From Candidatus Zixiibacteriota bacterium (GTDB taxonomy: Bacteria; Zixibacteria; MSB-5A5; GN15; JACZUZ01), in assembly GCA_024280835.1 (NCBI GenBank), contig JAJRPJ010000008.1, forward strand, positions 1 through 64,000: 64,000 nt of DNA, in the 5' to 3' direction. The notes beneath the pieces are model-generated. The model made no database searches and was not told the DNA's origin. It saw only the letters and a program-made list of their open reading frames with translations. Positions 1 through 64,000 of the stretch are shown here, piece by piece. The translations under genes and the position numbers were made by a program. Numbering within the stretch: the first letter of the stretch is position 1; each line of letters opens with the position of its first letter.

Positions 1-91
1 CCAAAATGGGTTCGTTTCGCATATGCAGCTTGCGCACATAGGATTGTTGTAGTGTTTTTGTAGAATCTCCCTCGATTGTAGTGTGTGCCAT
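1..91 (-). CDS. Possible 5' end of a gene running off the left edge
   Basis: Reading leftward from an ATG at 91-89 the frame stays open to the window edge, giving 30 residues that begin MAHTTIEGDS. The frame is also open upstream of the ATG to a TGA near 166, so the start is uncertain. No good Shine-Dalgarno motif precedes the ATG. I do not recognise the protein and the fragment is too short to assign. It may equally be a chance open stretch. Confidence 0.25.
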   Translation of the reverse strand, partial: MAHTTIEGDSTKTLQQSYVRKLHMRNEPIL

Positions 92-170
92 GAGTTTGCC
101 ATCACTTACGGACGGAGCAGGATTTTGGTGTGGTTTGATGGTGATTCTGTGTAGCGTGAAATATCAAAGC

Positions 171-266
171 CGCAGGGATTTCGACCTGCATGACTATTAG
201 ATGGCAAAGCCAACACGATGAAACAGGGACAAACGTCCCTACCACCCTGTCACCCTGTCACCCTGT
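171..266. repeat. Short repeats and hairpin left of the SIR2-like gene
   Basis: Three kinds of repeat lie here. Positions 174-187 carry AGGGATTTCGACCT, which recurs exactly at 1555-1568. Positions 225-240 form a hairpin, AGGGAC/GTCCCT with a 4-nt loop. Positions 243-266 are three tandem copies of CACCCTGT, just beyond the SIR2-like stop codon. The first two belong to the same family of stem-loops as the cluster at 1362-1677, so the SIR2-like gene is bracketed by related elements. Confidence 0.7.
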
Positions 267-268
267 CA

Positions 269-1330
269 CTATAACTCTTTGTCTTGCTCCTTCTCAAAAG
301 CGATTCGCTTGTCAAACCACATTCTTAGTTCGTCCCAATTGAGAGTTATTGGAATTGGATGTTCAACGATAAAATTGACATCCATTAGTTGAGACCACAT
401 TGCTTCGCATGATCTCCTTGGGTGGCGCGCAATGATGGAATCAGCGAACTTTGAATGAGCCTCAAAGTGGTGCGTATGAGTAAATCCACTCCAAGTTGTC
501 CGCAGTTGCGTTGGATTCTTGATGTCTATAATTTCTGTTTGCTCTAGATTTCTCTTGCTGGTAGGCCCCCAGCCCTCCTTCATGAGATTTATGGCCTCCA
601 CATCAGAATCTGGAGCACTATAGCCGAATACAGTAAAGAGATACGCATGAGCTAGGTATTTCTTCAGTATCTCCCAAGAAGCCTGAATATATGAATTTTG
701 AGTATAGTTTTTTTCCTTAATTGGATAGAGTAGTTTTGAATTTACAAATAGCGTGTCACACTTGGAACAGCGGGTTCCGCGACGGCCGACAGTACGATCT
801 TCAATGCAGTAACCAATTGCAGTGTTTCCGTGCAGAAAGACCACTTTTGGTCCTGAAGCCCATCGGTGATTACGTTGTAGCGCTTGCCACAAGAGCGGAT
901 CCCAATTGAAAGTTGCTATCAAGTCTTTCGGTCTAAGAGATATTACAAGCAAATCATAAATTGTCGGGTAGTCTGGTAACTCCAGATCATAAAAGTATTT
1001 GAAGACAGCAGTTTCGATATCCTGCAATGCAGAATTCCTACCTTCAGTGTATAATGCGCTATACAGATCTTCGAAATTTTCACAGTCATAACTCATGTCG
1101 TGACGATACAGGATTGGTTTCAGATCGCATTGCTCTACTAAATTGTTCATCAATGGTAAACTCTTCCCGTTCTTATCGCCAAAGGGCAGTGCTGCCACAC
1201 TTGCTCCTGAACCTAAGATCACCACATGGGGAGCGCCCATTGAAAGGTCGTCAATTTCATCGTAGTTATTAAAGTTCACTGACATTAATCCTTGGGAAAG
1301 CGTTGTTTCTAGATTCAAACTTACTGCCAC
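269..1330 (-). CDS. SIR2-like domain protein (defence-type NAD-binding fold)
   Basis: A protein of up to 353 residues with the signatures of bacterial SIR2-like proteins. These are a Rossmann glycine motif LGSGAS at about 39-44, the ATFNWDPLL segment at about 139-147 with the Asn and Asp used in NAD handling, FLHGN at about 165-169 with the catalytic-type His, and FGYSAPDSD near 233-241. A CSKC pair at 188-191 suggests a small zinc-binding insertion. In this family such domains often hydrolyse NAD+ in anti-phage systems (ThsA, DSR and related); that role here is inference. The gene stands alone with no recognisable partner. The start is either GTG at 1330 or ATG at 1285, and the latter has AAGGA three bases upstream. 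Confidence 0.7.
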   Translation of the reverse strand: MAVSLNLETTLSQGLMSVNFNNYDEIDDLSMGAPHVVILGSGASVAALPFGDKNGKSLPLMNNLVEQCDLKPILYRHDMSYDCENFEDLYSALYTEGRNSALQDIETAVFKYFYDLELPDYPTIYDLLVISLRPKDLIATFNWDPLLWQALQRNHRWASGPKVVFLHGNTAIGYCIEDRTVGRRGTRCSKCDTLFVNSKLLYPIKEKNYTQNSYIQASWEILKKYLAHAYLFTVFGYSAPDSDVEAINLMKEGWGPTSKRNLEQTEIIDIKNPTQLRTTWSGFTHTHHFEAHSKFADSIIARHPRRSCEAMWSQLMDVNFIVEHPIPITLNWDELRMWFDKRIAFEKEQDKEL

Positions 1331-1361
1331 AATCTATCTTTGGTAATACGCAGTTCCATGG

Positions 1362-1677
1362 GTCGAAACCCTCACGGTTTCGACATTTTCAATCTTGGCG
1401 GAGATGTCGGGTTTCTATGTTTGCTGGCGCTCACGCCGGAATCCGACCTACTTTTGCTCAACCAAGATTAATATAGCTAACTGCCTCGTATTGCGAAACA
1501 TGTCAAGTCCCTGAAAAGGGGACTTGACCTACTTTTGGGATTGTCGAAACCGCGAGGGATTTCGACCTATTGCCATCTTCCACCAATAATCGTAGTGGCG
1601 TCCCTTGGGGCGCCTTTTTCAATCAAGTCAATCACCCCCAAACAATCCAACAAGGCGCCCCAAGGGACGCCACTACG
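1362..1677. repeat. Cluster of five stem-loops upstream of the SIR2-like gene
   Basis: This intergenic stretch is built of consecutive inverted repeats: GTCGAAACC/GGTTTCGAC at 1362-1384; a GTCGG/CCGAC stem enclosing GGCG/CGCC at about 1406-1447; GTCAAGTCCC/GGGACTTGAC at 1502-1528; GTCGAAA/TTTCGAC at 1543-1566; and a perfect 26-bp inverted repeat with arms 1591-1616 and 1652-1677. Several right arms are followed by the same tail, GACCTA or GACCTACTTTTG. The arms of the last repeat are themselves nearly palindromic. The look is that of dispersed intergenic palindromic elements, not a terminator: no U-tract follows the stems. Confidence 0.75.
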
Positions 1678-1697
1678 CTGGCTGTTGCAGAGACGTA

Positions 1698-2114
1698 TTA
1701 GATTTGCTTTTGCCGGCAGGCTATTAGCGCTTGCGTTGCGAAGGCCATTAGGAGCATGGCTCCGACTGTGAAACGCATGAGTGGGGCCCAGCGTAGGCCG
1801 GGGCGTAGAGATGACATTTTGGGGTCGTCGGGGTTGTAATGCACCGAGACTGTTTTACCAGGATGGTATTCTGCTAGGACTTTGCTGGCGGTTTGGCCGC
1901 GGTAGCGACGGCTTCCGAAACCGGGGATTGATAAATCAGTTGAGTCAGTGTAGATGACACCAGCGACCTCATAGGAGTAAATCACCAGCGGCAAAATTGC
2001 GCGTTCGCCTGTGCGGGTGGTGTCGGAGACTTGGCCTTGGGTAATCGGCCATGATTTGCTTTGGATTGATTTGTTGACATCGCCTGATGAAATCCAGAGT
2101 AACAAAACTCCCAA
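1698..2114 (-). CDS. DUF3592 family membrane protein
   Basis: A small protein with a hydrophobic segment at each end and a central extracytoplasmic beta-rich part containing SWPITQGQV, a Tyr-rich strand YSYEVAGVIY and VHYNPDDPKMSSLRPG. This is the DUF3592 pattern; the function of the family is unknown. The listed TTG start cuts into the first transmembrane helix. The open frame continues upstream for 44 codons, right up to the panC stop codon, without any ATG, GTG or other TTG. The true start is therefore probably upstream at an unusual codon, or the gene is a decayed 5' end. It follows panC on the same strand. Confidence 0.6.
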   Translation of the reverse strand: MGVLLLWISSGDVNKSIQSKSWPITQGQVSDTTRTGERAILPLVIYSYEVAGVIYTDSTDLSIPGFGSRRYRGQTASKVLAEYHPGKTVSVHYNPDDPKMSSLRPGLRWAPLMRFTVGAMLLMAFATQALIACRQKQI

Positions 2115-2243
2115 GCCTAGCGCAACAAAGGTCAGGACCTGAATGAGAGTTCCGCCACGGATTTTTTTCCAGCGGAATATGGCGCCGAGGGCAAAGCCCA
2201 GCGCAAGGGGCGCCCTTGCGGCAACACTGGTACTTGATAGCGC

Positions 2244-3086
2244 TTACAACCGCAGGTTATCTATCAAGCGCACGCCGTGCACACTCGCCGCTAGTGAAAT
2301 CATCGCGCCCTTCTGGGGCGCATCAAGTGGCTCTAGCGTTTCGAATTCTGTGAGAGCTATGTATTCGAATTTTATTGTCGGACAAATTGCCTCGGCCTCA
2401 ACACTAATCAGAGTTTTGAGGGCTATCAAACTTGTTTCACCAGCTTTGAAGGCTTCATGCGCCGCGCGTAAGCCGACTATCAAACATCTCGCCTCGGCTC
2501 TTTCTCGGGCATTGAAATATTGATTGCGACTTGAGAGCGCTAGGCCGTCTTTCTCGCGAACAGTCGAAGCGACAATAAACTTGATTGGATAGGACAAGTC
2601 TGTAGTCATTTTTTTTAGTGTTTGCGCTTGCTGATAATCTTTTTGCCCAAAGACTGCAACATCGGGCCTGCAAATATTAAACAACTTCGCCACTACAGTA
2701 GTGACACCTCGAAAATGATCGGGGCGTGATTTGCCCTCTAACGTTTGTGTAATTTGCTCAACTGAAACGAAAGTTTCGAAGCCCTCAGGGTAAATATCTT
2801 CCACAGGCGGCATAAACACGAAATCAACTTTTCTCTCTCGCAACAACGCTAGATCACGCCGATTATCGCGTGGATAGTTTAAGTAATCCTCATCGGGCCC
2901 AAATTGTTTTGGATTCACAAAGATAGAGACGACAACAATATCAGCGCTCTTCTGCGCCCTCTCGACAAGCGCCAGATGACCGTCATGCAAGGCGCCCATA
3001 GTCGGAACTAGAGCTAGAGTTTTTCCAGTAGCAACACACTCTCGTGCGGCCTGAGACATTTTCTTGGATGATCGAATAATTTTCAT
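2244..3086 (-). CDS. panC: Pantothenate synthetase
   Basis: ATP-dependent ligation of pantoate and beta-alanine to pantothenate, the last step before coenzyme A assembly, in the cytoplasm. At 280 residues it has normal length. All family motifs are present: PTMGALHDGH (28-37) with the HxGH-type nucleotide-binding histidines, NPKQF (58-62), RPDHFRGVTTVVAKLFN (121-137), GQKDYQQ (147-153) and the KMSKS-like REKDGLALSSRN (177-188). It lies 44 bases downstream of the LTA-synthase-like gene, probably in one transcript. No panB or panD is in the window. Confidence 0.97.
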   Translation of the reverse strand: MKIIRSSKKMSQAARECVATGKTLALVPTMGALHDGHLALVERAQKSADIVVVSIFVNPKQFGPDEDYLNYPRDNRRDLALLRERKVDFVFMPPVEDIYPEGFETFVSVEQITQTLEGKSRPDHFRGVTTVVAKLFNICRPDVAVFGQKDYQQAQTLKKMTTDLSYPIKFIVASTVREKDGLALSSRNQYFNARERAEARCLIVGLRAAHEAFKAGETSLIALKTLISVEAEAICPTIKFEYIALTEFETLEPLDAPQKGAMISLAASVHGVRLIDNLRL

Positions 3087-3130
3087 GGAGACAATCTAAT
3101 AGAATCTGCGCCAGAGGAAACCTCTGTTAG

Positions 3131-5122
3131 CTATTTATTATTGTCATTCTGGCGGGCGGGACTCTGAAATGCGCGCAATTGCCTTTGCTTATACATCTTA
3201 TACGCAATTTGAAAATAACTGATAGCATCATGACTCAAGGTAGATTGACTGTCTTCACCTAGAAACAACAATTCACCATTACTAGAATCACGTAGCCACA
3301 GTTCTACAGCCCCTTGAATTCCGAGAACCGCCAAAGTGTCATTGCGTAGCATCCCCACATCTCGATTGTGCGACAATAGTATCCAATCATCGTCTCCGCT
3401 GGGTCTTAGGAGTGAGCGTCCGAAAAATTGCGATCGATAATTGAAATCCAGTAGATCAAGAATAGTCGGAGACAAATCTAGCTGAGAACTGAGACGGTCA
3501 TTACGCCCCCCCTCGGGAATTAGCGCTGGGCTATAGAACAACAATGGAATCTCATAGGAGTCCAGCGGAATCTCCTGACTACCATAGACTCGCGCGCCAT
3601 GGTCAGCCATGAAAATGAACAATGTGCTATCAAAAAAATCATGCGACTTGGCGTCTGCAATAAACTTACCTATGGCATAGTCGGCATAACGAACAGCGTT
3701 TTCGCGTGTCCTCTCCTCTGGGTCATACGGTATTTTGCCGTCTGGATAAGTAAAGGGAGTATGGTTGGAAACAGTTATCATCGTGGCAAAAAACGGTTGC
3801 CCCTGATTGTGCAATGAATCAAAAGTCAGCAGAGCATTGCTAAAGAGGTCTTCATCGCAAACACCCCAAATAGTTGAAAACGTCTTGTGAGAAAAATTAG
3901 TCTCGTCGATAATTTGGTCAAAATAATTGTGGGAGGCGAAATAGGAAAAATTATCAAAGTACGCGCGTCCACCGTAGAGAAATATTGTTTGGTAGTCTTG
4001 CTCTTTGAGTGCCGAAGCTAGTGTAAAGAGGTTTTCATTATCTGGTCTTTTGACAATTGAACGACCAGGAATCGGCGGATAACTAATTATTGAGGCTTCT
4101 AGACCTCTAACTGTGCGGTTGCCTGTGGCGTACATCTTAGTAAAAAGTAGCCCTTCACTTGCCAGCGAATCGAAATGCGGAGTGAGGTTCTTGCCGTCAG
4201 GTTTGAGTGAACCGATGAATTCCGAACCAAAACTTTCCTCGAGAACTAAGACAATATTGAATCGTCTGGTTGGATTCTCGGAAACTATCTGGCGATCAAG
4301 AGTCTGAACGCTGAGTGTTGTAACATCCGAATCAATAAACTTAGCGTCTGAAGTTTTGATTTGTCGCCTGAGACACTCTAGGGCTTTTGTTTCATCGATA
4401 GTAGCATAGTAGAGATCATAATCAAGTTCATTCGTCACAAAGGCATGCCAGAAATTATAGATACCATTGCCAGCGATTTCGTTGAGAATCCGATTATCGG
4501 ACACTCGGCTAGTATCGATGCTCAACGAGAAATACATGACACCACTAACAGCTATTAGCCCGAGAGATGTTCTTACCCTGCGCCCCAAGCTACTACCTAC
4601 TTCTAGGGTTTGATTAACTCGACGCCGTAGAAACCAGACAGCAGTCACACTTAAGGCCAAGACTGCCAACAAAACTGTCGGCACAGGATAGGTTTCCCAG
4701 ATATTTACGAAAACCTCATGGGGATAAAGTAAATAGTCGACGGCCACATAATTTAGTCGCGAACTAAATTCTGCAAAGAAGAACAATTCCAAAACAATCA
4801 AATACAACGCGGCGTAGATAAACATAAACAAGCCGCCAAATGTCAACCAGCGTCCAAATCTAAACCTGAACCATTTTTGGGGAAAGACCACCAAAAACAA
4901 GGAGTACAAAAACATAAGACAAAGTGCGATAAAGGTATCAATAATAAACCCGACACAAAGCGCTAGCACAAAGTCAACAATAGTGACGTTCTGGCTCGCT
5001 ATTTCTGTGACTAGTAAAACTAAACGTGTAAAAGTGGAGGAAAACAGATAGACCAACCCGACAAGAACCAAGTTCACATTCATGAAGGTAATTGCAGAGG
5101 CTCCTCGTTTTACCAAGTTCAT
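3131..5122 (-). CDS. LTA synthase-like membrane sulfatase/phosphoglycerol transferase
   Basis: A 663-residue protein with about five transmembrane helices in the first 205 residues and an extracytoplasmic alkaline-phosphatase-fold domain from about 285. Metal-site and nucleophile motifs are visible: VLEESFGSEF with Glu near 295, the nucleophile Thr337 in GNRTVRGLEA, and FMADHGARVYG near the C-terminus. LTA synthase relatives move phosphoglycerol, phosphoethanolamine or similar groups from lipids onto a glycan. In a Gram-negative cell the acceptor could be a periplasmic glucan or lipopolysaccharide; the substrate cannot be read from sequence. It sits between a GNAT acetyltransferase and panC with short gaps. 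Confidence 0.85.
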   Translation of the reverse strand: MNLVKRGASAITFMNVNLVLVGLVYLFSSTFTRLVLLVTEIASQNVTIVDFVLALCVGFIIDTFIALCLMFLYSLFLVVFPQKWFRFRFGRWLTFGGLFMFIYAALYLIVLELFFFAEFSSRLNYVAVDYLLYPHEVFVNIWETYPVPTVLLAVLALSVTAVWFLRRRVNQTLEVGSSLGRRVRTSLGLIAVSGVMYFSLSIDTSRVSDNRILNEIAGNGIYNFWHAFVTNELDYDLYYATIDETKALECLRRQIKTSDAKFIDSDVTTLSVQTLDRQIVSENPTRRFNIVLVLEESFGSEFIGSLKPDGKNLTPHFDSLASEGLLFTKMYATGNRTVRGLEASIISYPPIPGRSIVKRPDNENLFTLASALKEQDYQTIFLYGGRAYFDNFSYFASHNYFDQIIDETNFSHKTFSTIWGVCDEDLFSNALLTFDSLHNQGQPFFATMITVSNHTPFTYPDGKIPYDPEERTRENAVRYADYAIGKFIADAKSHDFFDSTLFIFMADHGARVYGSQEIPLDSYEIPLLFYSPALIPEGGRNDRLSSQLDLSPTILDLLDFNYRSQFFGRSLLRPSGDDDWILLSHNRDVGMLRNDTLAVLGIQGAVELWLRDSSNGELLFLGEDSQSTLSHDAISYFQIAYKMYKQRQLRAFQSPARQNDNNK

Positions 5123-5131
5123 AGATAAATC

Positions 5132-5701
5132 CTAGACTTCCTCTGAGGTGTTGGGTGTGACAGTATCAGCCGAGTTTGGGTTTTTCAGCGCGTACATATG
5201 CACTTCGACATTTTCCATTATGGTTACGCTTTTCTCGTATTGCATCCCGACCCTCTCAGCGACTTTTTTCGAAGACAGATTATCGGGATACATCAAAGAA
5301 ACCATTCGTGAAAATTTGCGCTTTCGGAATCCCCAATCACGAACGGCGATGGCCGCTTCGGTAGCATAGCCTTTTCCACAGAATTGTTTGCCTAATAGAT
5401 AAGCTATCTCATGCTCACGAAAACCATCAATCTCCCAAAAGAGAACCCCACAATGCCCAATCAGAGTCTCGCTCTCAGCGAGTCTCACTGCCCACAAACC
5501 AAGTCCATGCTCTTGGTAATGTGTTTTCTGATGTTTTTCTATACTCAGTCGCACTTCATCAACAGAGTCAACAGTCTTGCCAGCGCCAATAAAACGCATA
5601 GTTTCTGGATCTGAATAGAACTCAAAAAACGCTACGGCATCAGAAGCCAACATTGGGCGCAATTCTAATCGCTCTGTCTTTATTGTTTCTATCATTCTCA
5701 T
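5132..5701 (-). CDS. GNAT acetyltransferase, RimJ/RimL type
   Basis: 189 residues starting METERL-like (MRMIETIKTERLELRP), as is usual for ribosomal-protein-Ser/Ala-acetyltransferase relatives. The acetyl-CoA pyrophosphate-binding loop is present as KQFCGKGYATEA, followed by the typical NLSSKKVAERVGMQYE motif in which an Asn and a Ser precede the last helix. It probably N-acetylates a protein or a small amine. The substrate is not predictable. Its stop codon is 9 bases from the next gene's start, suggesting cotranscription with the LTA-synthase-like gene. Confidence 0.9.
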   Translation of the reverse strand: MRMIETIKTERLELRPMLASDAVAFFEFYSDPETMRFIGAGKTVDSVDEVRLSIEKHQKTHYQEHGLGLWAVRLAESETLIGHCGVLFWEIDGFREHEIAYLLGKQFCGKGYATEAAIAVRDWGFRKRKFSRMVSLMYPDNLSSKKVAERVGMQYEKSVTIMENVEVHMYALKNPNSADTVTPNTSEEV

Positions 5702-5775
5702 AGATTAACTATTCTTTATTTCGACGGCAATAGTTTCCACTTGTCAGTCGGCCTACTTAGCGCTAATTTTCATAA

Positions 5776-8133
5776 ATGGCGCCTACCCCTAAAATCCGTC
5801 AGGACCTAATAAGTTCCCGTCAGGAAACGAAAATTCGTGACGGAGAGTCTGGCCAAGTATTTGTAGTCATCAAAGACCCGCGCACTGGTCGCTATTTTCG
5901 TGTTCGTGAGCCCGAGTTTTGGCTGATCAATCAATTCGATGGGAAAAGCACCGCAGAAGAGGTTGCTCAGCGTTTTGCTGATAAATTCAGGATGGCGCTG
6001 CCAATAGAAGCCGTCGAGGCTTTCGCCAACAAACTAGATTCACTTTTCTTCCTCGATACCGAACGCGCCGAATATGAGTCCAGTCGCGCTGTACATAGCG
6101 CAGAGGGAGCCGAAAACCGCTCTGCGCTCTCCAAGCTATTGTTTATCAAACTTGTAGCAATGGACCCGACAAACTTTCTCAATGCTCTTTTGAAGGTCTA
6201 CCGTCCTCTGCACGGCAAGCTATTGTTCGCTTTGTCTTGGGCGTTTATGCTTTTTGGATTGAGTGTTATGTGGGCCAATTTGAGCGCTTTCTCGCATGGA
6301 CTGTATGATATTTTCACTCTGGGATCGATTTTCACAGCTATGTTCGCATTGGCTCTTGTGATTTTCATCCACGAATTGGCACATGCAATTACCTGTCGCT
6401 TGCATGGCGGGCAAGTCACTGAAGTTGGTTTTTTGCTACTTTATTTTCAGCCCTGCTTCTTCACCGATCTCTCGGATGCTTGGTTATTTTCCCAGATGAA
6501 GCATCGTTTGGCGGTCATATGGGCTGGGCCGTTCATGCAGCTTTTGACTTTGGCAGCCATGGCCATAGTATGGCGCGTGACAGTCATCGGCTCAACAATC
6601 AATCTAATCGCCCAGATCAGCGCGATTGTCTCTTTGGTGACAATTCTCTTTAATTTCAACCCACTTATTAAGCTGGACGGCTACTACTTACTCTCCGACT
6701 GGCTGGAAATCCCCAACCTGCGCCGAAAAGCATTCCAGTATTTTGGCTCATGGTTCAGGCAAGTCGCTCTCGGAATCAAGGCCGACTCAGATAGACCAGA
6801 AGAATTCACGCCCCGCGAGCGGAAAATTTTTGTCCGCTATGCCCTCTTGTCGATTACCTACTCTGTGGTATTGCTGACGTATATAGGTGTAATAGTTGGA
6901 ACCTGGCTGATAGAATCGTTTGGGATAGTTGGCGCGCTGGTATTGATTGCAACTCCGTTGTATATTCTCAGAAGAGAGTTATTAGCAAGTATTCGCTATT
7001 TATCGAGCCCAATAAACGCCATGAAAAATATCTTCAACAATCCACTGCGCGGAATTATCTACTCAATAGTGGCCTTAGCTCTAGTAGCCGTGGTCTTCTT
7101 TGTCCAAGTTGACGAAAAAGTCAGTGGTACTGTCGAGCTGTTTCCTCTGCAACGTTTTTCTATCAGCGCTGGAGTTGGTGGACGAATCGTTACTGAAAGA
7201 CGCACCTGTGGCAAGCGGCCAGATCTAGAAACAGGCTATTTGAATATGAGTTCGCTTGACCTCTCGGCATTGAGTATTCGCAAAAGAGTCAGTGTCGGCC
7301 AAAAAGTTGCAACTGGAGACACCCTGTTGGTTCTCCAATCAAATCAGGTAACCTCAGACTTGGAAGTCGCCAGATCCGCTCTGGCAACACTCAGGGCTCG
7401 TCTGGCTCTGCTGAAATCTCCACCGAAAGCTGAAAGCTTGATGGTACTAACCGCCGAAGCAGAGGCCTACGAATCTGAATATCAACGCGCGACATCTGAA
7501 CTAAAACGCAAGCGTGAGCTGTACGACAAGAATTTGATTGCGAAAAACGAGCTTGAAGACTCGCAGTCGGCGCTGGAAGTCAGTTCTTCAAAATGGAAAT
7601 CCGCAAAATCTCTGGTGGAGCTTCACCGCTCTCCACCCAAACCCGAAGAAGAAGCGGTCATCCAAAGCGACATCGACCAACAGCAGGCGCGCACGGCTTT
7701 CCTCGAATCCCAAGTAGCCGCGCAAGTAATACTCAGCCCCTTTGACGGTAAGATTGTCGAATCCGCGGACCAGAGTGAGTTCTTGGTCGTTATAGATGAA
7801 GGACAAATAGAAGCGCGGATTCATGTCTCAGATTACGATCTGACAAAAATTGAACTCGGTCAGTTGACGCTCCTGCGAGTGCGAAGCCATAACGCTCAAA
7901 CATACCAAGGGCAAGTCAACCGCATCAGCCAAGTTGGAGCTAATTTTGAAGCCCAGTCTCCAGAATCAACTGGTGATTTTGTTGTTGCAGCTATCTATGA
8001 CAACCCCAATGGACTCTTGAGACCTGGAATGAGTGGCTATGCCAAGATAGTTGTCGGCCAAAAGAGCATCTTCGGACTCGCTAAGCAAAAAATTCGCTCC
8101 TTTATTCGTGTAGAGTTCTGGTCTCTTTGGTAG
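5776..8133 (+). CDS. PqqD/RRE-like, M50 protease and HlyD-like adaptor fusion
   Basis: 785 residues in three parts. Residues 10-95 resemble a PqqD-like wHTH domain (RRE), the fold that binds leader peptides in modified-peptide pathways. Residues 120-440 are polytopic and carry the zinc motif HELAH (199-203) and the distal NFNPLIKLDGYY motif of M50 metalloproteases. Residues 440-785 hold a lipoyl-like beta-barrel flanking a long coiled coil (about 535-665), as in HlyD/membrane-fusion adaptors. Proteins of this layout accompany peptide and bacteriocin export or maturation loci. It is divergent from the upstream acetyltransferase. A short peptide gene lies downstream on the same strand. No ABC transporter or radical-SAM gene is adjacent. 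Substrate unknown. Confidence 0.85.
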   Translation: MAPTPKIRQDLISSRQETKIRDGESGQVFVVIKDPRTGRYFRVREPEFWLINQFDGKSTAEEVAQRFADKFRMALPIEAVEAFANKLDSLFFLDTERAEYESSRAVHSAEGAENRSALSKLLFIKLVAMDPTNFLNALLKVYRPLHGKLLFALSWAFMLFGLSVMWANLSAFSHGLYDIFTLGSIFTAMFALALVIFIHELAHAITCRLHGGQVTEVGFLLLYFQPCFFTDLSDAWLFSQMKHRLAVIWAGPFMQLLTLAAMAIVWRVTVIGSTINLIAQISAIVSLVTILFNFNPLIKLDGYYLLSDWLEIPNLRRKAFQYFGSWFRQVALGIKADSDRPEEFTPRERKIFVRYALLSITYSVVLLTYIGVIVGTWLIESFGIVGALVLIATPLYILRRELLASIRYLSSPINAMKNIFNNPLRGIIYSIVALALVAVVFFVQVDEKVSGTVELFPLQRFSISAGVGGRIVTERRTCGKRPDLETGYLNMSSLDLSALSIRKRVSVGQKVATGDTLLVLQSNQVTSDLEVARSALATLRARLALLKSPPKAESLMVLTAEAEAYESEYQRATSELKRKRELYDKNLIAKNELEDSQSALEVSSSKWKSAKSLVELHRSPPKPEEEAVIQSDIDQQQARTAFLESQVAAQVILSPFDGKIVESADQSEFLVVIDEGQIEARIHVSDYDLTKIELGQLTLLRVRSHNAQTYQGQVNRISQVGANFEAQSPESTGDFVVAAIYDNPNGLLRPGMSGYAKIVVGQKSIFGLAKQKIRSFIRVEFWSLW

Positions 8134-8480
8134 GACTACATAACACATTGTGATATAATTGATTACATCTAGAAACTAACTCACGCTTTCCCCGTATATA
8201 CAGCAATATGTAGGCCTTTCAGCTAGGCTGGGGGCCTCAACGAGGCCGAAAAAGCACTTGACAGGAGAGCAGATAAGTCTATCTTTGAAAGTAAGCAGGT
8301 TGCTTCTGGGTCAATATGACTAGATCATTATGTAATGACATGGAAGTGGGCTTAATAACACGGAAGTAGTATGGATTCTCACCTGAGTTTCCATCAGACA
8401 AAAATGAATCACACCTGGTCTGTCACCCTTGCCTGATGACTGAGGCGTAGGTGGTTGGTTCGGGATCATTTATAAACAGG
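8134..8480 (+). other. Non-coding leader region before the peptide gene
   Basis: About 350 bases with no convincing open frame. It holds a GC-rich hairpin GGCCTC/GAGGCC at 8233-8247, a promoter-like pair at 8258-8285, a near-repeat with 20-bp period (CATGGAAGT at 8339, CACGGAAGT at 8359) and several small inverted repeats including GCCT/AGGC (8431-8446) nested within CACCT/AGGTG (8412-8453). If transcription starts near 8292, the peptide gene has a structured leader of roughly 200 nt. Confidence 0.5.
8258..8285 (+). promoter_or_regulatory. Candidate sigma70 promoter for the peptide transcript
   Basis: A perfect TTGACA at 8258-8263 is followed after 16 bases by TATCTT at 8280-8285, which matches four of six -10 positions. 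It lies ahead of the 25-residue peptide gene and the terminator at 8678, on the same strand. Supported by motif only. Confidence 0.45.
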
Positions 8481-8485
8481 ATGAG

Positions 8486-8495
8486 AGGAGGTGAT
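8486..8495 (+). promoter_or_regulatory. Perfect Shine-Dalgarno site of the peptide gene
   Basis: AGGAGGTGAT is fully complementary to the usual 3' end of 16S rRNA. Its AGGAGG core ends 7 bases before the TTG at 8499, an ideal spacing. It decides the start in favour of TTG 8499 over the in-frame ATG at 8481, which overlaps the site. This is among the strongest ribosome-binding sites seen in the window. Confidence 0.85.
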
Positions 8496-8498
8496 TCT

Positions 8499-8576
8499 TT
8501 GGAAAAATATACATTAGCCATTGAAGAGCTTGAGACAAAAATTGCTCCAATTGGCATCAGTCAAGGTGGTCAATAA
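8499..8576 (+). CDS. 25-residue peptide, candidate modified/exported peptide precursor
   Basis: A TTG-initiated frame of 25 codons ending in TAA, preceded by a perfect Shine-Dalgarno sequence and followed by a strong intrinsic terminator, so the unit looks genuinely expressed. The product begins MEKYTLAIEE, continues LETKIA and ends PIGISQGGQ. It has an acidic amphipathic helix-like half and a small Gly/Ile/Pro/Gln tail. There is no Cys and no signal peptide. A leader-plus-core layout is conceivable (EELETKIA as leader-like, the last 8-9 residues as core). The gene lies 365 bases beyond a protein with RRE-like, M50 and HlyD-like parts. I do not recognise a family. It could instead be a leader peptide or signalling peptide. 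Confidence 0.6.
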   Translation: MEKYTLAIEELETKIAPIGISQGGQ

Positions 8577-8677
8577 GCAGATAAGAACTGCTGAAGACGA
8601 GCTTTTCTAGGCGTCTTCGACACTTCTGCATTATTGATACCGATACAAAAAGTGTTGCCACATTGTGTGTCAACCAA

Positions 8678-8713
8678 GAAGGTGGGATGTTCGCGCATCC
8701 CACCTTCTCTTTT
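8678..8713 (+). terminator. Intrinsic terminator after the peptide gene
   Basis: A perfect 12-bp stem GAAGGTGGGATG/CATCCCACCTTC (8678-8689 with 8696-8707) closed by TTCGCG, followed by TCTTTTT on the plus strand. No T-tract follows on the other strand, so it serves the plus-strand transcript and not the converging kinase gene. A weaker stem GAAGACG/CGTCTTC lies at 8593-8618. Confidence 0.9.
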
Positions 8714-8789
8714 TGGGTCCTACAAACTTGTAGGCTAGAAACTCTATCCTAGGAAGCCCTTTACCTAAGAAACAATTTATCTCAACAAA

Positions 8790-11700
8790 TTATGTGACAT
8801 TCAGTTTTTTCTTGAGTTGCATGATTTCAACCGACATGCGACTCATGAACGGTTGATGAGTGAAAGCGTGTACACTTTCTTTATCAGGCAAAACCTCTGC
8901 CAACTGCCGAATCGATTGCATAGCTCGCCTTAAGGCCGCATAACTCTCTTCATACTCACCACACTTGGAGCCAATCTCTGCGAGGACTATTTCCAACTTC
9001 CACGAGTGACAACACTCGCCCACTGTGTGAGCGCCTCTGTCGACTTCACGCAAACGGACGTAGAGAGTTTTCAACTCGTCTTGCTCGAGTTCAGAGGTCA
9101 GCATTTGAATCTCCGCCCAAACTCGCTCAAAAATTAGCAGATCCACATCCTCGGTAACACTTCCAAAAAACTTTGCTGCCTGATTGAGATGCTCCCCTGC
9201 TGTACTTGTTGCGCCATCGGCGAGATGACACTCAACCAGCGCCAGCTCACATAGCGCTATATCACGCGGAGCCCTTGTGTCCTGAGCTAATTCAAGAGCC
9301 CGACTTAGACTCTCACTATTGCGCGCAGCCCTAACAAGAAAACATTGTATTTGCGACTGCTTGTCGCCAATTTCCTGCGCAAGCTTTGTTGCCTGCTCAA
9401 CACAATGAGTATTCTTTTCTTCTAGACGCAATTGACGATATAACTCAGCCTGCAGAAGTAGGCAGCTAACCTCCAAGACCTTGTCGGCCAGCTCTTGCGC
9501 AACTACTGCACTCCGCTGTGCCAAATGTAGCGCATGGTCCCAGCGTCCAGTCCGCAAGAATATTCTCGCAAGCCTCAAATCAAAAATCGCTTTGCTATGA
9601 TTGTCATGTAGCTCCTCGGCAATCTCACGGGCGCGTCTGATATGTGAAAGCGCCTCGGAAAATCGTCCAGCGGTGATTGCGCAAGAGACAAAATTATCAA
9701 GATTTGTCAGAACTTCCTTCTGACTGCTTTCCACTTCATTGATTTCCAGCGCTTCTTCCAAAACCTCTAGCGCCTCGGGAAGTCTGCCTTGTAAGTAGAA
9801 GGTAAAGCCAAGGTTGTTGAGCGTGCGGGCTATTTCAGCGCCGTTGTCCAGCTTGCGCTTCATGGTCAGTGAGAGTTGATAAATATGAATCGCTCGGTCC
9901 GTTCGTCCTGTGACAGCATAAACCGAGGCAATGTTGTTTACTGTAGAAGAGATATCTGCTAGGTCGTTTCTTCGACGATGGAGTTTAAGGGCTTGACGGT
10001 AAGAGTTCAAGGCGGCATCGTATTTTGATACAATCCAGTAAATGTTGCCCATGTTGTTTGTCACTCGCGCTAGCTCGGCGGTATCGTTAAGTTCCTGATA
10101 GAGAGCTTCAGCTTTCGTCAAAGCAATCAAACCAGCAGTGAAGTCTTGCCTAAGTTTGTAGAGATCGCCAAGGTCTTTGTAGGTTTCAGCAAGAATGCGC
10201 GTTCCACTCGCTTCGGGTAGATCAACTATACGTTTATAGCGCACTTCTGCCCCGCTCAAATCACCAGAGTCTCGGCGAATATCGGCGTCGCGATGTAATG
10301 TCTCAATAAGGATATCAGCATCGCCCAGTTTCTCTGCGGCGGCGGAAATTTTTCCCAGCAACTGTAATGATTCGATTTGACGATTTTCACTCTTCAGAGC
10401 CGCACAGTATTTGAAAGCGCTCTTTGAGCTAGCGGCAAGTTGCTCTGACTGCAATTGTAAAGTCGCCAAGAGATCAAGCGCATCGTCCTCAACCAACTTT
10501 GAGTCCAATGTATCCGCTAAAAAGCGTGACTGGTTCTTGACTGTAACATCGGACAAATCCCCTCGCACTGTTTCCACTAACGATGAATTGGCGATTCCGA
10601 GTCTCAAGCTCGACGGCGGTGAAATTACCTGCAACAACTGCACTACATCACCAGCCACCGCACAGCGAATAATCCATTTGGCCTCCGTGATAGTCAGTTT
10701 TGAAAATTCATTTCGCTCCCACTGTCGTAGTCGATGCGGCCAATTGTAGATGTGGAAGTCTGGCGCCGCGCTAATAGCTCCGTCAGTCCAAACAATCTTT
10801 TTCTCTCTAAATGTTGAATCGAGAATTATACGAATCTTACTAACATCGCCACTGCTAATTCGCTGTAGATAATTGCGGGCTGGCAAATTGAAACCAGGTA
10901 GTGTCGACAAGGTTTCAACATCATATACCGTGCTAGATATCAATAGGTGACGCGGTTGAATGGCTTTGCGGAACGGGTGCAAAGCCCCCTGCTTTTCTAA
11001 TTGCTCACAAACAGCAAATCCATTTTTGGGCCGTAGCGCTGGCTCTTTGGCCATTAGCGAATCTATTAGCTTCGCCAAATCTGTTGGAAACCCTGAAATT
11101 ACTTTATCCAAACGAGGCGGCGAAAACTCAGTTACTGCCGCGGCTATTTCAGCGGGGTCTTCTGTGTCTTCCAGAAAAGGATGCTTGCCACAAGCGAGAA
11201 AATAGGCGCTTACCCCTAGTGAAAAAAGGTCGGCTTGGTTAGTCAAAGCGCGTTGCGATGACTTATCAGCTATAGGTGATTCTGCAATCAGTATCTCTGG
11301 AGCGCTATACCCCAAAGTCCCGATACCCAATCGCTTCTCTGGAGCTTCGCCAACCAATACTCCCATAGAAAAATCAATTAGGCGAGGATGAAAGAGACGA
11401 TTGAAATCATGGTCACCCGCCAAAACTTCTTTTGGCAGAAATATATTGTGTGGTTTGATATCCCCATGAACAACTGATTTCAACTCAAGATAGTAGAGAG
11501 TCATCGACAGCGCAGAGATTACTTCTCGCAAAAGCGTGGGAGGCATTTTGCTTGAAGCGTCAAACAATGACATACCGTCAATAACGGGCATTATCAGCCC
11601 CGCTTCGGGAGCGCCATCCAAGACTAGAGAAACTGGAACAACTGAGGGATGCTTTAGATATTTGGTGAGTTCAAGCTCGCGACAAACAACTTGCCGAAAG

Positions 11701-11906
11701 TTCTCAGTTTGATTGTCGATTGAATCGACGACACTCTCATTTGGAAAAGAGTACTTGTATGCGAACTGACTACCGTCAGACTCTCGCTGAACTAGGGCAA
11801 CTTTGGACGTACCACCAGCGCCAAGAATATCGAGGACACTATATTCTTCTGGCAAGCAAGCTGTTGCGCTATTAGTCTTCTTTTGGTTTGTCGTCGGCAT
11901 TTTCAC
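8790..11906 (-). CDS. Ser/Thr protein kinase with TPR array
   Basis: 1038 residues. The N-terminal 290 form a Hanks-type kinase: glycine loop LGAGGTSKV (28-36), ATP-binding Lys51 in FAYKYS, catalytic HGDIKPHN (147-154), metal-binding DFS (178-180) in place of DFG, and the APE segment (202-204). A short linker is followed by tetratricopeptide repeats from about residue 500 to 1000 (for example NNMGNIYWIVSKYDAALNSY). No transmembrane helix is evident. Soluble kinase-TPR proteins act as signalling scaffolds; the targets are unknown. The start overlaps the 3' end of the histidine kinase gene by 35 bases, so the two are probably translated together. Confidence 0.92.
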   Translation of the reverse strand: MKMPTTNQKKTNSATACLPEEYSVLDILGAGGTSKVALVQRESDGSQFAYKYSFPNESVVDSIDNQTENFRQVVCRELELTKYLKHPSVVPVSLVLDGAPEAGLIMPVIDGMSLFDASSKMPPTLLREVISALSMTLYYLELKSVVHGDIKPHNIFLPKEVLAGDHDFNRLFHPRLIDFSMGVLVGEAPEKRLGIGTLGYSAPEILIAESPIADKSSQRALTNQADLFSLGVSAYFLACGKHPFLEDTEDPAEIAAAVTEFSPPRLDKVISGFPTDLAKLIDSLMAKEPALRPKNGFAVCEQLEKQGALHPFRKAIQPRHLLISSTVYDVETLSTLPGFNLPARNYLQRISSGDVSKIRIILDSTFREKKIVWTDGAISAAPDFHIYNWPHRLRQWERNEFSKLTITEAKWIIRCAVAGDVVQLLQVISPPSSLRLGIANSSLVETVRGDLSDVTVKNQSRFLADTLDSKLVEDDALDLLATLQLQSEQLAASSKSAFKYCAALKSENRQIESLQLLGKISAAAEKLGDADILIETLHRDADIRRDSGDLSGAEVRYKRIVDLPEASGTRILAETYKDLGDLYKLRQDFTAGLIALTKAEALYQELNDTAELARVTNNMGNIYWIVSKYDAALNSYRQALKLHRRRNDLADISSTVNNIASVYAVTGRTDRAIHIYQLSLTMKRKLDNGAEIARTLNNLGFTFYLQGRLPEALEVLEEALEINEVESSQKEVLTNLDNFVSCAITAGRFSEALSHIRRAREIAEELHDNHSKAIFDLRLARIFLRTGRWDHALHLAQRSAVVAQELADKVLEVSCLLLQAELYRQLRLEEKNTHCVEQATKLAQEIGDKQSQIQCFLVRAARNSESLSRALELAQDTRAPRDIALCELALVECHLADGATSTAGEHLNQAAKFFGSVTEDVDLLIFERVWAEIQMLTSELEQDELKTLYVRLREVDRGAHTVGECCHSWKLEIVLAEIGSKCGEYEESYAALRRAMQSIRQLAEVLPDKESVHAFTHQPFMSRMSVEIMQLKKKLNVT

Positions 11907-13734
11907 GTTTCAACGGAAGGGCCAGACGGAACATAGTTCCTTCGCCATGTTTTGACTTCACGGTCAACTCGCCACCGTGACGCGCAGCAATTTTTTTGCA
12001 ATTTGCCAGACCAAGTCCATGACCACTCTCCTTGGTAGTAAAGTGCGGACGGAATAGATTCTTAAGAGTTTCTTCGGTCATTCCAATTGCATTATCAATC
12101 ACTTCGGCGATAATATATTCACTATTCTCGTCGACTCGTACATTGATACCCAGTCGTTTTTCAAAGCTCGATTCTTCGCTTTTTGCTTCGGCGGATTCTT
12201 TTTCGTTCTTTTCGCGCTCCTCAAGAGCGTCGGCAGCGTTATTGAACAGATTGAGAAATATCTGTTGAATCTGGCCGACATCAATACTGATTTTGGGGAT
12301 TGATGCATCAATATCGGTTGTAAACAATATCTCTTTGAATCGTGTTTGCGCTCGTAGTGAGAACAATAGGTCTTCTACAAGATGCTTCAAATCATAGCGT
12401 AGGAAATCACTATCTAACTTGCTGGAGTCCATCAAGCCGTCGGTGAAGCGCTTCATGCCACTGATGTTCTCAGTAATTCTCTGGCAGTTAAAATGAACCT
12501 TGTCAAAGTTCTCTGACTTGAGATTGCGTTCAAGCAATTCAGCGTTATTGTTTATGATAGTCAAATAATTATTTAGCTCATGACCAATTGACGCAGCCAT
12601 TTCTCCGCGCGCCACGAGTTTCTCAGAGAGAATAACATACTTCTCCAAAATCACATTCTCGGTGATATCTTCAATCGCCAAGATCAATCCGTCACCTCCA
12701 AGAGGTAGTTTGCTAAGCGGAGAGAGTTTGATACTTAAGGCTTTCTCGACATAACCGGTATTATGAAAATAGCGAGAATCTTCGAATGCCTGCTGGGTAT
12801 TGAAGGCTATATCGATCATTTGACGCCAACGCGGGGTTTCGCTCTCTGGAACGATGTCAAAGAATCGTGTTGGGTTTTCAGAGCTCCCAACAATTGTAAC
12901 TTGCTCTTTGTTCTTATCGAAGATCGACAAACCAGCGTCATTGATTGAAACAATTTGATATTGTGCGTCAATCACCAATCTCCCAACTGGGGATTTGTTA
13001 ATAATGTTTTCTGTGAAGTGTTTCAGATCCAAGAGATGCTCATAGAGTGACGCATTATGAATCGCCGAAGCGGCCAATCCTGCTAGAAGCTGAAAAACAT
13101 ACAAATCAGATTTAAGAAAGTGTTTACTCTTAAGCGAATGATCTAAGTAGATAACACCAATAATATTTTGCTTGAGCTTCAAAGGCACACAAATAATAGA
13201 ACGCAAGTGTAACTCTTGAATGGAAGCCTGCTCGGCAAATCTGTCATCATCTTGTGCATCCGAGGCAAAAATTGCTTTACCTGTTTTGGCGACTTTACTG
13301 GCAATACTATTGGAAATTCGTAGTCCATTGCCGGAGAGCTCTTTGGTGGAAATATTGTATGCCGTCTTACACTGCAAAACGCCAAAGTCATCAAGTAGCA
13401 TGATGAATCCGCGCTCAGCCCCGAGTAACTCAATTGCGTTCTTCATGACATGCTCAAGCGTGTCTTCAAGACGCATTGTCGAATTGATACCGAGGGAAAT
13501 CTCCAGCAGAGCCTGCAAGTCCTCGGTAGATTGGTTTGCTGTGTCAGCAGATTCCTGAATTCTGGGCTCGTGCCTAGCAATATCCCGCAATTGGTCTTCA
13601 AACTCTTGTAGAATAGATCCAGTCTCATTGAAAGGATCTTTTTCGATTTCTCTCGTAGCGGAGCTATCTAAGAATGTAGGTAGAGGACGGGAGTCCGATG
13701 ACTCTTGACCAGATTTCGATTTTGAATCTTCCAT
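11872..13734 (-). CDS. GAF-PAS sensor histidine kinase
   Basis: 620 residues, cytoplasmic. A GAF domain spans about 75-225, a PAS domain about 240-355, a dimerisation/phosphoacceptor segment has His385 in SIGHELNNYLT, and a GHKL ATPase domain carries the N box (NLFNNAADALEE), a G1-like VIDNAIGM and the G2 HGLGLANCKK. The input domains suggest sensing of a small ligand or redox state. No response regulator is encoded nearby. The overlap with the Ser/Thr kinase gene suggests a mixed His/Ser-Thr signalling pair. A hairpin ACACC/GGTGT lies just upstream of the start. Confidence 0.93.
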   Translation of the reverse strand: MEDSKSKSGQESSDSRPLPTFLDSSATREIEKDPFNETGSILQEFEDQLRDIARHEPRIQESADTANQSTEDLQALLEISLGINSTMRLEDTLEHVMKNAIELLGAERGFIMLLDDFGVLQCKTAYNISTKELSGNGLRISNSIASKVAKTGKAIFASDAQDDDRFAEQASIQELHLRSIICVPLKLKQNIIGVIYLDHSLKSKHFLKSDLYVFQLLAGLAASAIHNASLYEHLLDLKHFTENIINKSPVGRLVIDAQYQIVSINDAGLSIFDKNKEQVTIVGSSENPTRFFDIVPESETPRWRQMIDIAFNTQQAFEDSRYFHNTGYVEKALSIKLSPLSKLPLGGDGLILAIEDITENVILEKYVILSEKLVARGEMAASIGHELNNYLTIINNNAELLERNLKSENFDKVHFNCQRITENISGMKRFTDGLMDSSKLDSDFLRYDLKHLVEDLLFSLRAQTRFKEILFTTDIDASIPKISIDVGQIQQIFLNLFNNAADALEEREKNEKESAEAKSEESSFEKRLGINVRVDENSEYIIAEVIDNAIGMTEETLKNLFRPHFTTKESGHGLGLANCKKIAARHGGELTVKSKHGEGTMFRLALPLKRENADDKPKED

Positions 13735-14116
13735 AATTTTACACCGAAAGGTGTTTCTCCCTCATAGGTCTACGCTTGACGCGATGACAGTCAGATTAGC
13801 CCCTAACCCCGATTAGCTCCCCCTTGCAGAGGGAATGGCCGTCCATCAACAACCTAAGATCAAAGAAATCCTAAAGTTCAATGGCTAGTACATTACGGCC
13901 AGTACATTACACTGTGTATCGGTTAATTGGAAAATCCCCTTTAGGACTAAAAAGGGTTAAAACTAGTGTTATTTCATTGAGACAGAGAATGTTATAGATA
14001 ATGTGGGTACGGTAGTCTATTTATCTCTGCAATCACTTAAGACTGCTTTGAGAGATGAACCTCATATCTAACAATGAGATAGGAACGACAAGGCAATAGA
14101 CAACACGTAAAAACTA
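13735..14116. other. 382-base intergenic region
   Basis: No supportable gene. It holds a 14-bp-spaced direct repeat (AGTACATTAC at 13887-13896 and 13901-13910) and A+T-rich sequence that could carry the histidine kinase promoter. No clear terminator was found for the barrel-protein gene that ends here. Confidence 0.5.
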
Positions 14117-15946
14117 CTAAAGCTCGATACCTATCCTGAAAGATGGGTCGGAACTATCAAGCCGTCGAGCGAAGTTAAGGCGAATGTAATCACTTATTGA
14201 AAGTCCCAGACCGACTGATTGCAAGAGCTGATTATCACCAAAAGAGGCATGGTCACTAATCTGGCCGGCATCATAAAACATCCAAACTTTGAAGAAACTC
14301 ATCCCAGCTTTTTTCAAATTGATTCCGTAATCAACCGCCACAGCCCAACTCTTGGTCCCCATATACTCTTTATGGTCAAATCCTCTGAGCCAACTATATC
14401 CACCCAAAAAGAACTTTCTATATAGCGGTAAGTCTCCCCCCGAAGCATTGAACTGACTTCGCACTCCTAAGGTTGAATACCTGCCAAGCCGTCTCTCTAT
14501 TTCGCCTTCAGCGGAAAATCTGGTAAATGAGAAATCAGAATTCAAAAAGTCACTCATAGCTTTTTCAACTTTTACAACTCCACGCCACTGCGTTTTGCTG
14601 GGTTTGAACATGCGCTTATTTTCAATAGTTGCAGACAAAATAATTCCCGCCGAACGCTTATCGTTAAACTCAGCTCTGGCGCTGTCAGCCAGAGATTGTG
14701 CTATTCCTTGATAGTTCGGGTAGAACTTCTTGTCGCCACCGAAAAGAGACCACAGCTCACGTGTGCTACTAATGGCCGTCAACTCATCAATATACATATC
14801 AGCGGAGAATGACACCTGCTGCAATTCGCCAATTGCATAATTATCAAGTCTGACGCCAAAGCTCCCACCTGAAGCTTCATAGTAATTTTTGTAATCAGTA
14901 GTTGCCAGAAGAGAATACAAAGTGTTTTGCCATTCGGGAATCAAGTCATCATCGTCGCTCTTAAGCTCTTGATAGAAAGCTCCATTTAGTGAAAAACGAC
15001 TAGCTCCGAAGAGCGGTTGATGCGCGTCAAATCGAAAACGCTGCTTTTCCGAGGTCGTTGCAATTCCATAGGTCAATTTCAATTCGGGTAATAGCGAGTC
15101 ATTGTCTATGAATTTCCAGCCAATTAGCGGTGTGAAACCATCCACACGGTTGTAGGAGAACTCAGGCACAAAACTAAGTCGTTGACTTTCAGTTGTCCAA
15201 GGACGTTCAGGACGCCGGACTTTATGTCCGTCAATTCGAGGCACGACATAACCATAGACTTTGCTAGCGCTGGAAGTTGTTACCTGACCACCAAGAGCCA
15301 CTACATGGTCACGCACAACTCCACTATCTCCAATTTTGATATCACCCCCAAAGACAATGACACTATGATTGACCTCGCCGTCAATAATAACGTCGCCCTT
15401 GAAATTTATCAGGGAGCCACGCAAAAACTCTCCAGCTCGGAGATGAAACTCTTCCTGACTAAGAGTTTTCGAGGCTGTAGCGCTAGCTAGTTTATTTGTC
15501 GTAGCAACTGAAGTCCAGAAAACGACAGTAACAACCTTTTCAAGCGAGTTTTGGGGATGCCGCTCAACGTTACTTGTAACTTTGACGATAGAGGCAAAAG
15601 CAATTTCATGACCTGAGATAGAAAAGCCTGTTTCAGTGAGGACAAAACCCGAACCAGCTGCATATAAATCAGACAATGGCGCTACCAAACTCTCAGTTAC
15701 CACAGCCGAATCCGAACTGAACAAATTAATTGTCACTGAATCGTCAGTGGTTTCAAACTTGGCCAAAGGAATTATCTTCGCTTTGACACTCCGCCGAACA
15801 TACTTCTTGTACTTTGAACCACTATCAAGATTAGCGCCTTCTTCAGCCAGCGCTCGCTGAGTTGCGCCTAATAGAGCAATGGCGCCTATCAGAATAACCC
15901 TGAGCGTCAAACCAAATTTGCTTAAGATATTGTTCTTCAAAATCAA
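14117..15946 (-). CDS. Omp85/BamA-type barrel protein with bactofilin-like middle
   Basis: 609 residues with an N-terminal signal peptide (hydrophobic run RVILIGAIALLGATQRALA). Residues about 170-240 repeat short beta strands of the polymer-forming, bactofilin-like type (GDVIIDGEV, VIVFGGDIKIGD, GVVRDHVVALGG). The rest is a 16-strand-like barrel with the surface-antigen features GYSWLRGFDHKEY and a terminal strand ending in FRIGIEL. It is probably an outer-membrane protein; a transport or assembly role cannot be told apart. No POTRA domains are visible. The start is TTG at 15946 or the TTG two codons later, 4 bases from the Nudix gene's stop. Confidence 0.75.
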   Translation of the reverse strand: MILKNNILSKFGLTLRVILIGAIALLGATQRALAEEGANLDSGSKYKKYVRRSVKAKIIPLAKFETTDDSVTINLFSSDSAVVTESLVAPLSDLYAAGSGFVLTETGFSISGHEIAFASIVKVTSNVERHPQNSLEKVVTVVFWTSVATTNKLASATASKTLSQEEFHLRAGEFLRGSLINFKGDVIIDGEVNHSVIVFGGDIKIGDSGVVRDHVVALGGQVTTSSASKVYGYVVPRIDGHKVRRPERPWTTESQRLSFVPEFSYNRVDGFTPLIGWKFIDNDSLLPELKLTYGIATTSEKQRFRFDAHQPLFGASRFSLNGAFYQELKSDDDDLIPEWQNTLYSLLATTDYKNYYEASGGSFGVRLDNYAIGELQQVSFSADMYIDELTAISSTRELWSLFGGDKKFYPNYQGIAQSLADSARAEFNDKRSAGIILSATIENKRMFKPSKTQWRGVVKVEKAMSDFLNSDFSFTRFSAEGEIERRLGRYSTLGVRSQFNASGGDLPLYRKFFLGGYSWLRGFDHKEYMGTKSWAVAVDYGINLKKAGMSFFKVWMFYDAGQISDHASFGDNQLLQSVGLGLSISDYIRLNFARRLDSSDPSFRIGIEL

Positions 15947-15949
15947 TTA

Positions 15950-16606
15950 TTACCCAAGAGTACTTTTCGATTCAGTGAGTGTTTTGGCCTCTACCCGACT
16001 TCTTAAGTCCGCTATCGCCTGATGATGAGCGACAAAAGCAATGTCTTCTGGAATATTATCAAGCTGGAAGAATTCAGCTTCAAGCGCATCATCTCCCGCC
16101 TCCAATTTTCCACCAACTATATGCGCTTCATACAAAGTCAAGACCGCATTCGTCCGCGGATCATCATCCCCCGAATAGACATCAAAGAGCGAGTCAATTT
16201 CAACAATTAAACCCGTTTCTTCCTTAGTTTCTCGCACAGCCGCCTCTTTCGGAGACTCGGCCCATTCCATATACCCTGCCGGCAAACACCAAGAGCCAAC
16301 TCGTGGAGGATGCGCGCGTTTGACCAAGAGCATCCCTTTTTCGGTATAGATAATTACTCCCGCGCCTGGAATCGGATTATGATAGAATATGAAACCGCAA
16401 GTTGATTTAGAGCAAACTAAACGCACATGGCCATCCATCTCTCGGCGCAACAATTCCTCGGCGCACCACGGGCAAAACCTATAACCATTGAAATTGTTCT
16501 TACGCGCAACCATTTCTTGATATCGAAAGTCGGCCTGCTTGGAGATAGTCGGATTGGAACTGTCGTGTGGAGGACTGTCTTGCGAAGAATTACTCTTGTC
16601 TGCCAT
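15950..16606 (-). CDS. Nudix hydrolase with N-terminal zinc ribbon
   Basis: 218 residues. A zinc ribbon with Cys45, Cys48, Cys65 and Cys70 precedes a Nudix domain. The Nudix box at 111-133 is intact (GYMEWAE then REtKEEtG-type residues). The layout resembles NADH pyrophosphatase-like ADP-ribose/NAD hydrolases, but the NudC-specific tail is not evident. It is likely to hydrolyse a nucleoside-diphosphate derivative. It is cotranscribed with the downstream barrel-protein gene, 4 bases away. Confidence 0.92.
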   Translation of the reverse strand: MADKSNSSQDSPPHDSSNPTISKQADFRYQEMVARKNNFNGYRFCPWCAEELLRREMDGHVRLVCSKSTCGFIFYHNPIPGAGVIIYTEKGMLLVKRAHPPRVGSWCLPAGYMEWAESPKEAAVRETKEETGLIVEIDSLFDVYSGDDDPRTNAVLTLYEAHIVGGKLEAGDDALEAEFFQLDNIPEDIAFVAHHQAIADLRSRVEAKTLTESKSTLG

Positions 16607-16779
16607 AAGTGTTAGACCCTAGTTATGAATTTTTGTTCGGCGTCTCTTATTTTAAGTTGGCCATTATCACCAATTGTGCAACTCAAACCAGCTACTCTCT
16701 GAGCTAGCCAAAACTACAATCTGCGAAAGCCAACACACTACCAGTACACATCCAGCAGCCATTAGGTTCCGAAGTTGAA

Positions 16780-19032
16780 TCAATGGACAGAATTTGCTCC
16801 GACTTTGAGGACAACAATCGTACGGTCATCCTGAGGCAATTCCTCAGGCTGAAACTTATGCAAGTCATCAAGCACGGAACTAATAATTCTATCAGGATGG
16901 ATATTCTCCAGATTTTGGAGGAACTCCACTAAACGATCTTCTCCGTATTCTTCCTCATCGTCGTCCATTGTCTCTGAAATCCCATCGGTGAAGAAGAAGA
17001 TGAAGTCATCTGAGCGTAATTCAACAATCGCAGATTCGTATGTCGCATCGGCAAAAGCCCCAACTAACATCCCACCTATATCCAGGAGTTCGCAGGAGCC
17101 ATCGCTTCTGATTAACGCGGGATAGTTATGTCCAGCGTTGGTATATTCAAACTTGCCCAGAGAGCTATCAAAAATTCCAAAACAAAGCGTCACAAATTTT
17201 TCTGCCGAGGTCATGGAAACCAGATGATTATTCACATTCTTCAATGCCTCACAAATACCAGTCTTATTCTGCAACTCAACTCGCAACATAGCTTGAATCT
17301 GTGTGATAATCATCGCCGCTTGAATACCCTTGCCAGCCGCATCAGCGATAACTATTCCACATTTATTCTCGCTGAGTGGAATGACATCATAGAAATCGCC
17401 ACCGACTGTCCTTGAAGGTGCGGAATGCGCCGCCAAAGCAAAACTCGCCGACGACGGTAGTGTTTTCGGCAATAGTCCAACTTGAATCTGACGCGCCATA
17501 GCGACTTCTTCTTCGAGGCGACGCTTCTCTACTGTTTCTGCATACAAGCGCGCGTTGGTTAAGGCTGAGACAAGTTGATTAGAGAGCACACGCAAAAGAT
17601 TGTGATCTTCTTGAGTGTAATTTGCGCCGCTGACTTTCTCAGAAAGCAAAATGAATCCTAGTAATCTGTCCGCATCACGAAGCGGCAAAATCAAATTACA
17701 CTTTCGCTTGCGCGTTTCGTCCACCAATCGACTTTCATCATTGACATGAGAAATATTCTCCAGAGGAGTTGGTATCTCAAGTTGTCCGATAGCCGCCAAG
17801 AATATGTCATTGCGATCAATCGTGTACCTATTTTGAAAGTCGTCACTAGGCAAGATTGCATAGTCTTTGAGCGTATCCTGATATAGTGCGAAATGTACCG
17901 AGCGAACCAGCAGATGTTCTTTTAGCGTATTATCAATAATAGTGCGTAGCGCTTTTGGCTCGAATACAGATATCGTCTGTCGTGAAAAACGTTCAATCAA
18001 ATTGCGAAAATCTGATTTATCACGCAAAAACACGCGTCGAATAATCTCCTCAACTTGACTATTGAGTGGCTGAAAAAATATCAACGCCAAAACTGCGAAG
18101 CCAATAGTCAAAGCCATCCCCTCACCACCAGCGAGAGCATTTATCCATTCCTGAGCTTTGCTAATGCCCAGCAAGTAAGCCCCAGCAAAGACACCTGTCG
18201 AAACCGTGTAGGCCACCGACTGCCTGACAGCCAAACCAATATTGAGAAACTTGTAACGAATAATAGTCCAGAAAAACGCCGCGACAAAGATTACTACCGA
18301 GGCGGTAATTGCCATGGCATGGGTTGAGTCTTCAAAGTCCAAATCCCACAATGGGCCAGCGACAAAAATGACAATATACATCAGAATTGGAATCGCAACG
18401 CCAACGGTAATAGTGATCGCTTGTTTTCGGAAGAGCATACTAACAGCTCGCAAGGAATATCTCCCCAAAATAGCAACAGCGCCTATGCCGTAGATCGCAT
18501 TCAAAGGGGGAAAGACTTGGTCCTGAACGCTAAGCCAAGTATTTATTTTTAGGACAAAGAACTGCAATTGAATAAATACATCTCCGATAAACGAATCTAA
18601 CGCCCCACTGGGGTCATCTATCACCAGAGCCGCTATCAAAGCGTCGGCGTTTCGAAAAATCAGCATCGCCGCCAGATGAAGCAATTGGGGTAGCAGTAGT
18701 AGTGAGAGTAGGAATTTATGTCGAGTGCTTCTAGCTGAGTAACCTGTGAAAATGAGCGCGAATATAATTAGCGCTGGAAAAACAAATTCCCAGGTGGGAT
18801 ATAGTTCGTACAGCAGTGATTCATCAAAAGGATTGGTGGCATTGGGAAATCGTTTGATAGCGCTACCGAGCGCTTCAAAAATTGGCGCCAGTCCTGCAAA
18901 GAAGAAGACTACTGCACTAATACGATTTAGTTTGCTAGAGAAGTTGTCCCGCAAAACAGTGACTGCGAGAAAAAGTAGAGTCGCTCCTAATGCGAAACTG
19001 AAGATTGTTACTGTAAGTTCAAATCCAGACAC
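16780..19032 (-). CDS. Membrane-anchored SpoIIE/RsbU-type PP2C phosphatase
   Basis: 750 residues. Roughly nine hydrophobic helices fill the first 300. A GAF-like domain follows (about 360-510), then a short coiled coil (RRLEEEVAMARQIQVGLLP) and a PP2C domain to the C-terminus. Metal-binding Asp residues are in GGDFYDV, IADAAGKG, FTDGISE and DDRTIVVL. By analogy with RsbU it dephosphorylates a STAS-domain antagonist in a partner switch. The matching antagonist and anti-sigma-type kinase genes lie immediately upstream on the same strand, supporting this role. Start is GTG. Confidence 0.92.
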   Translation of the reverse strand: MSGFELTVTIFSFALGATLLFLAVTVLRDNFSSKLNRISAVVFFFAGLAPIFEALGSAIKRFPNATNPFDESLLYELYPTWEFVFPALIIFALIFTGYSARSTRHKFLLSLLLLPQLLHLAAMLIFRNADALIAALVIDDPSGALDSFIGDVFIQLQFFVLKINTWLSVQDQVFPPLNAIYGIGAVAILGRYSLRAVSMLFRKQAITITVGVAIPILMYIVIFVAGPLWDLDFEDSTHAMAITASVVIFVAAFFWTIIRYKFLNIGLAVRQSVAYTVSTGVFAGAYLLGISKAQEWINALAGGEGMALTIGFAVLALIFFQPLNSQVEEIIRRVFLRDKSDFRNLIERFSRQTISVFEPKALRTIIDNTLKEHLLVRSVHFALYQDTLKDYAILPSDDFQNRYTIDRNDIFLAAIGQLEIPTPLENISHVNDESRLVDETRKRKCNLILPLRDADRLLGFILLSEKVSGANYTQEDHNLLRVLSNQLVSALTNARLYAETVEKRRLEEEVAMARQIQVGLLPKTLPSSASFALAAHSAPSRTVGGDFYDVIPLSENKCGIVIADAAGKGIQAAMIITQIQAMLRVELQNKTGICEALKNVNNHLVSMTSAEKFVTLCFGIFDSSLGKFEYTNAGHNYPALIRSDGSCELLDIGGMLVGAFADATYESAIVELRSDDFIFFFTDGISETMDDDEEEYGEDRLVEFLQNLENIHPDRIISSVLDDLHKFQPEELPQDDRTIVVLKVGANSVH

Positions 19033-19185
19033 TTATCGCCTGTGGCCGATACAAAAAAATCGGCTCTCCCTGAGAGTTACTTGTGAAGGTGAGTCTAACA
19101 TCCATACACACTTGCTTACCTAGGGCTGACTGCTTGATGCCAAACAACATATTCCCGCCCATCACTGGCAAAATCTTTGAAGCGC

Positions 19186-19605
19186 TTAGATGTCTTTTTC
19201 CATGGTTACCGTTGAGCCATTTGGTTGGGTCTCAAAAGTCACGTCGTCCATTAAAGATTTGGCAATGAATATCCCGCGACCGACTTCCTTGAGTAGATTC
19301 TCTTCCTTCAATGGATCAGGAACGCTCTCTGGATCGAATCCAGGGCCTTCATCAGATACCGAAAAAGAAACTCGGCTACCTTTCTTGCTAATGCTCAGAG
19401 TAACTGCTTTGCTGGCATCACTCTTGTTGCCATGCAAAATGCCATTGTTGACAACTTCCGTTACAGAAATTGCAATATCAGCAATTGTCGATTCATCAAC
19501 TCCAAAACCGCGCAAGACGCCTTCTAGAAAATCGTCAACCGCCGCCAAATACTCCGGGTCGGAGGGAATCGCTATCGTATTCCCCTTTATTACCGGTCCA
19601 TCCAT
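19186..19605 (-). CDS. RsbW-type anti-sigma/serine kinase
   Basis: 139 residues of the HATPase_c_2 family: N box EVVNNGILHGN, G1 SDEGPGFDP and G2 GRGIFIAKSLMDDV. It would bind ATP and phosphorylate the STAS protein encoded just upstream, and sequester a regulator when the STAS protein is phosphorylated. A good Shine-Dalgarno site (AGGAG, 4 bases before ATG) fixes the start. It lies between the STAS and phosphatase genes. No sigma factor gene is in the window, so the regulated partner is unknown. Confidence 0.93.
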   Translation of the reverse strand: MDGPVIKGNTIAIPSDPEYLAAVDDFLEGVLRGFGVDESTIADIAISVTEVVNNGILHGNKSDASKAVTLSISKKGSRVSFSVSDEGPGFDPESVPDPLKEENLLKEVGRGIFIAKSLMDDVTFETQPNGSTVTMEKDI

Positions 19606-20053
19606 AATGCTCCTCTTCTCCGCTGTTACTTTTTTACTTAACTATTATTCGCGATCATCCAAATACAGCCCTTGAACATAACCATCAGAGCAACACCTTA
19701 GCAGGTTTTACTCTATCTGATTGCGAACAATAACTGCTGGGCTATCAAAGCCTCATCAAATTTTCACCTTGAACTTATGATCTATACTGCAAACAAACCT
19801 AGGATTTCCAGATTCCCACTCTCTTGTGGCTACTGGCTATACGCGCTATTGCCGACTTTGGGTACGAATTGTCTGAGAAAGTATATGAAAAAAAGTGACT
19901 GGCAAATTCCGAAACGCCAGTCACTTTATCTCTTCATCAGTACATCAATCGTTTTGGTTTCTCTGGTAGCGGCGACTCCTCTGCCACTGCAAGAAAGCGG
20001 TGTTGTAAACAAATCAATGCAGCAAACAAATCCAAAACCCAATTAAGACCAGG
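19606..20053. other. 448-base gap between the STAS and RsbW-type genes
   Basis: It contains the intrinsic terminator at 19886-19927 and otherwise no supportable gene. A plus-strand frame of up to 89 codons crosses it, but the hairpin lies inside that frame and explains its composition. Because the STAS transcript ends here, the RsbW-type gene probably has its own promoter in the 170 bases before 19605. Confidence 0.5.
19886..19927 (-). terminator. Intrinsic terminator after the STAS gene
   Basis: Read on the minus strand: a perfect 12-bp stem AAAGTGACTGGC/GCCAGTCACTTT with a 12-nt loop, followed by a run of seven T. It lies 127 bases beyond the STAS stop codon and would separate STAS expression from the RsbW-type and phosphatase genes. 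Confidence 0.85.
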
Positions 20054-20395
20054 CTATTGATCGAAAGCCGCGATCGCCTCTCCAACAGTTTCATGCGATT
20101 CAAAAACTGTAACTAACTTAGTGATTACCAACAATGATTGGATCTTCTCAGTTACGTTGGCCAATTTGAGTCGGCCGCCACTGTTTTTCATGGTCGACAA
20201 TCCAGCAATCAAAATCCCAAGGCCAGTAGAGTTTACCCAATCAACGCCATGCAAGTCTACGACAACATTCTTGATACCGTTTTCAATATGCTCGTGGAGC
20301 TTCTCGTGCATCAATGTCGAATCCGAGCCACCCATAATTTTGCCCTTGGGCTCCAAAACCGCTACACCATTTTCTAGTCTATCACTGAGTTTCAT
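20054..20395 (-). CDS. STAS-domain anti-sigma factor antagonist (RsbV/SpoIIAA type)
   Basis: 113 residues forming one STAS domain. The phosphoacceptor is Ser56 in WVNSTGLGI, the family's D/N-S-x-G-hydrophobic-G site. Its role is to bind the RsbW-type kinase when dephosphorylated by the PP2C phosphatase. A GAGG lies about 10 bases before the ATG. A TAATATAAAAT stretch around 20430 could be a -10 region. It is separated from its partners by a terminator. Confidence 0.94.
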   Translation of the reverse strand: MKLSDRLENGVAVLEPKGKIMGGSDSTLMHEKLHEHIENGIKNVVVDLHGVDWVNSTGLGILIAGLSTMKNSGGRLKLANVTEKIQSLLVITKLVTVFESHETVGEAIAAFDQ

Positions 20396-20838
20396 CTCTG
20401 CAATTCCTCTCGTTTGGGTACTACTATTTTATATTACTCTATTCTCAATTATCTCGAACTTGCCCTCTGGAATACTACAATCGATGTACCGCTCCCTGAG
20501 ACATCATCTGCGACAAGTCCGACATAGAGATTTTCGAGAAAAACCACCCCAAAGTCAAGTCTGACAGCCATTAAGACATCGGCTAATATCCAGTTGAATG
20601 ACCTCGATTGCTAAGGAACTCAACAAATACGAAAATAAATTGCATATTTCGGGCAATAGTAACCTCAAAGGCATTGAACTTGAGTTGAATACTTCCGATA
20701 TACTCAGGATAAGCGGTTCTCTCTCCAGCATTTATGCCAGAGAGGACTAAATAGAGGGCTAGGTCAATTGAGACCGTCAAATTACTCAACTCCTTGGCAA
20801 GCCAAGGTATATCTTCGATAGGCGTAGCAAAAAATAGT
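20396..20838. other. 443-base divergent intergenic region
   Basis: It lies between the STAS gene (minus) and an unrecognised plus-strand gene and must hold both promoters. A 50-codon plus-strand frame (20598-20750) has protein-like composition but no Shine-Dalgarno site. An 89-codon minus-strand frame overlaps it. Neither can be supported. Confidence 0.4.
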
Positions 20839-21630
20839 ATGCAAAGAACCACTTCACAGTTTATTCCCGCTGGTCGAACTGCTCGGATGAAACGCGGCGA
20901 TGCCGAGATTCAACTACAAACCGAGTATGCGCCTCGTCCCACACCCAGAATTACCTCCAGTATTCTACTCTCTGGCGAATTGCTTCACAAAATTGAGACT
21001 CCCTTGGAATCAGAGATTGAGACCCAGGAGCAACTAGAGAAAGTCGAAAGACTGATATTGCGGCAACATGGTGAAGCTCTCAAAGCCTTAAAGAGCCAGA
21101 ACACCAAGGGACAGTCACGTTTCTCTTTTGACACTATGAAAGTGCGTCTCAAGGAGCGCGAAGAGGACAAACGTCATCAACCTCGCACAAACACAGCGCT
21201 AAGCCCGACAGAAGCCGCCAAACTTCTCAAATTGTCACAGAGAGCCGAACAGACAAAAAATGTTCAAAACGAAGTTCTCTCCCAAAGTGACAAGATTCGC
21301 AAGGTCAAACGCACGACGCTCGAGCGCCTTTATGAAATCGATGGAGTCGACAAAATCGTAACTCTCGACTGGCGCGGAAGATTCCTCTCTGAGAAAGCCG
21401 AAAAAGAATTCAAACGCAGCTTCTCATCTATTTACAAACACTTGGGTGAGGCGCTAGAGATTTTTTCGCCACTGAGTAATGGGCGCGGTCGAGAAGATGG
21501 TGTCTATGAGGCCGAACATCGCCGTCTCTATATGGTCTCACATTGCGGATTTATTTACTTTTTAATTATGAAACGCATGCCCAGCAATCGGCCAATTGAA
21601 GAAATTGTTCGTGAAGCGCTTAAATCCTAA
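20839..21630 (+). CDS. Hypothetical protein with charged coiled N-half
   Basis: About 263 residues from ATG 20839; an in-frame TTG at 20794 and an ATG at 20887 are alternatives, none with a clear Shine-Dalgarno site. The first 60% is hydrophilic, Glu/Lys/Gln-rich and probably helical, like a linker. The last 90 residues form a compact domain (VDKIVTLDWRGRFLSEKAEKEF to EEIVREALKS) with an alternating pattern that faintly resembles roadblock/LC7-type folds; that is a weak inference. I do not recognise the family. It is divergent from the partner-switch genes and followed by clusters of tandem repeats. Confidence 0.6.
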   Translation: MQRTTSQFIPAGRTARMKRGDAEIQLQTEYAPRPTPRITSSILLSGELLHKIETPLESEIETQEQLEKVERLILRQHGEALKALKSQNTKGQSRFSFDTMKVRLKEREEDKRHQPRTNTALSPTEAAKLLKLSQRAEQTKNVQNEVLSQSDKIRKVKRTTLERLYEIDGVDKIVTLDWRGRFLSEKAEKEFKRSFSSIYKHLGEALEIFSPLSNGRGREDGVYEAEHRRLYMVSHCGFIYFLIMKRMPSNRPIEEIVREALKS

Positions 21631-21635
21631 GCATC

Positions 21636-21701
21636 TCCATACTCTATAAGTCCATACTTTATAAGTATTACCAAAAACAAGAAGTATTGCCAAAAAAAAT
21701 A
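21636..21701. repeat. Two adjacent short tandem duplications
   Basis: TCCATACTCTATAAG (21636-21650) is repeated with one change at 21651-21665. It is followed by a 19-bp pair, 21664-21682 and 21683-21701, sharing AGTATTRCCAAAAA. Both lie just after the stop codon of the gene ending at 21630. Confidence 0.85.
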
Positions 21702-21742
21702 GCAGCTCGCAAGCCGCTCTCTCAAATAAATCTATTGTCAGA

Positions 21743-21795
21743 TGAATCTTGTGTAAGAATCTTGTCCAAAGAGACTTGTCCAAGAATCTTGTGAA
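21743..21795. repeat. Four-unit 13-14 bp degenerate tandem repeat
   Basis: Units TGAATCTTGTGTA / AGAATCTTGTCCA / AAGAGACTTGTCCA / AGAATCTTGTGAA run head to tail. The surrounding 21631-22248 region (618 bases) otherwise holds no gene I can support; a 67-codon minus-strand TTG frame at 21923-22126 is weak. Confidence 0.85.
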
Positions 21796-22248
21796 AAAAA
21801 TAGTGAGTTAGAGAGGGATGATATTTGAAAACACTCCCCAGAATACACGGTAAAGGGTTTTTACAGCCGCTTAAAGACGTGTCGCTTCGCTATTCAATCA
21901 GCCCCAAGAGGTCAAATTGAGTTCACGGCGTTGGCTCAGCCAAAACAGAGACAACCTTCGTTGCATAGGGGTAAGAGGTTTTCAAATGATCCCTCTCTAA
22001 CTCTAATTCTAATTCTTTCTGCAAATCAATCCAATTCCGATGCTGATTAGCGCCTGTAGTTGGATTAGCAAAGACCCGAAACAAAAGAACGGACTCGCTG
22101 ATTTGCTCTATACCCAAGATACGCAATAGCTACAAATTGTACACATTTATTCTGAGACAAGGCTATCACATATTTATCCCCTTTCAAGAAGATCTTTCCG
22201 CTCGGTGGTTTGCCCACTTGTCTCACAGAGGTTATATATGCCCACAGT

Positions 22249-22617
22249 ATGGTTGAAAGTATAGGCATAGACATAGTAGAGCTGAACCGAATCGCAAAGG
22301 CATTCGATAGACATGGCGAACGTTTCGCCGCCAAAATTCTATCTATCAATGAACGTCAGGCGCTCAACGCCCGCCGAGATTCAGCCGCTTATCTCGCTGG
22401 CAGGTTTGCCGCCAAAGAAGCAGTCATGAAAGCCCTAGGTGAATACTTTGATTCAGGTGTCCGCCTCAAAGACATCGAGATTCTCAACGACAAAGCCGGT
22501 CGACCATTTGTCCAGCTTCCAGAACAATTACAACAAGTTCTCGGAAAACGAAAAATATTACTCTCGATCAGTCACTCACGAGCAAATGCAGTGGCAGTTG
22601 CCACCATCGGTAGCTAA
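22249..22617 (+). CDS. acpS: Holo-[acyl-carrier-protein] synthase
   Basis: Transfers 4'-phosphopantetheine from CoA to acyl carrier protein. 122 residues from ATG 22249, the usual length. The N-terminal GIDIVELNRI supplies the Mg-binding Asp, and GRFAAKEAVMKALG supplies the Glu/Lys motif. The C-terminal ILLSISHSRANAVAVA is typical. Translation from an upstream TTG would add 13 residues with no family counterpart. It is followed 37 bases later by pyrE on the same strand. Confidence 0.95.
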   Translation: MVESIGIDIVELNRIAKAFDRHGERFAAKILSINERQALNARRDSAAYLAGRFAAKEAVMKALGEYFDSGVRLKDIEILNDKAGRPFVQLPEQLQQVLGKRKILLSISHSRANAVAVATIGS

Positions 22618-22654
22618 TACAAACACAAATATTACGTAAGAGAAAGAATCACTC

Positions 22655-23266
22655 ATGTCCTCTCAAGCAACAAATTCGTCGGCCGCCCTCAACGAAGAAC
22701 AAATCCTAGAACTATTCACGGGATCAGGCGCGCTACTGAATGGCCATTTCAAACTAACTTCTGGCCGTCATAGCGATCTGTATTATGAGAAATTTACTAT
22801 TCTCAAAAACCCTGCGGTGTGTGAACCACTCTGCGCGCAGATGGGCCGCATGTTCACAGGCCAGCAAGTTGATGTTGTCGTTGGGCCGACACTCGGCGGA
22901 GTTATCATCGCCTATGAAGTCGCCAAAGCCCTTGGAACTTACTCACTCTATGCCTAACCAGGCTCAGACAAAGATGAGAGAGTGCTCAAACGTGGATTTT
23001 CTCTTACGGCCAAACAGCGTGTGCTAATTGTCGACGATATCGTCACTACTGGTCGTTCAATGGTAGAGGTCATTCGATTGGTAGAGTCCTTTGATGCGAC
23101 TATCGTCGGTATTGGCGCGATGCTGGATAGATCAGGAGGCGGTGTCAACCTCGGGTACCCATTGACGGCGCTGACAACCGTCACAGCTGACAGTTGGACA
23201 CCAGAAGAGTGTCCACTGTGCGCCAAAGGCATGGAGATTACTCAACGTGGCAGTCGCAGTAATTAG
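22655..23266 (+). pseudogene. pyrE: Orotate phosphoribosyltransferase interrupted by in-frame TAA
   Basis: Converts orotate and PRPP to OMP in pyrimidine synthesis. The full frame encodes 203 residues including one interruption. The first 100 residues include LTSGRHSDLYYEKF and VVGPTLGGVIIAYEVA. After the stop at 22955-22957 the same frame continues with PGSDKDERVLKRGFS and the PRPP motif VLIVDDIVTTGRS to a normal C-terminus. Relatives usually have an acidic residue after Y/F-A at this place, so GAA to TAA by one base change is the simplest origin. No frameshift is involved. Either a nonsense mutation, an assembly error, or recoding. Neighbouring genes use TAA as a real stop. Confidence 0.9.
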
Positions 23267-23312
23267 TCTATTTTGAGATTGGGTGATATTGAGTTTTGTG
23301 CGTTGGAGAGAG

Positions 23313-24080
23313 CTAGACAGTCGCCAAGTAAAGCGTTACCAAACCGAATGTCATCGGCTTAATCTCAACTGAACTAAAACCAGAGTCCTTGATAACTTTG
23401 GCAAATTCGTCACTAGCAGGAAACGCCTCGGCGCTTTCATTGAGATAATGATAAGCTTCTGCGTCACCACTGAGCATAGCGCCAATACGCGGCAGTATTT
23501 GCCGGAAATAAATTCTATAAAGCGCTCCAACAATCATCGAGGTCGGCATCGAAAATTCAAGAATCGCATACCGACCGCCAGTCTTGAGAACACGCGCTGT
23601 CTCAGATAAAGCTTTGGGAATATTCTGCACATTTCGAATTCCAAAAGCCACCATCGCCGCATCAAATGAGTCATCTTCATAGGGCAACTCTTCTGCATTA
23701 CCCTGCCGAAAACTTATCCTCTCTGCAACATTTGGATTTTTCTTCGCAAGTTTACTGAGTTTCTCTTCTGCGAAAACGAGCATTTCAGAAGAAAAATCAA
23801 GCGCTTGGATTTCGGCGAAATTATTCTTGCTGAGCCGCACAACCTCAAAAGTCATATCCCCTGTGCCGCAACAAATATCCAAACAACGAGCGCCATTCAA
23901 ATCACCAAGCGCCTTAATAGCCACTTTACGCCAATAGCGATCAACACCCATCGTCAACGCCCGATTCAGAAAATCATAGGTCGGAGAGATCCTATCGAAC
24001 ATCGAACGAATCTTATCTGGGTCTTGCTCTGTGCGGTTTTGCAAATTCATTTCGGTAGTGACTTTTGATTGTAGTGACAT
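23313..24080 (-). CDS. menG: Demethylmenaquinone methyltransferase (UbiE/MenG family)
   Basis: SAM-dependent C-methylation, the last step of menaquinone synthesis. From ATG 24080 the protein has 255 residues. It shows the UbiE N-terminal KIRSMFDRISPTYDFLNRAL, SAM motif I CLDICCGTGDMTFEV, and later AFGIRNVQNIPKAL and the conserved ILEFSMP region. The frame is open further upstream but that extension is a product of the tandem repeat at 24070-24099. It closes a minus-strand run of menaquinone genes. Confidence 0.95.
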   Translation of the reverse strand: MSLQSKVTTEMNLQNRTEQDPDKIRSMFDRISPTYDFLNRALTMGVDRYWRKVAIKALGDLNGARCLDICCGTGDMTFEVVRLSKNNFAEIQALDFSSEMLVFAEEKLSKLAKKNPNVAERISFRQGNAEELPYEDDSFDAAMVAFGIRNVQNIPKALSETARVLKTGGRYAILEFSMPTSMIVGALYRIYFRQILPRIGAMLSGDAEAYHYLNESAEAFPASDEFAKVIKDSGFSSVEIKPMTFGLVTLYLATV

Positions 24081-24099
24081 AATTTGTAGTGATATGATT
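24070..24099. repeat. 15-bp tandem duplication over the menG start
   Basis: TGTAGTGACATAATT (24070-24084) and TGTAGTGATATGATT (24085-24099) are adjacent copies with two to three differences. The menG ATG lies inside the first copy, and the second copy creates a near-start ATA. The menG frame reads through both copies as a short repeated peptide. Confidence 0.9.
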
Positions 24100-24108
24100 T
24101 CTTCACCG

Positions 24109-25005
24109 CTAGAGCGCAAAATAAACAACTCCAACAGCAATACAGTATAAGAAACCAATCCAGCCGTTGACAGTGAAGAATGCAAAATCAAGCCGCGTCA
24201 GATCATCGGCTCTCACCAAAGTATACTGCCGAACAAAAAGCGCCAAAGTCGGCACAAAGCTAACAGTTGTCCAAAGTGGCAGGTTCAGCTGAAAATACAA
24301 AGCCAACATCAAAGAACAACAAATCGCATGCAAAATTCGTGAGAGCATAATCGCCCGCGCTTTTCCCAAGACGCTCGGTATCGAGTGCAACTTATTTTCA
24401 CTATCAAACTCTGCATCAGCCAATGAATAAAGTATATCAAAGCCCGCCACCCAGAAGACGACAATCGCGCCCAGCAAAAAAGGTGTCGACGAAAGTGGAG
24501 CGCCAACCGCCAGCCATCCAGCGCCAGGTGAGACACCTAGAGCCAAACCCAAAACAAAATGCGATAGTGAAGTAAAACGTTTGGTGAAAGAATAACCAAG
24601 TATCAACGCTAAAGTCGGAATTGCTAGCAAACCACAAGTACGATTAAGCATATTCGCCAAAACAATGAACATCACTGACGAAAACGCAGTCAACAATCCA
24701 GCCTGACGGAGAGATAGTTTACCAGTGACTAGCTCACGTTTGGCAGTTCGTGGATTGCGCGCATCATAGGTCACATCAACAATCCGATTAAAAGCCATCG
24801 CCGCAGTCCGTGCCGCAAGCAAAGCCAAAGCAATGTAGACAATCACTATTGCTGGCGGAAAACCATCAGCGCCCAACGCGACACCGAGCGCCACAAATGG
24901 CGCAGAAAAAACTGTATGCTGGATTTTCACCAATGAACCAAATGAGCGCAAGGTCTTCAAAGCGCCAGCATTATTTGACTCTTTGTTGGTCATTATCTGT
25001 GACAT
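24109..25005 (-). CDS. mqnP: UbiA-family prenyltransferase of the futalosine pathway
   Basis: 298 residues with eight to nine membrane helices. It attaches the isoprenoid chain to the naphthoate intermediate at the inner membrane. The first Asp motif is in MAFNRIVDVTYDARNPRT with the following KRELVTG, and the second in YSLADAEFDSEN. Its position among mqn genes, 28 bases before menG and 48 after the UbiX homologue, supports MqnP over a haem or ubiquinone enzyme. Confidence 0.92.
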   Translation of the reverse strand: MSQIMTNKESNNAGALKTLRSFGSLVKIQHTVFSAPFVALGVALGADGFPPAIVIVYIALALLAARTAAMAFNRIVDVTYDARNPRTAKRELVTGKLSLRQAGLLTAFSSVMFIVLANMLNRTCGLLAIPTLALILGYSFTKRFTSLSHFVLGLALGVSPGAGWLAVGAPLSSTPFLLGAIVVFWVAGFDILYSLADAEFDSENKLHSIPSVLGKARAIMLSRILHAICCSLMLALYFQLNLPLWTTVSFVPTLALFVRQYTLVRADDLTRLDFAFFTVNGWIGFLYCIAVGVVYFAL

Positions 25006-25032
25006 ATTCTTGATGTAATGTTAGACAACTTT

Positions 25033-25074
25033 TTGGAAATCACTTCTTGGAAATTACTTCTTGGAACTGTGGTC
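25033..25074. repeat. 14-bp tandem repeat over the ubiX stop codon
   Basis: Three units, TTGGAAATCACTTC (25033-25046), TTGGAAATTACTTC (25047-25060) and the start of a third (TTGGAACTG). In gene orientation the unit is TTCCAAGAAGTAAT, which contains the end and stop codon of the UbiX-family gene, so the junction downstream of this gene is a duplicate of its own 3' end. Confidence 0.9.
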
Positions 25075-25656
25075 AAGACCCTGCCAGTCTGGCAAGATTG
25101 CCTCATAGCCAAGCTTGACCATCACTCGGTCAACCACCGAGTCAACTAGGTCCTCAATGGTTTGCGGCTGACGATAGAACGAAGGCGAAGCTGGCAATAT
25201 TGTCGCTCCATAAAGGGATAACAATTTCATATTTTCAAGCAATGGCGTTGAATAGGGTGACTCACGCGGCACAAGCACAAACGGCCAACGCTCTTTGAGC
25301 GCCACAGCTCCCATGCGTGCTATCAATGTCTCGCCAACACCCTGCGCAATCATACCCAGCGAACTCGATGAACATGGACAAATAACCGTACCGCGCAAAA
25401 CAAACGAACCCGACGCCAAACAAGCCCCGATTTCACCATTCTTGTGAATCACTATCCCAGAATGATCCGCCAAGTCACGAGAAATCAAATTCATTTCCTC
25501 TTTGAGCACCAAACGCGCCGCATCCGAGAGAACTACATGAACCTCAGCGCCTGCTGCGCTTAGGCACTGCAACAATCGCACACCATAAACGGCGCCCGAG
25601 GCGCCAGTTAGGGCCACTGCCACTGGCAAATTATTTGTCTTCTGTTCTGTGCTCAT
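25054..25656 (-). CDS. ubiX: UbiX-type flavin prenyltransferase
   Basis: 200 residues. Makes prenylated FMN, the cofactor needed by UbiD-type decarboxylases; in futalosine clusters this homologue is called mqnM. Signatures are LTGASGAVYGVRLLQ (FMN binding), CPCSSSSLGMIAQG, and LVPRESPYSTPLLENM. Its UbiD-type client (MqnL) is not in this window. It lies between mqnX and mqnP on the minus strand. Confidence 0.95.
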   Translation of the reverse strand: MSTEQKTNNLPVAVALTGASGAVYGVRLLQCLSAAGAEVHVVLSDAARLVLKEEMNLISRDLADHSGIVIHKNGEIGACLASGSFVLRGTVICPCSSSSLGMIAQGVGETLIARMGAVALKERWPFVLVPRESPYSTPLLENMKLLSLYGATILPASPSFYRQPQTIEDLVDSVVDRVMVKLGYEAILPDWQGLDHSSKK

Positions 25657-25693
25657 ATCTGGGCTAATAATAACTATTTCTGAAACTGATTAC

Positions 25694-26974
25694 TTACGCG
25701 CTGGCCACGTTAGCGAGTTTCCGCAAAGAACTTGAGCCAACTGTTATCAGTCTCTCAAATAACTCTTCATCGGTTTTGAAGTCAAGCGAATCATTTTTGG
25801 CCCCCAATTCTATTACAAAGACTCCTGGGGACGAATCAACTCTCAGAACGCCAAGCTCATCAGCAAAACCAAGAGCCTCCGCGCCTCCTGAAGTAGCCAT
25901 CGAAAACAATGTTCGGCTGGAAACGGATGGAAAAAGCTCTCGCAAGAGACGCATCTCGGCGAACAAATCCAGATCAGCATTTGAAGCCAGCGAATCAGTA
26001 CCCAAACCCAAAGGAATCTCATTCGCCAAGAACTTATCCAGAGGAGCGGCGCCGACATTGATAAAAGCATTTGAACTCGGGCAAAGAACTACAGTCGCCC
26101 CACTCTGTGCTATGAGTTTGATATCCGATTCAGAGGCATGCACAACATGAATCAGCAATAAGCCCTCGCGCAAAACATCCAACGCTTCTAAATACTCAAC
26201 AGGAGATTTCTCTGGCGCTATCCAAGTCGGATCATCCTTGCCGATTTCAGCTAAACGCTCCCGCCAAGGCCCAGCCCCTGTTGCTAACAATTCTACTTCT
26301 TCTCGGTTTTCCGCCAAATGAATTGTCGAAAGTCCTGTTGAACCTATTAGATTTTGAATCAATTTTGCGCTAGAAGAATACGGCGCATGTGGCGCCGGAT
26401 GTATTGACACTTTGTTACTTTCAGCCATGCTTCTTTGGGCCGAGGCAATATTTTCTTTCAGCGTTTGAGAAATATCACCCGCCAAAGAATCTGGGAAACC
26501 CAAACCCTCAGCGAAAAACCTGCAATACATACCTGAGTCAACAATCGATTCCAGAGAAACAAAATCATTGGCAATCTCACCTATCGCCACAGTCCCTGTC
26601 GCTTGCAGCCGAGCCAATGCTGACTGCACATCCTGTACTTGCTCGGACTCAGAGCGTGTCGCCCGCTCAGCCAAAGCCGCTTGTACCCAGCTGACCATCG
26701 AGCCAGATTCAAATGACAACGCTGAACTTCCAGTGGGAGCAGGGAAATTTGTATGCACATGGCAATTAACCAACCCAGGAATAATTACACTGGAGCCAAG
26801 ATCAATTATTTGTATTTGATTTAATTCAGAGGACTGCGATGCTTCGTAGGTCGACTGTGTGCCAACAAATGTAATGCGTGAACCGTCGAGTTCAAGCGCC
26901 GCGTCAATGATGACACTCTCACCACTAACCAACCAACGCGAGAAATACACTCGCTGTCTGTCGGATTTGCACAC
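25694..26974 (-). CDS. mqnX: Aminodeoxyfutalosine deaminase (amidohydrolase family)
   Basis: 426 residues from a GTG start. The amidohydrolase metal site is seen in LVNCHVHTNFP (His72, His74), HPAPHAPYSSS, HLAENREE, LIHVVHASE and LGTDSLASNADLDLF. Alone these would fit any cytosine/chlorohydrolase-like deaminase. The location between mqnD and the UbiX-family gene supports the MqnX role, conversion of 6-amino-6-deoxyfutalosine to futalosine. Confidence 0.88.
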   Translation of the reverse strand: MCKSDRQRVYFSRWLVSGESVIIDAALELDGSRITFVGTQSTYEASQSSELNQIQIIDLGSSVIIPGLVNCHVHTNFPAPTGSSALSFESGSMVSWVQAALAERATRSESEQVQDVQSALARLQATGTVAIGEIANDFVSLESIVDSGMYCRFFAEGLGFPDSLAGDISQTLKENIASAQRSMAESNKVSIHPAPHAPYSSSAKLIQNLIGSTGLSTIHLAENREEVELLATGAGPWRERLAEIGKDDPTWIAPEKSPVEYLEALDVLREGLLLIHVVHASESDIKLIAQSGATVVLCPSSNAFINVGAAPLDKFLANEIPLGLGTDSLASNADLDLFAEMRLLRELFPSVSSRTLFSMATSGGAEALGFADELGVLRVDSSPGVFVIELGAKNDSLDFKTDEELFERLITVGSSSLRKLANVASA

Positions 26975-27026
26975 AGGGTCTCTTCTTGCTGTTCGGCTTG
27001 GCTCGGTGTTAAGCTAGTTTGAAAAG

Positions 27027-27905
27027 TTAAACAAAATCGAGTTTGTATGTCTCAGAAATCATGCCAGCGGCTTCGCCTTCTTGCAAGAACAAACGAATCG
27101 CCTCGCGTCCATCAGCGCCATAGTCCAAAGTATAATCATTGACATACATACCAATAAACTTATCCGCCAGCGGGATATCCAAACCACGACCATACTCTAG
27201 CGCATAGGCAACAGCCTCTTCGCGATGATCGAGTGAATACTGAATTGACTCTTTGAGTATCCGTGAGAGTTCGCGGATTTTTTCGTCGCCCAAATCGCGA
27301 CGCACACAATTACCGCCGAGTGGCAAAGGTAGGCCGTTGGTTTTCTTATTCCACCACACGCCCAAATCCAGAACTGATTTCAATCCACTTTGCGCGTAGG
27401 TCAACTGACCTTCATGAATAATCAAACCAGCATCAACGGCGCCCGAGGTAACCTCATTGATGATTTCATCGAAGGCCACCACCTTATAGCGAAATGTTCC
27501 GATAGCCAGTTTCAATCCGAGAAAAGCCGAAGTTTTCAGACCCGGCACAGCAATCACCATTTCGCTTAACTCTTCAATTGTTTTCTGCTCTTTGCAAACC
27601 ACCATCGGGCCATAATTATCACCCATCGAACCACCCGACCCAAGCAGAGCGTATTTGTCGGCAATCCCTGGGAAAGCATGGATAGAAACCGCTGTGATTT
27701 CTAGTTCGCCATTCTTAGCGCGTTGATTCAAAGTCTCAATATCATCGAGCACATGCTCGAATTCAAACTCACCACTATCAATCAAACCTTTAGCGAGCGC
27801 ATAAAACATAAACGCGTCATCTGGATCGGGCGAATGTCCCAAACGAATGTGAGTTTTCTTAGCTGTTGAAACTGCTGTAGCTTTTGAGCTTTGTTCAATG
27901 CTCAT
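27027..27905 (-). CDS. mqnD: 1,4-dihydroxy-6-naphthoate synthase
   Basis: 292 residues, MqnD family of periplasmic-binding-protein-like enzymes. Converts cyclic dehypoxanthine futalosine to 1,4-dihydroxy-6-naphthoate. Family motifs are LGHSPDPDDAFMFYAL, SIHAFPGIADKYALLGSG, VAVPGLKTSAFL-like and LGVWWNKKTNGLPLPLGG. It is followed 52 bases later by mqnX, which uses GTG. Confidence 0.96.
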   Translation of the reverse strand: MSIEQSSKATAVSTAKKTHIRLGHSPDPDDAFMFYALAKGLIDSGEFEFEHVLDDIETLNQRAKNGELEITAVSIHAFPGIADKYALLGSGGSMGDNYGPMVVCKEQKTIEELSEMVIAVPGLKTSAFLGLKLAIGTFRYKVVAFDEIINEVTSGAVDAGLIIHEGQLTYAQSGLKSVLDLGVWWNKKTNGLPLPLGGNCVRRDLGDEKIRELSRILKESIQYSLDHREEAVAYALEYGRGLDIPLADKFIGMYVNDYTLDYGADGREAIRLFLQEGEAAGMISETYKLDFV

Positions 27906-27949
27906 AATATTCTAATCCTGTATTTGTAATTTTGTGCAAGTAAGAACTA

Positions 27950-29071
27950 CTAGACTGAAACAGCCAATGGAAGTCGTGGAGCGCCTTTAGCGAGTGTATC
28001 TTTCGGCGGAAAAGCCTCATAACTATCATCACGTAACTTAGGTGTGAACCCTGCTTCGGTGATTAAACGTCTGATTTCTTCTTCGCCGACAATGTTATCA
28101 GTGCCAGCGGCGGAAACCACATTCTCTTCAATCATTGTCGAACCAAAATCATCAGCGCCAAACGAGAGTGACAACTGTCCAATCTCAGAACCCTGCGTGA
28201 CATATGACAGTTGTATATGCTGCACATTGTCCAAAAAGATTCTCGCCAAAGCCAAAGTCCGCAGATAATCCCATGAATCAGTTTCGCGAATCTGTTTTTG
28301 CAGAGCGGTATTACCTGGTTGGAATGTCCAAGCGATAAACGAAGTGAACCCCTGAGTCTCGTCCTGCAAATCGCGAATCCGCACAAGATGTTCAACACGC
28401 TCGGCAAGTGACTCACCCACGCCCAACATCATAGTCGCTGTAGTCGGCAGTTCGCGCAAATGACACTCACGCATAACTTCCATCCATTCATCAGCGGAAC
28501 ACTTGCGCGGCGAAATTCGGTTACGAGTCGCGTCAGTTAAAATCTCAGCGCCTCCACCTGGCAAAGAATCCATTCCAGACTCAATTAGCCTATCTAAAGT
28601 CTCTCCAAGAGAGATCCCTGAGACATTAGCAATATTCACAACCTCTGGTGGTCCCAGCGCGTGGTTACGAATTCTGTGATTGTCTTTGATGTGACGGAAC
28701 ATCTGTTCATAGTATTCAATGTCGAGTTTCGGATTGTGTCCACCCTGAAGCAGAATCCTCGAAGCGCCAAGTTCCAGCGCCTCTTCAATTTTCTGCGAGA
28801 TTTCAGTGAATGAAAGCGTATAGGCGTCACTATGCTTGTCTGTTCGATAGAACGCGCAAAACTTGCAGTAGACATCGCAAACATTAGTGTAATTGATATT
28901 TCTATCGATAATGTATGTGGCAACCTTCTCAGGATTCTTGCGAAACCGCACAAGATTCGCCAAATGCCCCAACTCATGAACCGACATTGACTCCAGCGCA
29001 CATAGCGCCTCAGCTGCGTCAATCCGCTCACCTAGGATAACTTTATTTTGTATTTGCTCTTTTGAACTCAT
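27950..29071 (-). CDS. mqnC: Cyclic dehypoxanthinyl futalosine synthase (radical SAM)
   Basis: 373 residues. The radical-SAM cluster is Cys65, Cys69 and Cys72 in CDVYCKFCAFYR. Also seen are ILLQGGHNPKLDIEYYE and GLDSLPGGGAEI-like segments, and TWFQPGNT-like and GADDFGSTMIEENV motifs shared with MqnE. It cyclises dehypoxanthine futalosine. Gene order mqnE-mqnA-mqnC-mqnD is in transcription order. Confidence 0.96.
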   Translation of the reverse strand: MSSKEQIQNKVILGERIDAAEALCALESMSVHELGHLANLVRFRKNPEKVATYIIDRNINYTNVCDVYCKFCAFYRTDKHSDAYTLSFTEISQKIEEALELGASRILLQGGHNPKLDIEYYEQMFRHIKDNHRIRNHALGPPEVVNIANVSGISLGETLDRLIESGMDSLPGGGAEILTDATRNRISPRKCSADEWMEVMRECHLRELPTTATMMLGVGESLAERVEHLVRIRDLQDETQGFTSFIAWTFQPGNTALQKQIRETDSWDYLRTLALARIFLDNVQHIQLSYVTQGSEIGQLSLSFGADDFGSTMIEENVVSAAGTDNIVGEEEIRRLITEAGFTPKLRDDSYEAFPPKDTLAKGAPRLPLAVSV

Positions 29072-29100
29072 AGTAGAATAAATCGAAGTTAGTGATTCAA

Positions 29101-29910
29101 TTAAACAGCAGTCCGACCTACAGCCATAAACATCCGCATTTTGTCAGTCGGAAGCATATCATATTTGTAAGCGAGGTTAATAAAAGTCTTGATTCCCAAA
29201 TGATCAGTCTCATTTAATTCAAAATGCAATTTGCGATAAAGATAGTCATCAACATTGATTAGCTTGCCTGTCAACTTACTCGCCTCACGAACAAGTGTCT
29301 CGCGCTCTCTGAGGTTTTCATGCATACGCCCAATCAATAGATCAGAATACTGCTCCAAAACATCCTCGGTTCGCGCTGCCCAGACACCAAAGACAAATGG
29401 CAATCCAGTCTCACGAAACCAAGCTTCACCCAAATCAATTTGATCGGCTGTGTCTGTTTCAAAAGCCCGATCGCCAATGACAATCTCGCCCTCTTCGGAA
29501 TCATAGTCAGCAATCAAATCGCGACCAAATTCCAAATTGAACAGCAAACGCGCCAAAAGATTCGAAGTCCCCGATGCGGGATCGGGCTTATAGGTCTTCA
29601 TCAATTTCAAATCGGTATTATAAACCATTTTCACCGACGACACTTCGCCACGGCAAGCAATACCGACATCGCCCAAGAACGGCCAGCTATTAGTGACAGC
29701 TGTCACCAACGGAACCAAAGCTAAATCAACTTTGCCGCTATCAAGTAGTGACGCACACTCCGCAGGCGAACCCAAATAGCGCCGATGTTCTGGTAGCGCT
29801 TCATCCAGTCCGCGAATAAGCGGATAGGCATTCAGGAACTTAATCCCCGCCCAACTTCTCGGTCTATCCTGACCTTGGTTATTATCTGAACTCATATATC
29901 GAATATTCAT
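29101..29910 (-). CDS. mqnA: Chorismate dehydratase
   Basis: 269 residues from ATG 29910 (an in-frame ATG at 29895 is an alternative). First committed step of the pathway: chorismate to 3-enolpyruvoylbenzoate. Family motifs include IKFLNAYPLIRGLDEALP, SPAECASLLDSGKVDLALVP, and DLGEAWFRETGLPFVFGVWA. It shares the periplasmic-binding fold with MqnD but lacks the SPDPDD motif. Confidence 0.95.
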   Translation of the reverse strand: MNIRYMSSDNNQGQDRPRSWAGIKFLNAYPLIRGLDEALPEHRRYLGSPAECASLLDSGKVDLALVPLVTAVTNSWPFLGDVGIACRGEVSSVKMVYNTDLKLMKTYKPDPASGTSNLLARLLFNLEFGRDLIADYDSEEGEIVIGDRAFETDTADQIDLGEAWFRETGLPFVFGVWAARTEDVLEQYSDLLIGRMHENLRERETLVREASKLTGKLINVDDYLYRKLHFELNETDHLGIKTFINLAYKYDMLPTDKMRMFMAVGRTAV

Positions 29911-29915
29911 CTTTT

Positions 29916-29946
29916 ACAAACTCCAAATCCACAAAAACCACAAATC
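29916..29946. repeat. Degenerate 15-16 bp tandem pair between mqnE and mqnA
   Basis: ACAAACTCCAAATCC followed directly by ACAAAAACCACAAATC fills most of the gap between mqnA and mqnE. The similarity is partial, so this is the least certain of the junction repeats. Confidence 0.5.
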
Positions 29947-29956
29947 AATATAACAA

Positions 29957-31111
29957 TCAAGCGCCCAACTCAGCCACTGGCTCTTTAACCTCGGCTTTGG
30001 CCGCGATTTTGGCCTTGGCCTGACCCACCCACTCTGGAACCCCATAAAGCGCGTCACGTTCCTGCGGATTACGACCAACATTCTTGATCATCTGTTTCAA
30101 GCGCCCAGCTGTAACTGACATTGCTGTCGAAGCCCCCGCGCGATGATAGATTTTTTCCTGAATCACTGTTCCGTCGATGTCATCAGCGCCAAAAGCCAGA
30201 GAAATCTGCGCCAAACGCTCACCCATCAAAATCCAATAGGCTTTGATATGCTCAAAATTATCCAACATCAAACGCGAAACCGCAATTGTCTTCAAAATAT
30301 CTGGAGCGCTAGGATTATGCTCAACTTCTAGGTCGTTATTGTCTGCATGGTAGGCCAGCGGAATAAACGCCTGAAATCCGCCTGTCTTATCCTGCAACTG
30401 GCGCAATAGGTCCAAATGCACCACGCGCTCTTCATAAGTTTCAATATGCCCAAAGAGCATCGTGGCATTGGTTTTGATACCATTGTTGTGGCAAATCTCT
30501 GCTACTTCAAGCCAGCGATGCGCGCCAGCTTTATGTTTAAACATATAACTGTGCAGACGGTTCGAGAAGACTTCGGCGCCGCCACCTGGGCAGGCGTCCA
30601 GTCCGACATCTTTCAATTCAGCGAGAATATCCTCAACTGAGCGTTTGAATTTACGCGCGAAAAAGTCCAACTCGACCATGGTAAAGGCTTTAACATGCGT
30701 CTCAGGACGAGCGGCCTTGATTTGTTTAATCATTTCGGGATAATAATCCCACGGAATTTTGCCATTACAACCGCCGACAATATGCACCTCAGCGAGATGG
30801 CCAGGATAGGCGAGGATTTCCTCAACTGTGCGCTCATGACTATAAACATAGCCATCTTCGGCCTTTATTCGAGCAAAAGCGCAAAACTTGCAACCCACCG
30901 CGCAAATATCGGTGTAATTGACGTGCATATTGCGCACCCAATAGACCGTTTCGCCGACTTTTCGCGCCCGAGCGACATCAGCCAGATAACCAACACCTGG
31001 CAAATCGTCGCTTTGAAAAAGCGCCAATCCGTCCTTGCGGTCTAAGCGTGTGCCGTTCTGTACCTTATCAAGAATCGGCGCAAGTCGTCTGTCTGTCAGC
31101 GGAGCATCCAT
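29957..31111 (-). CDS. mqnE: Aminofutalosine synthase (radical SAM)
   Basis: 384 residues from ATG 31111, fixed by AGGAG five bases upstream; a longer open frame upstream is low-complexity antisense to the neighbouring lipoprotein gene. The cluster cysteines are Cys70, Cys74 and Cys77 in CAVGCKFCAFAR. Other family segments are HIVGGCNGKIPWDYYPEM, DACPGGGAEVFSNR and FGADDIDGTVIQEKIYHRAG. Joins 3-enolpyruvoylbenzoate to the adenosyl group of SAM. It opens the mqn run. Confidence 0.96.
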   Translation of the reverse strand: MDAPLTDRRLAPILDKVQNGTRLDRKDGLALFQSDDLPGVGYLADVARARKVGETVYWVRNMHVNYTDICAVGCKFCAFARIKAEDGYVYSHERTVEEILAYPGHLAEVHIVGGCNGKIPWDYYPEMIKQIKAARPETHVKAFTMVELDFFARKFKRSVEDILAELKDVGLDACPGGGAEVFSNRLHSYMFKHKAGAHRWLEVAEICHNNGIKTNATMLFGHIETYEERVVHLDLLRQLQDKTGGFQAFIPLAYHADNNDLEVEHNPSAPDILKTIAVSRLMLDNFEHIKAYWILMGERLAQISLAFGADDIDGTVIQEKIYHRAGASTAMSVTAGRLKQMIKNVGRNPQERDALYGVPEWVGQAKAKIAAKAEVKEPVAELGA

Positions 31112-31137
31112 ACCGCTCCTATGGAAACAACTTTTCC

Positions 31138-31163
31138 CCCCAAAAGCAAGAGAAGCCTTGGGG
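31138..31163. repeat. Hairpin in the mqnE leader
   Basis: CCCCAA at 31138-31143 pairs with TTGGGG at 31158-31163 around a 14-nt loop, 27 bases before the mqnE start. There is no T-run, so a terminator is unlikely; a leader structure is possible. Confidence 0.4.
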
Positions 31164-31193
31164 AATACTGCAATTTGAGATTGAATGGGGAAG

Positions 31194-33089
31194 TTACTGA
31201 ACTGAGAGGATTCTAATGTACCTACCGTCTGCCCCTGAGTTGCCATTACTTGAGCCACCAGCGCCAAAGGCCCCTTGATAAATCGAAACATTATAACCAA
31301 AGTTAGTACCCGAGCTGTATGTAAGAATACCAATGGATGCTCCTCCAGCTCCACCTCCGCCATGGCCACCTGGCTGACCGTTGCAGCTAATAGAGCAGAC
31401 TCCATCTGTCTGGTCTGTTCCATTTCCACCTCGTGCTCCACCTTTTGGTATCACTGTAGAGTTTGAAATTGCAATAGTTGTCTGAACGGAGAAAATTGCG
31501 ACAGAAGAACCACCAGCCTGTCCGCCGAAGCCTCCAGTTCCCCCCCAACCTCCAGGAGGGCCGGCGCCTGCGTGTCCAATTATTACCGAACTACCACCTC
31601 GACCACCTCCTCCCCCGCATCCAGAACGCACAGGGAGATTCATGTAAAAATCAAGGTTGTCCTCTACTAGGGCAGTTATCATTCCTAGAGGTGGAATATA
31701 ATGAATGCCCGCTGGACCATCGCCACCATTCTCTAGGCCACCATTTTTCAATCCGTCGGTGCAGAATCCTGGCGCACCGGATTGACCAGGCAAAATGTAA
31801 GACTGCCAATAGGATTCGCCAGTTGCAGTATCAAGATACCAACTCCCTGCGTCATAACCTCCCTGACCTCCCCAGCCACCTCGCGCCTTGTTGAAAACTG
31901 TACCACTCTCACCGGCGGCTCCATTTCCAGATGAAATCTCAACAAAGCGCAATGTCACAGCCGCGCTGTTCAAACAATACAGACCATATGAGCTTGCGCC
32001 CGGAGCGACTGCATCACTGCCTTCTATCGAGAGATTCACCAATGTCACAGGCGAAGAAACACCCTTAATCAACAACCCGATCTCGGCGCCTTCAATTTGA
32101 CCGCCTTGAAATACAGTCTTCGCCCCAGATAACGACGCCCAAGTCTGTGCATCAAATCCACCAATGATTTCAACGCCAACTGGTATGACCACTGATCCAC
32201 TATAGATTCCGCTGGCGACATGAATCTTCCTAAAACTAGGATTGCCAGCGACAAAGTCCAGAGCCAATTGAATCGACCCAAACGGGGATTCAATAGAACC
32301 GTTTCCGTTACCTGCGGAGATCACATATATGACACTGTCCATACTAACCGAAAACGTCCAAGACGTATCAATGACGGCCCTATTGTTAACGGCGTCATCA
32401 ACTCTAGCGCGTAAATGCGCGATATAGTCAACCCCGCCGAAGAAGCCGACTCTAGGAGAGAACACAATTGAGGAATCCGTAATCGTGACGTTTCCATCGA
32501 CAGGTGGTGTAAACTCAAAAGACACACTACCTGCCACAATCGGCTCAGAGAAAACAACTTCACTGTGCAAACTATAATTTGCATCCTGCGAAGCGCCGGA
32601 AGGCGAAACTTCTACAACTCTGGGAGGAATCGTATCTCCAGACACGACTCGGAAGTTCCAGGTGGTATCTATTGTCAGCGTGGCTCCGAGCGAATCAATG
32701 ACGCTAATCTGAAGATGTTGTTCATAGACTAAAAACCTCTCCATGCGTTCCAAAACAACTAACAGCACAGCGTCAGGTCGGATCAATATCTTCTTGGGCA
32801 ACCTTGGAAGGATTGAAAATGACACCTGACCGATAGTTACATCTCGATTGAAAGTCGCCCGAAAAGTAACAGCAGAATTTGTATCGGAGTAAATCACCTG
32901 CGATGGATCAATAGAAACCAATCTGAGCAAGTCAACTGCAGGCGAACTATCGCTATCAGGAGTAACCGACTTGTCCTTGGTACACGAACCAAAAGACAAC
33001 ACAAGGCCCAGCGCCAAAACGGCTAGTCCGAAGAATCCATTGGCGCGCCCAATACTGAAAATGTCTCTACTTTGGAGTAGCGTTCTCAT
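31194..33089 (-). CDS. Secreted lipoprotein with Ig-like, beta-helix and Gly-rich parts
   Basis: 631 residues. A lipobox-like LSFGSC with Cys36 follows a hydrophobic run. Residues about 50-255 hold two SbsA-type Ig-like domains (TFNRDVTIGQVSFSILP; VVFSEPIVAGSVSFEF). Residues 255-410 look like a DUF1565/right-handed beta-helix (SAGNGNGSIESPFGSIQLAL). The last 220 are glycine-rich (GCGGGGGRGGSSVIIGHAGA and similar), like adhesive or polymeric surface proteins. It is probably anchored in the outer membrane. The Gly-rich DNA has long antisense frames that are not genes. Confidence 0.8.
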   Translation of the reverse strand: MRTLLQSRDIFSIGRANGFFGLAVLALGLVLSFGSCTKDKSVTPDSDSSPAVDLLRLVSIDPSQVIYSDTNSAVTFRATFNRDVTIGQVSFSILPRLPKKILIRPDAVLLVVLERMERFLVYEQHLQISVIDSLGATLTIDTTWNFRVVSGDTIPPRVVEVSPSGASQDANYSLHSEVVFSEPIVAGSVSFEFTPPVDGNVTITDSSIVFSPRVGFFGGVDYIAHLRARVDDAVNNRAVIDTSWTFSVSMDSVIYVISAGNGNGSIESPFGSIQLALDFVAGNPSFRKIHVASGIYSGSVVIPVGVEIIGGFDAQTWASLSGAKTVFQGGQIEGAEIGLLIKGVSSPVTLVNLSIEGSDAVAPGASSYGLYCLNSAAVTLRFVEISSGNGAAGESGTVFNKARGGWGGQGGYDAGSWYLDTATGESYWQSYILPGQSGAPGFCTDGLKNGGLENGGDGPAGIHYIPPLGMITALVEDNLDFYMNLPVRSGCGGGGGRGGSSVIIGHAGAGPPGGWGGTGGFGGQAGGSSVAIFSVQTTIAISNSTVIPKGGARGGNGTDQTDGVCSISCNGQPGGHGGGGAGGASIGILTYSSGTNFGYNVSIYQGAFGAGGSSNGNSGADGRYIRILSVQ

Positions 33090-33201
33090 AATCCGTAATA
33101 TAGCTCAATCGGGTAGTGTGTCAATTACTATCATTCTATCAAAACAACAAGCGCCGCAACCACTGAAAGCATATATTATCCTCACAGGAACGCCTCTGCC
33201 C

Positions 33202-33591
33202 ATGACAAAGACCACGATCCATAAAATCATAACCTACAACCTCGCAGCCTTCTGGTTTGTCATGGGTTTCTATTGCAAAGTTCTGGGCTTAGTCCCCAGA
33301 CATGAACAAATTGTCGGCAGAATTTTGGGGCCAGAACACGCCGGGGTTCTGACAATTCTAATTGGCGCATCCGAAATGATGATGGCCTTTTGGATTTTGA
33401 GTAATCGCAAGACCCGTTTGAATGCGACCGTACAAATGCTAACCGTCGGAATCATGAACCTTATCGAAATAGCCATCGTCCCAGATTTGTTGTATTGGGG
33501 AAAGTTCAATATCATATTCGCCCTCCTTTTCATTGCAGTTATCTACTACAATGAATTCCATCTGAAACGAACAATCCAGTCAGAGAGCTAG
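33202..33591 (+). CDS. DoxX-like small membrane protein
   Basis: 129 residues from ATG 33202 with four predicted transmembrane helices. Segments such as VMGFYCKVLGLVPRHEQIVGRIL and GASEMMMAFWILSN fit the DoxX-like family often found next to DUF2071 proteins. An AGGA lies about 11 bases before the start. It opens a four-gene plus-strand operon; its stop is one base from the next ATG. Biochemical role unknown. Confidence 0.8.
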   Translation: MTKTTIHKIITYNLAAFWFVMGFYCKVLGLVPRHEQIVGRILGPEHAGVLTILIGASEMMMAFWILSNRKTRLNATVQMLTVGIMNLIEIAIVPDLLYWGKFNIIFALLFIAVIYYNEFHLKRTIQSES

Positions 33592-33592
33592 T

Positions 33593-34333
33593 ATGTTTCC
33601 AGCCCTAAAGAAACATCCATTCGCAGTTGAAGCATTCTTCGACAGCTCAACCGTATTGACTTTTTCGATTCCCAAAGAGAAACTAGAAAACTTGATTCCC
33701 GAATGCCTGACGCTGGACACTTTCAAAGACAAACATGCCTTCATCGCCATCGCCATGGTCCAAACTAGCGGCTTGAGACCCAAGGGCTTCCCAGCTTTTC
33801 TCGGTAGCAACTTCTTCCTAATCGGCTATCGCATCTTTGTAAAATACATAAACAACAGCGGCAGAAGACTAAGAGGTCTCTACATTCTCAAGACCGAAAC
33901 TGACAGCAAATCCATGCAGTTGTTGGGAAACATCTTCACGAACTACAGCTATAAAGCCACAGACATCAAAGTTGAAAGCAAGAATTGTTCAACACAAATC
34001 ACTTCGAACAAATCAAAATTCAATCTTAGGTTCAGCTCCGAACTTTCAGAGCCGCATCTACCGCAAGGTTCCATCTTCGCAGATTGGCGGGAAGCCGCAA
34101 AGTTCACTGGCCCACTCCCATTCACTTTTTCCTACAATCAAACTTCTAAACAGGTCTTAATAATCGAAGGTGTTCGCCAAAACTGGAAACCAAAACCAAT
34201 TGAGGTAATCGAACACTCCTTTTCTTTTCTAGATACTTTTGACTCGAATGAAATTCATTTGGCCAATGCCTTTGTAATTGAAAACGTGCCCTACTATTGG
34301 AAGAAAGGTGTCACCGAAATTTGGAACCACTAA
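33593..34333 (+). CDS. DUF2071 (YqjF-like) protein
   Basis: 246 residues with the DUF2071 pattern: N-terminal PFAVEAFFDSSTVLTFSIP, PECLTLDTFKDKHAFIAIAM, GYRIFVKYINNSGRRLRGLY, and a C-terminal GVRQNWKPKPIEVIEH segment. The family has an acetoacetate-decarboxylase-like fold and no proven general function. It is tightly coupled to the DoxX-like gene before it, and its 3' end overlaps the start of the methyltransferase gene. Confidence 0.85.
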   Translation: MFPALKKHPFAVEAFFDSSTVLTFSIPKEKLENLIPECLTLDTFKDKHAFIAIAMVQTSGLRPKGFPAFLGSNFFLIGYRIFVKYINNSGRRLRGLYILKTETDSKSMQLLGNIFTNYSYKATDIKVESKNCSTQITSNKSKFNLRFSSELSEPHLPQGSIFADWREAAKFTGPLPFTFSYNQTSKQVLIIEGVRQNWKPKPIEVIEHSFSFLDTFDSNEIHLANAFVIENVPYYWKKGVTEIWNH

Positions 34334-35085
34334 GGAGCCCATTTCAAGGAGTCTGGAATATCATCAGATTCAACTGGCATTTCTACCTGTCAGCCGCTGG
34401 CTTCGTCTTGCTCATTCTCTTTGCCAACCAATACGTCAGCGCCTCGATCCAACTCTATGCCAACATTATTCTGCTACTGATTCTTGGATCAACTGCCATC
34501 TCGCTGATCGTCTCTTACTACATCTACGACCTGTCTGACCTCTACCAATTCGATTGGCTGAGCGCTTTGCGAATCACTTCCCCCAATAGAATTGCCAATA
34601 TTCATGCTGGCTTCGATGAGACCAGCTCTATACTCAAGAACAAGTTCCCAGAAGCGGAATTAGACGTCTTGGATTTCTATGACCCTAAAACACATACAGA
34701 ACCATCTATCAAGCGAGCCAGAACAATCTATCCGCCATTCCCGATGACACAACAGATAACCACTTCGCACATCCCGTTGTCTGATAATTCCACAGACTTA
34801 GTCTTTCTAATATTAGCAGCTCATGAAATCAGAAATGAACAGGAACGTAGTGCATTTTTTGAAGAAATAAATCGTATCTTGAAACACAACGGCCAACTCA
34901 TTGTCATGGAACATCAACGCAACTTGGCGAATTTCCTTGTCTACAATCTCGGTTGCTTTCACTTCTATTCAACGTCTGTCTGGAAGAGAATATTTCAAGA
35001 AGCAAATCTAACAATCGCAAAACAGATAAGCGTCACACCCTTCATCAAACTATTCGTCTTGGAGAAAAATGGAACCACACCTTAA
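34321..35085 (+). CDS. Membrane-tethered class I methyltransferase-like protein
   Basis: 254 residues from TTG 34321, preceded by AAGGTG about ten bases upstream; an in-frame TTG at 34297 is the alternative. Two transmembrane helices occupy the first 80 residues. The soluble part looks like a Rossmann methyltransferase (DLVFLILAAHEIRNEQERSA; EINRILKHNGQLIVMEH), but motif I is NIHAGFDETS instead of the usual E-x-G-x-G-x-G. The substrate is likely to be lipid or membrane-associated. It overlaps both neighbours, so all four genes are probably coexpressed. Confidence 0.75.
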   Translation: MEPLRSPFQGVWNIIRFNWHFYLSAAGFVLLILFANQYVSASIQLYANIILLLILGSTAISLIVSYYIYDLSDLYQFDWLSALRITSPNRIANIHAGFDETSSILKNKFPEAELDVLDFYDPKTHTEPSIKRARTIYPPFPMTQQITTSHIPLSDNSTDLVFLILAAHEIRNEQERSAFFEEINRILKHNGQLIVMEHQRNLANFLVYNLGCFHFYSTSVWKRIFQEANLTIAKQISVTPFIKLFVLEKNGTTP

Positions 35086-35473
35086 ATTTGTTGGAGTCTT
35101 GCTTTCAGCTCTGGCCCTTGTTCACGCAATCTTCCCAAAATACTTCGACTGGAAAAAAGAACTCAGCTCTTTGAGTTTGATCAACAGGCAGATGATGTAC
35201 GGACATACATTCTTCATTGCCCTGGCAGTGATGTTGATGGGTGTTTTGTGCCTGCTCTACCCAATCGAGCTAATCGAAACAGAATTCGGCAATCAAATTG
35301 TTTTGGGGATGGCCATATTCTGGACAGCCAGATTACTAGTCCAATTCTTCGGATATTCACCCAAACTCTGGCGAGGAAAAACATTCGAAACCACCATACA
35401 CATCCTAATGGCCACAGCAGGAACCTATGTTTGCTCCGTATTCTTCCTAGTTTATTTAGGCTTAGAATTCTAA
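35069..35473 (+). CDS. Small four-helix membrane protein
   Basis: 134 residues with about four hydrophobic helices (LLSALALVHAIFP; FFIALAVMLMGVLCLL; MAIFWTARLLVQFFGY; ATAGTYVCSVFFLVYLGLEF). GGAG lies four bases before the ATG. It is the last gene of the DoxX-like/DUF2071/methyltransferase operon and overlaps the methyltransferase gene by 17 bases. No function recognised. Confidence 0.7.
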   Translation: MEPHLKFVGVLLSALALVHAIFPKYFDWKKELSSLSLINRQMMYGHTFFIALAVMLMGVLCLLYPIELIETEFGNQIVLGMAIFWTARLLVQFFGYSPKLWRGKTFETTIHILMATAGTYVCSVFFLVYLGLEF

Positions 35474-35550
35474 TTGCCTGCGTACCCACGAGTCTATCAT
35501 GCTGAGTGTGGCGACGTATCTTATTGGATATTGGCAGGTGAATCGAAAGA

Positions 35551-35576
35551 GGATTCTTCACTGCGTTCAGAATGAC
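35551..35576. repeat. Single copy of a GTCATTCTGA-type dispersed repeat
   Basis: On the minus strand the segment reads GTCATTCTGAACGCAGTG then AAGAATCC. This resembles the intergenic GTCATTCTGA...GAAGAATC elements scattered in many bacterial genomes. It lies between two converging genes. Confidence 0.5.
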
Positions 35577-35633
35577 GGGGTATTGAGCGAGAAAGGGCAA
35601 AGCGCGCAGCGCCCCATAACTGAGAATTAGGGC

Positions 35634-37079
35634 TTAGAGGAATGAAGCGAAGGCTTGGCGGGAGAGGTCTATCCAGAATGAGGGTAGGACTCCGAGGCCG
35701 ATGGCGCCGACTGCTGTTATTAGCAAGGCGACCATTAGATATGGATTCAGACTTACTTGGGCGAATGGGTGGTCGGATTTGTTGAAGAAACAGTAGACCA
35801 CCACTCGCATATAATAGTAAACCGAAACAAAGCTGGTCATCACACCGATAATCGCCAGCCAGATGAATCCGCTATCAACCGCACCTGAAAAAATATAGAG
35901 CTTGCCGAAAAATCCAGCGGTTGGTGGGAAGCCAGCCAATGAGAACATGAAGATTGCCAGCAGTGACGCTAAATACGGATGACGCGCGGCCATGCCGTTG
36001 ATTTCTGAGAAGCGAGAGTCCGTTCCGTCACGTGTATCCAAAATTGTTAGAATTGCAAAAGCGCCGAGATTGATGAAGGTGTAACCCAGCAGATAATACA
36101 TTCCCGAAGCCACAGCGCTTTCGCCGCCAACAGTTAGGGCGACGAGTATATATCCAGCGTGGGCGATTGATGAATAAGCCAACATGCGTTTGATATTGTC
36201 TTGGAACAGCGCCAATAAGTTTCCAACGACCATCGTCAGAACCGCCAGAGTCCAGAGAATCGGCTGAATCTCGTCCATGCTGTCGAATCCAAAAGCCAAG
36301 ATTCTCATCAGGGCGGCAAAGCCAGCGGCTTTTGGTCCGACTGAGAAGAAAGCAGTGACTGGAGTCGGAGCGCCTTGATAGACATCGGGCGCCCACATGT
36401 GGAACGGCACTGCGGCGACTTTGAAACCGAAGCCAATCAAGATCAAGGCCGCGCCCGCGTACAAGAACATCGGCGACGATTGCGCCAAGCTATGGAAGTT
36501 CGCGGCAATCAGACGCAAGTCAGTTGTGGCGCCTGCGCCGTAAACCAGCGCGATACCATAGAGCAGGAACCCAGAGGCAAAAGCGCCCATGATGAAATAT
36601 TTGATTCCAGCTTCATTGGATTTTGGGTCTTTGCGATTGAATCCCGCTAGGACATAGAGCGGAATTGACATGATTTCTAGACCAAGGAAAATGATAATCA
36701 TGTCATAAGTGGAAGCCATAACCATCATGCCCAAGATTGAAAACAATATCAGGGCATAATATTCGGGCTTGTCTATACCTTTTGAAATCAGGTAGGAACG
36801 CGAAATCATAATTGAGATGACTCCGCCCATCAAGAAGATAAGATTAAAGAGTGACGAGAATCCATCTTTGGTGACCATGCCAAAGAATCCAGTCTCCAAA
36901 CTTCCCCATTGCTGAACAGTGAATGCCAAAGCCGCTAATAGACCCAGAAGCCCCAAACCGAAGCCGAAGTCTTTGCCGCGTTTGGTAACACCAAACAACA
37001 AAATCGCAAAGCCAGAAATAGCCAAAGCTATTTCTGGTAAGAGCAATGAGAAATTTAAATTTGCGCCACTAAAATCCAT
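35634..37079 (-). CDS. nuoN: NADH-quinone oxidoreductase subunit N
   Basis: 481 residues, about 14 transmembrane helices; an antiporter-like proton-pumping subunit of complex I. Family segments include LGLEIMSIPLYVLAGFNRKD with the conserved Glu, FKVAAVPFHMWAPDVYQGAP, and KRMLAYSSIAHAGYIL. It is the last nuo gene, separated from nuoM by the glutaredoxin-like gene and a 155-base gap. Confidence 0.96.
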   Translation of the reverse strand: MDFSGANLNFSLLLPEIALAISGFAILLFGVTKRGKDFGFGLGLLGLLAALAFTVQQWGSLETGFFGMVTKDGFSSLFNLIFLMGGVISIMISRSYLISKGIDKPEYYALILFSILGMMVMASTYDMIIIFLGLEIMSIPLYVLAGFNRKDPKSNEAGIKYFIMGAFASGFLLYGIALVYGAGATTDLRLIAANFHSLAQSSPMFLYAGAALILIGFGFKVAAVPFHMWAPDVYQGAPTPVTAFFSVGPKAAGFAALMRILAFGFDSMDEIQPILWTLAVLTMVVGNLLALFQDNIKRMLAYSSIAHAGYILVALTVGGESAVASGMYYLLGYTFINLGAFAILTILDTRDGTDSRFSEINGMAARHPYLASLLAIFMFSLAGFPPTAGFFGKLYIFSGAVDSGFIWLAIIGVMTSFVSVYYYMRVVVYCFFNKSDHPFAQVSLNPYLMVALLITAVGAIGLGVLPSFWIDLSRQAFASFL

Positions 37080-37118
37080 ATCTACTATCTTTCCAAAACA
37101 TTCTATCCTAAATCATAC

Positions 37119-37178
37119 TTTTTCAAAAGATACTTTCTTAAGAGATACTCTCTCAGAACAAACTCTTTACAACTATCA
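37119..37178. repeat. Four-unit 15-bp degenerate tandem repeat before nuoN
   Basis: Units TTTTTCAAAAGATAC / TTTCTTAAGAGATAC / TCTCTCAGAACAAAC / TCTTTACAACTATCA. A less similar unit (TCTATCCTAAATCATAC) may precede them. They lie 40-100 bases upstream of the nuoN start. A separate hairpin GGTGAC/GTCACC is at 37203-37219. Confidence 0.75.
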
Positions 37179-37234
37179 ATTATCAATGCAAAGCTACGTA
37201 ATGGTGACACACGGTCACCGAGTATTTAGAATCC

Positions 37235-37447
37235 TCATGAACCGCCGAAGCCGAGCTTGACCTCGCCGTCTTCAACAATCACAGGAACAATTTTTGATCC
37301 ACCAGCCAGCTCTTCGGCTTTGGCTGAATGCGCCTCGTCGGCTTTGACATCAAATTCAGTGAAGGCAATGCCTTCGTTGGTGTAATGCTGTTTGGCCGCG
37401 GCACAATATGGACATCCGGGTTTAGTGTATATGGTGACTTCTGGCAT
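37235..37447 (-). CDS. Glutaredoxin-like UXX-star family protein
   Basis: 70 residues: YTKPGCPYCAAAKQHY at the N-terminus supplies a CPYC redox pair, VPVIVEDG is the cis-Pro segment and the tail ends KLGFGGS. This fits the UXX-star family, where the first Cys is often selenocysteine; here it is Cys. AGGAGAG five bases upstream fixes the ATG. It starts 13 bases after the nuoM stop and is in the nuo operon, so a thiol-redox role for respiratory proteins is possible but unproven. Confidence 0.88.
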   Translation of the reverse strand: MPEVTIYTKPGCPYCAAAKQHYTNEGIAFTEFDVKADEAHSAKAEELAGGSKIVPVIVEDGEVKLGFGGS

Positions 37448-37460
37448 TGCTCTCTCCTAC

Positions 37461-39080
37461 CTATTGCGTGAGTGTCTCTGATTGATGTTCGTTCTCTTGG
37501 GACTGATTCAATTGTTGATCTACTGGAGTATTAGCCAGATCCTGATTGAACTCTTCTTCGCCGTCTTGCGCGCTGAAAAACTCTGGCGCATTGTCGGCCT
37601 GACGGACAATATGCAAAATATTTGCGACTGCTGGCTCCATGCGTTTGAACATCGCATTTGGCGCCAAGCCAATCCAGAAGATTAAAACCACTAAAGGAAT
37701 TAGGACTGCTTTTTCAAGACCAGTTAAGTCTTTGAGATTTTCGTTTTCTTTGTGAGTGATTTTGCCCCAGATAACACGTTGGAACATCCAGAGCATATAA
37801 ATTGCGGCGAGAATTACACCAGTAGCCGCGATGGTACCGTAGATCCAATTGGCTTTGAAAGCGCCGAGCAGAATCATGAACTCACCGACGAAGCCATTGG
37901 TTAGCGGTAAGCCGATTGAAGAAAGTGTTGCGATTAGGAAGAATGCTGAAAATACGGGCATGACTTTGGCGATACCGCCGAAGTCGGAAATCATGCGGGT
38001 GTGTCTGCGTTCGTAAATCATACCGACGATTAAAAACAGCGCGCCTGTGGTTATGCCGTGATTTAGCATTTGCAAAACCGCGCCTTGCATGCCTTGTGTG
38101 TTTAGAGCGAAGATGCCGAGCATGACGAATCCCATATGCGAGACCGAAGAAAATGCTACTAGTGATTTGATATCTTTTTGGACCATCGCCACGAACGCAC
38201 CATAGACAATTCCGATAAGCGCTAGGCCGACCATAAGTGGGGCGTAATGGATTGAGGCCTCAGGGAACATTGGTAAGCAGATTCTCAAGAAACCATAGGT
38301 TCCCATTTTTAGGAGCACACCAGCTAGAATCACTGAGCCAGCGGTTGGGGCTTGAACGTGCGCATCTGGTAGCCATGTGTGTAGCGGCCAAATTGGAACT
38401 TTGATAGCGAAAGCCAGAGCAAAAGCCAAATAGACCCATGACTGCGCGCCGAATGGTAAGTTAAGCGAATAGAGAGCAATTAGGTCGAAGGTATGCACAC
38501 CTGTTTGGGTGTAGTAGGCGAAATAGATATAGAGCAGCGCCACTAACATCAATAGTGAGCCGAACATGGTGAAGAGTACGAACTTGATTGAGGCATAAAT
38601 GCGTTTTAGGCCACCCCAGATTCCGATGAGGAAATACATCGGAACTAACATGACTTCCCAGAAGACATAGAAGACGAATAAATCCAGAGCGACAAAGACA
38701 CCAATCATGCCTGTTAGCAAGAAGAGCATGGAGAAATAATAGCCGCGCACTGATTTGGTGACACTACGCCATGAACTGAGGATAGCTAGAAACGTCAGGA
38801 TGGTGGTCATGACAATTAACAAGAGAGATAGTCCGTCGATGCCCAAGTGATAGTTGATACCGAATTGCTCGACCCAAGGGAGATTTATCACGAACTGCAT
38901 GCGAGTCACACCAACATCAAAGGAAGCATAGAGCGCGAATGAAAGCAGCATCTCGATTCCAGCGGTGGCAATCGCGATAGCCTTTATGACCTTAACGTTT
39001 TCTTTTTTGACGAGCAATAACGCAAAGGCGCCGGCTAGTGGCAAAAAAGTTAGCCATGTTAGTATTTGTGATTCGAACAT
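37461..39080 (-). CDS. nuoM: NADH-quinone oxidoreductase subunit M
   Basis: 539 residues from ATG 39080; a GTG three codons earlier is possible. About 14 helices; antiporter-like proton channel. Key segments are YVFWEVMLVPMYFLIGIWGG with the conserved Glu, FAIKVPIWPLHTWLPDAHVQAP with the conserved Lys, and KSLVAFSSVSHMGFVMLG. The charged Gln/Glu-rich C-terminal tail of about 40 residues is extra to the usual fold. Confidence 0.97.
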   Translation of the reverse strand: MFESQILTWLTFLPLAGAFALLLVKKENVKVIKAIAIATAGIEMLLSFALYASFDVGVTRMQFVINLPWVEQFGINYHLGIDGLSLLLIVMTTILTFLAILSSWRSVTKSVRGYYFSMLFLLTGMIGVFVALDLFVFYVFWEVMLVPMYFLIGIWGGLKRIYASIKFVLFTMFGSLLMLVALLYIYFAYYTQTGVHTFDLIALYSLNLPFGAQSWVYLAFALAFAIKVPIWPLHTWLPDAHVQAPTAGSVILAGVLLKMGTYGFLRICLPMFPEASIHYAPLMVGLALIGIVYGAFVAMVQKDIKSLVAFSSVSHMGFVMLGIFALNTQGMQGAVLQMLNHGITTGALFLIVGMIYERRHTRMISDFGGIAKVMPVFSAFFLIATLSSIGLPLTNGFVGEFMILLGAFKANWIYGTIAATGVILAAIYMLWMFQRVIWGKITHKENENLKDLTGLEKAVLIPLVVLIFWIGLAPNAMFKRMEPAVANILHIVRQADNAPEFFSAQDGEEEFNQDLANTPVDQQLNQSQENEHQSETLTQ

Positions 39081-39112
39081 AATTCTCACTAATTCAGATC
39101 TTATTGACAGAC

Positions 39113-41095
39113 CTAATTGTTTGCTCCAAAGAGTGGGTAATCAAAGCCATAACTTAATAAGACCATGGTTCCAGCAACTAGCGCTACTCCGACTGTGAAG
39201 ACTGTGACATAACTTGTGAGCCTTCCCGATTGCGCGAGACGCACAACACGTGATATGCCACCAACGAGGAATGCGCCGCCATTAATTAGCCCGTCGATTA
39301 TCAGCACATCAACAATCTTCCAGAGGAAGATTGAAAAGAGATGCAATGGGCGGATAACCAACTTGTGGTAGATTTCATCTACGAAATATTTGTTGTAAAT
39401 CAGGCGATGGACACCTGAGAATGATTCACGCGGACGAGCAACTGATTCTGGTTTCTTGAGATAGAACCTGACAGCTAATCCAAAAGCGCCGAGCGAGAGT
39501 ATGGTGGTTATGGCCATCAGCCCCCATTCGATTGAGGTGTCATGGGGGACCTCGGCTTGTTGCGCGACAGTTTGCATTACTCTATGTGACGACGCGAAGA
39601 CTGGTTCGAGCCAATGTTCGAAATAGTTTGTGGCGCCGAAGAATAATTTTGGGATACCTATCCAACCGCCAATGACTGAAAGAATTGCCAAGACAATCAG
39701 CGGAGTGGTCATGCTCTTGGGTGATTCGTGCAAATGCGCTTTTGTTTTTTCGTCCATCCGCTCTTTGCCAAAGAAGGTTAGGAAAATCAGACGGAACATA
39801 TAGAACGTGGTCAATAGCGCTGTGAGCATACCGACAAACCAAAGCGCTGGATGACCGTAGTCCGAGCTGAAAGTTTGCCAGAGGATTTCATCTTTGGAAA
39901 AGAAGCCAGAGATACCTGGTAGTCCTGAAATAGCCAAAGTGGCGATCAGCATGGTCATGAAAGTTATGGGCATATACTTTTTGAGGCCACCCATTTTGCG
40001 CATGTCTTGCTCGTCGGACATGCCATGAATCACAGAGCCAGCGCCCATGAACAAAAGAGCTTTGAAGAAGGCGTGGGTCATCAAGTGAAAAATACCAGCG
40101 CCAAAGGCCGCGACACCGCAGGCCATGAACATGTAGCCCAGTTGACTGACAGTTGAATACGCCAAGACACGCTTGATATCATTTTGGAAGAGACCAATGG
40201 TTGCGGCCATTAAAGCAGTTGCCGCGCCGATTATGGCGACAATCATTAGAGTTGTTGGAGCCATCACGAATAATGTCGATGTGCGCGCGAGCATATAGAC
40301 ACCAGCGGTGACCATTGTTGCGGCATGGATTAGCGCCGAGACAGGTGTCGGGCCTTCCATCGCATCGGGTAGCCAAACAAACAGCGGAATTTGCGCTGAT
40401 TTACCAGTGGCGCCGAGGAACAAGAGCAAGGTTGCGGTGGTGATGACTGTTCCGCCGATGACGAAAGTTGTTGGAGCTAAGGCTGAGATGGTTTGGAAAT
40501 CTAGTGAGCCGATGTTCCAGTAGATGATGAACATACCGAGAAGGAAACCAAAGTCACCGATTCTGTTAACAACGAAGGCTTTTTTGCCAGCCTCGGTGGC
40601 TGAATCGCGATCGAACCAAAATCCGATCAATAAGTATGAGCACAATCCGACGCCTTCCCAGCCGACAAACATCATTAGGAAGTTACTGCCCAAAACCAAC
40701 ACTAGCATTGAGAACATAAAGAGATTAAGGTAGGCGAAGAAACGTCCGAAACCTTCGTCGTACGCCATGTAGCCGATTGAATAGATATGAATCAAGAATC
40801 CGACACCAGTGACGACTAGAATCATGATTGCCGAGAGTGGATCGAGCAGGAATGTGAAGTCTACTGAAAAGCCCCCGACAGTCATCCAGTTGTAAAGTGT
40901 GTCACTGATGACTCTTGAATCGGCTGGCAAAGCGCTGAGGTCAAAGAATACTTTGATCGCTAGCAAGAAAGCAACAAAGACAGTTCCACAGCCAATTATG
41001 GCGGCAACTTTCTTGGAAAGTTTTCCGACCAGCAAGATATTAATGATAAATCCGGCCAGCGGGAGAAGAGCTATCAGTGGTAGTACAGTTTGCAT
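39113..41095 (-). CDS. nuoL: NADH-quinone oxidoreductase subunit L
   Basis: 660 residues with about 16 helices. Distal proton-pumping subunit. Family segments: FMMFVGWEGVGLCSYLLIGFW, KSAQIPLFVWLPDAMEGPTPVSALIHAATMV-type region (in two parts here), and KRVLAYSTVSQLGYM. A lateral helix region follows towards the C-terminus. Starts 17 bases after nuoK. Confidence 0.97.
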   Translation of the reverse strand: MQTVLPLIALLPLAGFIINILLVGKLSKKVAAIIGCGTVFVAFLLAIKVFFDLSALPADSRVISDTLYNWMTVGGFSVDFTFLLDPLSAIMILVVTGVGFLIHIYSIGYMAYDEGFGRFFAYLNLFMFSMLVLVLGSNFLMMFVGWEGVGLCSYLLIGFWFDRDSATEAGKKAFVVNRIGDFGFLLGMFIIYWNIGSLDFQTISALAPTTFVIGGTVITTATLLLFLGATGKSAQIPLFVWLPDAMEGPTPVSALIHAATMVTAGVYMLARTSTLFVMAPTTLMIVAIIGAATALMAATIGLFQNDIKRVLAYSTVSQLGYMFMACGVAAFGAGIFHLMTHAFFKALLFMGAGSVIHGMSDEQDMRKMGGLKKYMPITFMTMLIATLAISGLPGISGFFSKDEILWQTFSSDYGHPALWFVGMLTALLTTFYMFRLIFLTFFGKERMDEKTKAHLHESPKSMTTPLIVLAILSVIGGWIGIPKLFFGATNYFEHWLEPVFASSHRVMQTVAQQAEVPHDTSIEWGLMAITTILSLGAFGLAVRFYLKKPESVARPRESFSGVHRLIYNKYFVDEIYHKLVIRPLHLFSIFLWKIVDVLIIDGLINGGAFLVGGISRVVRLAQSGRLTSYVTVFTVGVALVAGTMVLLSYGFDYPLFGANN

Positions 41096-41112
41096 TAGTT
41101 AACCAGTTTCGC

Positions 41113-41415
41113 TTACCACTTCATGATATTGAACTTTGCGGCGTCAACCGAGCCACGTTTACTATAGAGAGTCATTATCAAACCCAATCCGACTGCCGCT
41201 TCAGCGGCGGCGACTGTGAGAGTCAAGAAAACAATTACATGTCCGCCCATATCGCCGTGCATCCGTGCAAATGTGATAATCGCTAAGTTGGCGGCATTGA
41301 GCATGATTTCCACCGACATGAAAATCATGATCAGATTACGCGAGATTAGCGCTCCAGTTACACCTACTGCAAAGAGGATTGCTGAAACTATGAGAAAATG
41401 TTCTGCGCCGATCAT
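41113..41415 (-). CDS. nuoK: NADH-quinone oxidoreductase subunit K
   Basis: 100 residues, three helices. Conserved buried Glu residues are in FMSVEIMLNAANL and AAAEAAVGLGL. Part of the membrane arm proton path. Normal length, 21 bases downstream of nuoJ. Confidence 0.97.
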   Translation of the reverse strand: MIGAEHFLIVSAILFAVGVTGALISRNLIMIFMSVEIMLNAANLAIITFARMHGDMGGHVIVFLTLTVAAAEAAVGLGLIMTLYSKRGSVDAAKFNIMKW

Positions 41416-41436
41416 GGTTCTTTATAGCCTTCTATT

Positions 41437-41967
41437 TTATTCACCTGACTCGCGTCTTGCGAGAATCACCGCGCCGACAATTGCTACAAGCAACAAGATC
41501 GACGTGATTTCAAATCCGTACAAATACTTTGAATACAGTAATTCAGCAACTGGCTTAACATCACCGAAGTTTGCCATCGCTCCAGTCAATGGAGCCAGCG
41601 CCATTCCAGGGCCGCTGGACTGAGCGATTAAATAAACTAGTTCTGCGCCAACCAAACCTGAGACTAATAGCTTGACATAACGTTTGGAACCTGTACTTGG
41701 CTCAACGAAATGTTCGCCGCGCAGGTTGAGCATCATGATTACGAATAAAAATAGTGTCACAATGGCTCCAGCATAGATAATCACCAAGAGCGCCCCGACA
41801 AAGACGGCATCCAGCAGTACATAGAGAACTGCTTGGGAAAGAATTGAGAGAATCATGTATAGCGCTGAGGCGACAGGATTTCTTTGCCAGACCATCAGAA
41901 ACGCCGAGCCAATCGCTGTGCCAGCGGCTAGGTAAAAAACGACGATATTTAGGTCTAAGGCTTCCAT
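41437..41967 (-). CDS. nuoJ: NADH-quinone oxidoreductase subunit J
   Basis: 176 residues, five helices. The typical AVFVGALLVIIYAGAIVTLFLFVIMML region is present (in two parts: VGALLVIIYAGAIV and TLFLFVIMMLNL), containing the pi-bulge helix of this subunit. The upstream gap to nuoI is filled by a five-unit tandem repeat that supplies its ribosome-binding region. Confidence 0.96.
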   Translation of the reverse strand: MEALDLNIVVFYLAAGTAIGSAFLMVWQRNPVASALYMILSILSQAVLYVLLDAVFVGALLVIIYAGAIVTLFLFVIMMLNLRGEHFVEPSTGSKRYVKLLVSGLVGAELVYLIAQSSGPGMALAPLTGAMANFGDVKPVAELLYSKYLYGFEITSILLLVAIVGAVILARRESGE

Positions 41968-41972
41968 TGTCT

Positions 41973-42047
41973 TCTCTTCAAAAATTTCTTCTTAAAACAT
42001 TTCTTCTTCAAACAACTCTTCTGATAATACATCTATTAACAAATTGC
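41973..42047. repeat. Five-unit 15-bp tandem repeat filling the nuoI-nuoJ gap
   Basis: Units TCTCTTCAAAAATTT / CTTCTTAAAACATTT / CTTCTTCAAACAACT / CTTCTGATAATACAT / CTATTAACAAATTGC fill nearly the whole 86-base gap. In gene orientation each of the first three units carries a purine-rich GAAGAAG-like core, and the unit closest to nuoJ provides GAAGAGAAG just before the ATG. Confidence 0.9.
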
Positions 42048-42053
42048 ATGAAC

Positions 42054-42611
42054 TTAGAAAGCTCTCCGGACTTTGCGCCACATTTGTTTGAGCGTGGTTT
42101 CTGGTCTTGGGTGCGTCACTAGCAATTTTTCTTTGCCATAAATAAAAGCATCTCGTGAATCAGCGGCGAATTCATATTCTTGCCCGAGGAAAATTGCCTC
42201 CTCAGGGCAGGCCTCTTCGCAGAAGCCACAGAAAATGCAACGAATCATATTGATTTCATAGACTTTCGCCAGACGCTCGCCTTTGTCGTTTTCCATTGGT
42301 TCCATGTAAATAGCGTCCGCGGGACAGGCCGCCGCGCAGAGACCGCAACAGACGCAGCGTTCTGTGCCGTCTTCGTAACGTTCCAAATAATGCAAGCCAC
42401 GGAAACGTGGGAACATGGGACGTTTCTTGAAGGGGTATTCAATAGTAACTGACTTGCGGAACAGATGTTTGAAGACAGTTATGAAACCGATCGGAATAGC
42501 AACAACTGTAGTGCGGAGCATACCCCAAACACCCGGGTCTGGCACAGCTTTACTCTCACGAGTCAGGACGACATAGTCGTCGGAGCTACTTTTGATTTTC
42601 AATTCGTTCAT
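42054..42611 (-). CDS. nuoI: NADH-quinone oxidoreductase subunit I (two 4Fe-4S)
   Basis: 185 residues. Two ferredoxin motifs, CVCCGLCAAACPADAI and CIFCGFCEEACPEEAI, bind clusters N6a and N6b. It links the peripheral arm to the quinone site. The N-terminal RGLHYLERYEDGTERC is typical of the family. Confidence 0.98.
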   Translation of the reverse strand: MNELKIKSSSDDYVVLTRESKAVPDPGVWGMLRTTVVAIPIGFITVFKHLFRKSVTIEYPFKKRPMFPRFRGLHYLERYEDGTERCVCCGLCAAACPADAIYMEPMENDKGERLAKVYEINMIRCIFCGFCEEACPEEAIFLGQEYEFAADSRDAFIYGKEKLLVTHPRPETTLKQMWRKVRRAF

Positions 42612-42661
42612 CTATCTTCTATCAATTCTAATAAAAACCCACAAATCATTTGGGCGCAATA

Positions 42662-43672
42662 TTACTTGAGCCATAACCGCACTCCAGCGGTCACCATAGT
42701 ATTCAGTAATGCTAGTGGAAACAACATTTTCCAACCAAAATTCATCAATTGATCATAACGGAAGCGCGGCAGTGTGGCGCGCAACCAAATGTAAATGAAC
42801 ATAAAGACTGCAACTTTAGAGGCAAACCACAGAATTGGCGGAATGAATTCCAAGAATTCGAAAGGCGCACGCCATCCGCCGAAGAATATTGTGGTGGCTA
42901 TCGCCCCGACGCCAATCATTGCGGCGTATTCACCGATGAAGAAAGTTCCGAAGCGCATGGAACTGTATTCTGTGTGGAATCCCGCCACGAGCTCTGATTC
43001 GGCTTCTGCCAAATCGAATGGTGAGCGATTGGTCTCGGCGACAGCGCAGATGAAAAAGATCATGAATCCCAGAGGTTGTTTCCAGACATACATGCCCCAG
43101 AATCCGTCTTGTTGAGCGACGAGCTCTTGGAGAGAAAGTGTTTGAGCTAAGAGCAAGACCCCGACCAGTGACAAGCCGTAAGCGACTTCGTAGGAAATCA
43201 TCTGGGCGCTAGCGCGCAGGCCGCCCATTAGGGAATATTTTGAACCCGAAGACCAACCCGCTAGGAGGATTCCATAGATGGATAAGGATGTCACGGCGAA
43301 GAAAAACAGGACACCGATATTCATGTCCGACAGAATCATGTCAGTTTCATAGCCGAAGAGAGTGATAGTGTCACCAAATGGAATTACTGTGAAGATCAGT
43401 AACGCTGGCAGGAAAGTTATCACTGGCGCGAGATTATAGAACCAGCCCTCGGCTTGCGCTGGGCGAATATCCTCTTTGAAAATCATCTTGACCGCATCAG
43501 CCATTGGTTGCAAGAGTCCAAAAGGACCAGCGAGATTTGGTCCGACTCTCTGCTGGAAAAGCGCCACGATACGTCTCTCGGCGAGGGTCAGATAGGCGCA
43601 ACCAGTCAGGACGGCAATAACAATTACCACGACCTTGATGAGAGCGATGATTGTGAACTCTAAATATTCCAT
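42662..43672 (-). CDS. nuoH: NADH-quinone oxidoreductase subunit H
   Basis: 336 residues, eight helices; forms the quinone chamber with NuoB and NuoD. Family motifs: ERRIVALFQQRVGPNLAGPF, ADAVKMIFKEDI, ETNRSPFDLAEAESELVAGF and the C-terminal LRATLPRFRYDQLMNFGWK. Confidence 0.98.
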   Translation of the reverse strand: MEYLEFTIIALIKVVVIVIAVLTGCAYLTLAERRIVALFQQRVGPNLAGPFGLLQPMADAVKMIFKEDIRPAQAEGWFYNLAPVITFLPALLIFTVIPFGDTITLFGYETDMILSDMNIGVLFFFAVTSLSIYGILLAGWSSGSKYSLMGGLRASAQMISYEVAYGLSLVGVLLLAQTLSLQELVAQQDGFWGMYVWKQPLGFMIFFICAVAETNRSPFDLAEAESELVAGFHTEYSSMRFGTFFIGEYAAMIGVGAIATTIFFGGWRAPFEFLEFIPPILWFASKVAVFMFIYIWLRATLPRFRYDQLMNFGWKMLFPLALLNTMVTAGVRLWLK

Positions 43673-43673
43673 A

Positions 43674-43725
43674 ACTACTTCTCTATACTACTTCTCTGCT
43701 TCTCACTATCCTACTGCTTCTCAAT
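43674..43725. repeat. 13-bp tandem repeat at the nuoG-nuoH junction
   Basis: Units ACTACTTCTCTAT / ACTACTTCTCTGC / TTCTCACTATCCT / ACTGCTTCTCAAT. The fourth lies in the last codons of nuoG (GAG AAG CAG TAG in gene sense) and the first directly precedes the nuoH ATG, giving AGAGAAG as a possible ribosome-binding site. Confidence 0.8.
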
Positions 43726-46287
43726 TTTCTCAATCTGAACATAGGCGACTCTTTTTTCACGACTGGTGAGACAGTTCGCTGGTTTGGCGGCAAAATTGTG
43801 TGCGGCCAAGAGAGTATCACCTTCAAGTGTTTCTGATACTAGAGCTTTGAGGATTAATTTCTCGCCTTTGCCACAAGATATTCTCACGCTATCACCTGAT
43901 GTTATTTCCAGTCGTGACGCAAGATCGGCAGAGAGTTCCAGAGTCGCCTCACTGTCAAAAGCCAACAGAGAATGACACATCTCCGTCAGGTGGCCATAGT
44001 GATGAAGCGCATCGCCGACAAGAAGCGGGAAGCTATTCTCTGGCGCTTGAGCTGGGCTTGGGTAATGTGACTCCATCAAATGTAGTTTGCGCTCTGGCGC
44101 TGTGTATGAATTCAGTAAATTGGTTATTTCATCTTGGAGTGACTCTTGGTCGGCATAGAGGTTGAAACCCATCTTCTCGGCGACGAGATTGAGAACTTCG
44201 TAGCCTGGTAGTGACGAACCAACAAGTTTCATGCCTCTGGTAAAGTCCTGAGTACGACCTTCGAGGTTTGTGAAAGAGCCATCGTATTCGGCGAAACTCG
44301 AAAGTGGTAGTATGACATCTGCCAGCGCAGTTGTGGGTGTTTCCAGCAAGTCTGCGACTACTAGGAAATCGAGCGATTCCAGAGATTTTTTGATATGACT
44401 GTGATCGACACCTATCTGTACAGGATTTGCGCCCATGATGAACATGGCTTTGATTTCTTCACCGACTGCGCCGCGCAAAATTGCGTCCCAATTGGAGCCT
44501 TGCAATTCAGGTAATGCTCCAAAGATGTTCTTCAGTGATGACGTTTGACCTTCGGTTAATTCTGGTGAGAGACCCAGCGCCTCGGCGCCTTTGCTATTGG
44601 CGGCTTTGGCTAGAATTGCTGCCTGCCCACGTTTGTTTTGAGGGATGCCCAGCAAAAGCGCGACATTATAGAAGGCTTTGGCGATATTTTCACGTTCGCT
44701 TGAGGTTGAGACCAGTTCACCAGCGATTAGTGTCGGAGACTTGGCTGCCGCTAAGCGATTGGCGCATTCGTTTATGCGCTCGACACTGACACCACAAATT
44801 TCGGCGCACTTTTCGATTGTATTCGGAACCAATAACGTCTCTATCTTCGCGGTGTCGACTTCTTTATCAGCTAATCCCTGCTTGATCAAGCTTAGAGTCA
44901 GGCCATTGAGGAAAACTTCATCGGTTCCAGGTTGGTAAATCATTTCGTCGGTTGAGCAATCACCTGACTTGGTGACAAATGGATTGGCTGTATAGAGCCA
45001 GCCCAATTTTTCGAATATCGCGCGACGAATTTTTAGATGTAGATTTGGATGTTCGCGAATGACATTTGAGCCGACGACAAAGATGACATCTGAGGACGCC
45101 AAATTAGCAATACTGAATGAGCGCGAGGCCATATAACTGTAAGTGGAATTCGCGTCAGTGGCCAGATTTGAATAGTCCGAACGGTAATCAACATTATTTG
45201 AGCCTAAAGCGCCGCGGAATAGTTTGTTGAAACAGTGTAATGTCTTCAGGTCGAGATTTGGTGAGACTACACCAGCTAGACATGGGGCGCCTTGGCTTTC
45301 TTTGACTTCTTTGAAACGTCGGCCAATTAGTGTCAGGGCTTCTTCCCATGAAACCTCGACCATCACACCGTTCTTGTTGACCATAGGAGTTTTTAGACGG
45401 CGGTCGGATGTGGCTACTTGGTAACCATAACGCGCGATATCAGAAATCCAACCATCATCGATGTCGTCATTCATGCGCGAGGTTGCACGGTGAACTTTGC
45501 GCACATCTTTCCAAAGTGTCAGATTGGCGCCGTCGGCATGATAGGGATCTAGTGATGGAACAGTTTGTGTATTCCAAACACGGATTTTATAGCGCCAGTC
45601 ACTACTAGTTAGCGCGCCGACAGGGCAAATCTCAACTAGGTTGCCACTATAGAGCGATTCAACTTGTCCACCAGGAACAGCGTCGATTTCGGTATGATGA
45701 CCACGTTGATAGGCGCCGATGTCATGTTCGCCAAAGGCTTCTTGGTTGGCATTGACACATTTGTAGCAGAGAATGCAGCGATTTTGATTGCGCACCATCT
45801 CGGGGCCGATTGTCAGATCATCGAATGTCGAGTTTTTGTCACGAACATTACGCGCCTTGCGGAATGCGAAGCGTGTGTCATCGCTGAGTCCGTATTCGAA
45901 AGCATTGTCTTGCAAGTCACATTCGCCGCCTTTGTCACAAGTTGGGCAGTCCAGTGGATGGTCTAACAAGATAAACTCGATTGTGGCTTTGCGACCAGCG
46001 CGACATTTTTCGGAATCAGTCAGGACCACCATGTCGTGCATAGCTTCGGTTGCGCAACTGACCATCAATTTGGGAAATTTTTCGATTTCCACATAGCACA
46101 TGCGGCAGGCGCCGAGCGAACGCAGTTTTGGATGCCAGCAAAATGTCGGTACAGCAATGCCCTCTTGGCGGCAGGCGTCCAAGACAGTTGCGCCTTTTTT
46201 GACAGAGACTTGTCGTCCGTCGATTGTCAGAGTCACTAACTCCACTGCTGGAGTTTCGCTCTGGGTTTTTGTGGCTGTATCACTCAT
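43711..46287 (-). CDS. nuoG: NADH-quinone oxidoreductase subunit G
   Basis: 858 residues. N-terminal [2Fe-2S] ferredoxin domain (CWHPKLRSLGACRMC and C at KLMVSCAT), the HxxxCxxC segment DHPLDCPTCDKGGECDLQ, a two-cluster ferredoxin-like part (CILCYKCVNA), then a molybdopterin-oxidoreductase-like domain without obvious cofactor function. Carries electrons from NuoF/E towards NuoI. Confidence 0.97.
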   Translation of the reverse strand: MSDTATKTQSETPAVELVTLTIDGRQVSVKKGATVLDACRQEGIAVPTFCWHPKLRSLGACRMCYVEIEKFPKLMVSCATEAMHDMVVLTDSEKCRAGRKATIEFILLDHPLDCPTCDKGGECDLQDNAFEYGLSDDTRFAFRKARNVRDKNSTFDDLTIGPEMVRNQNRCILCYKCVNANQEAFGEHDIGAYQRGHHTEIDAVPGGQVESLYSGNLVEICPVGALTSSDWRYKIRVWNTQTVPSLDPYHADGANLTLWKDVRKVHRATSRMNDDIDDGWISDIARYGYQVATSDRRLKTPMVNKNGVMVEVSWEEALTLIGRRFKEVKESQGAPCLAGVVSPNLDLKTLHCFNKLFRGALGSNNVDYRSDYSNLATDANSTYSYMASRSFSIANLASSDVIFVVGSNVIREHPNLHLKIRRAIFEKLGWLYTANPFVTKSGDCSTDEMIYQPGTDEVFLNGLTLSLIKQGLADKEVDTAKIETLLVPNTIEKCAEICGVSVERINECANRLAAAKSPTLIAGELVSTSSERENIAKAFYNVALLLGIPQNKRGQAAILAKAANSKGAEALGLSPELTEGQTSSLKNIFGALPELQGSNWDAILRGAVGEEIKAMFIMGANPVQIGVDHSHIKKSLESLDFLVVADLLETPTTALADVILPLSSFAEYDGSFTNLEGRTQDFTRGMKLVGSSLPGYEVLNLVAEKMGFNLYADQESLQDEITNLLNSYTAPERKLHLMESHYPSPAQAPENSFPLLVGDALHHYGHLTEMCHSLLAFDSEATLELSADLASRLEITSGDSVRISCGKGEKLILKALVSETLEGDTLLAAHNFAAKPANCLTSREKRVAYVQIEKIEKQ

Positions 46288-46343
46288 ATTTGTCTTGCAA
46301 ATCTGCTGCTATACTACGTTGTTTATTCTTATGTCCGCTACGT

Positions 46344-47630
46344 CTAATTGAATGGAAACTGCTCCATTGGGAGAACATTCTTGGCCTTGATTCTGTCTAC
46401 AAAATCTTGTCTGAAACGCTGGACCGCTGAAATTACAGGCATGGCGGCCGCATCACCGAGTGGGCAAATAGTACGGCCCAAGATATTGTGGCAAATATTA
46501 TCAATTTTGTCGATGTCTGACTCTTCGCCTTCGCCGTTGAGAATTCTCTCAACGAGTTGGGTCAACCATTTTGTTCCTTCACGGCAGGGTGTGCACTTGC
46601 CGCAGGATTCATGTTTGAAGAACTTAATTAACTTGTAGGTCGTCCAAACAATATCTGTGCGCTCATCGAGAACAATACAGGCGCCAGAGCCGAGCATTGA
46701 GCCAGCTTCAGCGATTGATTCATAGTCGAGTGGTGTATCCAGTTGGTCGGGGGTCATGAACGGACATGAGGCTCCACCAGGAATGATGGCTTTGATCTTT
46801 CGGCCATCTGGAATTCCACCGCCCAGTTCTTCGATTAGATAGCGCAGGGTTGTACCCATCTCCACTTCATAATTGCCTGGGCGATTGATATGCCCTGAGA
46901 GAGAGAAGAGCTTTGTGCCTTTTGATTTTTCTGTGCCGAACATGGTGTACCATTCGCCACCATTGTTAATCAAGTGCGGCACAACAGCGAGTGTCTCGAC
47001 ATTATTGACGATTGTCGGACAACCGTAGAGACCTTCGACAGCGGGAAACGGTGGCTTCATTTGTGACATGCCACGATTACCAGCTAGCGATTGCAAAAGC
47101 GCGGTTTCTTCGCCGCAAATATAGGCGCCACCGCCTGTTTGTGTCACGACATCAAGGTCATAGCCTGAGCCATAAATATTTTTGCCCAGATGTCCAGCGG
47201 CATAGGCTTCTTCAACGGCTTTTTCGAAAACTGCGATAGGAAAATCGAATTCGCCGCGAATGTAATTGAAAGCCAAATGTGAGCCAATGGCGAAAGCTCC
47301 AATGGCCATGCCTTCGATAACCGAGTGTGGGTCACATTCGAGCAAGACACGGTCTTTGCAAGTGCCTGGCTCGGACTCGTCTGCATTGCAAACTAAGTAG
47401 CGAGGTTTGGGTGAGTCTTTGGGCACAAAACTCCACTTGAGACCAGTTGGGAAGCCAGCGCCACCTCGCCCACGTAAACCAGAAGCTTTAACTTCTGTGA
47501 TTACCTGATCGGGTGTCATAGAACTCAAGACTTTGCGCCAAGCGGTATAGCCGCCATGCGCAACATATCCGTCAACATGCTTATGTTTCGGATCGTCAGT
47601 GTATTTTAATAAGAGTTTGTGCTCTGCCAT
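46344..47630 (-). CDS. nuoF: NADH-quinone oxidoreductase subunit F
   Basis: 428 residues from ATG 47630 (MAEHKLLLKY). Binds NADH, FMN and a 4Fe-4S cluster. Motifs: GLRGRGGAGFPTGLKWSF, GAGAYICGEETAL-like (GGAYICGEETALLQS), and ESCGKCTPCREGT with a distal Cys for N3. An in-frame GTG at 47675, immediately after the preceding gene's TAG, would add 15 residues of no family similarity. It is normally next to nuoE, but here a nuclease gene intervenes. Confidence 0.97.
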   Translation of the reverse strand: MAEHKLLLKYTDDPKHKHVDGYVAHGGYTAWRKVLSSMTPDQVITEVKASGLRGRGGAGFPTGLKWSFVPKDSPKPRYLVCNADESEPGTCKDRVLLECDPHSVIEGMAIGAFAIGSHLAFNYIRGEFDFPIAVFEKAVEEAYAAGHLGKNIYGSGYDLDVVTQTGGGAYICGEETALLQSLAGNRGMSQMKPPFPAVEGLYGCPTIVNNVETLAVVPHLINNGGEWYTMFGTEKSKGTKLFSLSGHINRPGNYEVEMGTTLRYLIEELGGGIPDGRKIKAIIPGGASCPFMTPDQLDTPLDYESIAEAGSMLGSGACIVLDERTDIVWTTYKLIKFFKHESCGKCTPCREGTKWLTQLVERILNGEGEESDIDKIDNICHNILGRTICPLGDAAAMPVISAVQRFRQDFVDRIKAKNVLPMEQFPFN

Positions 47631-47675
47631 GCTGTTGTTATAGTCGCTCCATAGAAATTCTACAGAGTACCACAC

Positions 47676-48524
47676 CTAATTCTCATTGTATCCGTATTCC
47701 CTAGAAAGAAATACTTCTTTCCAGTAACTCTCTCTTGCTATGATAATCTTGTCGTCCACTTTCATTGAACGGAATTCTAGCAACGACAATGTAAAATTCT
47801 TCATAGCGTATTCACGGCCGTGCGAAGAGATTAAGTCCATAAGTTCTTTATTCCATCCATGCCCTGTTTCCAAGTATTCAGTCCACCTTTTCCATATCCC
47901 CGAATCGCCATACGCTGAGCCAACATATTTCCACCCAGTTTCTTTATCCATAATGACATAGACACCTTGGACATTCTTTAGGGCTGATTTCCAGTCCGGA
48001 TTTTCATTCTCGAAGATAGGTGCTAGAATATCAAAATCATGATTGATATTTTCATAGCCTGGAAAAACTGCACCCGAAAACGGCTTCTTTAGGATTTCAG
48101 CAACTTTCATTTTATCAAGAAAACGCTCCAATAAAAATGCTCTACCCCTTGTTAGCTTCTCTAGCTTTACCTTCAATCTACCAACATAACATGAATACTC
48201 GGTTAACTCTTTGATCTTGTAGCTGTGACTATTGGGAATATCGCTTCTCTTTTTAACTTCAAATATCCCACCAAACAACCACATGTCCGTTTCATGATAA
48301 AAATCGATTAGGGAGAAAATGTAATCTCTGGAAAAGTCGTTCCTCTTGAATCGATATGTATTCCAATCAAACCATTCCTTCTTGTCTCTCACATAAACAT
48401 CTAGCGGTTGATCCGTCTTATCCCAGCGAGCGGCATGGAACTTGAATGTCGTAGGATCATCAATTCGTATGATTCTCTTGAGCGGTATGTCAGACACCGT
48501 CTTGCCTATTTGTTTATCCATCAC
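47676..48524 (-). CDS. GIY-YIG nuclease-family protein inserted in the nuo operon
   Basis: 282 residues. The C-terminal 100 form a GIY-YIG domain: GVYV (187-190), YVG (200-202), Arg213 in WKRW, and a Glu in RESYWKEVF (265). The N-terminal 180 residues are a charged domain I do not recognise. The gene starts at the base after the nuoE stop (TAA GTG ATG) and ends 45 bases before the nuoF ATG. It looks more A+T-rich than its nuo neighbours. Stand-alone nucleases of this fold include homing-type and repair enzymes. It has no known role in complex I, so this is likely an insertion that kept the operon readable. Confidence 0.88.
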   Translation of the reverse strand: MMDKQIGKTVSDIPLKRIIRIDDPTTFKFHAARWDKTDQPLDVYVRDKKEWFDWNTYRFKRNDFSRDYIFSLIDFYHETDMWLFGGIFEVKKRSDIPNSHSYKIKELTEYSCYVGRLKVKLEKLTRGRAFLLERFLDKMKVAEILKKPFSGAVFPGYENINHDFDILAPIFENENPDWKSALKNVQGVYVIMDKETGWKYVGSAYGDSGIWKRWTEYLETGHGWNKELMDLISSHGREYAMKNFTLSLLEFRSMKVDDKIIIARESYWKEVFLSREYGYNEN

Positions 48525-49082
48525 TTAACCGTCTTTGCGCCAACCTTCGATTAATGCGTCGACTTTGGCGCGTGTCAGGTTTTCATGGTAGTCGTGGTTG
48601 ACCTGCATCATTGGCGCAGAACTACAACCAGCCAGACACTCGGCGATTTGGAGTGTAAACAAATTATCTTGGGTGGTTTCGCCGACCTTGATGCCCAGTT
48701 TTTCTTCAAGATAGCGCAGGAGATTATCTGCTCCACATAGTGCGCAGGAAATATTATCGCAAACCATGATCAGATATTTGCCGCGCGGTTTTTTCGGAAA
48801 CAAAGTGTAGAAAGTCGCCGCCTCGGCCAGTTGCTTAGCTGGGATTTCGGTTATCGCTGACAGCTCGGCATAGATTTCGGCATTGAGATAGCCAACCTGA
48901 CGATAGGCTACAGTCAGAGATGGCAAAACAGCGGATTTGCGCACAGGATACTGAACCATTTTTTTCTGAATTTCGGCCACAGACTCAGCGGTCAAAATAC
49001 GGGTTTTCACTTGCGGAGCGCTGGGCGCTTTCACATGTGGTAACCCAGGAATCGGTTGTAGTTCTGTTTTATTTTCTGCCAT
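48525..49082 (-). CDS. nuoE: NADH-quinone oxidoreductase subunit E
   Basis: 185 residues from ATG 49082. Thioredoxin-like [2Fe-2S] subunit: CDNISC and ECLAGC supply the four cluster ligands. EAATFYTLF is the usual hydrophobic motif. Ends DG then TAA, directly abutting the GIY-YIG gene. Confidence 0.97.
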   Translation of the reverse strand: MAENKTELQPIPGLPHVKAPSAPQVKTRILTAESVAEIQKKMVQYPVRKSAVLPSLTVAYRQVGYLNAEIYAELSAITEIPAKQLAEAATFYTLFPKKPRGKYLIMVCDNISCALCGADNLLRYLEEKLGIKVGETTQDNLFTLQIAECLAGCSSAPMMQVNHDYHENLTRAKVDALIEGWRKDG

Positions 49083-49112
49083 TCTAGTATCTCTGCAATT
49101 CTTCAATAATTC

Positions 49113-50351
49113 TTATCTATCAATTTCGCCCAGAACAATATCGAGCGAGCCAATCGCCGCTACTACGTCACTAACCAGCGAACCTTCAACCATACTCGGC
49201 AATGCCGAAAGGTTGACGAACGACGGAGGACGGACACGGACACGATTCGGTACATTTGTGCCATCTGAGTCAATGAAGAAACCGATTTCACCTTTGCCCG
49301 ATTCGATAGGCACATAGACTGAGCCACGCGGAACTTTGAATCCATCAGTGATTATTTTGAAGTGATAAATCAATGATTCCATTTTCGAGAGTACGTCTGG
49401 CTTCGGTGGCAAAACCACACCAGGCACATGCGCCCGAATCGGACCTTCAGGCAAACCATCGAGAGCTTGCTGAACAATTTTTAGTGACTCGCGCATTTCA
49501 TACATGCGCACCTGATAACGACTGAAGACATCGCCATGCTCACCAACTGGAACTTTGAAATCAAACTTATCATAATCCGAATACGGGAAAGCTTTGCGCA
49601 CGTCGTATTTGACACCACTGCCACGCAGTGAGGAGCCAGTGAGTCCGCCATTGATGGCGTTTTCGGCGGAGATTTTTGCGACACCGATAGTGCGCATTTG
49701 CCAGATACGGTTATTGGTCAAAAGGTCTTCGTATTCATCGATTCTCTTGGGCAGTTCTGTCAGAATCCTGCGCACAGATTTGTGGAAACTCTTAGGCACA
49801 TCATCCATCAAGCCCCCCACGCGAAAATAGGATGACATCATTCGTTGACCTGAGACAATCTCATAGATATCGAGAATTGCTTCGCGGTCACGGAAGGCAT
49901 AGAGAAACATCGACATAGCCCCGAGATCAATGGCATGAGTTCCCAACCAAACTAGATGTGAATTGATACGAGTCAATTCGGCCATCAGGACTCTTATCCA
50001 TTTGGCGCGGGCAGGAATCGCCTCTTCGATATCGAGCAGTTTTTCAATAGCCAAACAAAAGCCAAGATTGTTTGACATCGGCGACATATAGTCCATGCGG
50101 TCAGTCATCGGGAGAGCTTTGTAATAGAGTTTGCTCTCAAGTGATTTTTCGATGCCAGTGTGCAGATAACCAATTACTGGCTCGCAGGAAACTACTGTTT
50201 CGCCATCTAGCTCAAGCACCAAACGAAGCACACCATGGGTCGACGGATGCTGCGGGCCCATATTCAACGTCATTGTTTTGCGTCCGCCGTCATGTTCGAC
50301 GACATCGCTAAACTCGACTGAGGAGGGCTTGTGTTCGGCTTGAGTATTCAT
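49113..50351 (-). CDS. nuoD: NADH-quinone oxidoreductase subunit D
   Basis: 412 residues. The 49-kDa subunit at the quinone site: LNMGPQHPSTHGVLRL near the N-terminus, IGYLHTGIEKSLE, RGSGVKYDVRKAFPYS-type and the C-terminal DIVLGEIDR. Separate from nuoC here, unlike the fused NuoCD of enterobacteria. Confidence 0.98.
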   Translation of the reverse strand: MNTQAEHKPSSVEFSDVVEHDGGRKTMTLNMGPQHPSTHGVLRLVLELDGETVVSCEPVIGYLHTGIEKSLESKLYYKALPMTDRMDYMSPMSNNLGFCLAIEKLLDIEEAIPARAKWIRVLMAELTRINSHLVWLGTHAIDLGAMSMFLYAFRDREAILDIYEIVSGQRMMSSYFRVGGLMDDVPKSFHKSVRRILTELPKRIDEYEDLLTNNRIWQMRTIGVAKISAENAINGGLTGSSLRGSGVKYDVRKAFPYSDYDKFDFKVPVGEHGDVFSRYQVRMYEMRESLKIVQQALDGLPEGPIRAHVPGVVLPPKPDVLSKMESLIYHFKIITDGFKVPRGSVYVPIESGKGEIGFFIDSDGTNVPNRVRVRPPSFVNLSALPSMVEGSLVSDVVAAIGSLDIVLGEIDR

Positions 50352-50385
50352 CGTGTATCTTAGTAGATAGTCTCTGTAACAAATC

Positions 50386-50913
50386 TTAGTGATGTGGATT
50401 GTCGGGCACGACTTCTATTTCATCAGAGTTATGTGAGAATTGCGGCATTTCATAGGTGATGCCAAAATCTTTGCGCAAAGGATGGCCGACTAATTCGTCG
50501 ACGGTCAAAATCTTTGTTAATTCGGGATGGCCTTCGAATTTGATGCCCATCAAATCCCAGACTTCCCTCTCCAGCCAATTCGCACAGGCCCAATCTTTCG
50601 AAAGAGTCGGCATAGTGGCGGCATTCTCGGGTAATTTGGCACGGAGCATGAACTGGAATGTGTTTTTTAGGGATAAGAAAATATAAACCATTTCAAAGCG
50701 GCCGTCTTTTTCCCAAGCCTGACCCTGATGATCAACTACTGTAATGTCAGTTAGGAAATCGAACTTCAAATCTGAATCATTTTTTAAAGCCACCGCAATC
50801 TCACGCAGGGCTTGGGGCTGGATGTAGAAAGAAAGCTGCCCTCTGTGCGTATATTCAGAGAGAATCTTCTCACCGAAAAGGTCTTTGAGAAATGTTCTAA
50901 GTTTGTCTTCCAT
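50386..50913 (-). CDS. nuoC: NADH-quinone oxidoreductase subunit C
   Basis: 175 residues from ATG 50913; an upstream TTG at 50940 would add nine. The 30-kDa subunit: FDFLTDITVVDH, WLEREVWDLMGIKFEGHPEL and GHPLRKDFGITYEM. Structural subunit linking NuoD to the peripheral arm. Confidence 0.97.
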   Translation of the reverse strand: MEDKLRTFLKDLFGEKILSEYTHRGQLSFYIQPQALREIAVALKNDSDLKFDFLTDITVVDHQGQAWEKDGRFEMVYIFLSLKNTFQFMLRAKLPENAATMPTLSKDWACANWLEREVWDLMGIKFEGHPELTKILTVDELVGHPLRKDFGITYEMPQFSHNSDEIEVVPDNPHH

Positions 50914-50943
50914 AGCGCTTACGGAGCGGTCTGAGTCCAATTC

Positions 50944-51480
50944 TTACGCTTCGGCTTTCTTGCTGGTTGCGTCTGTGGACTGCGCGCGAGTGACTGTACT
51001 TTTTGGCTTGGAACGTAGTGATTCTTTTTCGATTTTCGCGTGCAATTTGAGAATACCGTCAATTAGTTGCTCGGGGCGCGGAGGACAACCAGGCATATAA
51101 ATATCAACTGGTACGACTCTATCGACACCCTGTATGATGGCGTAATTGTTAAAAACACCGCCACAAGAAGCGCAGGCGCCCATCGAAATTACCCATTTGG
51201 GGTCGGGCATTTGTTCGTATAATTTGCGGAGAACTGGAGCCATTTTTTGTGTCACACGGCCCGAAACAATAATCAAGTCTGCTTGACGTGGCGAAGAGCG
51301 CATAACTTCCATGCCAAAGCGCGAGACATCAAATCTTGAAGCAAAAGTCGACATCATCTCAATCGCACAACAAGCCAAACCAAAACCTAACGGCCAAATT
51401 GAGCGTTTCCGCGCCCAGTTTACCATAGTATCAACTGTTGTCAGGGCAATGCCCTCGGGGATTTTTTCTTCTAATCCCAT
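50944..51480 (-). CDS. nuoB: NADH-quinone oxidoreductase subunit B
   Basis: 178 residues. Ligands of terminal cluster N2 are the tandem Cys pair in [11 protein letters not shown], with GACASCGG and [15 protein letters not shown]. The start overlaps the end of nuoA by 10 bases. The charged C-terminal tail ([12 protein letters not shown]) is a lineage feature. Confidence 0.98.
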
Positions 51481-51833
51481 TTTAGCGCCCCTTTACCGAG
51501 TATGTAGAAATACCCTGTGAGTAATATCACGATAAAAACTAACATCTCAACAAAACCAAACCACCCAAGCGAATCATAAATGACCGCCCAAGGATACAAA
51601 AAGACAACTTCGATATCAAAGATGATAAAGAGAATCGCCACCATATAGTATTTGACTGGAACTGGATGTTTGGTATCACCAACTGGATCAACACCGCACT
51701 CATAGGGCTGCATTTTTACTTTGGAGCGTGAGCGCTTGCCTATCAATACCGACAAACTCATCAGCACAGCGGCAATCACTGAGCCGAAAACGACCATCAG
51801 CAGTATCGGAACGAATATTTCGAATTTATCCAT
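51471..51833 (-). CDS. nuoA: NADH-quinone oxidoreductase subunit A
   Basis: 120 residues, three helices. [20 protein letters not shown] and [16 protein letters not shown] are the family signatures, with the quinone-chamber Cys in the first. First gene of the operon, preceded by a 5' leader of about 75 bases. Confidence 0.98.
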
Positions 51834-51884
51834 AGTAATTATCTAGCAAGCAATGACTCAAAGCATCGACTTAAAATAACGTTC

Positions 51885-51906
51885 AGCGTCTATGTTCTCT
51901 GACGCT
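51885..51906. repeat. Hairpin in the nuo leader
   Basis: AGCGTC (51885-51890) and GACGCT (51901-51906) can pair across a 10-nt loop in the leader between the predicted start point and nuoA. There is no T-run after it. Confidence 0.4.
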
Positions 51907-51916
51907 ACTATTGGCA

Positions 51917-51945
51917 ATCATAGACATTCATTATATCTGTGTCAA
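51917..51945 (-). promoter_or_regulatory. Sigma70-type promoter of the nuo operon
   Basis: On the minus strand a perfect TTGACA (51945-51940) is followed by a 17-base spacer and TATGAT (51922-51917). The start point would be near 51910, giving a 76-base leader before nuoA. The best promoter-like sequence in the window, at the place where the operon must start. Confidence 0.75.
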
Positions 51946-52006
51946 GATGACTTTGTGAAATCTGTAACTAAGTCACAATACGCTGGTGTACAACCACTTA
52001 ACTTGG

Positions 52007-53074
52007 CTAAAAGTTGTCGGAAATGCCTATGCGGATGTGGTTTGAATAAATCCAGCCTATTCCATGGCGCAGAACCTCTATTCTGTAGAGTCCTGGCTCC
52101 GATGGTGAGTATTCTAGTTCGTCTGAGTGGACTCGCAAAATGACAGCCCCATTGCGAATAAGACGGATTTCAGCTCGCTGGGGAGTTGAGACATAGAGGC
52201 GAGAGTCTTCAAATTTTTCCAGTTGTCCTCCGCAAAGGGCGGTATTGGCGCCTGATCGGGCTACAAACTGAAATCCTCGGGCATCTCCCCTGCGACGGTT
52301 TGAGAAAAATAACTGGCAGGAGCGAATGGCCTCCAGCAATTGTTTTTGCGCTTGGACTGGCTCTTTTGAGAGCGGTTCAGTGAGGACTATGTGATTCTGT
52401 AATGACCTAAAATGCACCTTATAGGGAAAGATTGTGACTGTTTTGGGACCAATGCGATATGGGAAGGCATGGGCATCGACACCTGCGATACCCACAACCG
52501 GTCGAGTCTGATTGGCTGTATCCCAGTGTCTCAGGGTTTCAACTGGAGGAGCTTTCATGAACTTTCGTGGGGAAAACAGCAAGGTCAGCTTTCCGATAGG
52601 CCCAGCTTCATCGAGGCGCTCCATCCATTCGGACATTTGATTCCATAATTCAATTCCGTGAAAACCTTCCACCGACCAATCGGTCCATTGATAGGGAGGG
52701 TATTTTCCATCTTCGGGGCGTTTCTCATCAGGGTGCGCGATAATTCCAAGCGCATTATCGGCTGCGCATTGTGCGACATATTTTCGCGCAGAAAATTCGG
52801 GGTCATATACTGCTGGGCTACCGAAAACTAGAAAATGATTTTTGTCGGCTGGGTCATTGTGTTCATAACCAACAATTACCAGCAGTGAATCATGATAGCC
52901 AGAGAACTTCTCTCGCGATTTGAGAGTCATGTGATCACTGAAGAGTAGAAAGTCGAGTCCAACTTCAGAACCAATAGCTATCACCTCCTCATGCTTCGCG
53001 GTTCCATCGGAATCGAGAGTGTGCATGTGAATACAGCCGGTGTATTGATAGTTGCCTGATTTATCGCGTATCAT
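52007..53074 (-). CDS. PHP-domain phosphoesterase-like protein
   Basis: 355 residues from ATG 53074. The PHP metal-site motifs are HMHTLDSDG, LFSDHMT, GYEHND, IAHPDEKRPEDG and a later GIAGVDAHAF. A C-terminal beta-rich part (about 240-355) looks like a carbohydrate- or lectin-type appendage. It probably hydrolyses a phosphoester; the substrate is unknown. It follows the UMF1-type transporter gene by 34 bases on the same strand. Confidence 0.85.
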   Translation of the reverse strand: MIRDKSGNYQYTGCIHMHTLDSDGTAKHEEVIAIGSEVGLDFLLFSDHMTLKSREKFSGYHDSLLVIVGYEHNDPADKNHFLVFGSPAVYDPEFSARKYVAQCAADNALGIIAHPDEKRPEDGKYPPYQWTDWSVEGFHGIELWNQMSEWMERLDEAGPIGKLTLLFSPRKFMKAPPVETLRHWDTANQTRPVVGIAGVDAHAFPYRIGPKTVTIFPYKVHFRSLQNHIVLTEPLSKEPVQAQKQLLEAIRSCQLFFSNRRRGDARGFQFVARSGANTALCGGQLEKFEDSRLYVSTPQRAEIRLIRNGAVILRVHSDELEYSPSEPGLYRIEVLRHGIGWIYSNHIRIGISDNF

Positions 53075-53081
53075 AATCTCT

Positions 53082-53108
53082 TTTGCGCAGATATGTTTGC
53101 AGATATAT
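53082..53108. repeat. 14-bp tandem pair between PHP and transporter genes
   Basis: TTTGCGCAGATATG (53082-53095) is followed by TTTGCAGATATAT from 53096. It fills most of the 34-base junction. Confidence 0.7.
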
Positions 53109-54497
53109 TTATTGTGCCGTCTCTGCTGAATCAATTTGGGGAGGTTTTGTGTTCAGTCTCCCCCTGCCGAGGAAGATAAGCAGACCAGCGAGAACCAGCA
53201 ATGATAGACTTGCGACCGCGACACGATAGGGTAATTCAATTGCGAGGACATCTGAAATACTGAAAGCGCTCGCCAAGGCCGACCCGAGCGGGCCATTTGA
53301 TTGAAACAGCCAAAAGAACAACGCCCACCATAGCGGCCCAATCACTGCGGCGCTTTTACCAGTTAGTGAGTAGAGGCCGAAAAACTTGCCGAGTTCGTTT
53401 TTGGGAATCATTTCGGCGAAGTATGGGCGATGCACAGTCCAGACTCCGCCAAGAAGAACACCAGCAAAAGCGCTGAGAACCCAATACTGCCAGCGCGCAT
53501 TGGCCACGCCAAAGAGCGCCATCGAAACAATCCAACCAATTGCAATTACGATTATCAGTTTGCGTAGCGAAACCTTCACTGAGATGCGTCCGATGATGAA
53601 TGAACCGATGACCGCTGCTAGTGTCACTATCGAGAGAAAGATTGTTTTTTCGGTGTCACTAAGACCGATGACATATAAACAGAAAACTCCGATATTCAGT
53701 ATCACAGCATTGACTGCGTTCTTAATGAAAAAGTCTGCAACTAGAAAACGCATCAGGCCTGGGTATTTCTCAGCGTCACGAAGACTTTGCCACAGCGCTT
53801 TGTATGACTGACGGACTCCTGTCGGTTGTGAAGGTTTGGATTGAGATACTTTCGATATTGGTCGTTCTTTCACGAAGAGAAACAGCGGCGTTGCCAGAAC
53901 CATGAAAATTACTGCTGTGGGCAAGAAGGCCCCTGACTTTCCGCTACCGACCACAAACGGGATTTCCATGCCAAATAAATTGCCTTCGACGAAAGGCAAG
54001 ACAGCGAACAATCCGATAATCGCGCCAAGATAGCCCAGCGCCACTCCATAGCCGCTGATGAATCTGGCCTGTTTGTCATCTTCGGCGACCGAATAGAGCA
54101 ATGAATTGTAGAACACCATGCTGCCTTCATAGAAGAAATTGGAGACACCGAAAAGCAACAGGATCACAACGAAGAATGATGCAGGCAGGAAGCTGAAGCC
54201 AGCGACTGAAAGCGCGCAGGAGATTGTGAAGAGAAACAGAAAGCGTTTTTTGCGAGTTCCATGATCCGAAAGGGCTCCCAATGCAGGTGAAAGGAGCGCG
54301 ACACAGAGCATAGACAGGGCAACAGTCACATCAAATGTGTAGCCTGGTTTTCCGAGGTCGTCTACTATCCAAGGTTTGAAATACGAAGAGACGATATTCA
54401 TGGAGAATATCGTATTGGCAAAGTCATAGAGGCCCCAGCTGAGGACATCCTTTTTGAAAATCAAATGCGCAAAACGTTGTTTAGTATTCTCTGCCAT
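53109..54497 (-). CDS. UMF1/Atg22-type MFS transporter
   Basis: 462 residues from ATG 54497, 12 predicted helices. The N-terminal SWGLYDFANTIFSMNIVSSYF and ALSDHGTRKKRFLFLF are typical of the UMF1 (Atg22-like) family of major facilitators. Substrate unknown; amino acids and small peptides are suggested for relatives. Cotranscription with the PHP gene is likely. Confidence 0.9.
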   Translation of the reverse strand: MAENTKQRFAHLIFKKDVLSWGLYDFANTIFSMNIVSSYFKPWIVDDLGKPGYTFDVTVALSMLCVALLSPALGALSDHGTRKKRFLFLFTISCALSVAGFSFLPASFFVVILLLFGVSNFFYEGSMVFYNSLLYSVAEDDKQARFISGYGVALGYLGAIIGLFAVLPFVEGNLFGMEIPFVVGSGKSGAFLPTAVIFMVLATPLFLFVKERPISKVSQSKPSQPTGVRQSYKALWQSLRDAEKYPGLMRFLVADFFIKNAVNAVILNIGVFCLYVIGLSDTEKTIFLSIVTLAAVIGSFIIGRISVKVSLRKLIIVIAIGWIVSMALFGVANARWQYWVLSAFAGVLLGGVWTVHRPYFAEMIPKNELGKFFGLYSLTGKSAAVIGPLWWALFFWLFQSNGPLGSALASAFSISDVLAIELPYRVAVASLSLLVLAGLLIFLGRGRLNTKPPQIDSAETAQ

Positions 54498-54579
54498 GAG
54501 AGCATCCAAAGACAAGACCACGATTTTTAGACAATGACACCAATACACACAGTGTCAATTAGGTTGTGACGCACCTGAG

Positions 54580-56781
54580 TTAGTTGAAAAAGTTCCAGGT
54601 AATCCAATACCAACTATAGCGCCCAATGTTTGTGTATTGTTCGCGCGCTTGATATTGTGCGCTGAGCGCATTTTCAAAGATGTAATTGAAGGTGAAATCT
54701 TTGATACGAAATGAAGCGCGATAGTTCACAACAGCTTGCTGACCGAGTTGACTGCCGTCATTACCAAGATAGTCGCCAACGTAGGTCAACTCGCCATAAC
54801 CTGAGATGTGCATCTCTAGCGGACGGAAATAGAAGTCTAGTGTCAGGCCAGTGAATAGATTGTATTCAGGGGCATAGGTAGGTTGTGCGGTTGAGTCATA
54901 GTCGGCGTTGTAATAGGCCGCCGAGCCGTTCCAGTTGAGCCATGAAGTTATTGGATAACGCTGGCTGAGTGTGACACCGACAAAAGTGAAGTCTTCATTG
55001 AGTGGGCTATATAGCAAACCAGTAGTAGTCGACGATGTGCGCCAGTTAATACCGTCGACAATTTTTCCACCTGTCACCGAGAGCGCTAGTTGTTTGTCTG
55101 GTGAACCCAAACGAATTTCCGCAGCGCCAGTGTATTGTTCTTCGGGTGTGAGAGCTCCATTGCCCGATTGAAAGAGAGATTCAGTGGCCGATACTAACGA
55201 GGGCACAGGTGTTTCAAATGGTAAATCCAATTCATATTGTCTGGGGAAAACTGGCGTGACACCCAAGGCCAGAGAAAATGATCTCTTTGGAGCTACTGCA
55301 ATAAACCCGATACTCGCGCGAGGCTGAACGGCATAGCCACCTGCGCCTGTTAGCGATAACTCCCCGAATACCAAAGCGCTCCTTAGCGATTGATGATATT
55401 CTGCGTTCAGTCTTTCTTGACGTGGCGGATGAACCGCGGCGACTGGTAGTTCGACTTCAGAAAAATTATCTCCGCCTAAGCGTAACACGCCTTTCAGAGA
55501 GACTATTCCCCGATTACGCTCATTGCTACCTTGATCAAATTCAAGCTTTTCTCTGGTGCCACGTACAGTCAATGCCAACATACTGGCGTTACCACGATGA
55601 TTCCAAATGGCTTCAAAAGCATTGTCGGTTTTATCCAACTGTTGACTATAAGTCAATCCTAAAACATTTGAACCTGACTCTGAGCGTTGGTGACGAAACT
55701 CCACTGACAAGGAATTGTTTCCATCAACTATCCGCTCGACTTTGGTAATCATGTCTTGGTCTCGTCGGTCACGGTTGAATATCAACGCTAGTGATTGCGA
55801 TTTGTAAGTCAGTTCCGCATTGCGACGATAGAGACGCAATGAAGTAGTGATGCGCCAATTGTTTTTGTAAGGAGATTCTATTTCCCAAAATTGATGATTC
55901 GCATCATCGGTACCCAGCAATGTACTCAAGCTCGTCTTGCGGAATCCCAGCGCGGCTGTATAGGAAAACCCATTTGGCAATGTCTCGGAGATTATGCCTT
56001 TGGTGTAAGCATAGCCAAACGGCCCTTTTTGAACTTCCAAGCGCGATTCTGCCCGAGGGCCATCGGCGCGTAGTTTTTGCAACCAAATGCCAGCCACACC
56101 ACTTTGCCCACCTAAGAACACTGCTAATGGGCCTGTAATTGTATAGACGTCACTAACTGCGGCGGTGGGAACATCATTGAAATCAATAAGACCATCCTGC
56201 TCGGGTAAGTGCTCCAGCGGCGTCAAAGCTCGACCATCAAAGATCGGAGTTACTCGTGGACCAGTTATTCCAAAAGCCGAGACTGTGTGACGCGCGGGAG
56301 TAGTTAGATAGTCAACTGTAAAAAATGAACGGTCAGCACGAACGAAATCTCCTGCGTCATGATAATGCGAGTTGTTGATGCTTTTCTTTTGTGCTCGCTG
56401 CGAGCTAAGCGCCAGCGCCGCGGCGTACTCTGCGAAGCGAAAAGGCAGGTCTGCTCTGGCAGTGTCCATTTGTTGGGGGTTGTTAATTGAGTCAGTGATT
56501 CGGGCGGCGATTATCGCCGAGGAATCGAAGGCCACTGGAGAATTCAATACATCTTCACTAATCGAATTCTGGCTTGTATCAGTACTTGCAGTTGTAGTGT
56601 CTGAAACGATCGTCGTGTCAGCGGGAACTGCCGCTGATTGAGCGTAGCCAACAGAAAAAGACAATGCCGTAATTACCACACTAAGCAGATAGGCGCTCAA
56701 GAGAACCGTTATATGGTTTCTACGCTTACCGTTCGGTGTGCCAGTCAGATGATTTCTGCAAAATACACTGAGCGCAGACAT
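54580..56781 (-). CDS. TonB-receptor-like outer-membrane barrel
   Basis: 733 residues with a signal peptide ending near VGYAQS. A Thr/Ser/Asp-rich segment follows, then a plug-like region around residues 165-240 (GPRVTPIFDGRALTPLEHLP; DVYTITGPLAVFLGG) and a C-terminal barrel with many aromatic-ended strands, finishing YWITWNFFN. No TonB box is obvious and the plug is short, so it may be a receptor-like porin. Substrate unknown. It is 73 bases upstream of nothing coding but repeats and lies downstream of the secreted metalloprotease gene on the same strand. Confidence 0.7.
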   Translation of the reverse strand: MSALSVFCRNHLTGTPNGKRRNHITVLLSAYLLSVVITALSFSVGYAQSAAVPADTTIVSDTTTASTDTSQNSISEDVLNSPVAFDSSAIIAARITDSINNPQQMDTARADLPFRFAEYAAALALSSQRAQKKSINNSHYHDAGDFVRADRSFFTVDYLTTPARHTVSAFGITGPRVTPIFDGRALTPLEHLPEQDGLIDFNDVPTAAVSDVYTITGPLAVFLGGQSGVAGIWLQKLRADGPRAESRLEVQKGPFGYAYTKGIISETLPNGFSYTAALGFRKTSLSTLLGTDDANHQFWEIESPYKNNWRITTSLRLYRRNAELTYKSQSLALIFNRDRRDQDMITKVERIVDGNNSLSVEFRHQRSESGSNVLGLTYSQQLDKTDNAFEAIWNHRGNASMLALTVRGTREKLEFDQGSNERNRGIVSLKGVLRLGGDNFSEVELPVAAVHPPRQERLNAEYHQSLRSALVFGELSLTGAGGYAVQPRASIGFIAVAPKRSFSLALGVTPVFPRQYELDLPFETPVPSLVSATESLFQSGNGALTPEEQYTGAAEIRLGSPDKQLALSVTGGKIVDGINWRTSSTTTGLLYSPLNEDFTFVGVTLSQRYPITSWLNWNGSAAYYNADYDSTAQPTYAPEYNLFTGLTLDFYFRPLEMHISGYGELTYVGDYLGNDGSQLGQQAVVNYRASFRIKDFTFNYIFENALSAQYQAREQYTNIGRYSWYWITWNFFN

Positions 56782-56793
56782 TGTTTTTGTTCT

Positions 56794-56839
56794 CTATGTT
56801 TCTTGAGCTATGCGTTTTTTGAACTATATATTTCTTGAA
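56794..56839. repeat. 14-16 bp tandem repeat upstream of the barrel gene
   Basis: Units CTATGTTTCTTGAG / CTATGCGTTTTTTGAA / CTATATATTTCTTGAA lie in the 73-base gap between the barrel-protein start and the metalloprotease stop. Confidence 0.8.
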
Positions 56840-56854
56840 AAACATGTGTCAGAG

Positions 56855-59164
56855 TTAGCGAATGACAACAACTTTTGTGACTTCCGAGAGCGCCACTTGG
56901 CCAGAGCCATCTATGAGTTTCTCCAAAACTATATAAACACCTGAAACGACTGGCGCTCCTGATTGATTTGTTAGATCCCAAGTTACAGAAAGTTGTGTGA
57001 ATGCTGACTGGCTGACTTCTGAGAGGTTGTCACGCACGAGTTCTCCACTAGCAGTAAAGATTGAAACGGAAAATGTAATTTCATCAAGGTTAACAATCAA
57101 TGGATCGCGTAGAGCCTCAAAAATCACCTGCGAGTTTTCTGGTAGACTTGGATTTGGATAGGGAGTGCGCAACGAGAACGGTTGCGGATCTTTGAGTATC
57201 GCAGATGAACTATCCTGCAAAATAAATAGATAAGGGTACTCAACAGGCCCAAAGAAATTTTCGTAATTGGCGGGGTTAAGTGATGTTTGTGTAACTATTA
57301 ACATCACATCCGAGTAACGAGTTGGATCTGGTAGAACAAGCGCTGGAGCAATATTTGTAACACGCAGACGAAGAGTATCGGGCTGTGAGTCATTTAGACT
57401 CCCAGGAAACAAAGTGTCTATCCTGACTGTATCGTGACAAGCAAACGAATCTACGAGAGCTTGCAGAGTCGAGTTCAACACAGATTCATCAATCACAAGA
57501 TTTGTATCCACGACAACTCTGTCGAATTGCGCAGTGACTATCAACGCTGTGTCAAATTGGCTTTGTGGAATCGCTACCATCGTTAGTTGCGGCTTAACTC
57601 CCGCCAACAAAGTATTTGAGTTGACGAGAATCTCGGGTTTGAAACAACCATCCTCCACGCTCAGGACATTGTGCATGAAGACAAAGCTATTGGAATTTGA
57701 CTGCGGCAATTGAATAAGGTCTGCAAAATTGGACGTAATTAGAGGATATGAATTGACACTAAGTCCCAGTGGAATTGCTTCGACAGTACCGCTGATTGGA
57801 TTTCTCTGGAAAATGGTATCTCGAATAGTTGGGTAAGAGGCCGCCTCTTGGAAGCCGACACCAGGTGGCGCAAACTTGGCGCGTTCACCAGAGAGAGCCA
57901 GAGCGACACCGTACTCTCTAAAGGCGCGGTGAAAGTCATAGGCGCCACCAGTAAAAGATATTAGAGCCGAGTCTATCGCTGTCAGGAAATTTGGCCCTGG
58001 CGCGCCACAGCCAAGCCAAATACCGCGAACAATTTCTGGGCCGAATTTGTCAGTTAGCCAAATTGGAAAGACTCCCATTGCATATGGAAAGTCACTAGTA
58101 AATGAAAATGTTTCAAGAGACATATGCGGCGCATTGAATGGGATTCTTGATGATGCGTTAAACAAGTAGCCATAGTAATCATTGATGTCATCATATTGGT
58201 ACTCTTCCATCGAGACCGATGACATCTCAAACCAAAATTGTCTTGCAATTCCAACTTCACTTTCGAACTCGGTGGCGTCAATACCGAAATGAATAGCGTG
58301 GAAAAACTCATGCGCCGCTGTTACACGCACTGCATCAAGAGGGTCGGCGCTATAATCATTGACCGCGCTGAAATTCGGTTCGGCATAGTCATTATCTAGC
58401 AGAATATATGAAGTCCAAGATTGAGAAGTTGGGAATGTGAGATAATGTCCTGGAACAAAACTCTCTGATTTAGTAGCCCCAAAAAAAGCGCCCTTGAAAT
58501 TGACAAAATAAATATCATAGAGCGAATCGGTATTGAGCGCGGTAATAGCGATTCCATCACTCGGCGGCAAAGGATAGCCAAGGTTAGGACTACCTAGACT
58601 GGCAGGCCCAAGGATGATTGTCCACACCGAATCAAAGATATCACCTGCGGCATTGATAAAATCAGGGACACCATCGGGGCCACCAACTCCTAGTGGACCA
58701 GTGAGATCGACACCTGCGTTTTTGACGGCGCTGTCACCAGTGATATTATAGTGCAATTTGAAATGTCCGTCGGGCGAGTTGTAAGTGGCCTGCATAGTGG
58801 CGCGCTCAAATGCCGAGCTAAGGACTGAGCTAAGTTGCGGGCTGACTCGATCGGGGCCTATTGGGTTTTGATTGAGTGGGTTTTGATCGAAGTGGAGTTC
58901 AGCTAGAGATGTTCCGCACTTTATCGCTTTTTGTGGGAGAGTTGATTTATTGCCTGAAAAATCAACCCCAGTGAGACGCACATAGATTTCTTCCTGCTCG
59001 ACCTTCGACAACTTTGTAACAAAAGGATCGACAGGTTTCGGAGCGGCCAAAACTGTTTGCGAAGCAAACTGCACAAACAGCATTGAAAAAACTATGGCCA
59101 GTGTCATTCTACGAGTAATCTTGTGACTCGATTTGCGGATGATTGTCTGCGTGGATGTTTGCAT
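56855..59164 (-). CDS. MXAN_6640-type secreted metalloprotease with sorting-like tail
   Basis: 769 residues. Signal peptide (MTLAIVFSMLFVQFASQTVLA), then GVPDFINAAGDIFDSVW, YILLDNDYAEPNF and the zinc motif AAHEFFHAIHFG, as in MXAN_6640-family proteases. The C-terminal 100 residues form a FlgD/type-9-sorting-like beta domain (PYPNPSLPENSQVIFEALRD; SGVYIVLEKLID; VTKVVVIR). It is probably secreted or surface-attached and degrades proteins outside the cell. Its start codon lies in a 12-bp tandem repeat. Confidence 0.82.
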   Translation of the reverse strand: MQTSTQTIIRKSSHKITRRMTLAIVFSMLFVQFASQTVLAAPKPVDPFVTKLSKVEQEEIYVRLTGVDFSGNKSTLPQKAIKCGTSLAELHFDQNPLNQNPIGPDRVSPQLSSVLSSAFERATMQATYNSPDGHFKLHYNITGDSAVKNAGVDLTGPLGVGGPDGVPDFINAAGDIFDSVWTIILGPASLGSPNLGYPLPPSDGIAITALNTDSLYDIYFVNFKGAFFGATKSESFVPGHYLTFPTSQSWTSYILLDNDYAEPNFSAVNDYSADPLDAVRVTAAHEFFHAIHFGIDATEFESEVGIARQFWFEMSSVSMEEYQYDDINDYYGYLFNASSRIPFNAPHMSLETFSFTSDFPYAMGVFPIWLTDKFGPEIVRGIWLGCGAPGPNFLTAIDSALISFTGGAYDFHRAFREYGVALALSGERAKFAPPGVGFQEAASYPTIRDTIFQRNPISGTVEAIPLGLSVNSYPLITSNFADLIQLPQSNSNSFVFMHNVLSVEDGCFKPEILVNSNTLLAGVKPQLTMVAIPQSQFDTALIVTAQFDRVVVDTNLVIDESVLNSTLQALVDSFACHDTVRIDTLFPGSLNDSQPDTLRLRVTNIAPALVLPDPTRYSDVMLIVTQTSLNPANYENFFGPVEYPYLFILQDSSSAILKDPQPFSLRTPYPNPSLPENSQVIFEALRDPLIVNLDEITFSVSIFTASGELVRDNLSEVSQSAFTQLSVTWDLTNQSGAPVVSGVYIVLEKLIDGSGQVALSEVTKVVVIR

Positions 59165-59176
59165 GATCGTTTGCGT
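59141..59176. repeat. 12-bp tandem repeat over the metalloprotease start codon
   Basis: In gene orientation three contiguous units read ACGCAAACGATC / ATGCAAACATCC / ACGCAGACAATC. The ATG is in the middle unit, so the protein starts with a repeated QTS/QTI pattern. Positions 59165-59176, 59153-59164 and 59141-59152. Confidence 0.9.
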
Positions 59177-59211
59177 GTCCTGAGTTTAACTATCCGAATA
59201 TTGAATCTGAC

Positions 59212-59247
59212 GGATACTATTGTTTTGAAACAATACTGCTTTGAGAA
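59212..59247. repeat. Degenerate ~17-bp pair after the second PHP gene
   Basis: ATACTATTGTTTTGAAACA and ATACTGCTTTGAGAAAC are adjacent near-copies in the gap between the PHP gene and the metalloprotease gene. Similarity needs a two-base gap. Confidence 0.5.
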
Positions 59248-59252
59248 ACTAC

Positions 59253-60107
59253 TTAACGATAGCGTTCGGCGCGTTCCTGCAGGCGCTCGAAATATTCATA
59301 GGGAACCTGCATTTGACTAACTTCGCTGTGATGGTCGTTACGTCCATGATAATCACTTCCGCCGGAAATCGCCAGCCCGTGTTTTTGGGCCAACTTGCGA
59401 TAGCGCTTGCGTTGGGAGGAGCTATTGCCTGGATGGAGGACTTCAATACTGTCCAGACCAAGGCCAATTAGACGATCTAGCTCGTCTTCAGCCTTGTTGA
59501 TACCAGGATGGGCTAGCGATACAATGCCACCACATTCATGGACAAGGTCAATGGCGGCATTTGGCGAGATATTCTCTTTGTCAACAAAACCTGGTTTGCG
59601 ATAGCCGATCCAAACATTGAAAGCTTCGCTATAGGTGGCGATGGCGCCAGAGCGCAAGAGCGCATCGGCTATATGCGGACGACCAATTGGACTACCATTG
59701 GCAATTTCCAGAACACTTTCAAGAGTTATATCCAAGCCCTGCTCAACAAGTTTCTCGACCATCAAGGCCCCGCGCGTTTCACGGCGACGCTGAAACTCGG
59801 TGACAGCTATCGCAATTGGACTATCTGCGGCGATAGTATCACTGTGAAGAAAATAGGCCAACATGTGTAAATCCTCACCAAGGTCTCCCGCTGAGAGTTC
59901 GATACCTGTAATCAAGATTGCATCATCAGGCTGGAGCAATTCTCGCACTGCCACATTGCCAGCAAATGTGTCATGGTCGGTTACCGAAAATACGCTCACA
60001 CCTGAAGCCCGAACGATCTCTAACAATTCGGCGGGAGATTTCATTCCATCCGATGCGGTAGTGTGCATGTGCATGTCGATTGTCTTGGGCATAATTGTTC
60101 TAGGCAT
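59253..60107 (-). CDS. PHP-domain phosphoesterase (YciV/RNase AM-like)
   Basis: About 284 residues from ATG 60107; in-frame ATG 60116 and GTG 60134 are alternatives. Metal motifs: DMHMHTTASDG, VTDHDTFAG, ITGIELSAG, HMLAYFLH, GRPHIADALL, LAHPGI and SGGSDYHGRN. Layout and length fit the bacterial YciV family, which hydrolyses 3',5'-bisphosphate nucleosides and short oligonucleotides. It follows the formiminotransferase gene by about 30 bases or less. Confidence 0.9.
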   Translation of the reverse strand: MPRTIMPKTIDMHMHTTASDGMKSPAELLEIVRASGVSVFSVTDHDTFAGNVAVRELLQPDDAILITGIELSAGDLGEDLHMLAYFLHSDTIAADSPIAIAVTEFQRRRETRGALMVEKLVEQGLDITLESVLEIANGSPIGRPHIADALLRSGAIATYSEAFNVWIGYRKPGFVDKENISPNAAIDLVHECGGIVSLAHPGINKAEDELDRLIGLGLDSIEVLHPGNSSSQRKRYRKLAQKHGLAISGGSDYHGRNDHHSEVSQMQVPYEYFERLQERAERYR

Positions 60108-60137
60108 AGATGTCATTTCTCTGAAGTCCGACACGAG

Positions 60138-61679
60138 CTAGACTAGCGCCTTTTCGATTAGTTCACGGATTTCGGCGCTGATTTTTTGGGCCTCAGGCAT
60201 TAGTATTGCCAAACGATCGCTAATCTCCTTTTTGAACTTGGCGTCATCGAGGTCTTTGAGATTGATACGCGCATTGTAACCTGCGCCCTCTACTCCAGCC
60301 ATCGCCATCAACCCCGCCACACCAGCATCGGTGATTGAATTCGGATTGCCTTTTTCGGCAACCACTCGCGCTAGGCGCATCGCATCAAGCGAACATTCGA
60401 TTACCTGCATCGGAACCAGAGTCGCATTGCGTGAACTTTCGGCAATCGCCGCTTGACGCGCCTCGATTTGCTCATCGGAGCTCTTGGGCATTGCGAAAGC
60501 CGCCATCACACCATCGAAAGCCTGTTCGTCCTCGACTATGAGTTTGGTGAGTTTCAACCGTAGCGCATCAGCTTTGGCTGAAACTTCCAGCAATTCTTCG
60601 CGAACATCGGCGAATTTCTTTTTCTTAATACTCAATCGACAAACCATGCCAGCGAGCGCCGCAGCGAGCGCGCCAGCCGAAGCGGCCACCGAGCCACCAC
60701 CTGGGGCGGGAGAAGACGAGGCGACATCCGCATAGAAATTTGCCGAGACAGAACCTTCTGAACCAGAAGCGCCTGAGGCGACTTCTTTGAGTTTGTTTTC
60801 CAGAACTTGGTCTGGTGAGAAGTTTTCTAAACGTAAATAGAAGTCCGCAACATCCATCAGCGCCGCCTGAGGCACAAGGCCAATTAACTCCGATGATGTC
60901 ACAGCCACGCCATAGCGCTCGGCTTCGGACTTAATCATTTCAAAGACGCGAAACACTGGTGATTTGGTGTAATTCACAAGATTCATTGAAACTTGAACTT
61001 GGTTGCGCTCTGTGATTTCGAATCCTAGCGCTTTGACAAACCTCAAACCACCGCGCAAGTGACGTATTGCATCGGCGATTTTCTGCGCTATGCTCAAATC
61101 ATTAGTGCCGAGATATACATTGTAGGCCACTAGTGGAAAACGCGCCCCGATTGCAGTTGAGCCAGCTTGAAGATTCATCTTGGCTGGCCCATAGTCTGGT
61201 TTGCGGGCGGCGACTGTTTCGATTTCGTCGCGAATGCCTTCGTATTGACCGCGCCTGACTTTTGCGAGGTTTTTGCGACCTGCTGTTTTGGCGGCGTCTT
61301 CGTACATATAGACAGGAATCTGCAATTCTTTCCCAACACGCGCGCCAAGTTGATTGGCCAGAGTGACGGCATCTTCCATTGTCACTCCGTCAAGTGGAAC
61401 CAGCGGACAGACATCGGTGGCGCCCATCCGCGGATGCTCACCAGAGTGTGACTGCATATCGATTAGTTCGGCGGCCTTGGCGATTCCTCGAAAGGCAGCC
61501 TCAACGACGACATCTGGGTCAGCGGCAAAAGTTACTACTGCGCGATTATGATCGGGGTCCATCTCCTGAGCTAAGGCGTAGGCTCCCTCGACAGAAGTTA
61601 TCGCCGCGACGATTTCATCAATCACTTCAGGCCGACGGCCCTCGGAAAAATTCGGAATACATTCTATTAGTTTGCTCAT
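60138..61679 (-). CDS. ftcD: Glutamate formiminotransferase/cyclodeaminase
   Basis: 513 residues, a fusion of both activities. Formiminotransferase: MSKLIECIPNFSEGRR, MDPDHNRAVVTF, HPRMGATDVCPLVP. Cyclodeaminase: from about residue 320, SSPAPGGGSVAASAGALAAAL and a helical remainder. Transfers the formimino group from formiminoglutamate (histidine breakdown) to tetrahydrofolate and releases ammonia to give methenyl-THF. No hut genes are in the window. Confidence 0.95.
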   Translation of the reverse strand: MSKLIECIPNFSEGRRPEVIDEIVAAITSVEGAYALAQEMDPDHNRAVVTFAADPDVVVEAAFRGIAKAAELIDMQSHSGEHPRMGATDVCPLVPLDGVTMEDAVTLANQLGARVGKELQIPVYMYEDAAKTAGRKNLAKVRRGQYEGIRDEIETVAARKPDYGPAKMNLQAGSTAIGARFPLVAYNVYLGTNDLSIAQKIADAIRHLRGGLRFVKALGFEITERNQVQVSMNLVNYTKSPVFRVFEMIKSEAERYGVAVTSSELIGLVPQAALMDVADFYLRLENFSPDQVLENKLKEVASGASGSEGSVSANFYADVASSSPAPGGGSVAASAGALAAALAGMVCRLSIKKKKFADVREELLEVSAKADALRLKLTKLIVEDEQAFDGVMAAFAMPKSSDEQIEARQAAIAESSRNATLVPMQVIECSLDAMRLARVVAEKGNPNSITDAGVAGLMAMAGVEGAGYNARINLKDLDDAKFKKEISDRLAILMPEAQKISAEIRELIEKALV

Positions 61680-61733
61680 AGTGACTCTACTGGTAATCTT
61701 GTAATTGTTTTTCTGTGTCTATTTACAGTGAAA

Positions 61734-62750
61734 TTATAGTTTCTTTTTCTGTAGACCTTTGAGGCCCCAGGCCAAGAGTGGGATTGTGATTTCATGATGG
61801 CCAATGAACTCAAAGCCAGCGCCGGTTTTTTGGGTGGGGCGTTGTACCACGTTTTGGGTTGGACGGTAACTGCGAATCATATCAAAGTTTGCAGTTACTA
61901 TCTTGCCGCTATTTTTTTTGAGTGTCTTTTGTGATGAACTAATATTTCGCGCCACAGTCAAGGCTTTGAGAAACACTTCAGGCAAGAGCGCTGTTGAACC
62001 GACATTGATCATCACTCCACCTTTGTCTGCGTTTTGAGCGACAGCCGCTAGAAGACGAAAATCATGGTGTGAGCTTTCGCCAACTAATGCTCCTGAAAAA
62101 CTTGGTTGTTGCGCAACAATATCAGAGCCAATTCCAACATGCACAGTCGCTGGCAATCCTAATCTCGCCGCTTCAGCAAAAATTGAAAGCTTTGCATTCT
62201 TGGCTTTCTTGCGTCGAATCAACTCGCCTGTGGCCTGCCCTAAACCGCATTTTAGTTCGGCGGTTAAGTCCAAAACCTCACGAAATAAATCACCTGTTTC
62301 TTGGGCCATACCGAAACTGCCATCATTGAGACCGCTTTGGACATCCTCGCTGGTGCCACCCCAGAAGGCTAGTTCCAAGTCATGTATCACACCTGCGCCA
62401 TTGAATGAAACGCCAGTGATTATTCTGCGGCGCATCAGATCAATGATAATTGGACTCAAGCCAACTTTAATGACATGCGCACCCATCATCCAATGAAACG
62501 GCAATCCTTTGGCGCGTGCGGCCAGCGCCAGTTTGATGAAACGTCTTAAATCAGCAGACTTTAGTTGATTTGGTAGTGACTCAAAAAAACGCTCCGCTCC
62601 GCTGGCGCCAAGAGGTTTGGCCATATCGGCGACTTTGACTTTATTGGCTCTTGAACGAATTGGACGAGTCTTAATCAGCCTCAAGTCTGTTGGCTTGAGA
62701 GACGGATTGTTCGTCTTGGCGGTTTTGCTAATTGACTTTTTTCGTGACAT
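61734..62750 (-). CDS. Deoxyhypusine synthase-like protein
   Basis: 338 residues. NAD-dependent-fold segments resembling deoxyhypusine synthase: GLPFHWMMGAHVIKVGLSP, TGVSFNGAGVIHDLELAFWG, SEDVQSGLNDGSFGMAQETG, and TVHVGIGSDIVAQQP. A basic N-terminal tail is additional. Bacteria have no eIF5A, so relatives probably act in polyamine (homospermidine-type) chemistry or on an unknown target; that is inference. The ATG shares its first base with the TAA of the DUF3108 gene (TAATG), so the two are translationally coupled. Confidence 0.8.
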   Translation of the reverse strand: MSRKKSISKTAKTNNPSLKPTDLRLIKTRPIRSRANKVKVADMAKPLGASGAERFFESLPNQLKSADLRRFIKLALAARAKGLPFHWMMGAHVIKVGLSPIIIDLMRRRIITGVSFNGAGVIHDLELAFWGGTSEDVQSGLNDGSFGMAQETGDLFREVLDLTAELKCGLGQATGELIRRKKAKNAKLSIFAEAARLGLPATVHVGIGSDIVAQQPSFSGALVGESSHHDFRLLAAVAQNADKGGVMINVGSTALLPEVFLKALTVARNISSSQKTLKKNSGKIVTANFDMIRSYRPTQNVVQRPTQKTGAGFEFIGHHEITIPLLAWGLKGLQKKKL

Positions 62751-63634
62751 TAGAATTGCTCAATCTCACCAAGTTGGTAGGATTTCAAAACGACATCAAT
62801 CGAGCCAACCACAACCTTAGATCTCATGCGCACTGGCATTTTCAAACGATCATCGGTTAGCCAAATAGTCAAACGACCCTCGTGTTTGAAAATTCCAGCG
62901 GCTCTAAGTAACGGTTCGACAACTATGCAATCAAACTCACCTGCTGGCACATCGATCTTTTCTTTACGCAAGACTTTCACATCGAAAGGAGTGACTTTAC
63001 CGTCAGAGAAATTTGGCATTGTCACTGTAGAACCAACTTTTAGATCAAGTGTGCGCACATAGTAGAAAGAACTAAGTACATCCTGTATGAAAGGCGGTAT
63101 CTCAGTGGTGTCACCATTGTCAAAGGCCAAATGATTGATTTGATCGAATGAATATATTTTGTCAGAACTGTAGGAGCCCTCGCGCAAGCGTCTATCAAAA
63201 TGCCAACTGGAAAGTCCGACCGCATCAATAATTGTTTCGACAGTGTCGTTGACTGGAAATATGGAACTGAAGAAACTATTGGAATGCGCCAGAGTCTGCA
63301 CGTAGTAGCAGGGGCGCTCTTCCCATTCGATTATATCCAGAACACTCATCTGGGCTTCGCCAGCATTGATAAAACCGTAGTTGATTTCGAAAACCAACTT
63401 TTCGCCAGCGCCAAAAGACATGTTTCTGATTCCACGTTCCAGCGGATCGACTATCACATTGGAAGTCGCTAGAGAGTCAGCGCCAACTCCATTGGCTGAG
63501 TCTCCGCTTGAACCGATAGCGCTATCAGCGTTTGAGGCGCCAGTTGTCGAGCTGTCACTTAATGTTTGTGCGGAAGTGTATTCCAACTTACAAAAATAGG
63601 CCAACGGAAATGATCCGATTGCCAAGAGCGTCAT
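62750..63634 (-). CDS. DUF3108 exported protein
   Basis: 294 residues with a signal-like hydrophobic N-terminus (LLAIGSFPLAYF), a Ser/Thr/Asp-rich linker to about 70, then the DUF3108 beta domain: GEKLVFEINYGFINAGEAQM, YYVQTLAHSN, VPAGEFDCIVVEPLL and LTIWLTDDRLKMPVRM. Function of the family is unknown; the fold resembles lipoprotein-carrier-like barrels. Ends with the TAATG junction to the deoxyhypusine synthase-like gene. Confidence 0.85.
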   Translation of the reverse strand: MTLLAIGSFPLAYFCKLEYTSAQTLSDSSTTGASNADSAIGSSGDSANGVGADSLATSNVIVDPLERGIRNMSFGAGEKLVFEINYGFINAGEAQMSVLDIIEWEERPCYYVQTLAHSNSFFSSIFPVNDTVETIIDAVGLSSWHFDRRLREGSYSSDKIYSFDQINHLAFDNGDTTEIPPFIQDVLSSFYYVRTLDLKVGSTVTMPNFSDGKVTPFDVKVLRKEKIDVPAGEFDCIVVEPLLRAAGIFKHEGRLTIWLTDDRLKMPVRMRSKVVVGSIDVVLKSYQLGEIEQF

Positions 63635-63671
63635 CAGAACTATTCTACCTGTTGTATGTTTGAGACGTAAA

Positions 63672-64000
63672 CTAATCTGACTGATTCCCTGCTAATTTTT
63701 TCTCTGACAATGTCTTCAACTCTGGAAAGATTCTTTGCAATTCGCTGTAGATTTCCAGATACACTTCATTGTACACATTTTGACTGGCTCCGATGGGATC
63801 AATTATCCCCTCACCTGTATCTCCATGTTCAGGAAACGCCTTGAGCAAGTATGTCTTCTTTTCGGCTTGGGGATTTGTACGCAAAATTGCATGATAATGC
63901 CCAGAAGATAGAGCGAAAACTAAATCACTTTCCTCTATCAATTCCTCTGTCAGTTGCTGACCGCGATGCGCAGTAAGCAGTCCGCCGCAGGTAGTCACAG
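63672..64000 (-). CDS. Low-molecular-weight phosphotyrosine phosphatase family, 5' part missing
   Basis: About 109 residues visible; the N-terminal part with the CxxxxxR loop lies beyond the window. Present are the HRGQQLTEELIEESDLVFAL segment (in two parts: AHRGQQLTEELI and EESDLVFALSSGH) and the general-acid motif region IDPIGASQNVYNEVYLEI. A protein-arginine phosphatase role is also possible for this family. It is 37 bases upstream of the DUF3108 gene on the same strand. Confidence 0.8.
   Translation of the reverse strand, partial: VTTCGGLLTAHRGQQLTEELIEESDLVFALSSGHYHAILRTNPQAEKKTYLLKAFPEHGDTGEGIIDPIGASQNVYNEVYLEIYSELQRIFPELKTLSEKKLAGNQSD

Follow-up and report, generated by a model that had tools for sequence, protein, structure and literature searches.

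A conserved 25-codon gene in the genome of a Zixiibacteriota bacterium probably encodes the precursor in a minimal system of two genes that matures and exports a peptide, and this peptide is likely to be an extracellular signal. The gene (8499–8576) is on contig JAJRPJ010000008.1, in the 64,000-nucleotide stretch that we analyzed, which we refer to as the window. Its partner is an RRE–M50–HlyD fusion protein encoded upstream. We describe the gene and its conservation, the evidence that the two genes are inherited together, and the other explanations that must be weighed.

A 25-codon gene in its own transcription unit

The peptide gene is in a small, complete transcription unit at 8258–8714 of the window, with a promoter, a Shine-Dalgarno (SD) site, a TTG-started frame, and a terminator. 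The features are as follows.

8258..8285, + strand: sigma70-like promoter, TTGACA-16-TATCTT, read directly and kept in congener G001
8292..8498, + strand: predicted 5′ untranslated region (5′ UTR)
8486..8495, + strand: near-perfect SD site AGGAGGTGAT, read directly; a strong and suitably spaced SD precedes nearly all inspected homologues
8499..8576, + strand: precursor peptide gene MEKYTLAIEELETKIAPIGISQGGQ*, 25 codons, stop codon TAA at 8574–8576
8499..8549, + strand: leader MEKYTLAIEELETKIAP, codons 1–17, with the invariant columns and a match to the daptide motif at four positions
8550..8573, + strand: core IGISQGGQ, codons 18–25, the predicted released product; tails vary in homologues
8677..8714, + strand: intrinsic terminator, a 13-bp stem (8677–8689/8696–8708) and then CTTTTT

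A sequence-only reading of this DNA had proposed a stand-alone transcript with a promoter-like pair, an SD whose AGGAGG core is seven bases before a TTG, a 25-codon frame, and a terminator with a 12-bp stem. Direct inspection agreed with all of this except the length of the stem, which is 13 bp. The −35 (TTGACA, 8258–8263) and −10 (TATCTT, 8280–8285) hexamers are 16 nt apart, and both hexamers and their spacing are identical in G001. The SD core is 7 nt from the start codon at 8499. The terminator is stable relative to shuffles (z = −6.6), and its counterpart in G001 (z −4.7) has changed pairs in the stem. With its own promoter and its own terminator, the unit does appear to stand alone. Across homologues, sigma70-like promoters scoring at least 10/12 precede 56% of peptide units but only 6.7% of shuffles, which preserved base composition but not dinucleotides.

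The noncoding part of the unit at 8401–8498 is conserved in G001 (blastn, about 83% over window 8401–8572), and no counterpart was recognized in other genera. The 5′ UTR had no Rfam family match at gathering, and a permissive Rfam search gave chance matches only. A structured RNA at 8398–8484 was rejected (z about 0 in the window). At order and class loci, a hairpin of varying sequence is often found 15–80 nt upstream of the peptide start (z < −2 in 38% of peptide units versus 12% in a control stretch). In some of these, pairing between the 5′ arm and the SD is possible.

To find homologues we ran tblastn with relaxed limits beside M50–HlyD genes, as the sequence-only reading had suggested. 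Of 80 genomes of the order, 58 have homologous peptides with strong SDs, a recurrence well in excess of chance. A peptide profile matched 105 of 132 class genomes at E ≤ 0.1 and 103 of 132 phylum genomes at E ≤ 0.001 (both sets have 132 members). Most of the related genomes were assembled from metagenomes, and many are incomplete. G001 encodes MEKYDLAIEELEAKIAPIGISQGGQRWGGFGGG at the equivalent position, and the pN/pS ratio between it and the window gene is about 0.18. Over 26 pairs the ratio is 0.115, which is biased low because the pairs were picked by amino acid similarity. The absence of conservation and of synonymous bias, named in advance as what would refute a coding gene, was not seen. 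The sequence at 8499–8576 is a real conserved gene under purifying selection.

No protein family in the databases searched covers the peptide, as the first reading had also stated. A scan of genome contigs for spread beyond Zixibacteria confirmed 26 loci, none of them titled as another phylum. It relied on a single short pattern and could have overlooked distant forms elsewhere. About four-fifths of the sequenced Zixibacteria genomes retain the peptide, together with one dedicated membrane protease–exporter protein (see below), which suggests that most of the phylum makes and secretes a small peptide that is absent from the databases and papers searched. Some genomes have two peptide genes with different tails (L171 and L172 in G089; L169 and L170 in G087/G088). 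Those in G089 are at separate places, and one adjoins the M50 gene.

A constant leader and a variable tail

The leader consensus Y.L.[IV]E.LE.[KR][IV]AP is constant across the family. In an alignment of 41 sequences, all of the invariant columns (L6, E9, L11, E12, and P17) are within the first 17 residues. In 108 homologues, the tail after P17 has 6–20 residues, most commonly 8, and its composition is 49% Gly plus Ser and 6% charged. There are 90 distinct tails among the 108 sequences, and 64 contain GGQ or GGE. The usual ending is S.GGQ. Some tails extend beyond GGQ (RWGGFGGG, FRIGP, and LLRGGGGG), and those of distant families end in GSASNGSS, AGYSGAGS, or ISVGGG. The peptide had been divided beforehand into a charged, leader-like half and a PIGISQGGQ tail. 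The division stands, with the leader as the conserved half and the tail as the variable one, but the boundary moves. Because the leader ends at Pro17, the product is likely to be IGISQGGQ and not PIGISQGGQ.

The peptide gene has been amplified in one genus, g37, which has arrays of 4–7 copies (seven in G053, four in G051, and five in G054). These peptides have the same leader, followed by tails such as SRYGAE, SKYGSSR, SRWGTD, and SRFGVDDIDSPCGLANHSVS. This pattern, in which the leader stays constant while the tail varies and the copies multiply, is characteristic of a precursor family.

In the g37 arrays (L229, L231, L230, and L087; G053, G051, and G054), the motif GTAAG-N15-CAAATA is just upstream of nearly every peptide SD, where it replaces the sigma70 promoter. 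G054 has a further copy about 70 nt before its M50 gene. Only one match was found in 600 kb of other order loci. Judged by its letters alone, it looks like an alternative-sigma promoter.

The partner is an RRE–M50–HlyD fusion protein

The gene upstream of the peptide gene has the following features.

5776..8133, + strand: RRE–M50–HlyD fusion protein, 785 aa, from NCBIfam/Pfam matches; the co-inherited partner
5776..6090, + strand: predicted N-terminal RRE (PqqD-like) domain, residues 1–105, from AlphaFold2 and Foldseek
6370..6384, + strand: HELAH (HExxH) zinc motif of the M50 domain; H199, E200, and H203 are invariant in the alignment

The open reading frame ends at 8133, and the 365 bases originally counted between it and the peptide start codon at 8499 are correct. 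The protein matches NCBIfam daptide_HExxH (2.7e-64; 217.7 bits, below the cut-off of 300), YydH/LiaK (2.8e-11), and Pfam Peptidase_M50 and HlyD_3. An AlphaFold2 model of residues 1–105 (pLDDT 84) was compared with the PDB by using Foldseek. It matched the TbiB1–leader complexes 5v1u/5v1v (probability 1.00), PqqD (5sxy), and lasso B1 (6jx3). The probabilities are about 1, but the E values are 4e-3 and weaker. The predicted model therefore supports an RRE fold at the N terminus, like that of RREs solved with leader peptides. The protease motif is intact; HExxH (H199, E200, and H203) and NPLxKLDGYY are conserved in 19 homologues. The model of the full-length M50–HlyD protein is of no more than moderate quality (pTM 0.42).

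Most families of the order, along with several others, have the M50–HlyD gene just before the peptide gene, at a distance of about 150–560 nt. In the remaining families it is elsewhere in the genome (for example, about 22 kb away in family f3). Among 132 genomes, 97 have both genes, 7 have only the peptide, 4 have only M50, and 24 have neither (Fisher P = 3e-16). Three HlyD-only matches and one probably spurious peptide match had been removed by hand. The P value is only indicative, given that the genomes are related to one another and that many are incomplete, and shared inheritance inflates it. Of the seven genomes with only the peptide, at least four have it at a contig end.

The cleanest evidence for a partnership is a joint loss. 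G042 (genus g32) has the gene order CLC–M50–peptide–kinase. In its congeners G043 and G044, the end of the kinase gene comes straight after the CLC gene, and the segment with M50 and the peptide is gone (L225 and L226 versus L064). In addition, G049 has no M50 gene, and the GGQ end of its peptide has decayed. M50–HlyD is thus supported as the co-inherited partner of the peptide. The link to an RRE/M50/HlyD fusion that had been drawn from proximity gains support from this co-inheritance and from the RRE fold. The peptide meets the features of an RRE-dependent leader–core precursor, with a leader and core, multiple copies, an RRE-fold partner, and co-occurrence. Binding of the leader is inferred.

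A proposed mechanism and its alternatives

We propose that the peptide is expressed from its own promoter and that the fusion protein captures its leader (Y.L.IE.LE.KIAP) through the RRE at its cytosolic N terminus. The intramembrane M50 active site would then cut after Ala-Pro. The fused HlyD adaptor would pass the freed Gly/Ser-rich octapeptide, IGISQGGQ in the window, across the diderm envelope. Outside the cell, the product would most likely act as a signal between related cells. Capture by the RRE, the cut after AP, and HlyD-assisted export are inferred from the RRE fold, the conserved M50 motifs, and the daptide-like leader. The absence of further modification and the signaling role are also inferences. 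S.GGQ is strongly conserved in most families, and the tail has diversified in one genus; this combination is easier to reconcile with a signal than with a toxin, although this too is an inference. The core is more conserved than RiPP cores usually are, and so a role other than signaling is possible.

Some observations do not sit easily with a two-gene system. The adjacent genes include neither an exporter ATPase nor TolC, and in several families M50 and the peptide are unlinked. Unknown modifying enzymes encoded elsewhere in the genome cannot be excluded. The strongest form of the proposal is that an unmodified, exported octapeptide from a two-gene RRE-guided system is the common signal of almost a whole uncultured phylum. 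We offer that only as a tentative hypothesis.

The alternative that we take most seriously, while still considering it unlikely, is that the peptide is a true RiPP. Its core, for example the C-terminal GGQ, would be modified by an enzyme encoded elsewhere, and M50–HlyD would act last. RRE domains are found mostly in RiPP pathways, the leader is daptide-like, and the conserved S.GGQ end suggests a fixed chemistry. However, no tailoring gene is common to the neighborhoods of the peptide or M50 genes. We also looked for a shared tailoring enzyme near the unlinked M50 genes, which have no common neighbor set, and found none. YcaO was not found in any of 31 genomes searched. SPASM radical-SAM proteins were not found in 11 of the 31 genomes searched, the window's own among them; G000–G004 and other carriers of the peptide lack them, as does the window's own family. 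Nor is the tail invariant, with 90 distinct tails among 108 sequences.

The peptide gene is convergent with a conserved neighbor.

8790..11906, − strand: Ser/Thr kinase–TPR gene

This gene adjoins the peptide gene in 37 of 40 order loci and in most class loci, even where M50 is elsewhere. Across the phylum, a block next to the peptide is conserved, with the kinase–TPR gene and then a GAF–PAS histidine kinase gene (window 8790–13734; L037–L076 and L164–L203). A role in anti-phage defense was rejected, because M50–HlyD has no PADLOC match and the kinase matches generic kinase models.

TPR proteins bind peptide pheromones in other bacteria. Given that the neighbor is so constant, the peptide might be a ligand or regulator of the kinase–TPR protein and the adjacent histidine kinase, in a cytosolic circuit or as a returning pheromone. 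Several facts make this improbable in our judgment. G043 and G044 retain the kinase without the peptide or M50, whereas g37 (G051–G054) has M50 and many peptides but no detected kinase. These cases also rule out the kinase–TPR protein as an obligate partner. Furthermore, the genes are convergent and do not form an operon.

A short frame with a strong SD and a terminator, and with hairpins enriched in the 5′ UTR, could also be an attenuator leader peptide that controls a downstream gene and has no product of its own. This is very hard to sustain, because the next gene is on the opposite strand, the unit closes with its own terminator, the amino acid sequence is conserved without single-residue runs, and multicopy arrays exist. 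Pup likewise ends in Gly-Gly-Gln/Glu, and one homologue here ends in GGE, but a Pup-like protein tag can be dismissed almost entirely because tails often run past GGQ or lack it, and PF03136 (Pup ligase/Dop) was absent from 21 of 21 genomes while the control genome was positive.

Comparison with known systems

Our preferred reading remains the two-gene maturation and export system. Routine gene calling would pass over so short a frame, yet about four-fifths of the genomes in the phylum retain it. IGISQGGQ is a concrete candidate for a secreted peptide in a phylum known mainly from metagenomes. In the open-licence literature, a search of titles found no description of a RiPP for Zixibacteria, and nothing relevant was found on the combination of PqqD, M50, and HlyD.

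Pup shares only the C-terminal GGQ/GGE with these peptides. There is no ligase or deamidase here, and neither the leader logic nor the length matches. PqqA/PqqD, lasso peptides, and other RRE-dependent RiPPs share an RRE/PqqD-fold leader-binding domain. In contrast to those systems, the RRE here is within a protease–adaptor fusion, and no tailoring enzyme is seen. Epipeptides (YydF, with YydG, the M50 protease YydH, and YydIJ) are also short secreted peptides with a related M50 maturation protease. However, no YydG radical-SAM epimerase is adjacent here, no SPASM radical-SAM match occurs in the window genome, no ABC exporter is adjacent, and both leader and core differ.

The closest comparison is with daptides (MpaA/DapA with the RRE–M50 peptidase MpaP/DapP). 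They too have a short precursor, often several per cluster, and their RRE is likewise part of an intramembrane site-2 protease. In the window peptide the sequence is ELETKIAP|IGISQGGQ, and the family motif [x]LEx[KR][IV]AP is identical to the daptide leader ELExMEAP at L-7, E-6, A-2, and P-1. Position −4 is Lys or Arg here, and −3 is Ile or Val. The L(-7)A variant of the daptide MpaA was no longer modified by MpaB/MpaC, a step that depends on the RRE. Even so, the peptide is not a daptide, because it lacks the C-terminal Thr (tails end in Gln, Gly, Ser, Asp, Glu, and others), has no DapB/C/D/M-type neighbors, and has an M50 protein that scores below the daptide cut-off. Representative neighbors, inspected by sequence only, included no oxidative decarboxylase, aminotransferase, or methyltransferase genes of those types, and the window peptide is flanked only by M50–HlyD and the convergent kinase gene. 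Furthermore, M50 is fused to HlyD here, and the tail is short and rich in Gly and Ser, whereas the daptide core is longer and aliphatic. Our reading would extend the logic of RRE and site-2 protease, familiar from natural products that are modified, to a system of two genes in which no tailoring is evident.
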